From NCBI GenBank assembly GCA_016858145.1, contig JAEHOE010000029.1, forward strand, positions 964,665 through 1,028,664: a stretch of DNA of 64,000 nt. Direction: 5' to 3'. The notes beneath the pieces are model-generated. The model did not search any database, was not told the origin of the DNA, and was given only the letters and a program-made list of their open reading frames with translations. The stretch is from Edaphochlamys debaryana (taxonomy: Eukaryota > Chlorophyta > Chlorophyceae > Chlamydomonadales). Made by a program: the position numbers and the translations under genes. Shown here one piece after another: positions 1 through 64,000 of the stretch (positions are counted from its first letter, which is position 1; the number at the start of each line of letters is the position of its first letter).

Positions 1-681
1 TTCCAAAGGCTGGGGACCGTTGCCTAATCTGAGCCTCCTCAGCTGAGCAGCCAGGCCGGGCTGGATGCAGGGCAGCCAGTGGTAGTCCGTGAGGGTGAGG
101 TGCTGGAGGCGCGTCAGGGAGGAGAAGGCCGAGGAGGCCAGGGCCTCACCGTCGGGCCCGGAGTCCTCGTACCCCCAGTACAGGTCCTCAAGCGCCAGGG
201 TTTGCACCCCCGGCACGCGCTGCAGCAGCTCTGACAGGCTGGCCACGCTGGCATACACGCCGTCATCGCCCTTGACGATGAGGTCCGTCAAGCGCTGGAA
301 GGCCTCCGGCGGTGCGAGAGCAAACGGCCGGGGCAGGCAGCTGGCCACGCCCTCGCCAGTGTCCTCCAGCTCGAGCGTGAGCTTGCCCGCCCGCGGCCAC
401 CGCTGGTGCCAGCTGACGCACAGGGCCTCCATCCATGCAAGCGGCACGTTCTGACGAGCCAGGGTGTCCTCATCCAGGCACCAGGCGCGCAGGCAGACCG
501 CATCCGCATGCTCGTCGATTATGGCACGCAGCGAGCTGCAAGCCAGACGAGTCTGAGCTATCCAGATGTTTCCACATGTGCCAAGCTCGCGATAGATGGT
601 TGCGCGAGCGTGTGGAGGCAGGTTGAGGTTTAACATATCGTCTAGCGTGAAGCGCGCAGGCGCCGGCTGTTGTGCAGACAT
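1..681 (-). CDS. LRR (F-box-like family) protein, N-terminal part, cut by window edge
   Basis: The frame is open from an ATG at 681 to the left edge (227 codons) and starts MSAQQPAPARF. It shows an N-terminal helical segment resembling the volvocine 'F-box-like/LRR' proteins, then leucine-rich stretches such as LSELLQRVPGVQTLALEDLYW. The segment LTLTDYHWLPCIQPGLAAQL matches LTLHDWSWLPCIAAGLSARL of the neighbour at 1371-3927, so the two are tandem paralogues on the same strand. No intron is needed in the visible part. Proteins of this type are presumed substrate-binding or scaffold proteins. No canonical F-box is obvious and no function can be assigned. The C-terminus lies outside the window. 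Confidence 0.75.
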   Translation of the reverse strand, partial: MSAQQPAPARFTLDDMLNLNLPPHARATIYRELGTCGNIWIAQTRLACSSLRAIIDEHADAVCLRAWCLDEDTLARQNVPLAWMEALCVSWHQRWPRAGKLTLELEDTGEGVASCLPRPFALAPPEAFQRLTDLIVKGDDGVYASVASLSELLQRVPGVQTLALEDLYWGYEDSGPDGEALASSAFSSLTRLQHLTLTDYHWLPCIQPGLAAQLRRLRLGNGPQPLE

Positions 682-1370
682 AGTCACCGATCGAACAAGC
701 ACGTAAGTAGGGCATCACGCAGACTGTGCAGCTCCTGAGTTTGCGCGCGCTCGCATCGTGCCGTGCGTGCCCCACGGCGCCCTCAACCCCGCCGACCCCC
801 GCAACACCCGAGAGCCTCCTCGGCACCCTAGAAGTGTAAGGCAAGCCAGCCATGCTGAATCCGCACCAGTCACAAGCCTCCCCGGCCCCGGCCGACGCTA
901 ATGCAAAGCGACGCCCACACACCGCGGCACCCCCACCGGCACAGCGCGTCCTGACAGATTGTCCTGCAATCCTCTACACTCGACAGCACCTGGGTTTCCT
1001 ATCCAGACACGCAGCCGCGTCCATGCATGTGGGCACAACGCGGGCCAAGACCCTGGTCATGTACCCTATGTGGTCCTTCACCGCCCTTCGACCTCCCACG
1101 TCCCAGGGCCTGAACTTATGAACCCTCCTTCAAGGCTCAAGCGACATCAACAGGGTGAGCGGGTCCAAGCCCCAGCCCCCCATTGCCCCCACGTTCAGCT
1201 GCAACCGCCAGCGGCTGCTCCTGCTCCGCTCACCAAGTCTTGCACGAGGAGCCAAAGCAAGGAAGCGTGTGAAGCGTCGGGCTTCGGGCCTGTTCGGGGA
1301 GACTTGACCCGACCGCTCGGGACCTCGGGGGCTCTAAGGCTCACACAGCCGTAGTAGCACGCGCCTTGAG
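682..1370. other. Intergenic spacer between tandem LRR genes
   Basis: This 689-nt stretch holds the promoter side of the gene ending at 1 and the 3' flank of the gene ending at 1371. I see no ORF with family similarity, no RNA gene and no clear repeat. A TGTAA lies near 837 on the + strand, where no + gene accounts for it. Confidence 0.5.
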
Positions 1371-3927
1371 TTAGAGACGGTGCTCGTCCGGCAGCAGGAA
1401 CCGGACCCCATCAATGGTCTCCAGCAGCCACGCCAGCCGCTCGACTCCGCCCGCCTCGCTGGCCGGGCCGCCCGTCTCGTCGCCGTGCCACATGGCCTGC
1501 AGCACCTGCGATGGAGGGCAAGGAGGAGCAGGTGATGAGCCTGGCCGGATAACAGCAGATATCACCCAATGGCTGGAGAGATGGAGCAGTGAAGGGTGTA
1601 AGCCCAGCCGAGCCGGCGGGACGAGGTGCAGTGGTCGAGCGCGCATGGGGCAGAGTTGCGGACTAGGGGGGCCGGATCGGGGCGGGCGTCACACAGCGGG
1701 GCCTCACCCCACCTGGCCAACTATGTCGCTGAGCCGCGGCATTGTCTGGGGAACCTGCACCACCTCCAAAAGCGTTGAGCTGACCCCAGCGGTTCCTGTG
1801 GCCTTGTGCGACCCCACGCCTGCCGTTCGCGTGGCCGAGAAGAGTTGCTGTAGGTGCGCCCAGGCAGCGTGGGCAACGCCCCCCCTAGCAGCCTGCGGCC
1901 AGGTGGGACCAGGGGGCAGGGTTGGTTGGCTTGAAGCGTGCGGACACACGCCCCAGGACGCAACGTTCGGACAAGCTGTATCAGCGCCCCTTGCTGGTGC
2001 GCCCGTTCCGCACCTGTGCGTCGAGCTCCGCGGACGTAAGCGTTGGTGGCGCAAAGCTCGTGCATCGCAGGTACTCTGCGAGGGAGACCTTTACGCCGCC
2101 TGCAGCTGCGCTCACAGCTGGCAGCTCGATCCACCGCACCATCTCCGCCGCATCCTCGGCGATCGCGGCCGAGCTGCACGTGAGCAGCAGGGCGCCGGGG
2201 GAAGGCAGGCGGCGGAAGCTGCACACGGGCCTGCGCCAGCTGTCTGCGATCGGGTGAAATGGCGCCAGCTCCTCCGATACCGCCCGCACCCAGGGCCACA
2301 GGGCTGCCTCCGAGGATAGCAACTCTGGCAGCCGGGAGCCAGTGAGGAGCAGGGTGGACGACAGGTTTTGCCACTGCGTTGCCTCACGCCCCGGGTCTGC
2401 CGGAGTGGTCCGCATCCGCTGTACCACCCGCTCCAGAACGGCATGCGCCGCCTGTATCGGCGGAAGAAAGGGGCGGCCTCCACCTCGCCCGTTACCACTG
2501 CCACTGACCCCACCGCTGCCGCCGGCTCCAATGCCCTCCGCCCTCTGGGGCTGCCCGGTTCGCCAGGGGGTCGAGGAGAGATCCAAGCACACGGCCTCGT
2601 GGAGGCTATGCTTGTAGGACAGCGTTGCGGGCGTGCCCAGCAGCCTGGCTGCCTCCAGCACTGCCTCGTCGGGGCAGCCGCTCGCCGCGCTGATGCCGTA
2701 CAGCCGTACCTCACCGCAGCGGGCGAGCAGCTCTCGCGCGGCGGCACCGAACGGGGGCGTGCTGCTCTCCAGCGCCAGCCTGACGTCGAGCGCGAGGCGG
2801 GGCAGCCTCAGCCCCAGCATCCGGCTCCGCAGCAGGGCGTCGCTCAGGAGGCATACTTGGTGAGGGTGGAAAGCGACGCCCGCGCTGCTGCAGACCTCGC
2901 AGGAGAGGAGCTTGCCGTTCGCCAGCTCCAGGGAGATCTTGGCCGTGTCGCGCTGCAGCCGCTCGTGCAGGGACGCCTGCAGGCTGCACATCTCCACGGA
3001 GGGCTGCAGAGCGTCCAGCATGGTCACGAGGTCCGTGACCTGGAAGGCCATTCCTGCGCGCATGGTGAGCCGCTGCAGCGCCGTCAGCTGGGCGATGGAG
3101 GGCGCGACGCAGGTGAGGGGCAGGTGGGCGTGGTTGGAGCCCCCGATGGTAAGGGTCTTGAGGCGAGCGCTTAGGCCAGCAGCGATGCAGGGCAGCCAGC
3201 TCCAGTCGTGGAGCGTGAGGCTGGTGAGGTGTGCGGCGGACGCCAGAGCGGACGACACCAGGACTTGCTCTTGGGGGCTGAATGTCGACAGTCCTGAGGT
3301 AGCGGGTCCTCGCGCCATCGTGCCCATGACCTCCAGGTTGCGAAGGCTGGGGAGGTTGCACAGCAGGCCCTGTAGGACGGTCCCTGGAAAGTTGACGGAG
3401 GGGAGGCCGCCAGCGTAGACGCGGTGGTCCTGGTACACCACCGCCAGGTCCGCGACGCGGCGGCATGCGTCCGGGGATGCGCCAGCGAAGGGTTGCAGAC
3501 TGAGGCCCGGGCATGGCCCTGGCTGGCCATAGTATCTGGCCATCGGTTCTCGGTTCTGGGACCTCGACAGGGGAGTACCGCGGTCCAGGGCGCTGAAGTC
3601 CGGCAGCGCCGAGGTCGATTCACCGACATGCGAGACGTCGAGAGTAACTTTGTTGCAGAGAGGCCACCGCTGCAGCCAGCGACCATCTTTGAGGCCATCG
3701 GGCATCGCTCGGCCAAGGCGGAGGCGGAGCTCGGCGACATTGGCGTCGACGAAGGCCCTCATTGACCCAGAGGCCAGACGTGCATTCGCAAGGCCTCCCG
3801 CGCTGATCCCGCTGAGCAGCAGCGCCTGGGCATCTGCCGCGAGGTTGGTCCGAAGCACGTGTGCGAGAGTGGTGCTAGCATCCTCAGACTCAGAGCTTTC
3901 CTCTGCTGCTGCCGCGGCAGCCATCAT
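1371..3927 (-). CDS. LRR (F-box-like family) protein, complete, 3 exons
   Basis: Exons are 2014-3927, 1713-1847 and 1371-1505, all joined in phase 0, giving about 727 aa. The start is placed at the second-codon cluster MMAAAAAAEESSESED because it aligns with the start of the paralogue at 681; upstream in-frame codons look untranslated. An N-terminal helical region (residues 10-60) is followed by about 10 irregular leucine-rich repeats (residues 60-420). A C-terminal module has LLLTGSRLPELL and GALLLTCSSAAIAEDAAEMV, followed by a last exon with VLQAMWHGDETGG and WLLETIDGVRFLL. The module and last exon recur in the CCCH gene (4701-6333) and in the + strand gene at 7665-8659. The exon 2 acceptor is the least certain junction. 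No enzymatic motif is visible, and function is unknown. Confidence 0.75.
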
Positions 3928-4700
3928 AACCCACGTGTAAGGCAATAGGCTATGTGTATTCCAGGGAAAGTCGCGTGTCGAAGGCTGCGAGACAGTCGGT
4001 GACAGCTGCGCGTACGGCAAGGTCCGGCAGCCAAGACGTCGCAGCCCTGCGACAGCGGAGTGGAGGGGCGTAGGTGCGGACAGGGCAGAGGGCAGGGCAG
4101 AGGCTTGAGGCTGTCAAACGTCGTAGTCCTTCGTCAGCGAGTGGCACTGTGCAGCACCGAATCCGTGTGAGGGCGGGTCTAGCGGTGCTGCTCGTGCACT
4201 ACACGGGCCCATTGCTTCCCCCCACCCGCGTCTCTCTGGCACGCGTGTAGCATGTATCCTAAGCCCAGACAGCTCTAGCTACTCCGGCCATGCCATATCT
4301 CCCACCGCACCCTCGCAACACAGTGCGCACGTAAGGCAGGTCCGCTCAGTACCCGGGTTCTACTAAGGCCAACCACCGCCCCGATGCCCGCCCGCGCCGG
4401 ATGCCCGGGTACCATTGAAGACCAACAAAAAAGACTCATGAGTAACAAACAACGGATGTACCAACAAGCTGCCTCAAAGCTTCGCTCGCCGGAGTCTCAC
4501 CGGGCGGGGCTATCCGGGTCTTTCGCCCAAGCTATGCCCCTCGCACCGCCACAGGGCTGCTATGCGGCAAGAACTCATGGGCTTGGCCCTACGCCACTCA
4601 ATCCACCCCGGCGCCAGGCTCCTCACGCCTGCCCAGGCAAGGTACACGCTCGCACGGCCACAGCGCCGCTGCGCGCCATCGCCAGAAGACGGGGCCAGCC
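3928..4700. other. Intergenic spacer
   Basis: This is the upstream region of the LRR gene that starts at 3927 and the 3' flank of the CCCH gene that ends at 4701. Scattered short open frames lack family similarity. I see no RNA gene or repeat here. Confidence 0.45.
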
Positions 4701-6333
4701 CTAAGCCAGTTCAACCCACGCCAACATCAGGCTCCTCACGCCCTCTATCGTCTCCAGCAGCCACGCCCTCGTGGAGCCCAGCAGGGGGACCTCGTGGAGC
4801 CCAGCAGGGGGACCGTGGCAGCGCGTGGAGCCCAGCAGGGGGACCTCGGACACCTCGGAGGCGGCCTCTACACGCAGCTCCTGGGGGGCAGGTAGGGGGT
4901 CCAGGGGTTCCTTCGATGCGGTGTGCATGCGTGGTTACGCCAATGTGTATGTGGCGGCCGAGGCCGTACACCCGTACCTGGAGTACGGCCTCGAGGCGCT
5001 GTACCACCGCCGCCAGCTGTGCGGCGGCCGGCACCAGCAGGACGACGCTGCTGCGGCACTCGTCGGGGGTCGATGCAGCGCCCAGCTTGGGCGGCAGCGC
5101 CTGCAGGCCCTGGCCAAAGCGCTCCCTGTTGCGGGTTGCAGGCATACATAGCAAGCAAGGAAGGCCCGCCGCACAGAGTGAGCATGAGGTCAAGCAGCGC
5201 TAGCAAGGCCATGGGCTGCCGGCAAGGCCCGGCGGCGGGTCTCAGGCAGGGGTTCCGGCCAGTACCAGCTCTGCACCTGCAGGGGTTCCTGGCTGGGCTC
5301 TGACTCGTTATGCGCCGTCGCCGCGGCACCTCACCTCAGCAGCGCCAGCATGGCGGGGCCGACCATCTCCTCGTGCTTCACGCCCGCGATGGTTCGCGGA
5401 GACGGCGTAGGATTGGCGTGCGGCACCTGGAGCTGTTGGGGAGAGCTGTCGATGGCGCGCCCGTCGGGCTGCGCGTACCAGCAGTCGAGGCGACTGCAAT
5501 TCCAGCCGAAGCGACATGCCGCAGTATTCGATGTGTTTGTGACCTGCGAAGGAATAGAGCGATAGGGTTTTTGCCGCTCGAGGCGCGATGCAGGCCGCGA
5601 AGATTCGCTCGCGCACCGTTGTGGTTGTCTCGCCATGTCCTTCCGGATGCGCAAATTTGCAGTCCGCTCGGCGACAAAGCTGCCCGTATCGGCACACCGC
5701 AGGCGCACGCGTGGCAACTGACCCGTGACGCCCGAGGGATGTGTGGAACAGTGGTGGTCTAGCGTCCAAACGTCAGCATCCTCATGTTGAAGCTAGTATG
5801 GCCGGAACTGCGCAAAGACCGATGCATGGACAACTCCGAGGTCGTACGAGTCCCCACCTGCCTCCTTCCTTCCCTGCCCACAAGCCGCTCGCCGTTGAGC
5901 TGCTGCGCCGTACCCAGCACGTGCCGCAGCGAGCGCCAGTACTTGTCCTGCTGGCTGAGCATCAAGTGCTTGAGCAGGTACACGCCTGGGGGCGGAGCCA
6001 GGGAAGAAGGGGATAGGAGGGGACAAGCGGAAAGCAGAGCAGGCGTGGGTGAAGGGAAGGGGGCGTTCCTACCGCTTGCCTGGCCCTCTGTTTGCCGCGC
6101 CTAAGACTCAAGCTGTTTGAGAGTGGACAAACGTAGATGGAGGGAAGAGGGCGGTTACTGCGCCACGCCTAGGACTCGAGCTGTTTCACAACGCTAGCTT
6201 GGGCGTGCGAGTCGAAGACCCCAGCCGAGGACCCTGGGTCATCTGCGCACCTACCTGCGTAGTATCGGCACCTCAGGTCCTCGCAGGCCAGTTGGGCGCG
6301 GACCACGTGGGACAGGGAGTAGCGCGCAAAGGC
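4701..6333 (-). CDS. Tandem CCCH (Nab2-like) zinc-finger protein with LRR-family C-terminal module; 5' end unresolved
   Basis: Reliable 3' exons: finger 1 exon ending at 5617, 5335-5543, 4978-5125 and 4701-4880, all in phase with a TAG stop at 4701-4703. Finger 1 is CRYGQLCRRADCKFAH (C-x5-C-x4-C-x3-H). Finger 2 is CRFGWNCSRLDCWYAQ, where Gln replaces the final His. After the fingers comes ERFGQGLQALPPK, a hydrophobic segment SSVVLLVPAAAQLAAVV, and a last exon with an EVPLLGST peptide repeated and AWLLETIEGVRSL, like the LRR gene next door. Two upstream exons, 6255-6333 and 5882-5985, join in phase and encode YYAGVYLLKHLMLSQQDKYW, a family I do not recognise. They may be the 5' part of the same gene, but the junction from 5882 to finger 1 did not close cleanly. 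Nab2-type fingers usually bind poly(A) RNA; that role is inference. Confidence 0.6.
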
Positions 6334-7037
6334 CTGGGGGGGGGAAGGGAGGGGGTGGTGGCAGTGGGAGGACACGAGGGTGGGTGTCGGCCAAATGGCG
6401 AACACAGACCACTGGTCAGCGGCCATCGCCCAACCCCCAACCCCATGCCGCCCCCTCTATGGACCAGGGAGCCCCGCGCAACAGTCAGCAGCCCTGTGAC
6501 CCCCCTCGCCTTCTCTGTCCCCACCCCCACCCCGCCCGTCCCTGTAGACCCTCCCCGAAACCCCATTGCGCCCTCACCTCGCCAAGGAAGCAGCCGCACC
6601 TTCGCCCCCGCCCCCGCCTTCAGACCCCCTTCCGGCATATGACCGTGGAGACCCCAAGGACCGTGGAGACCCCAAGGACGCGACCAGGCCTGCAGATGAT
6701 TCCTAGAGGCGGTGTGGGCTGGGCCCGACCTGCTCCAGCCCCGCAAGTGAACGCCGCAGGGACAGGGACCACAAGGACGCCACGGGAGGGGCACAAGAGG
6801 ACACCACGGCCGCACACGTTGCTCCTATCGATGGATCGGGTGCGAAGCAAAATGTCTCGTGTGTGTGGCTTGAGCTGCATGCAAAGGCCTGCGGCTGCGC
6901 CTGCCGGGGGAAATCAGCACTGATGTAGGGTTTTGGGCGACTAAGGTGCCGCCTTATTTTGAACTTCACAAAACTTGTGTTCCCGCCAGCGTCCACTTGC
7001 ACAAGCTCAACGGAGCACACGGACATAGACGGGGTGT
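6334..7037. other. No resolved gene; possible 5' exons of the CCCH locus
   Basis: C-rich sequence with a direct repeat of GGACCGTGGAGACCCCAA near 6643-6677. No exon with recognisable similarity could be placed, although 5' exons of the minus-strand CCCH gene may lie here. Confidence 0.35.
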
Positions 7038-7652
7038 GTGGCGGAGCCGCGAAGGCAGCCTCCTCAGTCCGCCTCTGATGGACCGGGATGGCGCCCCGCC
7101 CATTATGCAACGCGGCTACACTGCAATAGCCTTTTCGCCTTCGGCAAGCGTCCACACACCAAACCACGTAGCCGCACACCAAACCAGCCGCAGCGCGTAC
7201 CAGCGCTCGCGGTGGGAGAAACGGCCCACTTGCGGTGTCAAATGCGCTGTGTCCCTCAACGCAGCGCTGCACCCACACGGCTCCGGCACCTAGCGCCGGC
7301 CGCGTTCAAGAATGGCAGCAAGCTTCCCGCGAGAGGCCAGCTACCCGCGGAAGGCAAGCTTTCCACGGGAACCTCGTCACCCGCGGCGGGCACGCGCTCG
7401 CTGGAGGACATTTATGCCAAAGTCGAAGCGCAAGGGCTGGAAATCGTGGAGCTGAGAGGACGCGTCAAGAACCTGGGAGGACGGGTCAAGAAGCTGGGAG
7501 GACAGGTCAAGAACCTTCAGCCCGCGGGCGACCGGGTGCTGCTCGACGTCGCCGCGCAGGCAAGCAAACGCGGGAACGCGGAATGCACAAATGGCGCCCC
7601 ACAGAAGGGCTTTTCGAGCTCCCGCGGGGATTACGCCGACACGCGCCTTTGA
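7038..7652 (+). CDS. Possible coiled-coil exon or short ORF
   Basis: The open frame ends in a TGA at 7650. Its last third encodes SLEDIYAKVEAQGLEIVEL followed by an eight-residue tandem repeat (RVKNLGG, RVKKLGG, QVKNLQP) at about 7458-7520, predicting a short coiled coil. It is in the same frame as the gene starting at 7665. An in-phase donor (GTCAAG after GGACAG near 7505) and an acceptor (CCCCCAG at 7655-7661) would splice out the TGA and fuse the two. The first two thirds have no family similarity and may be non-coding. Confidence 0.35.
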   Translation: MAEPRRQPPQSASDGPGWRPAHYATRLHCNSLFAFGKRPHTKPRSRTPNQPQRVPALAVGETAHLRCQMRCVPQRSAAPTRLRHLAPAAFKNGSKLPARGQLPAEGKLSTGTSSPAAGTRSLEDIYAKVEAQGLEIVELRGRVKNLGGRVKKLGGQVKNLQPAGDRVLLDVAAQASKRGNAECTNGAPQKGFSSSRGDYADTRL

Positions 7653-7664
7653 CGCCCCCAGCGG

Positions 7665-8659
7665 ATGGCCTCTTTTCATAAGGCACCAGTGCGCCCGCTC
7701 TGGGTCACGGAGGCCGTCGAACGCATGCGGGCAGCCGCGGGCGCCGGCGGTGGTTCCGCGCTGCTCCTGACCGGGCCGGGCCTCCGCATGCTGCTTCCCG
7801 TGGACACAGCCCTCGAGGCATGGCTCGCCCGCCTCAAGAAAACCGCATCGAAGGCACAGCCCTGCTGCCTGCACGGCGCCTACGCCCTGCCCGAGGCCAA
7901 CCTGCTGGTGCTGGACTGCAGCCGCAAGGGTGTAGACGCCGTGGCTGATGCGGCCCAAGCGATGGTGGCTGGGGGCGGGGACGGGGACGGCGACACGGGC
8001 GGCGCCGCGCCACCGCTGCTCAGTGCCGCGGCCACTAGCCTCTCAATGAAAGACGCGCTCACCTCGGTAAGCAAAGGGTTGCGGCTGGCAGAGATGCATG
8101 GCTGGAACGAGTTGTGGTTGCTGCGGGGCTGGCTGGGGCGGGGCTTGGCAGCGGTCCCACTTGCTTGGCACGCAGCGGGCAAGCTGCAGCGGTCCCCATG
8201 CTGCGTCTTTGCCTTAGCCATCATGCGCTGTTGGCTGCTGCTGTGGTGGCTGCGTCCGCCTCGACACGGCCCAGCAGTCCCGCACTGCGCATCTGCCCAA
8301 GCGCGGGCGTCACGTCACGTGTCAGCCCCGCGGCAGCAGGCCAAGGCCCGGTGTGTCTCGGTCCCGGGCTCTGCAAAGACTGACACGGCGGTCTTTGCCC
8401 CCTTGCTTTCCGCCCCGTGATTGTGCAGGTCATGCAGGAGCTGTGGGACGGCAAGTCGGGTCTACGCGTGGCGGCAGCGGCGGGTGGCGGGTCCGGTGGA
8501 CTCAGCGGAAGCTTGGGCGGCAGCGCTGGCGGCGAGGAGCCAACGGAGAGCGAGGCGGAGGGATCCGGGCAGGCGGGGCAGGGCGAGATGAGGCGACTGC
8601 GAGGGCTGCTGAGGCTGCTGGGGAATCTTGAGGGGCTGCCCGAGTGGATCCAGCTGTGA
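7665..8659 (+). CDS. Small protein with the LRR-family C-terminal module, 2 exons
   Basis: Exons 7665-8066 and 8429-8659 join in phase 0 and give about 210 aa from ATG 7665. SALLLTGPGLRMLL and ANLLVLDCSRKGVDAVADAA align with LLLTGSRLPELL and ALLLTCSSAAIAEDAA of the LRR protein on the opposite strand. The last exon starts VMQELWDGKSG, like VLQAMWHGDETGG there, and ends LLRLLGNLEGLPEWIQL. A Gly-Ser-rich low-complexity stretch sits between. No leucine-rich repeats remain, so this is either a truncated, inverted paralogue or the 3' part of a gene whose 5' exon is the coiled coil at 7038-7652. Function unknown. Confidence 0.6.
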
Positions 8660-9968
8660 CGGCCTGTGTGCATGGGAAGGGAGCCTTGGTGCCGCTACTA
8701 TGGCCCGCGGATGTGGATGGGCCGAGAGCTAGGAGCACGCTCGGCCACCCATCTTGGGCAGTAGCAGGAGGGGAGGCTACTTGCGCGCGGTTGATCGTAT
8801 TGCCACACTCCGACGGCCATGGCGCGCCCGACATTGAGCGTACCGTGGCAGCGGGTTAGACACAAATGCTGGAGGGCAAGGGTTGATCACGGTAGTTGGT
8901 CTCATGAGCAGAGTTTCGTGCATGCGGTCGGTCCGCGCGGTTGCGGATTGCGAGCAGATCTTAGGCAGATACGGGAAGTGCTTTCTGCGGTGTCGACAAG
9001 GCGTCCAGACCAGGGCACGGTAATGTACGAGCGCTGCTCGTGAGTATCACAGGGCTTGGTCCCTGCTTCCGGGGGTGCACGTGGGATGTGGGGGCGCGCA
9101 TGGCAGTGGTTTGAGCTCATGCCTTGGCGACAAGGTCTGGTTGGTGGACATGAGGTCCTGTTAGGACAATTTAGAGGGCATGGACGGGCGGATGCTGGAC
9201 GGTATGGCACTGGGTCTCGTGATGCACTAATTGGCGTGATTCAAGGCTCGTCTTCAATCCTCGCTCCGTACAGCAGATTCGAATCGCCATGCATGGCCTG
9301 TCCAGCTACCACCAGCTGATGCAGCTCCTAACCCTTGCAGACAGCGGAAGAGCGTGTCCTGTCCAGTAAGCGCATCACATCTGAGTCAAAGGTAACAGGT
9401 TTCCTCCACATCCGGGCCCGCTGCACATCCGTTTACCCCATTAGCAATCAAACGTGCTTCATTTGCTTTGCTTGCGTAAGTGCATATTCACGAGGCACAC
9501 GACATGTACGACTGGAATGAACTGAAGGCTGGCATGGTCACGGGCACCAGGCGGGAACCTGGCGGGAACTACTCAATTGGCCCTGCCCGTCTGGACCCCA
9601 GCACACCCCACCACGCACGGTACGGGGCGGTCTTATAAGTGCATCTCAATCACAGATAGATACTTGAGCCAATAAAGGCTAGTAACATATACTCTTGAAG
9701 ATCAATCTTCGTTGTGGATAGGTCAAAGTCTAAGGCGTGCGTGATGCTTGGTCATTGGCCATTCGTCCGCATCTGCATTCTCCCTACCTCCATCTGACTG
9801 GATTCCGTCGGTCCTGGGTTTGTTCTTCCCCGTCCATTCCCCTGGCGCCACAGTCTACCGTACTCGCCCCTGGCCGCCGGCAGGTGTCCACATGCATGAA
9901 TGGCCCAATACACGCCGACGGACCCCCTGTCATGGGCGTTTATGGTCGGGCCATCACGTGTTCTTCGA
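8660..9968. other. Intergenic spacer, lower GC
   Basis: Between the + gene ending at 8659 and the minus gene ending at 9969. Sequence near 9640-9720 is clearly less GC-rich than the surroundings. No ORF, RNA gene or TGTAA-type signal in the expected orientation is convincing. Confidence 0.45.
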
Positions 9969-12900
9969 TTAGGTCAGCGGCCAGCCCAGGCTCACAGGCC
10001 TGAGGGCGTCCCCCATCTCTCCGCCCCCGTCGCCCAGGTCCCTGGTGTGGCCCTGGCCTAGCTGGCCGAAGTCGTTGCGTCTGCGAGCGGGCACGTGTGC
10101 CGTACCAAGTACGACAGCACACGTGCGGCAAGAGGGGGTGGGGAGTGCGGCGTCAGGGGTCCGAGGGACTGACCTGCCTGTTTTGAGTGCAGGGCGGGGC
10201 GTGCACCACACAGCACAAGTGGGCCGTTACTTTAAATGCTTGGCGGACTCACCCCCAGCATTTGACGCCGTAGCTTGGATGTACGACAGCGCACGTGGCC
10301 GTCTCCCCCGTCACCACGTGCTGTGAGGGGGGCCACGGGAGGGGGACTGCCTGAGGTTATGCGACCTCCTGAAGAAGAGAAGTCAACCGCAGCATAAGCT
10401 ACGCTCGGGACCGGGCGGTCACTAGTACATGCCCTTACGCCATAGCCCAGCCGCCCTCGGGGCCCCCTCGCTCCCTGCAGCCGCATGCGCCCACCAGTGC
10501 CGTCCGGTTGGCTCCCAGCTGGACGGCCGGCAGGGGTGCGGGAACGGTGCCCGCGCTCGCACCAGTCTCCAGCGTGTGCCCCAACCCGAGCTGCCCGTGC
10601 TTGTTCAGCCTGTGGTCGAGACGAACGGGCGGCCATGCAACAGGCAGCAGTGTGAGGGCAGTGGGCAGATACCGATTGTGTCGGCACACCCGATCGAGAC
10701 ACATGCCACCCGCCCGCCCAGTCACAGCGGTACGGCTCGGCCCAGCCATGGACGCACCCCCAACATTTGAGGCTCCGCGAGGTGCCCTGCTTCAGAATGG
10801 CGCACGTGTGTTCGGACATGGGCCCACACGCCAGCGCCTGCGCAGGGCGGCGCGAGTCCCGACAGGGGTCGTGCAGGGTCGGCAGGAGAGGTGAAAGGGA
10901 GCGAGGGGAGGTGCGTAAAGGGCGGGGGCGATTGAGGGAGGCAAGGGGGAGCGAGAGCGAGGGGGCATAAGGCGGGAGGAAGAGGCTTGCTGCGTTTGCA
11001 TAATGAGCACCTCCCGCACCTGGACCTCCACTCCGGCGCCCACGTTGACAAAGCCCAGACTGTCGCCCATCTCGTCGGCGCTGTACCCACTGGCGGGGCA
11101 TGCGGGAGCGGGCGAGGGCGTGAGAGAGGGTGAGAGCTATCTAGATAGCGCGGCTGCAAGCAGCCTTAGCTGGGGAGGCCGAGCGACCGCCTGTGGCCCG
11201 TTACCGGAGCTAGCGACCCCTACAGCCGCGCCCCTTGGTTCCGTGCGAGCAACAGCTCCCTATGTTTGTACGGCGGATAGCACGGATAACACGAGCATGG
11301 TATCGCTGCGTCGGGACCTACATGTAGGCTCCCTTGACGCCCAGTCCCAGCTCCCCCGCTCCGTTTGACCTGCGCGGCGGAGGGGGGTGGGCGGCGGGGG
11401 GGTGGGGGGCAGGGCGCAGGGGGCATAAGCGGCATGGAGGCACCAAGAGCGCTCAAGACAGGACGGGGCAGATCAGAAGGAGCGGCATGAAAGGGGCCGT
11501 GCAGGGGGAGATCTGGTTACTAGCTGGGAGTGGCGGCGTGGCTGCCCCAGAATGAAGAAGCCCTCGCCCCCTTGCGACAGCCTTGCCGTACAGCGCCGTA
11601 CGCGTGACGTACCCCCAGCACTTGAGCCGTCCGCCGGGCTGCAGCACCGCGCACACGTGCGCCCTGCCCGCGCACATGGCCTGCGATCCAGTACGGCATC
11701 GTACGGCACGTGGTGGCCAAGCAGGCCAAGTCAGGTACGGTAACGCAAGGGCCCCCTGCCCCTTCCTATAACCCTTCTGTGCACCACCCTCCTGCCTTTG
11801 CTCAGCTAGCTAGCTCCCAGCACGCCCACTCGATACATCGCCGGCCCCTGCCACGAGCAATACCGTACCCCAGCGGACTTTCAGAAGTCGGAAAGAGATC
11901 TCTTACCGATGCCTGAACGTTGGGCCCCAGGTCCACGGGGGGCAGGTCTGCGCTGGGTACGAGCGGCGGCTGATCGGGGACGTCCACGTGGATGGCGGTA
12001 AACTCGGCCCACTGCTTCCTGCGGGCAACGAACACGCAGCAGCGAAAATAGGCCGGCGCTACTCGGCGCTTACTGCTGAAGCTGGCTCGAGGAAACGCGT
12101 GCCGCTCTGGAAGGAAGGATGCCGTCTGGCTGGGCACGCACGATCTGGTCTCGCAGCAGGACATTCATTCTGGCAGGTTGGTTGGTCTGTGTTTCGATGC
12201 TCACCCCCAGCACTTGACGATTCCTCCCGGTTGGATGAGGGCGCACGTGTGGAGGAAGCCAGCCGTAATGGCCTGGGGGCAGGGGAAAAAACGAGGGAGG
12301 CGGGTGGGGTGCGTGGCGACGAGGGCGGTGACGTGACACCGGCGCGTCACGCGGACGGACGTCAGGGCGGTCCTGATTACCCCGCAAACCAATGATGGCT
12401 ATGGGTTTAGGAGAGTCTCACCGTGACGTTGACGTTCGTTCCGAGCAGGATGGGTTGGAGGTTATTCCCCATGTGGGCGACCGCGTCCCCCCGGTTGGCC
12501 GCGTCACCGGGGCCCAGCTGATGGAACTCGTTGTACCTGCGAGATGCATGGAGGTTGGTCATCGCCGCAAGCCGTTGATCAGTCATCTGTGTGATGAGTC
12601 ATTCTGTGTGCTGAGTGCGGCAGGGCAGGGGGGCCACGAAGCCAGGGAGTTGCCCGGGCGTCGGCGTGTGCAGGGCTTGGAGGTGCCCGGAGCGCAAAAT
12701 TGCCGCGCCACCGCACGCACCCACTTACCCCCAGCACTTGACCAGAGTCGATCGTGCTGGCGGCAAGGTCTGGAGGAGTGCGCACGTGTGGTACACGCCC
12801 GCAGCCAACTGAGGGTACCGGTGGGAAGACAAGGAGTAGGCAGGAGGGATTGGAGGAAGAGGAGCGAGGCAGGGGCGAAGATCAAGTACCTCAACCGCCG

Positions 12901-13669
12901 CCCCCAGCAGTACAGATCGTCGCTCTTGCTCTGCACACGTGCCTGTGTCGCCTGAAGATCGGTGCCCAGGTTGACGGTTGGGATCTTGTCTGGTGCGGTT
13001 GAGGCCGTGTCCCCACGTGGCTGCGTGTCCCCCAGACCGAGCGAGCCGTACATGTTCGCCCTGCGAGCGAGGCGTGGGGACGCGAGGCGTGGGGACGCGG
13101 CAATCAAAACCTTCAGCTTGAGCTCCTGGCTGTAGCTCAACTCACCCAAAGCACTTGACTGCGCCTCCCGGCTGCAGTATGACACAGGTGTGGGAGTAGC
13201 CCGCAACCACGTCCTGTGGAGGGGGAGTGGCGGGGCGGGGCCGGGCGGGGCGGGATGGGCCGCAAGAAAGCAAGGCACGCACACCAAGCACGCATCCCGG
13301 CGCCGCGTGACGGTTAGCGCGATGAGGATTGTTCCCCTCACCGACACGTGCGTCCAGTTTGCGCCGAAGCTGACGGCTGGCAGCGAGGAGCCCAGCAGAA
13401 GGATCTCGTCGCCCTTGCCGTTGTACGACACGGCCGTGGCTAGGCCGCTGTACCTGCGAAAGGGACCAGACCCAAAGGTGTGGTGACTATCATCCGGACT
13501 AAGTAGTAGTAGGGCATGCATGCGCAAAGTGAAAACAGGGGCCGATGATGACCTGGGCACGCCATGGCAACAGCGGGCGAGACCGTCTGGCCCACGCAGG
13601 CTTACCCCCAGCACTTGACCCTGCCACTCCACAGCACGCACACATGGTAGCCGCCGATCGCCAGCTTGG
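9969..13669 (-). other. Seven-repeat RCC1/BLIP-II-type beta-propeller region
   Basis: Exons: 13606-13669, 13342-13453, 13146-13213, 12937-13060, 12729-12808, 12422-12536, 12205-12272, 11907-12018, 11613-11680, 11322-11369, 11020-11089, 10758-10837, 10495-10609, 10253-10320 and 9969-10080. Each repeat has a first-half exon ending (V/L)KCWG (once KCFG), preceded by a G-x-x-H-(T/V)-C motif, and a second-half exon with GQLGxG and LPxVxLG-like motifs. First halves end in phase 2 inside the WG codons (TGG GG|GT). Second halves end in phase 0. Repeat 5 has one extra intron. Seven repeats would close one propeller. RCC1-type propellers mediate protein binding. Confidence 0.9.
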
Positions 13670-16600
13670 CTGCGTGCGGCAGTATGGCAGTACGGCAGCG
13701 CGGCGGTTGAGGTACGGTTTGGGGTATGCATGGCCCCTAACTCGATATGAGCGCTTTGAAAGAGCATCAACCCCGAGCCCGAGATGCACGCAAGCATGCC
13801 CTTCCATAAGCCCCACGGACCCAGAGAGGGTTTCCTCTCCACCGGCCGTAACCCTGCCGTACTCACGTGGCTGCTTGACGTACAGGCACCACCCCGCAGC
13901 GGGTGCGCTGTTCGTGACGTTGGCCTTAGCCTGACCCGAGCCCAATGCTGCCGTGTTCCAATCGAATCCAAGGCAGTCGGTGCTTAGAGAGCAGGACCAC
14001 GCGAGGGCGGTTAGGTTCAATCCACCCATGCCAGCCAGATCGCTCCCCGGGCTGTTGCGATCCAGTACGGCAGGTTCGAATCCGTACAGATACGGGCACG
14101 AGGGTGGCGGGCGGGTTGGAGCGGGACGCTGCGGCGGCTTTGGCGGCGAGGGGGCCTTGGGTGGTCGGGGGGAGGGGGCGGGGCTGGGCGGACGGGGGGG
14201 ATTGGGCGGTCGGGGCGGCGGGGTGGGGCTCGGCGGAAGCGGCGGCTTTGGCGGCGCTGGGGACGGGGCAGGGCTGGGCGGCTTCCGGGGTGGCGGGGGC
14301 GGCTTGGGTACCGGCGGAGACGGAGAGGGCGGTGTGAGCTCTGCGAGTGGGTGGAAGGGAGAGGGAGAGGCAGGGGAGACTTGAGGCCACTGATGCACCG
14401 GGCACCGAGCACAAGGCATGCCGCTTTGTGAGCGCGCACTCACGCGAAAGCGGGGAAGGCGGCGGCGTTGGCGGCGACGGGTTCGGCGGGTTTGGAGCGG
14501 GAGCTGCGCGGATGGGTGGGAGGAGGGGTCTGAATGGACAGAGGGAGACAAGCTTCATGTGGGGTCCATGTCTCATATGGCAGGAGAGAGCCCTTGTCCC
14601 TAGCCCTTGTCCCTAGCTGTCACACCCACCCGAGTCCGCTCTCCACAAAGCTTGCCACCCGTCCCGACAGTCCACCCCCGTGTGAATCCGTCCCTCACTG
14701 TCTCTTCAAGCCGCGCCCCTGCACCAACCGACCCACTCACGCGTGGGGGGAAGGATGCGTGAGTAGAGGCAGCTCCCCAGCACGGCTTGCGTGGGGGACA
14801 CCGCAGCCTTCCAGTAGCCCACCTGCGGGGGAGGTCGGTGTCTCGGTGAGAGAGGGTGACATGATGCCAGCAGGTAGGCGGACTGGCCTGACTCGCCCAC
14901 GGCCCGCCCTGCAAGCCCAAGCAACCCCAGCTCAAGCCCAGGGGCGCCCCTTGACGTCCCGTACCCACGAATTCACAGCGCCGTAAGCCACCGTCAGTTG
15001 AGGCCGCCCTATGCCAGAAGGAGCGATGGCCCCATCCCGCCCACGGCCCAACCTGCAGCCCCGTGTGTCCCAACCTGCGGCCCCACTTCTTACTCAAGGA
15101 GTTGAATCACGAAAGCCCCGGCCAGCCCTAGCCCACGGACCCACCCACCCACCTGCAGCCCTGTGTCCCAGCTGAAGCCTTCGCCCCTCGACACACAGCC
15201 AATTCCCCAACACTTGCGGCATCATTCCTATACCCAACGAACCTGCAGCCCCAGTTCGCAAGGCTTTCAAACCTAGCCTGATGCCAACAGGAGAGATGCA
15301 TGGCCGCACCTGCAGCCCTGTGTCCCAGCTGAAGCCCGCGCAGCCGCGGGGCTCGTTGGCGCAGAAGGACGCCAGCGCGCCCAGGCTGAGGGACACGCCA
15401 AGGTGGTTGCCCGCGGAGGGCAGGGCGCTGTCCAGGTCCCGCCGCACGCTGTAGCCATCCACGATGGGGCATCTGGGGGGGCGGAAGGAGGGGGTCCAGC
15501 AGGCGGGGGGCCAAGGGACTCGTCAGCACGCAGCTCGGCGCGCGCCCGCCCCCAGCCCGCCCGCTTAGGTCGCCCCCCCACACCCACCGCCCCATATGCC
15601 CACATAGGCCCGCTGTGTTCGACCGTGCGTGTTGCGCGTTCTTCCGCGTTTCTCATACCGTACATGTGAATAGTGCTGGTCCCCAAAGGCTGACCCCGGA
15701 TGGCAGGAACAGGGGCGGCCTCACTTGGCCGGTGGTGACTTGGCTTCAGCCCGCACGTGGGACGGATTGCATGCCCGCCATCCCACCCCCGACTGCGCTC
15801 ACATGGTGGGGACGGGCGGCAGCGCGCACTCCAGGCTCGCGTTGTAGCGATAGCGGCAGACGTCCACCGCCATCCTCGTCCCGCCGTCGATCAGCTCTGG
15901 CGGGTTGAAACGAGGAAGCGGTAGGGCGTGAGCTATGGCCAACGCGACCTACGCATCCCTCTGCGTGAAGATGACCACTGGATCTGGATCTAGACCTGGA
16001 TCGGGGTCCCCGCCGCACTGCACGAGCGAATCTACCGTGCCGTACACCGCGGTGACTCACCTCGTGCTTGGACGAGCAGGCCGTACTCGGGCAGCTGCAG
16101 CTGCTGCCCAGCGTCTACCAGGGCGATCAAATTGAACCGCGGGTCGGCCTGGGGGCTGGGCGGCGCGTTGTCCACAGATCGCAGCGCCTCGTGTACGGAG
16201 ATCTTGTAGCCGTACTCCGCGTCAAGCTGGGCGTCCGGGCCGCCGCGCACGCGCAGGGAGAGGTACAGGTTCCTGTTCGTACAGGTACGAGGTCGTGCGA
16301 ATGGTTGGACACGCGGCGGCGGGCGGAAGGAGGGCGCAATCCAGACCAAAAGCACGCAGCACGCACGCACGCACGCGCTCGCGCACCTGATGTACGCCGC
16401 CCCGAGCCAGTCGGGCAGGATGCGGATCATGATGCCGTACGGTCCCAGGATCGTGGCATTGAGGGCCAGGCCGGCCCGTGTGGATGCCAGCGCCAGGCTG
16501 GACGCGTTGAGAGTTACGCCCGGCGCCGCCCAGCCCAGGCGCAGCAGCTCCGGGGCCGAGGGGCACGAGCGGTGGGCGGAGCCCATGACCTGGACAAAAA

Positions 16601-19600
16601 TGAAAGCAGCAGCAAGTCCTTAGGTGAGCTAAGTGAGAAGGGTAGAACAAAGGGTCGGAAAGGGTAGGAAAAGGGTAGAAGGAAGGGAAGAACATAGGGT
16701 AGAACAAAGGGTAGGAAAGGGCTCACGGTGGAAAAGTCCATGTACTCGGTGCCGTCGCGCCAGCCGTGGTGCATGCCAAAGTCTGGGGGTCGGGGGGTTT
16801 GAGGACGTGGGATGCACAGGGCTGGGGCTGGGAGATGGAGTTGCAAGCAGGCGCCAATGACAGAGGGCTCGACGAAGGCGGCCGGCTAGCGCCAGTATTG
16901 GGTTGGCTGCTCGCCTGCACCCCGACCACCGCCCCGCTCACTGTGCAGAAGCTCCTGCATCATGGTGCCGGGCTTGTAGACGCCCTGTGTTCGGAACAAC
17001 GCATAGCAGGGCAACGTCCATGCCTCGAGAGCCCCCAGTGCCTCCCGGGCAGTCCCTCTCGAGGCCCCGCACCCCCGCACCCCGAGCCCTCCCGGGCCCT
17101 GCAGGCACCCATGCCTGACCACCCCGGGCCCTCCCAAGACCCCGTCCTCCCGAGCCCCACTGACGCCCATGACAATTCCAGCCCCTTCAAACTGGTACGC
17201 CCCGCCCTCGCCGTCCCCTGCTCCATCCCCCGGCCCCCCCACCCTCCCACGCACCAGCTCGCGCGGCGCCAGCCACGACTCCCCCCCCGCCAGGCTGGCC
17301 AGCCCGGCCCAGCTGCACAGGGTGTCCTCGGGCATCACGTAAGCCACGTGCGAGAAGCGCCGCAGGCTAGGCAGTAGACCTGCTGGGGTTTGCACGCATG
17401 TGCGTGGTGTTGACACATGTGGATCACCATGGGTAACGTCCTGGCTCCAGTTGAACGTCAGTAGCTTTCAAGCACACGCACGCATGCCCACACAGAACCC
17501 CATCAGGACCGTCCGCCACGCACGGCCCCACCTTGCTGCGCACTCAGCGCGGCGTAGGCCTGCTTTGCCGCATTGGCGGTGGCCAGGGTGTTGCAGGCAA
17601 TGACGTCCAGGCTGCACGGCAGCGGCACGTGCACCACCTGTACGGCAGCCAGGGTTCCGGTACGGCAGGCAGCACGGTGCTCGGTGAGCGGGCCTCTGGG
17701 TCGGTCAGCTCGAGGGGCACGCATCTTGCGTCAAGTTTGGCCTGTGCTCCGGACTGCCCCAATGCATACGGACGTCCCGGGGTCATCCGACATCCGACAG
17801 CTAGGTAGCTAGCTAGCTAGCTCGCTGCGCCCGTCACTCGATGTGTGTCTCACCAGGGAGCTGTTGCGCAGCAGCCGGAACCGGCCGAAGCTGCACGCCG
17901 CCAGCTGCGCGGCCACCCCCTGCTCGGGATCCCACAGCACCCCCCCGACCCGAGCCGCGTCGGCCCCGCCCGCGCCCAGGCACTCGTCCGAGTCGCTGAG
18001 GCTCAGGATCATGACTAAGAGGGACACGCTGACGTTGGCCGCCAGGCTGGGCGGCCGGTTGGGCGAGAGCCTGCAGGCAAGCAAGCAAGCGAGGAAGTAC
18101 AGGGAGTAAGGGAGCGTGGTTGCGGATATGGCAAGCGGGTTTGTTAAGTGCGTCCGCGGTTTTGCCCGCCCATCGCGGCAGTACACTCTGTTGTTGACGG
18201 TGAGTGGCGAGGAACTCACATCAAGGACACGCCTGATACCACGCCACAACGGAAAGGGGCCGCCAGGGAACAGGTCTGCAGGGGGGGAAAGGGGCCGGGA
18301 CGCTTGCGCGGACGCGGGCGGGAGCAGCTTGCGGGAAGCGGGGAGCAGCCTGCTGAGGATATATGCTACGCGTGCTGGCTTGGCCAAGAGCTCAGCTTTC
18401 CACGCTCACGCCATACTCACACGCAGGCAAGACAAGGTACTTCCATCCAGGTACTCACCAGATTGACCAGGGCCCCGGCCGGCAGTGTGAGGTTAGTGGC
18501 TGCGGCCCGGGGCTGCCCGGGCAGTTGAAAGCTGGCCGAGTCGTTCAGGCGCTGAATGAACCACGTCATCTCGTCCGTTCTGTGCATTATGGACATTTCA
18601 AGCCGCCCCTGAGGTGGTCGTGGGGCAAAACGGCTCAGCACGGGGGACAGGACCGAGGCAAACCCGGTGGCGTGGCACAGTGTCAGCCGGCGCATTGCTG
18701 AAACGCCGTGAAACGGCTTCAACAGCAGCACAAGACACGGGCCGAGCAGCACTCACGGCGAGTGTGAAGGGCTTTGGCAGCGGAGGCGACGGGGGCCTTG
18801 GGGGCCGTGGGGGGCCTGGCAGCCTGAAGATACCGGGTGGGAGGCAGCAAGGGTGGACGGGACGGAGGGTTATGGAAATGCGACGCACTGGCGCTCGAAT
18901 GGCGCTTAACACAACGGCCAAGGCGTTTGATGCCTGTCCTCGGCATCGGTCCATGCATGGTGTCAAGCTGCCGTCCAGCCCTGCCGGAACGCTGACATAC
19001 AGGCGCACCTGGGGGGCGGGCGTGGATGTGGGGAGGGCGGCTTCGGCCTCGGAGGCGAGGGCGGCTTGGGAGGGCGCGGCGGAGGTAGAGGGGGCCGGGG
19101 CGGCGGGTTGGGCGGCTTGGGAGGGCGCGGCGGTGGGAGGGGCGGCCGGGGGTATGGAGAGGGCGGTTTGGGAGGTCGGGGCGGAGGTAAGGGCGGAGGG
19201 CGGGGCGGGGACGGCGGCTTGGGTTGGGGCGGAAGGGGCGGCTTCGGGCTGGGCGAAGGGGGCCCTGGTGGCTGAGGTGGAGGGCTGGGCGGCGGTAACC
19301 CTGCATGCAGGCACGGGCGCAGACAGGGCCCGTAAGACCTCCAGGTAAAAAATGCATATGGTGATCGGAGGCCTCCCTCGATACACGGTCACCAGCCCCT
19401 GCTCCCGTGTGCGTGGGTCCATACCCCCAGGCCCCCAAACCCCCAGGCCCCCAAGGGTGCGTGCCCCAACCGTCCCTGGGCACCTCAACCTCTCCCGGGC
19501 TGCCTCTACCCGCGCAGTCTGCGGTCAAAAGCTGCCGGCCCCGGATGCCGCTTCCAGCATGCAGCTCACCCCAGATCGTCAGGCTCCACGCGTACACAGC

Positions 19601-20596
19601 TCCCGTCGCATTGCTCCTGGGCCCATCGACCAGCTGCAGCCCCCACGCACTGCCCGCCATGGGGACGAAGGGGCTAGCGGCGGATGGCAGCAGGGTGCTG
19701 AGGTTCGTGTGTGGGCGGTAAGTCCCGGTTCGGAGCAATGTGGTGTTCGGAGCGGGTGCGATAGCTGCGATGGAGACGGCCGCTGTGTCGCTAACGCGAT
19801 AGGTGCCGTTGTAGCTGTTGCTTCCGCCGGCTCCGGAGCAGAGCGCCAGCCCGGATCCCGTTGCCGCTGTTGACAGCGGGCTCGGGGCGCGGAGGCGCAT
19901 GCTGACGTCAGCCGCATAAGGGTGCATGAGGGTTACGGATACGGAGATGTCGGTCAGGCGCCAGATGCCGCAGGCGTACGGCACCGTGAGGGTGAGGTTG
20001 AGGCCCTCCGGGGCGCCGTTGGGGAGGGATAGGCCGGCGGTTTGGGGCGCCCTCCAGAGGGCATCGCACCGCAGTGCAGCACCTGGGGGGGCGTCGGGGA
20101 GGGGGGGTGTTGGAAGGAGGAAAAGGTCGTGGGACGAAGGGACGAGAGCGCGCTAGGCGAGGGCAAGGCCAGGGGGCATGTCTTCGGCCCAGACGAGGCC
20201 CACCCCGGCGCTTCGCTTGCCCTGCGGGGGAGGACGAGCTGACTGCGCGCTTATCCATGCTGCATCTCCCTTGTCCTGCATGTATCCTCGTCTCCTGGAG
20301 CGCGCGAGTGTCGAGACAGAGAAGGATGGATGCTGAGAACCTCCCACTTCTGCGCGTTGCCGTTTCCCCTCATCTGTCGCTACTCTATGGTTCTATGTAG
20401 TACTCTCCTGTTACAAGAGTGCTTGGTATCGTCTGCGCTGCACAAAACGCAAAGTGCGTGAAAAGTACAGCCGACAGTCGGCGCCCAGACGCGTACCTGA
20501 CGCGCTAGAAGCAATCAGAACTACTGTTATAAGCGCAGTGCAGCTGATGCGCCAGCCCGCGCAGCCCTTTCGCGCGGGAGCAGCCAGCATGAGCAT
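9969..20596 (-). CDS. Secreted modular protein: P-domain, QExxH metalloprotease (M11/VMP-like), PAN-like domains, RCC1-type propeller
   Basis: The 33 exons total 4320 nt with every junction in phase, giving 1439 aa plus TAA. Order: signal peptide (1-34); P/Homo-B-type domain (about 45-204); Pro-rich linker (205-320); gametolysin-like prodomain and protease (about 325-715) with Q553-ELLHNFGMHH563 and a Met-turn VMG at 577-579; PAN-like Cys domain (about 740-827); second Pro-rich linker (828-929); second PAN-like domain (930-1005); seven RCC1/BLIP-II repeats (1006-1439). QExxHxxGxxH is known from Volvox VMP proteases, one of which (VMP3) prefers copper. Expected location is the extracellular matrix or cell wall. 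The protease family includes matrix- and wall-degrading enzymes; the substrate here is unknown. The P-domain and propeller are additions not in gametolysin itself. Exon coordinates are given in the four part entries. Confidence 0.92.
13867..15472 (-). other. PAN-like domains and second Pro-rich linker of the modular protein
   Basis: Exons: 15310-15472, 14741-14822, 14444-14503 and 13867-14340. First Cys domain: CPIVDGYSVRRDLDSALPSA, then ASFCANEPRGCAGFSW and GSCLYSR. Second: CPYLYGFEPAVLDRNSPGSD, then SCSLSTDCLGFDW and AGWCLYVKQ. Both have the volvocine PAN/Apple-like spacing in which a GY/GF-D-SPG-D start is followed by paired Cys and a GF motif. A long PPSP/PPKPP linker lies between them. 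Confidence 0.8.
15803..18275 (-). other. Protease core of the modular protein (M11/VMP-like)
   Basis: Exons: 18220-18275, 17854-18070, 17532-17637, 17255-17382, 16942-16984, 16727-16782, 16387-16589, 16061-16272 and 15803-15896. The metal site is split by an intron: exon 16942-16984 ends ...MMQELLH and the codon A|AC completes Asn before FGMHHGW in exon 16727-16782. The sequence before it (HVAYVMPEDTLCSWAGLASL) and after it (EYMDFSTVMG, APELLRLGW) follows the gametolysin pattern. The 56-nt exon 18220-18275 was placed because only it repairs the reading phase between its neighbours; the others fit without adjustment. Confidence 0.88.
16620..16726 (+). repeat. GGGTAGAACAAAGGGT intronic minisatellite
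   Basis: Irregular copies of GGGTAGAACAAAGGGTMGGAAA lie in the intron between exons 16727-16782 and 16387-16589 of the modular protease. It is not the (TTTTAGGG)n telomere unit of volvocine algae. Confidence 0.75.
18459..20596 (-). other. N-terminal part of the modular protease: signal peptide, P-domain, Pro-rich linker
   Basis: Exons: 20497-20596, 19570-20082, 19009-19300, 18757-18823 and 18459-18608. Exon 1 encodes the signal sequence CTALITVVLIASSASG and ends in phase 1 at a GTACGC donor. Exon 2 encodes the P-domain, recognisable from VPYACGIWRLTDISVSV, the HPYAADVSMRLRAP strand and the closing VYAWSLTIWG. Such domains normally follow subtilisin-like proteases; here it stands at the N-terminus of a metalloprotease. 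Exons 3 and 4 encode PPPSP/PPRPPKPP repeats typical of volvocine hydroxyproline-rich wall proteins. The start ATG is 20596, with another in-frame ATG at 20590. Confidence 0.88.
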
Positions 20597-22925
20597 CAAT
20601 GCGCTGCTGGTCGCTTTGGTTTAAGGCTGAATAGACTTCTGGTATCTCATATGTTTAGTGTTTGTAAGTCATGATGGTCGACAGACAGTGTTGTCTGGGC
20701 CGCCTGGGGCACTGTACGTTGCTGGGGCGTTGAGCGGTCTCAGAGGGCGGTCATAGCAGAATACTGTTTGTGCGGCTACTGGGTGATTCAGCCCATGGTG
20801 AGAGCGGGGATGTACGAGAGACATCATAACCGTCTGCATGAGCTGTGTGTGGGCCCGAGGGCACCGGAGCCAGACCCTCCTCCTCGACCTTCGCAACACG
20901 CCCCCACCGTCCCATCGACACCGCGTACCGATCTATCCGTTCTGCCTTCCGTGTGGCGCTAGATAGCCTTGTCGCTCGTGTGCCGCAATGGAAGCTATAC
21001 CCTCTGACGGCTCCAAGCTCTGGGCTTTGCCACCACCATCCCGCCCACTCCAGGCTCCGCCACCACTGACCGTCCCTGCCGCCCACGGCCGGCAGCACGC
21101 TCCCAAGCGTCCCGCTCGCAAGGAAGCTTCGCCCTAGGGCATACCTCCGGTACGTACACCCCCACCGCCCCGCCCACGGCTTCGTTATCTCAAGCGTTGG
21201 AGTGCCAGTAAAAGCGGCATGGATGGTTTCACATCGGGCGCACGGGCACCTGCCACGCGGTGGTGTTACATATGGAGCACAGGCCATGCAACGTCCTTCC
21301 GCCAAGAAGTTAAGGTGTTCGGAGGCCGGAAGAGGGACTAAACAATACTTGCGCAATCACGAACGTTCGCCGCTAGCTACCCTAGAACCCGCGGACAGAC
21401 CGCTTTCCCTTTCTCCCTTGCATCACACGCTTCGTCAATATTGATGCTCGCTTAAACCGTCCAGCTTTCCATTTGCGGCCGCACACGCGCGCCATGCCTT
21501 GGTCCCCCTCCACATACAGTCAGCTGCGATCAGAAACACGCCACCCCGCCATCACGCCATCATCTGGCATCGCCAGAGGCCACACCAGTACCGGGCTCCC
21601 ACAGCCGGCCATGAAACGATTGGTCCCGAGCCAGAATAAGTTGGGGATCTCGAGCACAAACACCGGACGCAGCGACAAACGACAAAAGTATGCATTCCCT
21701 TGGGTTCAGAAACCTCAGCGCCCGGAGTGCAGACTGGAACGCCCTACGACGAACACAGTACACGCACCGTTCAGGGCCAACCCGCATCCCCGCCTGCTTG
21801 CAGCTCAAGACATCAGCACAAAGAGGATGCTATGAATGCAGAGCTACATCCCGTTCCCCCTTTTCCCGAGTCCGAAGCTCAGAACCCATACCTCCCCAGC
21901 ACACAGCACCCGCAAATTCTAAGCCGTGGCCGCCTTCATCGCAGAAGGCCGACCCCCATACCACACACGCCCCCATGCACCGGTCAAAGACAACGGTCGA
22001 AGACTGCACCCGCTCACGAGATCTGTCCAGCGTCCAGCGCAACGCCTTCCCCGTTTCTGCTTAGAGCGACCCTAGTTGCGTGCAAGTATTTCCCGTACAC
22101 CAGTACCGTACTTTCATCCTCGCCCGCACGCACAGCAGCACAGCTTGGAGCCGAGCGTGCCGGCTTTGTGTCCCGGGCCCACACGCCTGCACCCGCTACC
22201 CGGTCCTCGTCCCTTCCAAGATTCCCCCTTGTCAAGCGTGCAACCCCCACCCCCTCCGCCCACACAGCCCCGCCCCACGCTCGGGCAGCGACAAAACACG
22301 ACCCCGGTCAGACCATGCCTGGACCGTCCGTGCCTCGCCCCCCAGCCTCGCCCCCCAGCTGTCCACAGTCCCAGGGTTCGAAGTGCCGTACCGTACGGCA
22401 CATGACCCAAGATGCGCACTCCTCAGTTCCTTAGCACCCCCCCAGTCCACAGCCCACAGCCCGCACTGCCGCTGCCTCGTATCGTTCCGCACTGGTGTCG
22501 CTCCAGCTCCGAATCCCACCACCCGCTCGCTTGACTCCCCCGGGCCCCAGTACCTCCTCCCGGTTCCGTCATGATAATAACGGGGCCCACTCGCTCGCGC
22601 CCTCGCACGCCCCCGGCGCGGCCCACAGTCTGGGCCGTTTCGCCTGCTCCCCTCGAGACGGCCGCGTCCTCGTCCGCTGATGCCAGTGCCGTAGCCGCCT
22701 GCCGTACTGCCGTACGGCAGGCCACAGTGAAGGCCATCTCCGCACCCTCGACGGAGTGTGGTCAGTCCGCTGGCAGCAGTTCCCTGGGGCCTCGTCGGGG
22801 CCAATGGGGCCCCTGTACGTCCCCACCTCGGACCCCCGCCGTGCTGCAAGCCTCTGGCCGCAGCGCCACGGGGCCGCCTGCACCCCAACTCCCGCTCCCG
22901 CCCCTCCTTCCAAGCCCTGCGGCAG
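20597..22925. other. Stretch without a convincing gene
   Basis: This holds the upstream region of the modular protease (minus strand) and the distal 3' flank of the receptor kinase. Open frames on both strands (for example 21700-22434 on +) are Pro/Ser/Arg-rich, lack family similarity and no set of spliced exons could be phased. The sequence is strongly C-rich on + from about 21.8 kb. A TGTAA lies on + near 20663, with no + gene to match. Confidence 0.5.
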
Positions 22926-23110
22926 TCCGCTCCCCGGCTCCGGCTTAAGCACCTCAAGCAGCCATAGGGCCGCCTGTGCCCCGGCTCCCCGCCGCCGGTT
23001 TCCGCTCAGCTCCTCAAGAAGCAATGCTGCATGCCAGTGCCATGGGGCCTGCAGCACCCCGGCTTCCGCTCAGCTCCTCAAGACGCCAAGGGGCCTCCCG
23101 CGCCCCGGCT
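22926..23110 (-). repeat. Degenerate direct repeats over the kinase stop codon
   Basis: On the minus strand three imperfect copies of a roughly 70-bp unit, each with TTGAGGAGCTGAGCGGAA or a close variant, follow one another. The first copy contains the kinase TGA stop at 23078-23080. The other two lie in the presumed 3' untranslated region. Unit boundaries are approximate. Confidence 0.6.
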
Positions 23111-26100
23111 CCTGCACAAGCTCGTGTCTGTGAGCAGTGCCATGAGGCTGTTGTGCCCCAGTGCCTGCCGACTGATGCCGCTGGGGACCACCGCCATCAT
23201 GGGCTCCGTGCTGCTGCGCCCGTCCACGGTGCTGCCGCCGGCGTCGTCCGAGGTAGGGCCCGCCCCCACGCTGCCCACCACGTACGGCAGCGGACCGCCC
23301 GCCCCCGGCGTGCCCAGGCCGCCGTACACGGAGGCGGGCTGCAGGGTTGCGTCGCTGTTGCAGAGGGACCGGTCGGCGGTGACGTCCAGCTGGGGTCGGG
23401 GGAGGGGAGGGGAGGAGAGGAGGGGGATGAGGAGGGGGCGAGAGGAGGAGTTAGGGCCATAATCAAAGCTGCTATCGCGCCAGAGCTAATGGCGAGCTCG
23501 TCACGGCAGCAGCGCGCAGCCAGCCGATCCGGCTCGAGGCACGCGACCCCGACCCCACATTCCCCGGTCGAGCCTCCACCCAGCACCCAACCCAGGCCCC
23601 CAGAACCCCCCCGCTCCACGGCCCCACCTGCACGTGCGGCTGCACCCCCAGGAGCCCCCAGCCGGTGCCCTCGACACGTCGGCAAAACACACACGATTCC
23701 CCCCCCCGCCCCGCCCCACACGCCCCCTCCCCCCCTTTCCCACCTGCACGTGCGGCTGCACCCCCGGCAGCCCCCAGCCGGTGCCGGGCGCCTGAGCCGC
23801 GCCCGTGCCCGTGGCCCGGCGCCCCGCCGCCACCGCCGCCAGGGAGCCCGCGCCCGCGGCCTGCGGGAAGGCGGGGGTGCCCACGCGCTGGCGCATGCGG
23901 GACAGCTCCTCGAGGATGAAGGCGAACGTGGGCCTGCGGGTGTGGGGGAAAGGAGTGGAAGGGTGGTTAGGAGCGTGCGGGCGACGTTTGAAGGCAAAGG
24001 ATTGAGAGTGCAGATCCTCGAGGGATGGAGGCGAACGTGGGCCTGCGGGGAAAGAGATTCAGGCAGGGGTGGAAGAGAGGCAAGAAGGGTTAGGTGAAGG
24101 GATGCGCCCAACAAAGACGAGTGGGGTATTGACCGTGCTTATTGCAGCCCCGCACAAGGTCACAGCGGCGCACGGAGCATGCCCCCCCTGCAGTATGCAT
24201 GGCCCCTGCCCCTTTCCCCAGGCCGCACCTGTGCTCCGGGTTGCTCTCCCAGCAGCGGCAGGCCAGCAGCTGGTACTCGAAGGGGGCCGCCAGGTCGGGC
24301 GGGAAGGTGGGACGCAGATTCTCCTTGGCCACCGAGTGAGCCAGGAAGGCCTGCGGACGGCGATGTGAAGATGTTGTCAGCGAGAGACCAGTTTTGATGT
24401 GGGGGTGGCTGGTTGGTGATTGTCGATCGCTACCCAGTACAAATACCTTCCTTACAGCCGCCCCCCGAGCCCTGGCACCCTTCCCTCGCACCTTGTTCAC
24501 GTCCCGCATGGCGGTCTCCCCCGTGAACAGCTCGTACAGCATGATGCCGAACGAGTACACGTCGCTGGCCGGGCTGACGTGGCCGTTGACAAGCGTCTCC
24601 GGCGCCATATATGCAAGAGTCTGCGGGGCACGGTGGCAAAAGAACCAACGAGGACAGGGTTAGGGCCTGGAATGGAGACAGAACGGAGAAGGCAAGGCCT
24701 GCGGCATGCGGCATGGGCGTGGCTGGCTCTGGCTGGTTCCATCAGGCGCTCTGGGGCTCTGGTTGGTTGCTTGAATGCGGAGGCCAACAAGCGCCGACAA
24801 AGGGGTACCACTGAAGCATGAACCCCCCTGCCCAGCTCACCCCGTGGTAGGCATTGCTAATGTGCGTCTCCTCCGCGCTTAGCCGGAGGCTGAGCCCGAA
24901 ATCCGCGACCTGTGGGTGGCAGGCGGGGGACCCCGAACAGAACACAACAGGTTGGAAAACATGCTCCATGCAGAGGCCCAGCGACCAGGGCTCCCTGCAC
25001 TCCCACCCGTGCCCCTCTGTGGCAGGCCCCCAGGGGCAAACAGCCTCGCCCCCGCCTCGCCTTGGCAACGAAGCCCCTGGGGTCGGTGGTCGAGCCCTTG
25101 AGTAGCACGTTGCGCGGCTTGAGGTCCGCGTGCACGATGCCCTCCCGGTGCAGGTGCACTGGGCGCGCACGAGGGTGGGGGGGGGGGGCGAAAGGAAAAG
25201 GGCGTGAGGGGCGCAGTGCTGGGTCCCCAACAGATCCCCAACAGATCCGAATACCCCCGAGACCCCGAAAATACCCCCTCATTCCGGTACCGTTACGACC
25301 CTGTGCGGCAACACACCCCTCACCCCTAACCCCACAAAGTCTGTGCTCACCCATGGCGCGCGCAATGTCGATGGCGGTGTCGAGCACGTTGCTAAGATCC
25401 ACGAGCAAGGGCTCGTCGCCGCCGCTCACTACCGACCGGATGCGCGAACCCGGGGTGCCCGCTACTACTGGCGCCTTTGTGGCACCACCGCCCCGCTCCG
25501 CCGACACGCCGGCGCTGTCGGGGCCCGCGGCCGTGTCAGCGCTTCTGCGCGGGTCCACAGCTGCTGCTGCCGCGGTTTGCGCGTGCGACGTGGACCCCGG
25601 TCGCGACTGGAGCACCGCGTTCGCGCCGACGACGCTCGCGGGCTTGAAGAAGACGCGCGTGTCGAGCTTGTCGCGGAGTGACCCGAGGTCGCAGAATTCC
25701 TGCACAAGCTTGATCTCGTAGCCGAGCACGTCATCGATGTTGGACGTGACGTTGCTGCCCGGGATGCCCGAGGTCGCGGTCGTCACTCCACCGCCGTTGC
25801 CATTGCCGACGCCGTTGAGCGCGACGCAGTGGTCGGTGGAGGCGCAGGGCAGGCTGTCACCCCCGCTCCTGTGGACAGACAGACACAGGACGGACACGGA
25901 AGGGTGGGTGCTGTCGGCAGGCAACAGCAGATGGAGTAATGCCTGGTCGACACCCCGCCCCACGCTGGCCTGCTTGCCTGGGCCCAGCACACACGGAGGA
26001 GCGCACAGCCAGTCGAGCCATCCCTATTCAGGACTAGCCACAAGCCCCGCTCACTCCTGGAGGCTGGCGAGCTGGTTGGCCTTCCGCGCCTTGGCCCCCT

Positions 26101-27016
26101 CGACGCGGTCAATGGTGAAGGTGAACGTCTGCACGATGTTGGGGTGGCTGGGAGGAGGGCCAGGGAGTTGGGCAAGGGAAAGGCACATACGTTAAAAGTC
26201 AGTAGGTGTGAAGGGAGTGAAGAGGGTTAGCCCAGGGCTGACCTGCCATCACCTCACACGCCATACTAGAACCCCGGTCTACCGTGTCCCAGTCGCTACC
26301 CAAGCACCCTGCGCCCCTGCCTCCAACCATGCTCCCCCCCCTCGCAGTGGTGCCCACCTCAGGCTGCTGCTGATGGCCGCCTCCATGACCGCCATGCGCT
26401 CGTGTCGCTCGCGGCCGCTCATGTGCGCCGGCAGCGTGATCACCTTGACCGCCACCTCAGTTCCGCGCCACAGCGCCTTGTACACGCGGCCGTAGGAGCC
26501 CTCCGCCAGCATGGCCTGGGGGACGAGGGCGTCGCGTAGGGCAGCGGACAATACATGCATACTCAGCACACACCATTGCCGACTTCACGAGCCTGCTGCT
26601 CGTCACGGCCTGGTCATGCTAGCACAGCAGTCCAACCAGCGAGCAGCAGTCATGGATACGAGGCGTGTAAAAAAAGGCGTGTCGAATAGGAGGCCCACCT
26701 GAAGCACCAGGTCCTCGATGCCCAGGATGGCCTTGGTGGAGCGGGCCTGGGCGATGGCCGCGCTGATGTCGCTCATGTGCCCGGCACTGCAAGGTGGTTA
26801 AGGGGCAGAGAGGCAGGCGGGAGGTGTGAGGTGGAGTAATACAACACCCGCCCAAGTGATGGATCGGGCAGGCGCAGGAGTCCAGCAGCAGCCAATCGCA
26901 CAGGCGACCCGCCCCTGGGGCACTGGGGCTTACCTCAGCTTCTCGAAGCAAGGGACAGTTCCCGTTCCAGTGGGAGCAGCGCTGAGGTCTGCCTTGGAGC
27001 CTGGGCCCATATCGGC
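23078..27016 (-). other. Receptor kinase: cytoplasmic exons and kinase domain
   Basis: Exons: 26934-27016, 26699-26786, 26358-26515, 26055-26147, 25351-25868, 25061-25158, 24841-24909, 24492-24620, 24229-24350, 23744-23933 and 23078-23389. The 518-nt exon inserts two low-complexity Gly/Asn- and Ala-rich stretches around the hinge sequence YEIKLVQEFCDLGSLRDKLD. The intron between FVAK and VADFG starts GC rather than GT (GCCAAG|GCGAGG). The C-terminal tail after the kinase domain is Gly/Ala/Pro-rich. Confidence 0.88.
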
Positions 27017-30000
27017 CTGTGGGGAGGGAGCAAGAAGCAAGGTCAGCAGAGGCAACCGCTGGTCGGGGTTAGCAGCAGAATCGCCCATCACCCGCGCCTC
27101 AGCTTGCCAGACTGCTCACCTGGCAGTTCATGCTCTCCGCCGTGTTGAGGGCAACGTTCAGCGCGCCATTTTCGGTGCCACTGTCGCCAGCCTCCAGGTC
27201 GGCGGCCTTGTCCTTCAGCGCTGAGGTTTGCCCATAGGTACCATCATCTGATGACCCGCCACGCTTGCGCTGGTGAAAGGTATTGTAGCCCAGGAGGGCC
27301 GCCGCAATGATCACGACTGCGCCCACGGCACTGCCGATAGCAATGCCGACGATGGCGCCCGTGGACAGGCTGCTCGACGAGGAGGCCGCGGTGGGGGGCG
27401 GGGCGGTGGGCACGGCCTGCCACACCACCTCCACATTCGTGAAGACCCACCAGCCTGAAACCGGGATAAGAACGGAAGGGCCACAAAGACTGAGTACTGT
27501 GCGGGCCGAGTGTTACTCCGACAACGGATGCCAGCCAGCCGCACACAATGCCAGTTGCGTGCGACACTGCCCCTTCCTTCCATCACGCGCGCACACACAA
27601 GCCGGCCCCACACACAGTGACTGTGCCTGCACGCACCCATGATGGTGGACGAGGTGTTGAGGTACACCTGCCAGGCGCCCAGCGTAGCGCCCATGCCCAG
27701 GTGGGACGTGGTGTTGCGGACCTGCGCCTGCTCGTTGCTGGCGTCCTGCGCCAGGCGCAGCACGCGCTCCACGGCGGCCCCGACCTGGGCCTGGTTGGTC
27801 GCGAGCTTGTCGTCGAGGATGACACTCTGCATTGGCAGGGCGGGACAGAGCACGTGGGTCGGGTTGTCAGTGGTTTGGCTGGACTTGCACGGGGCAGATG
27901 AGGCTAGAAACGATGAATCGGTCACCATGCCCTTGCCCTCATTGCTGTACGTCCCAGCAGGGCGCTGCATGCCGTGATAGGGCGAGCAACCCACCTTGAA
28001 CTCCACTGAGCCCGAGCCCCCACTCGTTGTTGTGACGGCCGTGAAGGCGCCGACTGGGCCCATGTCCGTGCTGCCAGAGGCCGCGGCACTGGTGCTGAAC
28101 GCCTTCCAGCCCAGCCCCGTGACGACCAGGTCGCCCTGGATGAGCAGGCGCCCCGCTGCCCGCACAACGTCGAGCAGGTCCGACAGGTCCAGCGTGTAGC
28201 GCTGGCCCGGAACGGGGTGGCAGGCACGGACCTCGATGAGGCTGGGTGAATGAAACATGGGAGAGATTGGGGGGGTGAGGGGCCCAGCACGTGAGACAAG
28301 GGACGCGTGGCAGGTGGGGCATTGCAACACGCGTGAGACAAAGCAAAAGGGTTGGTGAGCAGTGCGACAGCCAACCCAGCGCCTGGCAAGCCCACACTCC
28401 TGGGATTGTCTGACGTCGTCCCCAGGGCCTCACCCGACGGAGGTCTGGAGCGCGTCACGCCCCGTGGGCCAGTTGGCCGGGTTAAGCTTGATGTCGCCCA
28501 TGACCTGGATGTACCGCACCGAGGCCGCCAGCGCGGCCCGCAGCTCCACGTCGTTGCTGACGCGCACAATGTTGGAGCGCAAGGTCGCGCCCTGCGCCAG
28601 CGCCGCGGCGAAGCACAGCGCGCGGTCGTTCGCCACGTTGGACTGCTCCACGTTGACATTGTCGAAGGCCCACGATGCCGATGTCCCTTGAGACAGCGAG
28701 TCGTAGAGGCTCCCCGCGCGGAACTGCAGATACGTGTTCTGGCTGAGCACCCACTGACCAATGTTGAACGAGTACGTGGGCCCGGGCAACGTCGCGTTGC
28801 CGATCGGCAGCCCCAACGACAAGTTGCCTGGCGCGGCCCTGTTGCCAGTTCCGGGCCACGCGCCCACGAGGAGGCCACCGCTCGCAGCAACGCTGGGCAC
28901 GCCCGAGGACGCGACCGCACGCGCGGCGGAGAGGACCTCGTCCGAGGGCCAGTCCACGCTGGCGGGCTGCAGGTTGGGCCTCGTTGGGTCGGACGAGCAG
29001 CAGCCCGGCAGCGCCTGCATGGACGCCACCGTCCCCGCCAGGTCGGGGACCTCGATGGTGCTGTTCCGCAGCACCACGCTGCCACTGCCATCCACGGTCC
29101 ACGCGCTCAGCAGCAGCGGCAGGTTCGGCGGCCTGGGGGCAGGCGGTAGAGCAGCACTTGAGGTGAGCAGAGGCAGGTGAATGTCTAACCCGGACACAGC
29201 ACACTCAGCTCAGCTATCAGCCCCCAGTCCTTGCATCCCCCAGACCAAGGCGCGCCACTCCTCCAGCCCCACCACGCGCTGTAGTTGAAGCTGGTGGTGC
29301 CTTTGAAGCGGATGCCCACGAACTCCAGCGGCGCCTGCACGCGCACGCCGCCCACAATGTCGTCCATGTTGACCGACGGCGTGATGCCGGGGCAGGCCGT
29401 GTAGGTCTTGGGCTGCAGGGCCGAGAGCAGCAGGCAGGAGGCGAGCACGTGAGTACCGGTGGCACCATGCGAAGTAGCTGCTGTCAGCCCCGGCAGTCCA
29501 GCCAGCCAGAACCCCATCACATAATGCCATGCGCTTCCGCCATGGCTATCCCACCGGCTCTCCTCCAAGGAATTTATCGGAAAGTCCACGACCAAGGGAA
29601 GCGGTCTGAACCTGGCGCACCTGGGACGCAATGACGGGGAACCGCCAGTTGTACACCGATCGATCGTACCCCACGTGGTGAAAATACCTGTCAGGAAGAG
29701 CCGGGACAACAGGATAATGTGAAGCGAGCCCGTCAACGCCGCCATGCAGCTGCCTTGAACACGCAGCACAGCCGCCCTCCTGCCAGCCCGCAATGGCCCC
29801 GGCCGCACCTGACATTCCGCACGTGCGGATTGCGCAGGGAGTCCGCGGTGGTGTAGAGGCAGTAGGCCAGGGCCGTGTCCGCCGGGGCATCCCGGGGCAG
29901 GCAGCTGGGGGGGGGAGGAGGGGAACCGGATGCATAGAGCCGCATGAGACGCAGTGCTAGTGAACGGTCCCCGCCAGCGCTGAAAACGAAACTCCCGCGT

Positions 30001-31951
30001 GACTCCCGCACCACTACCCAGCCCCTGGCCCCTGCCTCTCGCGTACTCCACTCCAGCCCCAGGCCCAGGCCCAGGCCCAGGCCCAGGCCCACCTGGTGAG
30101 GTCCACGGGCGCGAAGCAGGAGCTGATGACGTACTGCGGCGACTGGTACCGCAGCGAGTACAGCCCCGGGTGCGTCAGGTCGGGCCCCATGGCCCCAGTG
30201 TACACGTCGGACATGACCGCCTGGCGAGCGATGGGGGGCGGGGGGCAGGAAGGAGAAGGTGCAATTAATACGTGTTTAAGGGGGTGTGGGTGCAGACATT
30301 TTAGTTCCCTAATTTGTGAGGAGCGCATGTGCCTCATCCAGTGTCTCACGGCTCCTCCAGCTTGGCCACGGATGCTCGGACAAAGCCCGGCAGGAGGGGC
30401 CCGGGCCAGCCTGCGGCCATCGCACGCGGTCCGCTCCCCGCGGGTTTGTGCTATTAACCCCGGAGATCCGTCGCCGGGGCCATCCCGGACTCCTCGAGAC
30501 TGCAAAGGCGCGCCCCACCTCACGCCCCGCTGCCCGTACGCCCGCCCCCCCCCTCCCCCGCCCCGCCTCACCGGCGCGTTCTGCGCCCACCAGCTGCTGT
30601 TTGCCCTCTGGGCCTCGAAGACCCACGCCATGTCGGGCAGGAAATGGTACACAACCACCCTGCGAGCGCAGCCAGAATGCGCGAGTTGACGGCCTCACAT
30701 ACATTCGCGGGGCCGCCTTGCATGCAACCACTATGGTGGGTTTTGTCCTTCGGCCCCCTTCGCCGCCCGTGCTGGTATCTGTCCGGTAACCCCAGCCTGG
30801 GGTGACCCTGGCCGCCGCGCCGAGGCACTGGCAGCGCCGCCCTGAGAAACCCTGTCATGTGCCGCTGGCTGCCGTACAACGACGCTTCTGCTCTGGGGGC
30901 GCAGGGCATGCTGAGCCCTTCAGTCCCCGCCGGACCCCCAACCCTGAGGCCCCAGACGGCAAAGGCGGCCAGCCGCCGGCGTGTCCCGTGCGGCCGCCAT
31001 GCCGCTGGGCCGTGGCCAGGCCGTGGCTTGGCTGGAGCCTTGCGGTGACACGTCACCGTGCCTGCGCCTCTGGTGGCACTGCTGCTGTGTTTGGCCGCCG
31101 GCTCCGTAACCCTGCCCCGCCCCCGGCTGGTGGAAGGCAGGCCAACGCCATAGGGCCTGGAGTGCCTTGGATCGGGTCCAGGGCCCTGGAGCCACTTGAC
31201 TTGCCGTATGCTGTTGATGCTGTGCTGAAGCTGCTCTCTCACGCGCGGCGCGGCGCCGTGAGCGCCCCCGTTCGACGCACCTGTAGGTGATGAGGCCGCC
31301 ACTGCTGACGAAGGGCGGGAGCGGCCCCAGCCCCGTCAGATCCGTGGGCGTCGGGGGCAGGAAGTTCCGAAGAAAGATGCGCTGCAGGGTGAGCGACCTG
31401 CAGCGCGCAGGGTGGGGGGCGCTCGCTTGCGGGCCGAACCGAACGGCACGTGGAGCGGCACTTGAAACCCGCGCCTGGACCCAAGCGCTTCGCGGCTCAT
31501 TTGCTAGATCGGTGTCCACTGCCTGTGCGCTCGAAGCCACACGGCGCCGTTTCGCGTAACCCACCCGGATGAAGTGACCGTGAGCAGCGGGCGGGAGCTA
31601 CCCCGCAGGTCCTGCAGCAGGTAAAAGCAGAGGTCGCTTGTTATTCTCTGCCGGTCAGCGCGTGCAGGGACGTCTTAGGAGCAGAAACTGTGGCCTGTGT
31701 CAGGCCCTCACCATAAAGACGCGGTAGGCGCTATAGATGAAGACAGGCCTGTCAATGACTAGCGGCGTAGGCCAGGCATCCTCCGTAAAGCTGATAGGGC
31801 TGTCCAGCGCCAGCGTCGATGCCCCCGCCAGCAGCGCTGCGCGGAGCTCCGCAGCGCTAGTGACGGACACGCCTTGCTGTGCGCCTACTAGCTGCTGTAG
31901 GCCTAGGACGGACGCTAGAGCTATTAGCCCCAGCGCAATGCTGGGGCGCAT
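23078..31951 (-). CDS. Single-pass receptor protein kinase (TKL/Raf-like), 23 exons
   Basis: The model has 4254 coding nt, all junctions in phase, 1417 aa plus TGA. The signal peptide MRPSIALGLIALASVLGLQQ is followed by a roughly 690-residue ectodomain rich in short hydrophobic strands and N-glycosylation sites. It has no recognised catalytic motif; its pattern suggests a parallel beta-helix. The transmembrane segment is about 717-742 (GAIVGIAIGSAVGAVVIIAA), followed by basic HQRKR. Kinase domain about 856-1267: glycine loop EGSYGRVYKA, Lys879 in VAVKV, HADLKPRN (D1123), DFG at 1147-1149, TLAYMAPETL and SDVYSFGIMLYELFTGE. It retains the catalytic Lys and both Asp residues, so it is likely active; HAD instead of HRD makes it a non-RD kinase. 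The ligand is unknown. The gene starts 749 bp from the divergent CHLH start. Confidence 0.93.
23629..23697 (-). repeat. Kinase exon-end echo with intron element
   Basis: In the intron after exon 23744-23933 (minus sense), GTGTTTTGCCGACGTGTC at about 23671-23690 is followed by GGCACCGGCTGGGGGCTCC and a copy of the exon end (GVQPHVQ) with a GTGGGG donor. The 42-nt echo is in frame and could be a real extra exon. Confidence 0.75.
27120..31951 (-). other. Receptor kinase: ectodomain and transmembrane exons
   Basis: Exons: 31712-31951, 31565-31611, 31281-31397, 30570-30660, 30093-30220, 29809-29904, 29621-29687, 29276-29412, 28434-29132, 27995-28241, 27637-27826 and 27120-27454. The 699-nt exon carries the longest continuous ectodomain stretch, including SVVLRNSTIEVPDLAGTV and YIQVMGDIKLNPANW, with regularly spaced hydrophobic strands and Asn turns as in pectate-lyase-like helices. 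The transmembrane exon also carries the juxtamembrane Gly/Ser/Asp-rich region. Confidence 0.88.
30058..30092. repeat. GGCCCA microsatellite at a kinase splice donor
   Basis: Five AGGCCC/CAGGCC hexamer units on + run directly into the donor of exon 30093-30220. On the minus strand the intron starts GTGGGCCTGGGCCTGGGCC. Confidence 0.85.
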
Positions 31952-32700
31952 ATTGGCTAGAGCTGAGGCAGCTGGGGCACGAGCCTGTGCCTAGGCGTAG
32001 ACTATGTGGTGGCTTGCATTGTGGCGTTGGGGGCCGCTGTGAAACTGGGAGCATTTGTAGTGGTGTTAGGGGAGCTATAACTTTCCGGGCAGGCGCCGCG
32101 ATGCGGGACGCTCCGCGCCCTACCTCCCCGTCCAACATGGCAGGATATTGGCGTGACTAGGGTAGCCTGGGTGAAGGCCTGATGACTTGGGGAAGGCAAG
32201 TGGGGGGATGGGCACGGGGGGATGGGCATGTCGAGTCGAGCGCTTGTCGCTTTGTGTCGAGGCCAACTATCGCGCACCGCGTGCCCGGCATCAATCAGCA
32301 AATATTTGGTAGAAGGCCCTCCAAGGGGCCAAGGGCACGGCACGGCAGGGCACGGAGGCCCCGACCAAGCGGCTTGTCAAAGCTGTGGGGCGATACTGGA
32401 CAAACCGTGGAACGACAACTTCCGCCCAATGAGTGCCTGCTAGCCTCACCACTGCCGAGTGTCAGGGAGGGCCTGCTAAGCGAGGGTCTGGGGCCTGCTA
32501 AGGGGGATGGCGGGGGCTGCCGGCCGGGTACGTGGCACGCGATGTGTGGCCGCAGCCTTGCAACGCCCACGTCGCGACGTCACCGCGCTTCTGTAAATAC
32601 TCTCAACCCGACACAACGAAACGCATTTGTGTACATCAAACCATGTCTCGCACCCAGTAAACGCGTTCTTGTGGCGTGCAAGTAGGAAGCTCCGTGCAAG
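31952..32700. promoter_or_regulatory. Shared divergent promoter region, receptor kinase and CHLH
   Basis: The kinase ATG (31951, -) and the CHLH ATG (32701, +) face away from each other, so this 749-bp stretch must contain both promoters and 5' leaders unless an upstream non-coding exon exists. A weak AT-rich patch (GAGCTATAACTTTC) lies near 32070. No individual element can be assigned from sequence alone. Confidence 0.5.
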
Positions 32701-34302
32701 ATGGCTCAGGCCCTACGCGGACTGCAGTCGCTACGCTGCCCGACAGCAGCTAGAAGCTCAGACAATGCCGTCGCTGCAACCTTGGCAGCCCGGCCCCCCA
32801 CCCGCGTCGCGCCCGGTTGCGCATCGCCTTCGCTGCCGGTGCCTCGGCCGCGCGAGGGCGCCCGTGCAAAGGTCGTGACGCGTGTCGCGAGCCGAGACCT
32901 GCAAACTGAGGCTGAGAGGTTTGTGGCGAGCCTGGAAGCGGATGCCGTCGGGTCCGATGCCGAGGACGACGCCCTGGACGCTTCGCAGCAGGCCACGCTG
33001 CAGGAGCAGATCAGGGCTCTGCGTCAGGAGGTGGGGTGGGGTGGGGTGGGGGGTCTGCAGGGTCAGCTGAGGTGCAGCGTCGGGGGGCACCAACCGCAGA
33101 CACGATGCTTGTGGACGTCAGGGGGATGGTGATGCGGGGGTCGGTCCCGCCCGACTGCGTCCACTGTCTGGGCATCCACCCCAGCCAGAATGCTGACTGG
33201 CCATTCTGTTTCTGTCCCCTTAATACACTGCTGTGCCAACCCTCGGACCACAGGAGGCTCGCCTCTCCGCCTCCATCGACGCCATCTACAACACCACCTT
33301 CGGCGGCCTCACCGTGCAGGTGCTGCCAGCTGCTGCCTCTGGATTCCGCATGCATGCGCCTGTTGGAACACGGATCCCGTTGAAGGCATGCCTTGCCCCT
33401 GGACCCAACCCAACAGCCTGCCCCTGAGGCCCCGACCCTTCCCGCTGCCCATCCACTTCCCAACAGGTCCCCACCGCCGTCTCCGCCGACGAGGCCGAGG
33501 GCCGCGAGCTCCAGGATGGCGACACAGAGTCTGTGTCGTACCAGGCCATGAGCGAGGCCGTGTTCAGCGACGTTGGCCGGGAGCGGCCGGCGCTCGCTGA
33601 GGCTCTCATGGGGGCGGCGGAGGCGCGCAGTGCGGACGCGTGGCGGGCGTTCCAGTCGCAGGTACGGCAGGCCGTGGTTTACTGGGTTTTCCTGTGCTGG
33701 GGGTGGGGGACAGGTGGTTGTCTTTGTGGTTGTGGACGGGTACGGATGCCGTCCGCGGAATGGGGGGGGGCGGAGGAGACTGCGGTTGGTGACGTGGCTC
33801 GTGTGGCCATTCAATGCCAGATCGGTTGACGAAACGGCTCCCCTCCCCTCACCCTGCCCTCTCCCCCCCCTCCCCACCCCTCAGGCCCGCACTCTCAAGC
33901 TCCAGCGCTCCCGCGTGTCCCGCGAGGCCGAGGAGGCGGAGGCCGTGCTGCTGGCGGCGGAGCGGGCGGACGCCAGGTGCGGTTGGCGGTTGGCGGTTGG
34001 CCGGTTAATTGATTGGTTGGGTTGGCGGTTGGTTGGTTGGACGTCTGGGCCGCGTGCACGGAGGTGGCGGGTGCACTGAGATGGTCGACCGGTTGTGGGT
34101 CGCGCTCTGGCGATATCGAGCAACGTATTGCGCCCAACCACGCCCCTCTCTCTCTCTCTCTTCACTCTCTGCCGTGCCCCGTCGCCCCCGCCTCCGCAGG
34201 CGCGGCGGGGCCGTGGGCGCAGCGGCGGGCCGGGGCTTGGCGGTGCCCCTGGCCCCGGTGGGAGCCGAGGCCGCCGCCGGAGGCGCGGGCGCAGCGCGGC
34301 AG
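32701..34302 (+). other. CHLH exons 1-5: transit peptide and N-terminal extension
   Basis: Exons: 32701-33030, 33254-33319, 33467-33661, 33885-33976 and 34200-34302. After the transit peptide, residues 70-230 are acidic and helical (ERFVASLEADAVGSDAEDDA, LKLQRSRVSREAEEAEAV), then Gly/Ala-rich. This region has no counterpart in plant CHLH that I recognise. A further in-phase 33-nt micro-exon could exist at 34391-34423. Splice sites here rest on phase alone, so this part is less certain than the rest. Confidence 0.7.
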
Positions 34303-37300
34303 GTGGGGCCGGGGTGGGTGGGGTGGGCCGAGGGTTGGGGTGGGATTGAAAGGGGAGGTGTGGGTTGGGGGCGACTGGGTCTGTCTGCAGGAGGGAAGGC
34401 CGGGGCCGGAACCGCAGGGACCGGTACGGCCGTGTGGCACGGCCACACGTCAGGCCAGGGACGAGAATGGGCCGGACACGCACCGACTATCCAACCCACC
34501 CACCAACCAACCACCCAACCGCCTACCTAACCAACCAACCAACCAACCAACCGTCCAACCGCCCAGGCCGGGACCCCCGGCAAGGAGGTCCGCATCGTGC
34601 TGCTGAGCGGCTTCGAGTCGTTCAACGTTGGGCTGTACAAGGACGCGGCGGCGGCGCTGCGCCGGCAGATGCCCAACGTCACGCTGCAGGTGGGGGGTAC
34701 GGGGCCAGGATGCGATGGTTACAGCAGGAACCGCCTCCGAGCACCAGCTGAGAGGGGTTAAGCGTAAAGCGCCACCTACCGGGTATGGGCCTCCATACCA
34801 GCACCACCCTCAGCTGCAGCCAACTGTTGGTCGTTTAACCACAACGAGGGGGTCGCCGAGGGGACAGGGGGGCAGGGGGCCAGGGCCAGGGGGCGAGGGA
34901 CAGGGGGCTGGAGAATAGCGGAGGGCAGGGGCAGATGCCCAACGTGACGCTGCAGGTTTGTAAGGGGGCGCGTGCTTGCCAGCGCTGAACGCCCGGGACA
35001 GTGGCTACTTCAAGGGCCGGCTTTCAGGTCCTGCCCGCCTTCGCACGAACCCCCCCCCCTGCCCCTGACAGGTCTTCTCCGACCGCGACCTGACTAATGA
35101 CCTTACTAAGGCCCGAGTGGAGGCGGCGCTGGCGAGGGCCGACATCTTCTTCGGGTCGCTGCTGTTTGACTTTGACCAGGTGCGGACGGGGTTCGACTTT
35201 GACCAGAGTCAAGGACTAGGTTGGACTTGACTTGACGCTGCCCTCTCCCCTCTGTAAGGAGTTTGGTAGGTCCCCTCCACCCGGCTCCTGTTCTTCTCTG
35301 CACTCGCTCACACACCTCTCTGATCCTCGCGCTTAGGTGGAGTGGCTGCGGGCCCGACTGGAGCGAGTGCCCGTACGGCTGGTCTTCGAGAGCGCACTGG
35401 AGCTCATGTCGTACAACAAGGTACGGCATGCTGTACGAACTCTCTGCCTCCACATTTCCCTCTCCTCCCGGACCCCCCTTGCCCTCCCTTGCCCCTCCTG
35501 ACCCTGACTTCCACCCTCCCCCCATCCTCCTTCCCCTCTTCTCCCCCCCTGTCAGGTCGGCACGTTCGCCATGACCCCCGGCAAGGGCCCCGGAGGCCCT
35601 CCCCCGGCCGTCAAGAAGGTCCTCTCCATGTTCGGAAGCGGTCGCGAGGAGGACAAGATGGTGGGTGCAAACTCCCAGAGGGGGGGTGGAGTTGGGGGCT
35701 TTTTGAGGACAGAATGGGGCGAGCATTCTGGGGCTTCGGGACGACAAGGTCCCGGCGTCTGGTAACCCAACAGCCTAGGCGGAGGACAAGATTGTGGGTC
35801 CAAAACTCTGGAGGGGGGTGGTATTGGGGGTTCATTGAAGGGAGGCGGGGGCCCAGGTGGCTTGTCCAGCGGAGGAGGGGGTGCGGGTTTCTGGGGCTTC
35901 GGGATGACCGCACCACACCTTGTGCGCGCACTGTGATGGGGTGCTGCGAGCCTCGCCCCCCCAAAGGACCTCCGACCCTCCCCCCGCCCCCCCAAAGGAC
36001 CTCCGACCCTCCCCCCCTCCCCCCCTGCTCCCCCGCAGGTGGGCTACCTGTCCTTCCTCAAGGTAATGCGGGGGCCCTCATGTTGGGGAGGGGTTAGGGG
36101 TTTTGGTCGGCTAGCTCACTAGCTCAGTAGCTCAGTAGCTGGCAGAGGCAGCCTAGCTCCGGCCTACGGGATTGCGTCAGCCGTCAGTCGTCAACCACAG
36201 GCAGCCTGGCTTTCACGCATGAACTGTATCCACTTTGGCGGCCGTTCTTGTGCAATGCCGTTCGCTGCCGTTCGATCCTTGACCACCCACACGCGCGCAT
36301 CAACGACCCCACCCTCCCCCAGGTCGGGCCCAAGCTGCTCAAGTGGATCCCTGGCAAGAAGGCGGCGGATCTGCGCACGTGGCTCACGGCCTACTGCTAC
36401 TGGAACCAGGTGGGCCCGGGCTGGGCCTGTGGGCTGGGCCCGGCTGGGCCTGGCTGGCTGCGTGTTGCGCTGGACACTGGTATCAGGTTGCTACCCATGC
36501 CCTCCCTGCTCACCTTCCCCGCTTACCCGCGATCCCGCTTCGAAGCCCAGTTTCCATCGTCAAAGATCATCTCCCCTCTCACCCCTTCCCCCCCTGACAG
36601 GGCGGCTCGCCCAACGTGGTGGCCATGTTTGCCTACCTGGTGGAGACCCTGCTGGCGCCCTCGGGTGGGGCCGTTGGCAGTTGGGGCGGTTGGTGGTTGG
36701 CGGTCGTTGGTTCGGTAGCTCAACCGTGAACGCTTGCCCAAGTCCGCAGGCTACGTGCCGCCGCCCGTGGTGGAGACGCCGCCCCTGGGCTGCCTGCACC
36801 CCGGCTACAAGTGAGGGTTGCAATTATCCTGGGAGACGCTCGTCCACTCGCCCTCAATCCTGAGTGCAACCCCTGTGGTTGGCGCAACCCTTGGGGCCCA
36901 ACAATCGACCCACCATTCTCCCCGCTGTTCAATACGTTGGAAACCTACCCCCCCACACACACACCCTCCCCCCCACCCGCTCAACCCCCGCCCACCTGCC
37001 ACAGCGGCTACTTCGAGTCGCCCGCCCAGTACATGGCGTGGTACGGCAAGCACGGGCGGTTGGCAGGTACGGCCCGGACCGTTGGTCGTTGGCCGTTGGA
37101 CGTTGCGCACGGACGGATGATGACAAAGCCCGGTGCCTTGGGGGCACGTGGTCTCATGGAGCGGCGGGCGGGGGTTGGGCTGCCCGAGCCTCTCCCGGCT
37201 GCCCTTCGTTCCCCCCCGCCCCCCCAGCCACCCTCTTGCCGCCCCGGTCGCACCCAACAGGCACCGACGCCCCCGTGGTTGCCGTACTGCTGTACCGTAA

Positions 37301-40300
37301 GCACGTGATCACTAACCAGCCGTACGTGGCCCAGCTCGTGGCGCAGCTGGAGGCGGAGGTGGGTTGTTGCCGTACAGCGCCAATCTCCTATCCCGTGCGC
37401 CTTATGCATCAATCCCCGCGCTTCTCACGTTCATCCCCCGCTCCTCGCCCCCATCTTGTCCATATCTCCCGCTAACCCCTGCCCTTCCCTGCCCATCCCT
37501 CTCCCCGTTCGCTGTCGACAGTTCGTTTGAATTTCACTCCTCCCCCTCCCCCCCCCCAGGGCATCATCCCCCTGCCGGTCTTCATCAACGGAGTGGAGGC
37601 GCACACCGTGGTGGGTTGGCGGTTAGGTGGCGACCGTTGACGGTTGCAAAGCGGTTGGACTTGAACGGTTGCCGAGTGTGCTGCGTGGGAAGACGTTACC
37701 CGGCCAACCTGCCATGCCATACACGCGGGTCGACCCCCCCCCTGTGTCTCCCTCTCACCCTCCCCCCTCTCTCCCCTCACCCCCTTCCCCCTCCCCCCTG
37801 ACAGGTCCGTGACATGCTCACGTCTGACCACGAGCAGGTGAGGGGCGGTGCGGGGCCGGGGCACGGGGCACGGAAAGCGGTTGGGATGCCAGTTTTGTGG
37901 TCTTGATTGGCATGCGCGCCCCTCAGCCTCCCCGCTCCCTTTTCCTCCAACCACCCTTCCCCTTCCCCCCACAAACCGGACCCACGTCCCCCCCCCAGGC
38001 GCTGTTGGCCAAGGGCGACCGCAGCAACGTGAGCCCCACGCTCAAGCGGGATGCAGTAAAGGTGGGTGTGTGGCGGGAGGGGGGGGGCAACCGTAGAAAT
38101 GTTGTGCATGTGTCGGGAGCTGAAAACCAGAGCCCTTGATGGGACGCGGTGGTCAAACCTGCCATTAAGCGGGGATTGAGACGACCAGCGAACATAACCT
38201 GTGGCTCTGACCGCCTCTCCGCCATTCCTGCATGCCTCCCTCTGTGTTGTATCTCTCCCCGCCTTGTTAATCCCCCCCAGGTGGATGCGCTGATCAGCAC
38301 CATTGGTTTTCCGCTGGTGGGCGGACCGGCGGGGTCCATGGAGGGCGGGCGGCAGGCGCAGGTGGCCAAGGTGAGAGGGGGGGGCCAGAGGGGGAGGGGT
38401 GGAGAAGGGGGGGGGGAAGGGGAGGGCCAGAGGGTGTGGTTTGGGTGGGGGAATGCATGTGGGATGAGGGGACGGAGACGGGGAGAACGGGATGATTATG
38501 TCGACGGGATCTCAATTGCACCATGCCCCCTATCCCCCTCCTCCCCCCCCCTCAGGCCATCCTGTCCTCCAAGGATGTGCCGTACGTGGTGGCGGCGCCA
38601 TTACTCATCCAGGACATGGAGAGCTGGAGCCGCGACGGCGTGGCGGGTGAGACGGTTGGCGGTTGGGCGGTTGGTCGGTTGGGGCGTCGACCCGTGTGGT
38701 GCGAGGATGCGGTTGGTTCCCACCCGTGCTGGTTGTGTCCCCCCCCCCCCCTTCCCCCCCCCCTTGCAGGTCTCCAGTCAGTGGTCACCTACTCCCTCCC
38801 CACGTTCCTCCCCGTTGCCCTCATCCCTTCCCCCTGCCTCTCCCCCTCCCCCCTCCCCCCCCCTCCCCCCCTCCCCCTGTCAGGTCTCCAGTCTGTGGTC
38901 CTCTACTCCCTGCCCGAGCTGGACGGAGCCATCGACACAGTGCCCCTGGGGGGCCTGGTGGGGGACAACATCTACCTGGTGAGATCGCCGTACGATGCTG
39001 CCGTACGCATCTGTGTGCCATTCAAGGTTGTCATGCGAAGCATTCAAGTGCGAATGGGATTATTCAACCTTCGCCACATGCCGCCGGCCTCAGCTACATT
39101 CGTCCAAACCACCCCGTCCCTCCCCCCGTCCCTCCTCCCCCAACCTCCACACCCAGCCATCCCCCTTAGCCCCCCGAGCGCGTTGAGAACCTCTCCCCGC
39201 CACGCCCCCCCCCCGCCACCCTGCCACAGGTGCCCGAGCGCGTTAAGAAGATGGCGGGTCGGATCAAGGCATGGGTCGGGCTCCGGCGCAAGACCCCACA
39301 GCAGGTGGGAGTGGGGTTGTGGTTTGGCCGGTGAGGGTGCGGATGAGGGATAAAGGACGCCAGGGTTAATGGGCGGGGGGAAGACGTCCTAAAGGGCCGG
39401 CATCCGCCCTCGGTTTGGCAGTGCAGACGCCGGTTCTCTGTAGGGCAGCTCCTGCTCGAGCCTGTACCCTCCCCCCATCCACGCTCCGCCTAAAAGCCCC
39501 TGCCTTGCTCCCCCCTCCTTCCCCTCGTCCCTGCACCCCCAGAGGAAGGTTGCCGTACTGCTGTACGGCTTCCCCCCGGGGGTGGGCGCCACGGGTACGG
39601 CCGCGCTGCTCAACGTGCCCAAGAGCCTCGAGGTGCGGAGCCGGAGGGGGTGTGACTAGGTTGAAAGGGGGGAGAAATGCTTTGTCTTCAGCGCCTTTTG
39701 CGGATGTCGGGCGCAGGCATTCCGCTCCCGTTCCCCGCTGCCCCCTCCCCTTGGAACCTCCTCCTCTCCCCCTCTCCCGCGAGGGCTCGTTTGCCGCCGC
39801 CTGTTTGTTTCCCCATTTTCCCTCAGAATCTGCTCATATCTCTACGCAAGGCGGGGTACGACCTGGGCCCGGACCTGCCCGAGGTGGGCCCGTGTGGGCC
39901 TCGGGGCGGGGCCTGCGGGATGGGCCTGAGGGCTAAAGTGGGGAGTTGGGAACTGTGGGGAAGGGAAGGGAGGCTGGTGTCCTGCTTAGCGTTCTCCACC
40001 TTCTGCTTCCCCTCCATCCCTCCATCCACCCCCCCCCCCGACAGGACCTGACGGGTCTGGGGGAGGCCCTGGTCACTGCCCTCAAGGGGTTCGAGGACCA
40101 GCGGGCCATCGTGCGGGGGGCGCAGGGTGAGCTTGGGGGGGAAGGACGGGGAGGGGGGAAGTGTGTGTGTTTTCCGTGCCGTGCCGTGCTGCGGTGCCGT
40201 ACTGTGATGGGGGACCAGCGGGCCATCGTGCGGGGGGCGCAGGGTGAGATTTGGTGGGGGGGAAGGAGGGGGAGGGGGGAAGTGTGTGTGTGTATTGCCG

Positions 40301-43300
40301 TGCCGTGCCGTGCTGCGGTGCCGTACTGTGATGGGGGACCAGCGGGCCATCGTGCGGGGGGCGCAGGGTGAGATACCGGTCTTGAAGGGGGGTAGGGGTC
40401 GGGCAGGGTGGATCTTGGGGGAGAGAACGGGGGGTGCGGGGGCGCAGGGTGGGGGACCTGTTGGGGGGAGAGACGGAGGGCGCGTGCCCATAGGCTGCAA
40501 TTGATTGCTGAGATTGATCTCCCCCCCCCCCCCCCTTATTTTCTACAATGATACTGCTGCCCTGCGCGCCTGGGCCCCGCCCTGCCCCGCCCCACCCCAT
40601 CTCGCCTTTGCCACCTTATCCAATGCGACACGATCCCGCTCCTACCCCCCCTCCCCCCTCCCAACCAGGCACCACCCTGCGGGGCGCGGGCCCCGCGGCG
40701 GCCTTCGGAGCCAGCCCCAGCCCAGGGGAGATGACGCCCACCCGCCTCAAGGTGAGTTTGGGTCGAAGGTTTGTCAGGGTTTGGCCGTTTTTTGCGTTCT
40801 TTTGTTTGCCCTACATCCTTGGAGGGCGCCTGCTCTCACCCTGGTCCCTTCGCCTGATCTCCCCACATCCCTCCCTCCGTTGTCGTCCTCTGTCTCAATG
40901 TCCCGCCACTCCTGATCCACTTTCTCCCCCCCCCTCGCCCTCCCCCCCCCTGACAGGAGCTGCTGACCTACCCCCAGGACTGGGGCCCCTCCGAGTGGGG
41001 CCCGGTGCCGTACCTGCCGGATCCTGACGTACTGGTGACGCGGATGGAGCGCCAGTGGGGCGACCTGCGGGTGTACAGGTGCGTGCACGTGCGTACGGCT
41101 GCGTCTGCGTACGGCCCGTACGGTGTGTACGGCTAGCTAGGCCTCCCCTTCCCTCCCCTCACCTCTCACCTCTCACCTCTACCCCCCCTCACCCCTCCGT
41201 GACCATCTCTCATCCCCTCCCTCACCTCTACCCCCCCCCCTTCCTCCCCCCCGCTGACAGGGGCCTCAACACCAGCGCCAAGGGGGGCTACGTGGTCTCG
41301 GGCCTGGCCCTGGGTAACGTGTGGATCGGCGTGCAGCCGCCGCTGGGCATCGAGGGAGACCCCATGCGCCTGCTCTTCCAGAGGGACCTCACGCCGCACC
41401 CGCAGGTGGGGCCGTACGTACGGCAGCACATAATGGTCATACAGAAAGAATGTGGTTTACGGCGTTGCCGTGCAGGGCGTGCGGGAAAACGTGCGGGAAA
41501 AGGGTGTAACCCCTGCTTTCATCCTCGTTACCCCTTTCCCCTGCAGTACGCCGCCTTCTACAAGTGGATCCAGCATGTGAGTTGTTGGCGGTTGGCGATC
41601 GGCGGTTGGCGGTTGGAGTCAACGTCGTCCAGTAGCGTGGGCTCTTGTGGCGAACACCGTTTCCAGGGTTGGCCTGCCGTACTGTGACCGTTTGCATCGC
41701 CCTTCGAAGACCACGGCTGACCGCGAGCTGCTCACAAACTGTACGGTACACCCGCAGGAGTACGGCGCCAATGTCGTACTGCACTTCGGCATGCACGGCA
41801 CCGTGGAGTGGCTGCCGGGGGCGCCGCTGGGTATGGCAGGGCCGGGGCGGGGGAGGACACGACAGGAGGGGGGGCCTTCCCAGACAGACTGGAGAGCAGA
41901 GGACAGGATGGGGGGGCTTTAGGGGGACGTTCGCATTGCGACAGCGACAGCGACAGCAAAAGCGAAAGCGAAAGCGACGAGAAAGCGATGCCGTGGAGGA
42001 GGTGGTGGAGGCGTGACACCACGACGCCATCGGCCGTGCCCCAACCTCAACTACCTCCCCCCCCTCCTGCCCCTTTCCCCCCCCTATCCCCCCCCCTCCC
42101 CCCCCTCAGGCAACAACGGCCTGTCCTGGTCGGACGTACTGCTGGGCGAGCTTCCCAACGTCTACGTCTACGCAGCCAACAACCCGTCGGGTACGGCAGC
42201 CGTACTTTCTTGGTAGCAGCCGTACGATCCGCCGCAGAAGTTTAGCTGCAATGCGCGGTCGAGAGCCAGCAGCGGCTCTTGAGCATTGCGGTCGTGGCTC
42301 GAAGCCTCTGAGCAGCGGGTTGCTCCCTCCCTCTGCTCACTGCCCTCCCATAGAGTCGATCGTGGCCAAGCGGCGCGGGTACGGCACCATCGTGTCGCAC
42401 AACGTACCGCCGTACGGCAGGGCAGGTGGGCCCGCCCCGGGGGTGGGGTGCGTCGCACGCAAGAGTCCGGCCCTGCGGCTGGGGAGGTCCGGGGGTTGGG
42501 GGGACCAGAGAAAGAGACGGCCACCGGGGCGGCGTGGCTGGCGACATTCGCCTCGCCGTAGCGGCAGGCGTAGGGATGCAGTGGGGCCGAAGACTTCATG
42601 CGGCACATGGGGCGTGGGCGTGAGAAGTGGGCGTGCGGAGTCTCTGCGGCTCAGAAGCTTGGCGGTGCTAGCTGAGCTCAGCCCCCACCACCCTGCTTCC
42701 ACCCACCCCCCACCCCCAGGCCTGTACAAGCAGCTGGCGACCCTGCGTGACACCCTCATGGAGTACAGGGAGGCGGCCCAGGTGGGGAGGGGTGGAGGGG
42801 GTGGGGCTGGGAGGGGGGCTGGGGGGAGGAGGACGAGGGGGTCGCTGGAGAGCTGTCCTGGCGGATTGCAGGAGGCGGCACAGGGGGGAAAGGGCTTTGG
42901 ATGAGGCGAGAGGGGTGAAGTGAAGGGGTTTGGGTGGGGTGTGAACAAGGGGATGTGCCCGTGAGTATCCGACGGGTTCACGTCTTCCCGCCCCACACCC
43001 CGGGGGTCCCAGGGACTCCCACCAACCCTTTCGTCCCCTCCCCTGCCTGCACCGCTGATGCAGGCTGCCCGCGCCGCCGCTGGCCTGGCCTCCTCCACCG
43101 CCTCCGCCGCCGGCGCGGGCTCCCACGCCGGCGCCCCCCCCTCCTCCCCCGCTGCCCTGGAGGCCGAGGCTGCGGCCCTCAGGGGGGTGGTGGCGGCGCA
43201 GGCGGGGCCGCTGGTGGACCTGGTCCGTCTGACTGGGCTCGAGGTGGGGGCCTATTGAGGGGATGGGGGGTGCAGGAAGGTGGAAGGCAGCCGGTTAAAG

Positions 43301-46300
43301 TGGACGCCTTACCGATGCCCGTGTTGTGACAACCCCCCTCGTCGAGATGTGTGAAGAACTCCCCCACCCACCCTTCCACCCCCCAAGGTGGACTGCCCCT
43401 ACACCGACCCACACACGGGCGCGGTGGTGCCCCTGCCCTCCCCCCCCGAGCCCCCCGCCGACGGCTCCGCGCCGCCCCCCCTCGCCATCGAGCCCCTCGC
43501 CTTCGACGCGTACAGCACCAAGCTGTACAACTACCTGCAGGTGCGGTTGGCGGTTGACCGTTGGCAGGTGACTGTTGGCGGTTGGCATCTGTGCCGTGCG
43601 TCCAAGCACCAGAGGGCCACCCGATAACCTCACCAAGCAAGGATTCCCTGGCGTCGGCGCGATCCCGCTCAGCAACAAACACCCCCGATCCCCCTCTAAA
43701 TGCCCCCCTCTCCCCCCCCCCTACAGCTCCTGGAGGGCCGGCTCTTCTCCGAGGGGCTGCACGTGCTGGGCGCCCCCCCCTCCCCTCCCCAGCTGCAGCA
43801 GTACCTAGAGGCCTACTTCGGGCCGGGGCTGCCGCGGGCGGCGGTGGAGGCGGTGGCGGGTGGGTCCTTCGGGGGGGGGGGGAAGGGGTCGGGGAGTGGA
43901 GTGTTGGGGGAGTGGAGTGTTGGGGGTTGGAAGCGGGAAGCGGGGGCCAAGTAGCCGGGGCTCGGGGGCGTCGGCGCCGGGAGGCGGTGGCGGGGAGGGG
44001 GGCCTTGGGGTGGGGTCGGCCTGGGGCGGAGCGACTCAAGTATTGGTATCGGGGCCGGGCCTGCCGCGGCGGCCGTGACGGAGGCGGCGGGTGGGTGCGG
44101 GCCCTTGCTCGGCTCCCCCTGGCTCTTGCATCAACGCCGACAAACCGACAAGGACTGGCAGCAATGGCCCCCTGGCCTCTCCCCCTCACGGCCCCCCTGG
44201 CATGTCCCCTGCACCTGCTCGCCCCTTCCCATGATCCTCCGTTCCCCGTGCTGCCCCGCAGAGCGCGGAGAGAGCGGTGCGGCGGAGGTTCGGTCGCGGC
44301 TGGAGCGGCTGTGGGAGGCCGAGGTGGGGGGGAGGCGGGGAAGGGGCAGGGAGGGGGTGGCAAGGGGGAGGGCAGCATGCGTGGGATGTGGTAAAGAGTC
44401 TCAAGACGGGGAAGAGAAGGTTCGGGAGCGGCTGTGGGAGGCCGAGGTGGGGCCGGGAAGCGGGTTATGGGTTGGAGGGGCCTCAGGGACGGAGGCGGCT
44501 TGGGCGGGAGGTGGTGAGGACAGAGATGGTCAGATTGTTCGCGCACAATGTGGAGGTCTGAAGCGTCCCTCAACCCCCGCTCCCACCCCGCCCCATCCTG
44601 CGCACCCCAGGCCGCCACCTCTCCCTTCGAGCCCGCCACCACCTCCACCGCCACCGCCACCACCGCCCCGGCCCCGGCCGCCCCCGCTCCTGCCGGTACC
44701 TCCGCTGCCGCCCCCGCCGCCCCCGAGAAACCCACTCAGGAGCAGCTGGCTGCCCGCCTGGAGGTAAGGGGGGGGGCTTGGCGCTGCACAAAGGGGAAGG
44801 GGGGGGGCGTAGGTGACGTGCTCCCATCAATAAGTCATCAGGACGGGGTGGGTGACCAATGAGTAGCTTGACTTGTTCCCCTCATGTCGCCCCTAGGGGC
44901 CTTGACTCATGCGCACCCCCGTGCGCCCCCCACCGCCCTCTTCCCCTCCCCATGCAGGAGGCAATCGCCATTCGCTCCCTGCTGCTACGGAACACGGAGG
45001 TGGGTTCCAATGGGGGGCGGGGGGGAGGGCCGGGGTGTGGACCATCTCGCCAGGGATGGCCGGCTGCTTCTCGCTCTCCTTGCAGCGCCTGCCCTCTCTG
45101 CACTATCCTCTATTTCGTCGGCTACAAGCTTGTCGATCCCTCGCCCTCTCAGCACTGCAACTGCTCATCCACCAACCAAAGGATGTGTCAAAGTCACCCG
45201 GTCAACCCCCCTCCCCCTTCCCCCAACGACCGTCCCAACCACCCCTTGCACTGTCCAGCCCCCACAAACACGTTCTGCACCCTCCTCGTTCTGTTCCTCC
45301 TTCTCACTTACCCCCCCTTCTCAACCTCCTTCCCCCCCCCCAGGAGCTGGACGGTGTGCTCCAGGCCCTGGGCGGGGGCTACGTGCTCCCGGAGGCGGGG
45401 GGGGACCTGCTGAGGGACGGCACGGGCGTGCTGCCCACGGGTGGGTGGGTGGGTGGGGGGCAGAGGGGCAGGTTGGGGGGCGAAGATGCTGGCGAGAGGG
45501 AGGCGGCTTGGAAGGCAAGGGGGATGGGTCCGGACACTTGGAACAGCAGCGGACCTGACGGACACCCCCCCTCCCCCAACCCCCCCCCCCCCAAGGCCGC
45601 AATATCCACGCGCTCGATCCCTACCGCATGCCCTCCGCCGCCGCCATGGCCCGGGGGTCGGCGGTGGCGGCCGCCATCTTGGAGCAGGTGAGATCCCGGA
45701 TCTGGATCCTGAATCTGGATCTACTACAGGGCTGTTCTATGGGTCGGAGTAATCTGCTGGCTTGTGTTTGCATTGTTCACTCTTGCACGGTCCCCCCAAC
45801 CATCCCCCCCGCCCCCCAGCACCGTGTCAACACCCCCGGCGGCGGCTTCCCGGAGACCGTTGCCGTCAACCTGTGGGGCCTGGACAGTATCAAGAGCAAG
45901 GTGGGGGGGAGGGGGGGAGAGGGAGAGGTGAGGGGGAAGGGGACGAAAGGGGGGGGCAGGAAGGGCAAGGTGGGGGGGCCTGGACAGCATCAAGAGCAAG
46001 GTGGGGGGGAGGGGGGTTTCGGGGGAGGGGTACGATGATGCTGAGTCGGGTTGGGGGTGGGGGTATTTAACGCTGAGAGGGATTGCCCCGCGGAAGCGGT
46101 GGGTGAGAGGGACGGTGGGAGCAGTTTGCACACTTGCCTAGAAAACCCGGTCCAGGGCGAGTCATTCTGGTGAGTCCGTGGGCATCGTGCCGTCGCTGCA
46201 GACAATGCCCCAGCTCCGAACGTGTCGTGCGTGTCAATACACACCACCTTTTCCCCCCTTCCCCCCAAGGGCGAGTCCGTGGGCATCGTGCTGTCCCTGG

Positions 46301-49300
46301 TGGGGGCGGTGCCGGTGCGGGAGGGCACCGGCCGAGTGGCCAGGTGGGGTGCGGGTCGGGGGGCGGTGGGGCCAGTGGAGGGGCGCGCAAGCGGTTGCCA
46401 GTCGAGGATGTGCATGAAACCGGGCGTTCAGAGCGTACCATGCTTTGGACTTCGCCATGTCTTCTTGAGCCCTCATGCCTGCCTTCGGACTGCTCATGCA
46501 CCAGCTCGTCTTCTTCGACCCCTCGATGGCTTGCTCTGATCGTCTCCCTCCCGGCCATCCTCCACCCTCCACCCATTCCCGCCTCTCCCCCCCGCTTCAA
46601 CCCCGTCCCCCCTCCTCCCCTCCTCCCCTCTCCCCCTCCTCGCAGGTTCGAGCTCATCCCCCTGTCCCAGCTGGGCCGCCCCCGCGTGGACTGCCTATGC
46701 AACATGAGCGGCATTTTCAGGGACTCGTTCCAAAACGTTGTGGAGCTTCTCGACGACCTGTTTGCGAGGTAAGCTCGTTTCATTCTGTATGACTGTATTG
46801 CGGTTTAATGTCGGGTGGAAATGAACCTGTCAGCGAGTATGGGATGGTGGAGCTACGCGACGGCCCGACGGTCGTATGAGGTGGAAAGTCAGTCTGCGGA
46901 GCTCTCAGTCTGTTTTGAAGGGGCTTCTTGGCTGGGCGTCGGCACGGCCCTGCTCGCAACGGCCCTGCCCCCCTTCACCCACCCTCCGGCTTCCTCTGTT
47001 CCCTTCCTCCACAGGGCCGCTGCCGCCGACGAGCCCGACGACATGAACTTCATCGCCAAGCACGCGCGCGCCATGAAGGCTCAGGTGCGTGGGAAGGGCG
47101 GGGGGGGGAGGCCCGGTCGAGAGGCACAGCCCGGTGTCACTGGATGTACGAGTGATGTGCGGTCGGAGGCGGGCCAGAACTCTGCTCCTGTGGCCTCTGC
47201 TTTACAGCCCTTCCTGACCTGCCTCGAACCACCGCCTCTCCCCCCCCCCCCTCTCCGCTCCCCGAACCTGTCCCGCCCCTCCCTTTGCGCCCTCTTCCCC
47301 CCCCCCCTCTCCCCCCCCAAGGGTCTGTCCGCCGCCTCCGCCCGCCTCTTCTCCAACCCCGCCGGGGACTACGGATCCATGGTCAACGAGCGGGTCGGGC
47401 AGGGCAGGTGCGGCAGTTGGCGGTTGGCGGTTGGCGGTTGGGAAGCTCTCTACCAAAGGGTACGTCATCACCCTCGCGCCCTTATCATGCCCTCCTTTTG
47501 ACCCGGGTGGCCGCGGCCCGCCCGCCACCTCCCCTCCCGCATCCCCCTCTCTCGCCCTCTACACCCGCCCCTCTTGCCTGTCCCCCTTGATTCCCCCTCT
47601 GTCTCCAATGCTCCAAAGTTCACCTCCTTGATCCCCCCTCTTTCCTCATCCCCCCAGCTGGAACAACGGCGACGAGCTGGGCGACACGTGGGCCGCCCGT
47701 AACGCCTTCAGCTACGGCCGGGGCAAGGAGAGGGGCACGGCAAGGCCGGAGGTGAGGGAGGCGGGGATGTTATAGATGCTTAGTTTCTGGGAACCTGATT
47801 GGGATTGGGGGGAGTTACGCGGGGCCTGGCTAGAGGCGACAGCGGCGGACGCAGGCGTCACTCCTCCCTACTGCAGTGGTTGTGGCGCTTGTGGGTGTGT
47901 CGTCGGCTGGAGCTAGCGTGTGCATCGAGGTTGTGTTTGCAAACCCCGAGCCCGGCGGACCCCCCTCCCCCCCTCCCCTCCCCCTCAGGTCCTGCAGGCG
48001 CTGCTGCAGACCACGGATCGTGTCGTACAGCAGATCGACTCCGTGGAGTACGGCCTCACGGACATCCAGGTGCGGCGATACAGGAGTACGACAGAGTACG
48101 ACAGAGGGGCGGGGGTTGGCCGGGTTGCGTGCGAGGTCGCGCCTTCTCGTTTGTCCTCGTGCTGCGCACTGCCCTCATTCTCCCTGTAACCCCTCCCCTC
48201 TTCCCCGCTCCCTCCCCACCCCTCATTCTCCCTGTAACCCCTCCCCTCATGGCCCCCCTTTCTCCTTCCCCCCTCCAATCTTGCCCCTCCCCCAGGAGTA
48301 CTATGCCAACACGGGGGCGCTGGTGCGGGCGGCCGAGGTGGCGCGGGGCGGCGGGGCCAAGGGCGGCGGCAAGCCCGTGGGCTGCTCCATCGTGGAGGCC
48401 TTCGGGGGCGCAGGTGAGCTGCCGTACGGTGTTGTACGGCACGCAGCACACTGCCGTACGTACGATGTGCAGCACAGTACTCGCGCACTTCGCGTGGTAA
48501 AAACACCCCCGTTCCCTTCCTAATTCCAGGATCTGGATCCGGATCTGGGTCCGTGCCCCCTCCCCGGGAGCTCAAGGAGGTCCTCCGCCTCGAGTACCGG
48601 TCCAAGCTGCTCAACCCCAAGTGAGGGGGAGGGGGAGAAAGAAAAGTGGAGGGGCTAGGGGGGCAGGAATGCAGGTGGAGGTCAGTAGGCGGAGGCGGGC
48701 GGCTGCTCTCAGCATGGTGAGTCGTTTGAGTTGAGTCCCTTCCCAACTTCCCGCCGCCCTGGTTGTCCTTGACACACACACCCTCTCAGGTGGGCCAAGG
48801 CCATGGCGGAGATGGGCAGCGGCGGCGCGTACGAGATCTCCACCCGGATGACGGCCATGGTAGGCGTGATCCGCCGTACACTGCAGATCTTATCGACGGG
48901 CTGCGGGGTTCGTGGGTGTTTCATGGCTTGGGTTCAGCCTGGGCTCTCGTACACACGATGACGCCAACCTGCGATCTGGACATGGGTTTATATCCGGCTG
49001 CCCTTGACCACGTTCCTCACTCCCCCCTGCCTCCCCTCCCCCCTGTCAGGTCGGGTGGGGTGCCACGGTGGACTTCAAGGAGAATTGGGCCTGGGACCAG
49101 GCGGCGGAGACGTACGTCAAGGTAGGGGGAGAGGGGATGGGGGTGGGCAGGGGAGAGCAAGAGGTAGGGACAGGGACGGGGCGGGATTAGACCAGGCGGC
49201 GGAGACGTACGTCAAGGTAGGGGGGAGAGGAGGGTGCATTTATGGGGCGGGGGAAGAGCGAGGGACGGGTGGGACGGGGAGATGGAGCGCGCAGAGGTAT

Positions 49301-50168
49301 GTAGGGCGTCGTCCCTCTTTCTGACCACCTTCAACTTTGCGCTTCTATCTCCCTGACTCCCGGACTGCTCCTTGAACCTTGCCATGCCCCCCCCCCTCAG
49401 GACGAGGCCCTTGCCTCCATGCTGCGGAAGAACAACCCCCAGGTGGGTACTCGCAAGATGGCTGGAGGGGTACTCGGGGTTGAGCGCAGAACTTCTCAGG
49501 GTTACACGTCCCACGGTGGGGCTCAAATCATATCATGTCATGATTGCAAGTGAATGAGTGGATGGGGTGGAGGGGTGGAGGGGCACTAGGTGGATTCAGT
49601 GGGGCCAGGACGTCCTGAGGTGGACGTGCGGGCGGGCGGGGAACTGGATCAACGCAGTGGGGTCTAGGCGAGCGTCCTACTCGTATCATCCATCTCTTTA
49701 GGCCTTTCAGAACATGGTCAGGCGCACGGTGCAGCCCGGCTTCATCACACATCTTAGACCGTCCTCCTTGTGACGTCGTCCCCCTACCCCTACACTTACC
49801 CTCTCACTCCTGCCCACCCCACCCCCAGGCCTTCCAGACCGTGGTCAAGCGCACGATTAAGCCTTAGACCCACCTCAAAGATGGGCTTTTCTTCCTCCTT
49901 TAACCTCTTTTTACTGAACCTTTTTTCGCCGCTCCGCCGCCCCCAGGCCTTCCAGAACGTGGTCAAGCGCATGATTGAGGCCGCGGGTCGAGGCATGTGG
50001 AGCCCCAACCCCGAGACGCTGCAGCTGCTGCGGGAGAAGTTCGCGGAGCTAGACGACGAGCTGGAGGGCGTCGCGTCGCCCGTCAAGCCCACGCCCGGGG
50101 GAAGCGGCGGCAGCAGCAGCAGCGCGGGCGGGGCCGCGGCGCCCCCGCAGCCCAAGCGGCGGCGGTAG
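32701..50168 (+). CDS. CHLH: Magnesium chelatase subunit H (CHLH, probably the CHLH2-type paralogue), about 54 exons
   Basis: This large porphyrin-binding subunit of Mg-chelatase works with CHLI and CHLD to insert Mg2+ into protoporphyrin IX, the first committed step of chlorophyll synthesis in the chloroplast. Fifty-four phased exons give 5133 nt, about 1710 aa, TAG stop. The first 60-70 residues (MAQALRGLQSLRC..., Arg/Ser/Ala-rich) look like a transit peptide. Conserved ChlH/BchH blocks run from GKEVRIVLLSGFESFN (about 266) through GNVWIGVQPPLGIEGDPMRL, VLHFGMHGTVEWLPG (H912, H916, E920), NVYVYAANNPSESIVAKRRG, LPTGRNIHALDP and CNMSGIFRDSF to the end. The protein is longer than the usual 1380-1400 aa because of a 260-residue N-terminal region, an Ala/Thr/Pro insert and a Gly/Ser tail ending PKRRR. 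The N-terminal half differs from plant GUN5-type CHLH, hence the CHLH2 suggestion. Confidence 0.96.
34567..42781 (+). other. CHLH exons 6-33: N-terminal to central ChlH domains
   Basis: Exons: 34567-34689, 35072-35179, 35337-35420, 35556-35660, 36039-36062, 36323-36409, 36601-36664, 36750-36810, 37005-37066, 37261-37358, 37560-37610, 37805-37837, 37999-38061, 38281-38370, 38556-38646, 38884-38978, 39230-39304, 39543-39632, 39827-39883, 40045-40126, 40669-40751, 40957-41078, 41261-41405, 41547-41576, 41758-41830, 42110-42190, 42354-42425 and 42720-42781. All junctions keep phase and the translation is continuously similar to the ChlH/BchH family. Confidence 0.93.
40098..40376 (+). repeat. Three tandem copies of a CHLH exon 3' end plus donor
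   Basis: GACCAGCGGGCCATCGTGCG with the following GGGGCGCAGGGTGAG occurs at about 40098, 40216 and 40338. A G-rich tract, a GTGTGTGT run and a GCCGTGCCGTGC stretch separate the copies. The first copy is the true end of exon 40045-40126; each of the three ends in a usable GTGAG donor. Confidence 0.85.
43064..50168 (+). other. CHLH exons 34-54: C-terminal half
   Basis: Exons: 43064-43243, 43388-43540, 43727-43859, 44262-44323, 44611-44763, 44958-44999, 45344-45440, 45596-45687, 45820-45900, 46270-46343, 46646-46768, 47015-47084, 47322-47407, 47658-47751, 47989-48069, 48296-48413, 48530-48620, 48790-48859, 49050-49121, 49401-49442 and 49947-50168. Exon 44611-44763 is a low-complexity insert (ATSTATATTAPAPAAPAPAG). 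The last exon ends with a Gly/Ser/Ala/Pro tail. Confidence 0.93.
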
Positions 50169-51825
50169 GGGCCTTGCTGCCTGGAAGCACGATGAGCGCG
50201 CTGGGGTGTGAGGCACTGCAAAGGGGGGGGCGCGGCGCGCGGGTCCTCGCTCGGCTGCAGCGCTCAAGCGCCGGCGGTAGGGTAGGGTAGAAGCAGATGG
50301 GGGCGCAGCAGGTCGAGGAGAGCGTTTGGTGTGTGGCAGGGAAGGGAGTGAGGTGGAGGGCTAAGGAGCCCGGCCCCGAGCTTGCGCCGGAGGTAGGGGG
50401 CCGTGGGAAGGGGTGGAAGGCGGTTTGAGGAGAGGGTACGCACAGCCCTGCAGGTACCGTCCGTCCGGTCCGCCTGTGTCGCGTGTCTGGTCCTGGGCGT
50501 GGAGTGGCTGTGGATCGAGACGTTCGGTGAGTGAGGGACGCAAAAAGCGGACAGAGGCCCTCAGAAGTAGTCATGCGGCTATGTCAGCGTGGGCGGGTCT
50601 GCAGAGCGATACTCGCCGCGTTCGAGTGGTGTGCAGTTGCCAGTTGGTGCTTTTGTCGGTTGGTCACCCGGATTAGCCGCCAGGCCGCATTGGCTGTTGT
50701 CAGGCTGTTGTAGCTTGTGTAAGAGTTGACTCGGTGCCTGATTGACCCGCCATACCCGTGTGTCCGGCAAGGTGTGGACCTGAGAGGAGGAGGTCCTGCT
50801 CAAGCGACAGCCCTGGCCCCTTGGTGCGTGCGTGGCCACAAGCCATGCAGAGAGCAAGAGAGCGAAAAGCATTATATGGCCTTGGCCTTTGGAGGCAGGC
50901 CCGAGACCGGTGGGGCCAATCTGTCTGGCCCCACGTCGGCCATCTTAGCTTAGGATCGTGAACAAGGTACGGATCAGTCGGTGCGGCGTCCCGGCCGCAA
51001 TTCCGCTCGACGTCCGCCCCTCCCGCCCGCAACATTATTACGGTAGCTCCGCATGGACCTCCAAGCACGGAACCACCACCGTTCTGACCCCAGACGCCCC
51101 CTCGCTTGCCGAGCCCAACCCTCGCAATAGGTCGACTATCGAATAGGCCCCGCCTTCAATACGTATGATCTGCGAGAGATCTTAGGTTCGGTGGAACGCG
51201 GTGCCCGAATCTTCACGGGGGCTGCCTCCAAGGGTTCCCCTTGACGGTGCACTCTGGCTTCGCTCTACGCATGGCTCAACAGCCGGGTCTGTGCGCCCGC
51301 GCCGCCTGCCCTTGCTGCGCTCCTCGTTGGGTTGTTCAAGGGCCGCCTTACCAACACGCCAACCGCCGCGAAGTGCTTGACGAGGTGCTCGTTCCTAAAG
51401 TCCCCTCTCCACGACGTATGGGCCTGAGCGCGGCCGCCCGCGCCGTACGTTCCCCGCATCCGCATCATCTCATGGTGCCCGCCTGACCGGCTCCAGCCAC
51501 GTCAGGTGACTTCTTTAGGACCCACGACCCCAACAGCTAGCGCAGCCCCCTCGCTCCAGCCGCATCCATCCTCTCGCCATCTTGGTTTTCCATCTGTATC
51601 TTAGGGGGGGACCACGGGGCTCAGCCCTTTTCCTGCCTTCGGGCAGCCACCCTTGTCCATCTGTCCTCAGTCCGCTCCACCCTTCCGCATCCGCGCGCTC
51701 CTGGCGACAACACGAGCGCGCGCAACCAGCGTACCGTCTGCCCCAGGCCCATCCGCATCCTCTCGGAATCTGGTAACAGCATTTGTCGCAGCCTGATCGC
51801 CTTGGGAAAACATCTATCGGCGCAA
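50169..51825. other. Convergent intergenic region between CHLH and the ABCG transporter
   Basis: It contains the CHLH 3' untranslated region up to the TGTAA at 50718 and the 3' flank of the minus-strand ABCG gene. No additional gene is supported. Open frames here have no family similarity. Confidence 0.6.
50718..50722 (+). promoter_or_regulatory. Poly(A) signal TGTAA of CHLH
   Basis: TGTAA is the usual polyadenylation signal in Chlamydomonas-type algae. This copy lies on the sense strand 550 nt after the CHLH stop codon and I saw no earlier one, so it is the likely signal. Confidence 0.6.
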
Positions 51826-54800
51826 TCAGCGCATCTGGAAGTTGAGTCGCATGACGCCGAAGAAGGTGGCGGCGCAGAAGGTCAGCATGAACCCGATCAG
51901 GATCAGGATGATCCATCCGCGCAAGGCGTAGTCGTACGCGAAGTACGAATCCAGGAAGTCGGGGACGGTCTGAGGGGGGTAGGGTGGGGAGAGGTAGGGG
52001 TAGGGTGAGGGGAGGGGGCCAGCGAGGGCGAGGATATGACTCATCTATCGCGGGGCGTCTAGGGGGAGGAGGCGTGGGATCTCTTCTCGAGCTTGAAACG
52101 ATAAGGCGGCGGCCGGCGGCGGCCGGCGAGCCCGATGAGCACCGCAGAGGCACGGGGCCTGAAGCCAGAATGTGGGGAGGTCTGGGTCCCTGGTCCTCTC
52201 TCCGCCCCCCCCCCCCCCTGGACTCCCCTAAGCCCCTGCTGACAACCCCGCTTTGCACCCACCACGGGACCCGTTTGAGTCATGACGTAGGAATTGTTGA
52301 GGTCGCCCAGCTGAGTCACCGTGACGCCCTCTGCGCGCGTGCGGAAGAGCGTTGGGAGGAGGGGGGGGGGTTGCACATGTTGCAGGTTGGAAGGGCCTGT
52401 GCTCTCTCCCATCCAAGCAAGCGCCATGGCCAGGCGGTACGTGCGTACGGTATGGGTGCGCTTGTTGGTGGTACGCAGTACATGAGCGGTACATCCCCGC
52501 CCCCCAGGTGCAGTCCCATGGCTCACGGATGATCCACATCAGGGGGTTGCAGTAGTAGGCCCTGGTGGGTCGGGTGGGGGGCGGGGGTTTCGGAGCGTTA
52601 GTAATAATGTCAGGCGTGAGGCTTGGAGGGGCATGAACGTGGTTGGGGATCAGTGCTCGTCTTATGGATCCTGCCTGTCCCTGTGTCTCTTGACCTCCTG
52701 CCCTCCCTCACCAAATGTAGAAATCCTTCATCTCGGGCTGCGGGCAATCAGCACCAATGCGCACAAGGCAACACACTCATCAGTGCTTTCAGCTTGCTTA
52801 CGACCACGTTCCCCAACACTCTCGTCAGGCATCCGGTGAAAGCAATCAGTCGCGTAGATGGACCGCACGAGCACGCAACCCAGACTCCCGAGGCACTGAA
52901 CAAAGATGTACGGCACACCGATAGGTTGACAAAGCCCTTTTCACGTGACAGAGCCGCTCCCGCCTTATTAGGGCAGGACTAGCGCACGACTGCAGCTCTC
53001 ACCCTCGGGATGAGGAAGCCGCAGAACAGGTTCCACAGCATGAGCAGCAGCGATGCGCCCGCGATGGCGCTGGGCATGTTCTTGGACAGGTTGATGGCGC
53101 CCTGGGGGGGGGGGGGGGGGGAGGGGGGGAGGAATGCCCGTAAGAGAGGAACCACTGGTTCCTTGATATGGCAAGGCAAGTTGATGGCGCCCTGGGGGGG
53201 GGGGGAGGAGGGGGGGAGGGGCAGGTTGGCTACGTCGACTCTCAGCTCGTTACGTGCTAAAACATGAGCGGAGGGCGGTGTGGGATGGCGCAGTACGGCC
53301 ATGCACAATTCGTACTCACCATGCCCATGTACGTGAAGGCGAGTACGTCCAGGATGGTGTACAGCAGGAACCAACCGAACTTGGGCCCGTCGAACATGAA
53401 GTGTACGGTGGGGTACAGGATGCCGACGTACAGGATGATCTGGCCGATCAGGAACGGAAACTCGGCCAGGATCTGTGGATCGGCATGGGATGGCACGCGA
53501 TCAGTGTACGGCAGATGCATGCAAGACTGCTCGCTTACGGCCTTTCCTGGCACGTATCATCACCAGTTGACGCTTGGGCCCGCGCCTTAGCTTGCGACAG
53601 ATTGACCTAGATAGGCTAGAAAGGCACGGCTGCGGCATGCCGTACAGTGTCGTACCTGTGCCGCCGCGAAGACCCACGGGGCGTACATGCCTGAGGCCTT
53701 CTCGCGATAGAACACGGCCCGCTGCACCTCTGCAAGCGGGGGTGGGTGGGTTCAGGGGGAGGGTTCAGGGGGGCTACAGGAGGAGGGGGTTCGGGGGGGA
53801 AGGGGGGACGTCCGAGAGCGAGGTCAGCGGAAACTGACCGACACTTTTAAATCAACCCCCCACGCGCCACCCGCCACCCGCCGCCCCGCCCCGCCCCGCT
53901 CTCACCGACTTGGGGCATGACCATGAGCATGTTGGTCTGAGGGGGGGAGAGCGAGGGGGGGCGAGGTAAGAGGGACAAGATGATGCTAAGGGGGGGGTCA
54001 AGTCTCCAGGGCAGGGGGTGATCCTTGCGGATTTGGAAACCGCGGAAAGGGATGGTGTGGTGGTAGCCAGGGAGCCCAATGCGCCAGTGGGAAGGGAGAC
54101 CGCGTGGCGTTTCCCAGGGACGTTCGCCAGCCAAAGACACAGACCCCATCCCGGTCCCACCACGGCATGGGCAGGCAGAGGGGGCCCCACTCCATCCCAG
54201 GCCCACGATGGGGCCCACCCGGGCCCATCGCATGGGCCCAGACCAGGCCCGCCCCGGGCCCACCATGGGCAGGAAGAGCATGGAGCAGAACAGGCAGCCA
54301 ATGGTGTTGAAGAGGTCCAGCTCCGTCTCGTACTTGTCGCCGGTGCCTGCATGCGGACGGGTGCCGTGGAATGTGTCATGCGTGGATCCAGATCCGGATC
54401 CCCGCCGTTAGTAGAAAGGTAAAAGGCCACAGACCTCTCGCCCCAGACCAGGCAAGTCTTCTGAATGAGATCCTCCGCGTTGTGGACTTTGGACCGTACG
54501 GCAGCATTCTAGATCCATCCCGCTCACCCCAGTACAGCGAGCCCAGGATCCAGGCCAGAGCGAAGGCGATGCCGAAGCGCACGCCTGGGGGTGGGGGGAG
54601 GGCACGGGTTTGCAGAGCTGAGTTGCGAGGGCTGGGGATCGAGCTGGGGGATGGGCGGGGCAGGGTGCAAGGGTGCGCTTGCCCTCAATTCAACCAGTCC
54701 ACCCCCTCCCCAACAAAACCGCCAAAACCTTCTGACCCACCCTCCTCCCAAGCAACACCGCGCTAAAACCCGCCGCACCGTTGTACGCCAGGTCGCGCGT

Positions 54801-55616
54801 CTGCGCCTGCAGCGACCTCCCCAGTACCAGCTGCAGCTGGCGGCCCAGCGGCTGAGCGTAGATGCCGCTGCCGCCGCCGGCCTCGGCGCCGCCAGCGCCG
54901 CTGCCGCCGCCAGCAGATCCCTCCTCGATGTCCCCCGCGGTCTTGGGCTGCAGGCTGCGGTCAATGAGGTCCATGGCGACCCTGCAGGGGGGGGGGTCGG
55001 GGCACGGGCAGCCGGCTCTTGAGGTGGTGCTGTGGTTGGTGGTTGGTGTGGATAGGTGGTGTGTTTGTGGGGGGGCGGGGAATGCGGGCTCCGGAGCCGC
55101 AGACCAGCGGTCACCACGACTAGCTCTGCCGCCCCTTACAAAGGCGGCTCCCGCCTTCAGCCCCGCTCTCACTTGGCCCTACCCCTTGCCCCCCTTCCAT
55201 CCCCCTCCACCCGCGCCCGCCTCACTTGGCCTCGGCGCTCTCGGCCCACAGGTCCGCAAAGTCCGATCCCACGGCCTCCGCCGATGCGGCTGACGTGGCG
55301 TCCAGCATCCAGTTGGCGGGGTTCATGGCGGGGTCGTAGCTGGGGGGCGGGGGGGAAAGGGCCGGGAAAGAGGGATCAAGCGTGTGTGTTTTGCCGACGC
55401 GTCATGCACCTCCAGCTTCTCAGCAAGGGCAGCAGCCCGGGTGCAGGCCCAGCTCGGGCCTAGACGGCCGGGCCCACCCCAGGCCCAGCCCGGGCCCAGC
55501 GCATGACTCACAGCGGCACGCCCTGGTAGGCGCTGAAGTGCTCCACCAGGTGGGCCTGGCGCTTGCCCAGGGGCCCAAAGAAGATGGTGCGGCCACCAGG
55601 CTTGAGGAGCAGCAGC
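51826..55616 (-). other. ABCG transporter: post-NBD2 and TMD2 exons
   Basis: Exons: 55512-55616, 55226-55339, 54779-54981, 54528-54584, 54264-54346, 53906-53936, 53656-53729, 53320-53472, 53003-53101, 52712-52737, 52527-52561, 52263-52330 and 51826-51969. The membrane helices include [34 protein letters not shown] and [19 protein letters not shown]. The C-terminus is VMRLNFQMR. Confidence 0.9.
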
Positions 55617-58600
55617 CTTGGGGGGGGAGGGAATGGAAGAGGGAAGAGGAATTTGGGGAGTGAGTATGTGTGGGAGAGGGGCGGCAGCCAGTCAACACCG
55701 GCAAGGCCGAGACATGCCCCCAGGAACTGAACCCCGCCCAGGACGGGCCAGGGACCAAGAGACATTCCAAGCACGCGACACACAACGGATGGGAGGTGCG
55801 GGGGTAAAGCCAGGCGTAGGGAGAAGGGGAGGAAGGCGGAGCGATGGAAGCAAGGATCGCGGCATGCACGATGCCCCCAGGGGCCCCGGCCCCCGCTCAC
55901 TCGTCGAACGCGTCCATGATCTCCCGGTTGGGCTGGTGGATGGTGCTGCGGGGAGGGGTTGGGTGGGGATGGGAGGCTGAGGATGGGTGAGGTGGGGTGG
56001 GGTTGGGGGAGCAGGAGCGTAAGGGTGCCGTGCCCTCCGGACGCAGCTCCTCTCTACATGACTCAGCTTCTATGCCCCCCCCTCGGCCATCTGCACCCAT
56101 ACTTCACAACACGAACACCCTTCCGCACCCTGAACTTCCGTCCCCCACCCACCACACCACCGTGCGCCCGTCCTCCACGGTGTTGCGAACCGCCCGCATC
56201 ACCACCCCGGCAGCGCGGGCGTCCAGGCCTGAGTGGAGGAGGGGAAGGGCGGGAGAGAGGGGCGTGTGTGTGTTTTGCCAACGTGTCTTTTGGCCTGTTT
56301 CATCACCCTCGCTGCGCGGGCATCCAAGCCCGGTGGCAGGGACCGGGGGCGTACAAATGGCGGCATGACGCGGCGGCGAAACACACACGCACGCGCCCCC
56401 ACCCCCCCCCGCCCCCTCACCGCTGGTGGGCTCGTCCATGAAGACGATGCCGGGGTTGGCCACCAGCTCACAGGCAATGGTCAGGCGCTTGCGGATCTGG
56501 GGGTTGTTGTGAGGGGGGGGGGAGGCGTTACGAGGCAAAGAGGGGATTGGGTTTGCCTTGTCCTGCTGCGCCTCTCCGCAGGCCCCACCCAGGCCCTTGG
56601 AGGCGGTCCTCACCGCCATTCAAGCCCACCCCAAGGCCCCACCCAGGCCCAACCCGGGCCCCAGAAAGGCGGTCCCCACCTCCACGCTCAGGCCCCCCGA
56701 GGCCCCGCCCAGTCCGATGGTGCGGTGTGCCAGGGGCTCTAGCTCCACCACCTGACAGGGGGGGGATGAGTAAGAGCAATAAGTGAAGCGGTTTAGAGCA
56801 GATGGAGCAGGAGGGGCAGAGAGAGGAGCGCCATGACGTCCTTGTGCGTCGGCTGCCTAAACCTCGTCCCAACCACCAACCGTTCAACCGGCCAACCACA
56901 TAACGACCTCCCCACCTTCATCATGCGCCGTACGAAGGCAAACGCGCCGCCCGCCTCCCGCAGCTGCGCCGCCGTCACCCTCAAATTGGCGGAGAAGAGC
57001 AGCGCCTCCTCCACGGTGGCCTGGGGGGGGCGGAGGCAAGAGGGGCAAAAGTTTAAGATCTCACAACGAGGGAGGGTGGTAAGGCTCCACGTAGGACAGT
57101 ACGGCACTGCACACAGCACTCAGTACGGCACAGTACGGCGCCTCACGTGCGGGCTGTGCACGTCGAACTGCTCCACGTAGCCCATGAGGCGGGCGAAGGC
57201 GTGGGGCTCCTTGGTGACACCGTTGACCACCTGGGGGGGGGGGAGGGGGGGATGGGGGGATGGGGAAGAGGACGGGGGGACGGGGAGGGAGGGGGGGAAG
57301 GGGGCGGAGGGGGGTCACGATAGGGGCAAGGAGGGAAGCCTAGGACAAAGGATGAGATCATGTCGGAAGGTCCGTGCATGTCCTCTATCCAAACCATGCC
57401 CCGCACCCCCCCTGCCCCCACCTGCTCTCCCTCCACCCGGCCGCCGGTCTTTCGGCACGCCAGCACGTCCATGAGGGTGGTCTTGCCTGGGGGGCCGGGG
57501 GGTTAAGGGGGAGGGGGGGGGTGAAGGGCATGCTTGTGTTTCGCCGACGCGTCCCCTGCCTCTGACACGCGCAAGCACATCCATCATGACGCCCGGCGGT
57601 CCGGGACAGTAACGGGGTGCGGGGTGCGGGGGATTAGCGGGGTGCGGGGACGTGTGTTTTGCCGACGCGTCCGTGCCCCCACGCACCTGCCCCGCTGGCC
57701 CCCATGAGAGCCGTCAGCACTCCGGGGCGGAAGACACCCGACACGGTGCTGGGGGGTAGGGGGAGGATAGAGGAGGCAACCAGCAAGGTAGTGGTGGTGA
57801 GTTGGGCGGTGCAGTGTGGGCAGGAGCGTACATGGCGTACAAGCAGCCCCTTCTCTCCGCACTCCCCCTGCCCCTCCGCCCCTTCCCCCCTTCCCTGCCC
57901 CTCCGCCCCTTCCCCCCTTCCCTGCCCCTCCGCCCCTTCCCCCCTTCCCTGCCCCTCCGCCCCTTCCCCCCTTCCCTGCCCCTCCGCCCCTTCCTGCCCT
58001 CCGCCCCTTCCCCCCCTTCCCTGCCCTCCGCCCCTTCCCTGCCCCTCCCCCCTTCCCCCCTTCCCTGCCCCTCCGCCCCTTCCCCCCTTCCCTGCCCCTC
58101 CGCCCCTTCCCCCCTTCCCTGCCCCTCCGCCCCTTCCCCCCTTCCCTGCCCCTCCGCCCCTTCCCCCCTTCCCTGCCCCTCCGCCCCTTCCCCCTTCCTG
58201 CCCCTCCGCCCCTTCCCCCCTTCCCTGCCCCTCCGCCCCTTCCCCCCCTCCCCCCTTCCCTGCCCCTCCGCCCTTCCCCCCCTTCCCTGCCCCTCCGCCC
58301 CTTCCCCCCTTCCCTGCCCCTCCGCCCCTTCCCCCCTTCCCTGCCCCTCCGCCCCTTCCCCCCTTCCCTGCCCCTCCGCCCCTTCCCCCCAGCCCCTTCC
58401 CCACTTGAGCAGCTGCAGCTCGGGCGGGCCGCTGTCTGCCTTGCCCTTCTTGTGCTTGGCGTTGGGCACAAAGTACGAGATGTTCTGACGGGGGGGTGGG
58501 GCAACGCGCAGAGGGAGGAAGCATCGGGCAAGGAGGTAAAAGAGCCGATGCATCTGAGCGCCTTCAGCAATTGAGCCGGCACGTTATGACCGGCTTAGGG

Positions 58601-61600
58601 ACCTCGGAAGGTCCGGCCCAACCTATGTCTTCGCAACTGCCCGCCCCCGCCCCCCCCACCCGCCCCCCACCTTGAAGGCGAACGTCACGTGCGTGAAGGG
58701 CAGCTCCCTTCCCTCCTCGCCCTCGCCCTTGCCGTCCAGATCCGCAGCGTCCGCCGACACGGGTGCCATGCTGATGACCGCCTCCACCTTCTCGCGTCCG
58801 CCCTTGGGGCCGCCCTCGCCCTCGGTTGCCTCCGCCACCGGCCCCGGGCCCGGAGCCGCCGCCGCGGGGGCAGCAGCCTCGGGGGCCTCGGCGGCCGCCG
58901 CCGCGGGGGCCGAAGCCGCCGCCGCAGGGGCCGCAGGGGCTGCGGACGCCGCAGGCGCCTCGGCGGCCGCAGGGACCATCTCCGTCACGGCTGTTGCCGC
59001 CGCCGCCGCCGGCTGCGCCGCCGCCACGATCGCTACAGATCCCGCCGCCGCCTTGCCCTGGTACGCCGGGTTGGCCTGCCCCTGCCCCTCCTCCCCGTCT
59101 CCGTCGGCCCCCGCCTGCGGCACCACGCCGTCGAGCATCTCCGGCAGGTGGGCGAGCTGGATGGAGCGGGCGCGGCCCTCCTCGTCGTCGTCGCCGTAGC
59201 CGGGGGTCTTGTTGGACAGGGCTGGATGTGTTGTTTTGAGGGGAATGGGAGTGAAGAGGCGGAGAGGCATGAGCCCGCAAAGCACTTCGTCGCCATTGCC
59301 CATGTTTGTTCTCCCCCCTTATGCCAGCCCCTATCCCCCCCGCCCCACTCACGCCCTCTCCCGACTGATGACACTGACTGTCTCATTGGTCGCCCGGCCC
59401 CCATCCGCCCCCCCCCCCACTCACGCCCCAGGAAGGTGAGGCACGCGGCCAGGAGGAAGAGCTGTGTGTGTGTAGGGGGGGAGGGGAGGGAGGGGGGCAC
59501 GCGGTTGGGGAGGGAAGGGGGTGCTCAGGTAGGGGCCGGGATGGGGCGCTTTGGAGGCAAGCGTGCTGCGTCGTGTGCGGGCGTGTCAGCAGCGGGTTTG
59601 GCTGTCGGGGCAGGAATAAGTATTTTAGTCAAGTCTTTCAGTCAAGCAAAGGCCAGATTCCCCTTCCTCTGGAAGCCCCTGGGCCCCGCATCCTGCAAGC
59701 TAGGAAACTGGAACGATGTCGAGGGTAAAGCTTAGCCGGAATCACGCTGGGAAGCTGTATGAAGCTGGAAGAGAGATCCAGTAAAGGCTGGATTTCGACT
59801 TTCAGATCCACGGCCCGTGATCTCACCTCCACCAGGGAGAATCCGATGGCGTACCCCAGACCGCCGTACACCCAGCCATCCTCGCCCTTGATGCCGCGGA
59901 CTTCCAGGACCGTCTGGAGGGGGGAGGAAGGGGGGTGAGTGCGCGCCAGATCTGGATCTGCGGCCCGCCCGAAATGGACTCTTGACACACGCGCACGGAT
60001 GGCCCCCCCATAAGGTCTTGCGGGGGAGTGGGTGAGTGGGGGGGAAACACCCTACTAACATAGGGTCAGCACACACCTGTCCGATGGTGGGCGCCCCAGG
60101 GGCGGGCGACACGGGGGCCCAGGCGGGGGATCCCAGCTCGTTGACCGCCAGGGCGCGGAAGATCCAGGCCATGGGCGAGATCCAGTAGAACCAGATCCTG
60201 TGTACGGAGGAAAGGTGTACGGCGCAGTCAATGTGGATCTGAATCTGCTCATCTCAGCTTCCATCACAGCTTCCTGCAGCTTCCCAGGTCCCCAACCGTC
60301 AACCGCCAATCGCTCACCACCAGGGCGGGATGGAGGCTGCGGGGGGGGCGAGGGGTGGGTGGGGGGAGGTGGAGGAGTCAAAGAGGTCGGGGAGGAGGGG
60401 TCGGGATCAAGGGGCACGGCTCCCACTGGGCTACTAAAGTACGAAGCCGACTGCTACTGCATGTGCTGCGCTCCCGATCACAACTCACTGGGCGCGATGG
60501 GCAGGCCGCTGACGATTACGTTGACCATTAGGTACACCTGGGCATCGATCGTTGCATTGTTGCATGAGTCATTAGCCCATGGGATTGTGCAGCGACGTCA
60601 GCCTCTCGATCCCAGGCATTGTAGCATTAGGCAGTGACGATGCTTATTTGCGCGAGCATGCAATCTTGCCCTTTGTCGTGCATCCCAGGACCCCTCCAAG
60701 ATGCCGCCCGCCGGCCCCCCAGTGGTGGCCCATCCGCACGGAGAAGGCTCCAAACCCGCCCTCACCGCTCCCAGGCCCTGCAGTCAAGCGGACAACGTTG
60801 CAAAAGGCGGGGGCGAGGAAGGGGCAACCCAGGGTCAGAAGGAACAGAAACATAAGGCATGTACTGCGCTTCTATACTGTACGGTACGGTGCGGTACGGC
60901 TGCACTTCCGCGCCCTCGTCATCCGAGCCCGCGTCATTCTGACTGCCCCTTCGCGCCTCAGGGCCCCTTCCAATGCCCATGCCCTTTCGCCCCTGACAAT
61001 TGCCCATGCCCTTTCGCCCCTGACAATTGCCCATGCCCTTTCGCCCCTGACAAGCAATTCCGCAGAACCCGGGAATCTGAACGCGCGGGAGTGCGGGGGA
61101 CGCACCTGTGTGATGGTCTCAAGCACCCCCTCTATCCCCCGCCCCCTTTACCCCCCCCTCCCCCCCCCCGCGCACCTGTGTGATGGTGGACTGGCGGCAG
61201 ATGGATCCCAGCAGCTGGGGGGAGGGGTATGAGGGGGGTATGAGGGGGGTATGAGGGGGATGAAGGGTTTGAGGGGGGGAGGGGGGCGGGGGAGGGGAGA
61301 AGGGGTGAAGGGGAGAAGGGGTGAAGCGGGAGGGGAGAAGGGGTGAAGGGGGACGGGGAAACACCAATAGGCGACGACCTGGAGGCAGAGGCTACAGTCC
61401 CCATCCCTACCTCCACCTCCACGGGCCATCTGACCTGCCGAAATCGCAGCCCCCACGTCCCCCGCCGGCTCACAACTCAGCTTCACAACTCCTCCTTTGC
61501 CCTCTGCTTCGAAGCCTTCGGCCCCCGTACCGCCCTGGCCCCCCTTGCCCCCACCCGCCTTTCTCGTCTCACTAGAAATACCCCCCCCCCCCCCCGTCAA

Positions 61601-64000
61601 ACACAACATCCCCCCGCCCCCCACCTGGAACGTGATGACCGAGTTGAGGCCGGCGGAGAACAGCAGCGACCAGAACAGGAAGAACCTGGGGGGGAGGGAG
61701 AGCGACGACGGGTGTAATTCTATGCTAGTCCGTCCGGTGTCCGCGCGTGGGTCGGTCCCGTCCGGTCCACTCTCCCGCATCGGCATCTGTATGGTCGGGT
61801 CGGGTCCGGTCCGATCCGGAGCGGTCCGGCCTGCCCCCACCGTCCACGCGCCACGTGTGAGCCCCACAGAGCGCCCAAGATCCCCCCAACTGCATCAATG
61901 GTGTCTGTCCGGCTGCCCGTTTATCCTATCCGGTCCGGCGCCGTCCGGTCCGACCCTGTCCGGTCCGGCCTGTCGTACGGTCTGATCCGGATCCTGTTGT
62001 ACGCACCTGCCCGCGTCCATCGTGAAGCTCACTGAGAAGTAGACCATGATGGAGTAGCCCACGCTCTGGGGGGGCCGAGGGGGCGGGGGGGAACGTGTGT
62101 GTGTTTTGCCGGCGTGCCACGGGGTGAAGAGTTGTTCACGGTGTGTGTGTTTTGCCGTGGAGTAAGAGGACGTGCCACAAGCGCTGCCCGAAGTCACAGC
62201 TGGATGGGGAGGCCCGGCAGGCGCACGCGACCCGCCCAAGTCTCTCCGACGCGTCGGCAAAACACACACGCTTTCTGACACCCCCCCCCCGAGCCTCTCC
62301 CCCGGGCCCCACCTGGATGAGGAGGTTGGGCATGCGCACCCGATCTGACCCTTTTCTCTCAGACGCGTCGGCTAAAGACACACACGCACTTTGACGCCGC
62401 ACTCCCCCCCCTCCCCGTTCCTCCTTTCCCCGCCCCCACCTGGATGAGCAGGTCGGGCAGGTGCACCCGATCCGACCCCGCCTCCGACGCGTCGGCGAAA
62501 CACACACACGCACTCTGTCAGCTCCTCCCCCCTTCCCCCCCAAACCCCTCCCCAACCCCACCTGGATGAGCAGGTCGGGCAGGCGCATGATGATGCTGAA
62601 GGGGGGGGGAGGGGGAGGCGGGCCAGGGGGTTACGGGGACTTCCCATCGCATGGCACGGCATGGCACAGTACGGCAAGACACAGCACAGCATGACACTGT
62701 ACGGCACTGCAAGCTGCCATACGCACCTGGAGGCCATGAAGGCCGAGGGCGTGAGGAAGCGGTGGTCCCTTTGCTTGTAGAATACGGCCAGTCGGCTGAC
62801 GAAGATGGGCGCAAAGTTGAATCCCACCATGAACACGGACATCATGCTGCCAAGGGGAGGGGAGGTTAGGGGGTGTTTGTTGCTGAGCGGGATCGCGCCG
62901 AGGGGGGCGGGGGGGCAGGGATAGGGTGAGATGAGACGTTTAAGAGGGGGGTGGAACGAAGAGGGTGGAGAATCGAGAGGGAAGCGGTCGGGACAACGGT
63001 CGAGGGAAGGAGGCTTTGGGGAGGGGTTAGGGAAAAGACGTGGAAAGGGTGCGACATGATACCACTGGACCGAGCACCTCGTGCGAAGAAAGGCCGGGCC
63101 CCACGCCCCACGCCCAACCAACCGTCAACCACCCACCACCGCCAGTCGCCCGCCCCACCTGAAGTAGATCACGCCCAGAAAGAGGTTGGCGTCGTTAGAC
63201 GAGTCGTGGGAGAGCTGGACGAAGGCGGTTGACACCAGGAAGGCCGTGAACAGGATCTGTCGGTTGGCGGTTGGCAGTTGACAGTTAGCAGTTGGATGAT
63301 TCTTCAAACAGCTGGCGTGCGGTGCACCCTGCCCTGCATCCTACCTACCATCAGCCCGCGCGCCCTTGCCCCAACCGACCAACCCAACCGCCCAACGACC
63401 AACCACCCCAACGACCAGCCGACCTGCCCCAGGCCCGCCGTGCTGAAGTCCATGTTGCGTTTGAGCAGGATCACCTCCCGCCCCAGGGCCAGGGCGAACA
63501 TGAGGGAGCGGGGGATCGCGAAGGGGGTCTTGGTGATGACCAGGTCCTGACAGGGGGTGGAGGGGGGAGGGAGGGTGGAGGGGTGGAGGGGGTGGAGGGG
63601 CAGGAATGCGTTGGACGTGGGGGGGAGGGCGGGGAGGGCGGTGATGACCAGGTCCTGACAGGGGGTGGAGGGGGGAGGGAGGGTGGAGGGGTGGAGGGGG
63701 GTGGAGGGGCAGGAATGCGTTGGACGTGGGGGGGGAGGGCGGGGAGGGCGGTGATGACCAGGTCCTGACAAGGGGGTGGAGGGGGGAGGGAGGGGGAGGG
63801 GTGGAGGGGGTGGAGGGGCAGGAATGCGTTGGACTGTGGGGGGGAGGGCGGGGGAGGGCGATGATGACCAGGGTCCTGACAGGGGGTGAGGGGGGAGGGA
63901 GGGTGGAGGGGTGGAGGGGGGTGGGGGGCAGGAATGCGTTGGACGTGGGGGGAGGGCGGGGAGGGCGGTGATGACCAGGTCCTGACAGGGGGTGGAGGGG
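51826..64000 (-). CDS. Full-size ABCG (PDR-type) transporter, C-terminal two thirds; continues past the right edge
   Basis: Thirty-five phased exons give 3252 coding nt (1083 aa) from 63546 to a TGA at 51826. Order is TMD1, linker, NBD2, TMD2, so NBD1 must lie beyond 64000, as in the (NBD-TMD)x2 layout of PDR pumps. NBD2 shows Walker [21 protein letters not shown], signature [18 protein letters not shown], Walker [17 protein letters not shown] and the switch [18 protein letters not shown] hallmarks include [39 protein letters not shown] and [15 protein letters not shown]. Family members export diverse lipophilic compounds from the plasma membrane; the substrate here is unknown. LACRKTGG has Cys where most homologues have Gly. 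Confidence 0.96.
56228..56395 (-). repeat. ABCG exon-start echo flanked by inverted copies of the intron element
   Basis: Upstream (minus sense) of exon 56156-56228, whose start is GGCCTGGACGCCCGCGCTGC, the intron holds a similar block GGCTTGGATGCCCGCGCAGC. It is bracketed by GTGTGTTTCGCCGCCGCGTC at about 56370-56395 and the inverted GACACGTTGGCAAAACACAC at about 56268-56290. Confidence 0.75.
57865..58395. repeat. GC-rich minisatellite inside an ABCG intron
   Basis: About 20 tandem copies of a 26-27 bp unit (+ strand CCCTTCCCTGCCCCTCCGCC then C-runs) fill most of the intron between exons 58405-58484 and 57687-57748. On the transcribed-sense (minus) strand it is GGGG/GGAGGGG-rich and could form G-quadruplexes. 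The long Gly-Lys-Arg-rich open frames across it are artefacts of the repeat. Confidence 0.9.
59425..63546 (-). other. ABCG transporter: TMD1 exons
   Basis: Exons: 63424-63546, 63159-63256, 62727-62846, 62562-62595, 62007-62065, 61625-61685, 61176-61214, 60489-60537, 60318-60336, 60077-60197, 59827-59913 and 59425-59461. The translation shows the pre-TM helix [20 protein letters not shown], then [35 protein letters not shown] and [14 protein letters not shown]. The 19-nt exon at 60318-60336 is needed to complete the conserved PPWW motif. Confidence 0.9.
62093..62595 (-). repeat. ABCG exon 3' end repeated three more times in its downstream intron
   Basis: The true exon 62562-62595 ends ...MRLPDLLIQ. 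Degenerate copies of the same 3' end, two with a GTGGGG donor, follow at about 62440-62465, 62312-62345 and 62205-62235. Each is preceded by a GTGTTT.GCCGACGCGTC-type element (about 62488-62512, 62366-62392 and 62250-62275). Two opposite-orientation copies of the element's GTGTGTTTTGCC part lie at about 62095 and 62141. Confidence 0.85.
63531..64000 (-). repeat. Tandem copies of an acceptor plus exon start, roughly 110-bp period
   Basis: The acceptor and start of exon 63424-63546 (CTGTCAGGACCTGGTCATCA on the minus strand) recur at about 63641, 63751, 63861 and 63968, separated by GGGTGGAGGGG-type sequence on +. The window ends inside the array, so the copy number may be higher. Confidence 0.9.

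Follow-up and report, generated by a model that had tools for sequence, protein, structure and literature searches.

The window analysed here, a 64,000-nucleotide stretch of the Edaphochlamys debaryana genome, carries on its minus strand a gene of 33 exons that runs from the ATG at 20596 to the TAA ending at 9969. The exons were reconstructed by hand with the earlier-proposed end points known, and thus not blind, and were joined by script. The spliced sequence comprised 4317 coding bases with no internal stop codon, and all introns began with GT (32/32) and ended with AG (32/32). The single in-phase product of the original prediction was therefore borne out, whereas its length needed a small correction: the protein has 1438 residues, and the predicted 1439 includes the stop. 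The encoded modules are, in order, a signal-like start, a P-domain-like module, a Pro-rich linker, an M11 protease, a Cys module, a second Pro-rich linker, a second Cys module, and seven RCC1-type repeats (Table 1). The reading frame, the exon structure, and the domain order are established by these results. The least certain parts of the model were intron 11, which recurred at this position in none of the paralogs described below (donors 0/5, acceptors 0/3), and the end of exon 22, whose weak donor GTGCAG was matched in none of the 3 paralogs examined.

Table 1. Features of the 33-exon gene in the order of the encoded protein.
Feature	Exons	Residues	Positions in the window	Strand	Basis
Start codon and signal-peptide-like N-terminus (MLMLAAPARKGCAGWRISCTALITVVLIASSAS)	1		20497..20596	-	Spliced model; signal peptide judged by eye
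P-domain-like module	2	34-204	19570..20082	-	PF01483, 21.4 bits
Pro-rich linker 1, 63% Pro	3-4	205-324	18757..19300	-	Spliced model
Pro-region and M11 (gametolysin-type) protease	5-14	325-744	15803..18608	-	PF05548
Zinc-binding motif QELLHNFGMHH	10-11		16727..16984	-	Spliced product; aligned over 19 rows
VMG (Met-turn-like) and SCPSAPELLRLGW motif	12		16387..16589	-	Spliced product and alignment
Cys-rich module 1	15-16	745-826	14741..15472	-	Counterparts in C434, C30, C37, C104, partly C85
Pro-rich linker 2, 57% Pro	17 and first part of 18		14102..14503	-	Spliced model
Cys-rich module 2	Last part of 18	928-1004	13868..14101	-	Own-genome matches
Seven RCC1-type repeats with paired Cys, CRINKLY4-like propeller, to stop	19-33	1005-1438	9969..13669	-	Pfam, Cys pairs, PDB

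Evidence against a decaying or unexpressed duplicate is that none of the 33 exons is interrupted by a stop codon, every splice site is canonical, and the GC content at third codon positions remains high (0.82 versus 0.64 in introns). We consider such a duplicate very unlikely on these grounds, even though the poly(A) signal TGTAA was absent from the 1.47 kb examined past the stop codon and no deposited protein of 791–2516 amino acids for this locus was found among the matches listed (sets of 7, the best 120 of 3671, and 3). TGTAA occurred as a single copy on the minus strand of positions 8501–20800, in intron 1. The public annotation of the locus may be split, shortened, or omitted.

The predicted QExxH metalloprotease domain was confirmed at the sequence level. 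Peptidase_M11 (PF05548) matched residues 433–697 with an E value of 1.3e-51 and 175.8 bits against a cut-off of 21, and the spliced product contains QELLHNFGMHH with the third His, followed later by VMG. The M11 motif is defined as H/QExxHxxGxxH with a third His and a later Met-turn, and we take VMG to be the Met-turn of metzincins. Volvox VMP1 also has QExxH. The M11 part gave no matches among PDB sequences at E≤1. The replacement of the first His of HExxH by Gln, together with the HELLH of the paralog on C37, would suit a pseudo-protease or structural wall protein, in which QExxH binds zinc poorly, the M11 domain serves as a scaffold, and the function lies in the propeller. However, the Glu, the other two His, and VMG are retained, and among the 18 aligned rows that have residues at this position, QE was found in 17, four Volvox africanus proteins among them, and HE in one; the 19th row has no residues there. 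Counted once per protein, the proportion was 15/16. By these counts, QExxH is the usual form within the M11 family aligned, and we regard a pseudo-protease as unlikely.

The protein shares with gametolysin and the Volvox VMP proteins the PF05548 catalytic domain, QExxHxxGxxH, an inferred secretion, and Pro-rich linkers, two of which were found as predicted (63% and 57% Pro). The propeller and the N-terminal P-like domain, in contrast, belong to the Edaphochlamys protein. In the portions of the protease and VMP literature consulted, the word RCC1 did not occur, nor did the word propeller in the portion of PMC8643629. Chlamydomonas gametolysin was not among the proteins listed (7; the best 120 of 3671; 3), an absence that means little. 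The named matches in the best 120 of 3671 of the protein search were mostly bacterial.

Pfam assigned the C-terminal part to the RCC1 family. When this part was searched alone, RCC1_2 scored 6.4e-28 and 96.2 bits (cut-off 22), RCC1 scored 62.9 bits (cut-off 21.7), and WD40_RLD scored 1.1e-44 and 153.6 bits (cut-off 150). With the whole protein, RCC1_2 (1.2e-22) and RCC1 (5.9e-14) were both over their cut-offs, whereas WD40_RLD (9.3e-40, 137.5 bits) fell below its own. Every repeat contained one Cys pair of the form C-x(8-15)-C[WF]G (7/7), giving seven C..KC[WF]G units; the spacing was exactly 10 in 4 of the 7 (one of them CFG) and 8, 12, and 15 in the others. The intron phases alternate in this part of the gene. 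At the sequence level, the propeller matched UVR8, RCC1, HERC1, and ACR4 (7a0j, 5.8e-4) in the PDB. UVR8, RCC1, and HERC1 belong to the same repeat family by sequence, but they are intracellular proteins and are not known for paired cysteines. BLIP-II, considered as the closest kin, did not appear among the 20 distinct sequences that the PDB search gave at E≤0.001, a result at the sequence level that is compatible with a similar fold. The original prediction of a seven-repeat RCC1/BLIP-II propeller was thus upheld by Pfam and by the motif for the RCC1-type repeats, but not for BLIP-II. Because the Cys pairs occur in all seven repeats, the propeller resembles the extracellular CRINKLY4 repeats more than BLIP-II. 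The CRINKLY4 repeats are described, in the part of the source available, as an extracellular propeller with C(X10)CWG motifs and likely disulphides (PMC4617170). CRINKLY4 (ACR4) shares with the algal protein seven RCC1-type repeats and paired Cys, with the C(X10)CWG pattern reproduced in some of the algal repeats; its TNFR repeats, transmembrane segment, and kinase are its own, and Pfam gave neither kinase nor TNFR in the algal protein.

In regards to the two Cys-rich modules, the PAN-like label, originally given to module 1, was not sustained: no PAN family of Pfam matched either of them (limit E=10, with filters that drop most matches above 0.1). PAN_4 was obtained at 0.0023, below its cut-off, in the C434 counterpart of module 2. 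Module 2 had 18 matches in its own genome at E≤0.01, including itself.

The predicted N-terminal P-domain held in part. The module is present, and exon 2 alone scored 21.4 bits against P_proprotein (PF01483; cut-off 21), but the match was marginal, with positions 2–26 of 86 aligned, and fell to 20.5 bits, below the cut-off, when exon 1 was added; the E value with the whole protein was 0.058. The exon 2 module weakly matched all three genome places found by PF01483. We aligned nine sequences of the P-like family, taking 8 of 12 stretches (the remaining 4 were partial or contained stops); the alignment had 17 invariant columns, and 7 of the 9 members matched PF01483 at E≤0.01, the best at 5.8e-7. 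A PDB profile search with this nine-sequence family gave no matches at E≤0.01, and NCBIfam gave no P-like match and nothing useful for the 5 proteins scanned. AlphaFold gave no usable fold for exon 2 alone (pLDDT 31.3). The likeness to the P-domain of proprotein convertases is thus a marginal profile match; convertases have a subtilisin-type catalytic domain, whereas Pfam found none in the algal protein, where the P-like module precedes a metalloprotease.

Five other loci of the genome (C434, C30, C37, C85, and C104) carry parts of M11, of a Cys module, and of RCC1 repeats in the order seen here, with the M11 and RCC1 matches linked per contig by eye. Counterparts of exons 5–14 were present in C434, C30, and C37 (exon 6 weakly in C30). 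Two of the five loci are deposited as hypothetical proteins with M11 and RCC1, P0002 (C434) and P0003 (C30). In the former, HYH03_019183 (hypothetical protein, partial), the final part of a P-like domain is followed by M11, Cys modules, and RCC1. It shares the seven paired-Cys RCC1-type repeats and 61% identity over residues 325–825, but has three Cys modules instead of two and is incomplete at the contig end. C434 was the only one of the five with a P-like domain, which is cut off by the contig end so that only its last 73 residues are seen; the P-domain matches in C37 (29% identity) and C104 (27% identity) look like chance. AlphaFold of P0002 with 7 alignment rows gave no usable fold (pLDDT 29.9). 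The E. debaryana annotation was, according to the part of the source available, built with stranded RNA-seq and BRAKER (PMC8226300), and the same source names BioProject PRJNA633871 for public RNA-seq of the alga. P0003 lacks the stretch past QELLH although the C30 DNA encodes it, and its annotation is therefore error-prone.

The exon ends of the gene recurred, well beyond chance, in the homologous exons of the five paralogous loci: AG was found at 60 of 81 sites versus 12 of 486 control positions, and GT at 58 of 84 versus 54 of 504, the controls being shifted by 3, 6, or 9 bases. About a quarter of the AG sites and a third of the GT sites were unmatched. Codon-position identities favoured coding constraint, but the pieces had been picked by amino-acid similarity, and we give this little weight.

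The fusion at the locus is read here from DNA, and the propeller part can exist apart: C139 has two units of Cys module 2 with RCC1 but no convincing protease. The locus could accordingly comprise two neighbouring genes or mRNAs, one for an M11 protease and one for a secreted propeller, whose union would exist only in the gene model. However, the intron that separates the propeller from Cys module 2 is in phase, bounded by GT and AG, and of a length ordinary for this gene (197 bases; all introns 85–487, median 178), which leaves little room for the 3′ end of one gene and the promoter and signal exon of another. Moreover, the order is kept at six loci including that in the window, two deposited models (P0002 and P0003) are fused, and there is no TGTAA between the parts, though none lies past the stop either. 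We consider separate genes extremely improbable. Judged from the sequences, the joined protease-propeller design is real and repeated in the genome. The five further loci and the two deposited models rule out that the architecture is unique. The original prediction knew of no described member: we found no publication describing the architecture or HYH03_019183 in the open-licence PMC literature, but this database record has the same order, including the P-like end. A protein with the same architecture thus exists as a record, P0002, and in no paper found.

Other M11 proteins of this alga end in different modules, SRCR and PAN in P0004 and F5/8 type C in P0005. In this genome the M11 catalytic core thus carries several kinds of module at the C-terminal side (propeller, SRCR, and discoidin-like), which gives the impression that targeting parts have been swapped. 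M11 trees (FastTree and IQ-TREE) were made from a query-anchored alignment with 16 of 19 rows, P0002, P0003, and P0005 being left out because their loci were already included as C434, C30, and C16; rows C85, C104, C159a, and C16 were incomplete (coverage 0.69–0.75). The six RCC1-bearing rows were scattered with weak support and were not grouped.

On the basis of these results, we propose that the gene probably codes for a modular M11 metalloprotease that is secreted and akin to gametolysin and the VMP proteins. Its catalytic domain would be linked by the Cys-rich modules and Pro-rich linker 2 to a seven-bladed, disulphide-paired C-terminal propeller of CRINKLY4 type, and by Pro-rich linker 1 to the N-terminal P-like module. 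Gametolysin is kept as an inactive periplasmic proenzyme and activated by a serine protease, according to the part of PMC6313938 available. The algal protein may likewise be made as a proenzyme; because it is placed ahead of the protease, the P-like domain would belong to or precede the pro-region, and it could either be shed or have a part in activation. The Pro-rich linkers would be hydroxyproline-glycosylated and anchor the enzyme in the wall or span it. By analogy with gametolysin, the protease may cut hydroxyproline-rich glycoproteins of the wall, and the propeller would act as an exosite, keeping the enzyme at one specific partner in the wall or at the surface. The original prediction was of a matrix protease that the propeller targets, possibly to a wall glycoprotein or partner cell; such targeting is a hypothesis, and since Edaphochlamys is unicellular, a colonial matrix is not implied.

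The propeller could instead read foreign surfaces such as bacteria or competitors, the enzyme serving in defence or scavenging and not in wall remodelling. The SRCR-bearing relative P0004 of the same alga would fit this, an animal SRCR protein being titled a pattern recognition receptor in the part of that source available, as would the many bacterial names among the RCC1 relatives in the matches listed. However, bacterial RCC1 similarity is uninformative on the ligand, and the gametolysin studied acts on the alga's own walls in the portion of PMC8643629 available. We think a defence role quite unlikely. Returning to the wall protease with a binding propeller, a bolder extension, which we hold to be doubtful, is that this unicellular alga has a diversified family of six or more read-and-cut wall proteases. 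The disulphide propeller, of a kind found in plant receptor ectodomains, would be an exchangeable address label, and digestion by each enzyme would be confined to one stage of the wall, one mating partner, or one strain.

Chlamydomonas has 45 gametolysin genes, and the reason for this number is described as unsettled in the part of the source available (PMC8643629). The CRINKLY4-type extracellular propeller of land plants is known, in the corresponding part of PMC4617170, from receptor kinases. The present results place a propeller of this type in a unicellular alga, as part of an enzyme that is probably secreted, and an M11 subfamily with a binding-type propeller makes it testable whether the tail sets the target.

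The window carries an open gene encoding a P-like module, an M11 protease, Cys modules and an RCC1-type propeller, in that order, and the same genome holds a family of related loci. The gene model, which lies on the minus strand, was rebuilt from sequence with the predicted end points known beforehand. The 33 exons joined into an open reading frame of 1438 aa, uninterrupted up to its stop codon, in agreement with the single gene of the original prediction. GT was found at 32/32 donors and AG at 32/32 acceptors, and the GC content was 0.82 at third codon positions versus 0.64 in introns. The intron between exons 18 and 19, which links the protease to the propeller, is 197 bases long, an ordinary size for this gene (85–487 bases, median 178). 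Among the matches listed by protein searches, in which an identical entry would be expected near the top, there was no deposited protein of 791–2516 aa from this locus; the public annotation may therefore split, shorten or omit the gene. Upstream on the same strand, at a distance of 3.5–5.4 kb, there are two fragments of a protein kinase gene; no sign of any kind was seen that they are joined to the protease gene.

Coordinates of the gene, its neighbour and the loci discussed in the text
Feature	Sequence	Position	Strand	Pfam match
Protease-propeller gene	window	9969-20596	minus	
Intron 11	window	16590-16726	minus	
Protein kinase gene piece	window	24093-24659	minus	PK_Tyr_Ser-Thr, 1e-10
Protein kinase gene piece	window	24860-26023	minus	Pkinase, 8.4e-5, below cut-off
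L019	C139	39565-46346		
L020	C27	1004158-1010930		
L022	C16	586897-589767		

The spliced product matched Pfam Peptidase_M11 at 1.3e-51, in accordance with the predicted QExxH metalloprotease. In the zinc-site motif, QELLHNFGMHH, the glutamate is retained, as are the later histidines, and VMG follows. Among 19 aligned M11 rows, including four Volvox africanus proteins with QE, 17 have QE, one has HE (contig C37) and the C16 row is empty at this site; loci are duplicated in three of the rows, and QE counted by protein is 15/16. These results indicate that QExxH is the norm in the aligned set and by itself marks neither novelty nor inactivity.

The N-terminal P-like module matched PF01483 marginally: exon 2 alone scored 21.4 bits, the cut-off being 21. 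The score was 20.5 bits once exon 1 was added to exon 2, and the E value with the whole protein was 0.058. The family in the same genome supports the P-domain reading: PF01483 matched 7/9 aligned members at E≤0.01, with a best value of 5.8e-7, and its own three hits in the genome (C53, C156 and C66) were also matched, weakly (E 0.001–0.05), by the window module. Against this reading, a profile of the nine P-like sequences gave no match at E≤0.01 in the PDB. In regards to the Cys-rich modules (exons 15–16 and the end of exon 18), predicted to be PAN-like, neither had a PAN match in Pfam.

The C-terminal propeller has the seven repeats predicted, encoded by exons 19–33, with Pfam RCC1_2 and RCC1 in the C-terminal third; the RCC1-like WD40_RLD model was also found there, above its cut-off only when the propeller was scanned alone. 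Its gene structure is a regular pattern of two exons per blade: a phase 2 intron directly follows CWG or CFG in each unit, phase 0 introns separate the units, and there is one extra intron (28/29). Each unit contains two paired cysteines in the form C(X8-15)C[WF]G, and the spacing is 10 in 4/7. Of the deposited proteins, HYH03_019183 (from C434) has seven of these pairs, one of which lacks the WG or FG, and HYH03_007354 (from C30) has six. The extracellular repeats of CRINKLY4, described as C(X10)CWG with likely disulphides (PMC4617170), resemble these units, and crinkly-repeat proteins have been noted in single-celled algae (PMC4617170). Searches of PDB sequences returned UVR8, HERC1, RPGR, RCC1, SRM1, RCC2 and, weakly, ACR4; BLIP-II, the kinship proposed earlier, was not among the matches. 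We therefore class the propeller as CRINKLY4-like rather than BLIP-II-like. The protein is not a CR4 receptor, since neither the TNFR nor the kinase domain of that receptor was found by Pfam.

We scanned the 141.9 Mb genome (502 contigs) for the M11 family, the P-like domain and the propeller and compared the results by eye. On six other contigs M11 and RCC1 matches shared a strand and a stretch of no more than about 10 kb, and exon-level tblastn placed pieces of M11, Cys module and RCC1 in the window's order in five of the six (C434, C30, C37, C85 and C104). At the sixth, C139, the M11 evidence is weak, and a unit made of Cys module 2 and RCC1 repeats occurs twice in succession (L019). No convincing protease accompanies these units, so the propeller part is also present as a separate cassette. 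Among these M11-RCC1 loci the P-like domain was found at C434 alone, truncated at the contig end. On C196 it precedes a partial M11 match, with no RCC1 match within the 18 kb examined. M11 and Cys module 1 were present at C159, C17, C122 and C68, where RCC1 gave no match. The same catalytic core thus occurs with and without the propeller. The M11 tree neither favoured nor refuted one origin of the join.

The deposited gene models agree, as predicted proteins, with this family: HYH03_019183 reads P-like domain end, linker, M11, Cys modules and seven repeats, and HYH03_007354 reads M11, Cys modules and RCC1. The latter lacks the stretch after QELLH, though the C30 DNA encodes it, which indicates that such models contain errors.

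As an independent check on the exon model, splice sites were compared for exons 5–33, using paralog matches at E≤0.01 that reached the exon end and scoring AG or GT at the homologous base; the same places moved 3, 6 and 9 bases in both directions served as the control. AG was found at 60/81 homologous ends versus 12/486 shifted positions, and GT at 58/84 versus 54/504. Agreement was poorer in C85 and C104 than in C434, C30 and C37. At the exon 18–19 junction, the donor is kept in C434 and the acceptor in C434 and C30. Intron 11 was matched at the same position in none of the paralogs examined (donors 0/5, acceptors 0/3); it is therefore probably young in the window copy, possibly a recent intron gain. 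Its sequence is a series of GGGTAGAA-like near-repeats (plus strand). The exon 22 border is the least certain of the model because its weak donor, GTGCAG, was unmatched in paralogs (0/3).

Splice-site agreement by paralogous contig
Contig	AG	GT
C434	16/18	12/19
C30	15/19	14/18
C37	16/19	17/22
C85	6/12	6/11
C104	7/13	9/14

Other arrangements were also observed. At L020 a single strand bears two P-like domains and, after them, RCC1 repeats, while M11 gave no match there; this is a further combination of these modules. At L022 the P-like domain lies downstream, not upstream, of M11 and the Cys modules, which indicates that module order is shuffled in the E. debaryana genome. A predicted Volvox africanus protein, VaNZ11_016311, has three M11 domains in tandem (three matched stretches).

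The combination had been proposed as undescribed. No paper describing an M11 protease with RCC1 repeats was found among the titles and abstracts listed, but database records of the combination exist as hypothetical proteins; our deposited-protein searches for it in other species were insensitive.

Edaphochlamys debaryana is described as a unicellular alga (PMC8226300). Gametolysin is reported to digest the wall for mating (PMC8643629) and to be kept as an inactive proenzyme that a serine protease activates (PMC6313938). The window protease is probably secreted and made as a proenzyme; its putative hydroxyproline-rich linkers would place it in the wall, where it would cleave wall glycoproteins, with the propeller as a binding exosite. 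In relatives, the part that follows M11 holds different non-catalytic modules: SRCR with PAN in HYH03_013547 and F5/8 type C in HYH03_004960, both from E. debaryana, and, in P0007 from Volvox africanus, a laminin-G-like match below threshold. These lend indirect support to an address role for the propeller.
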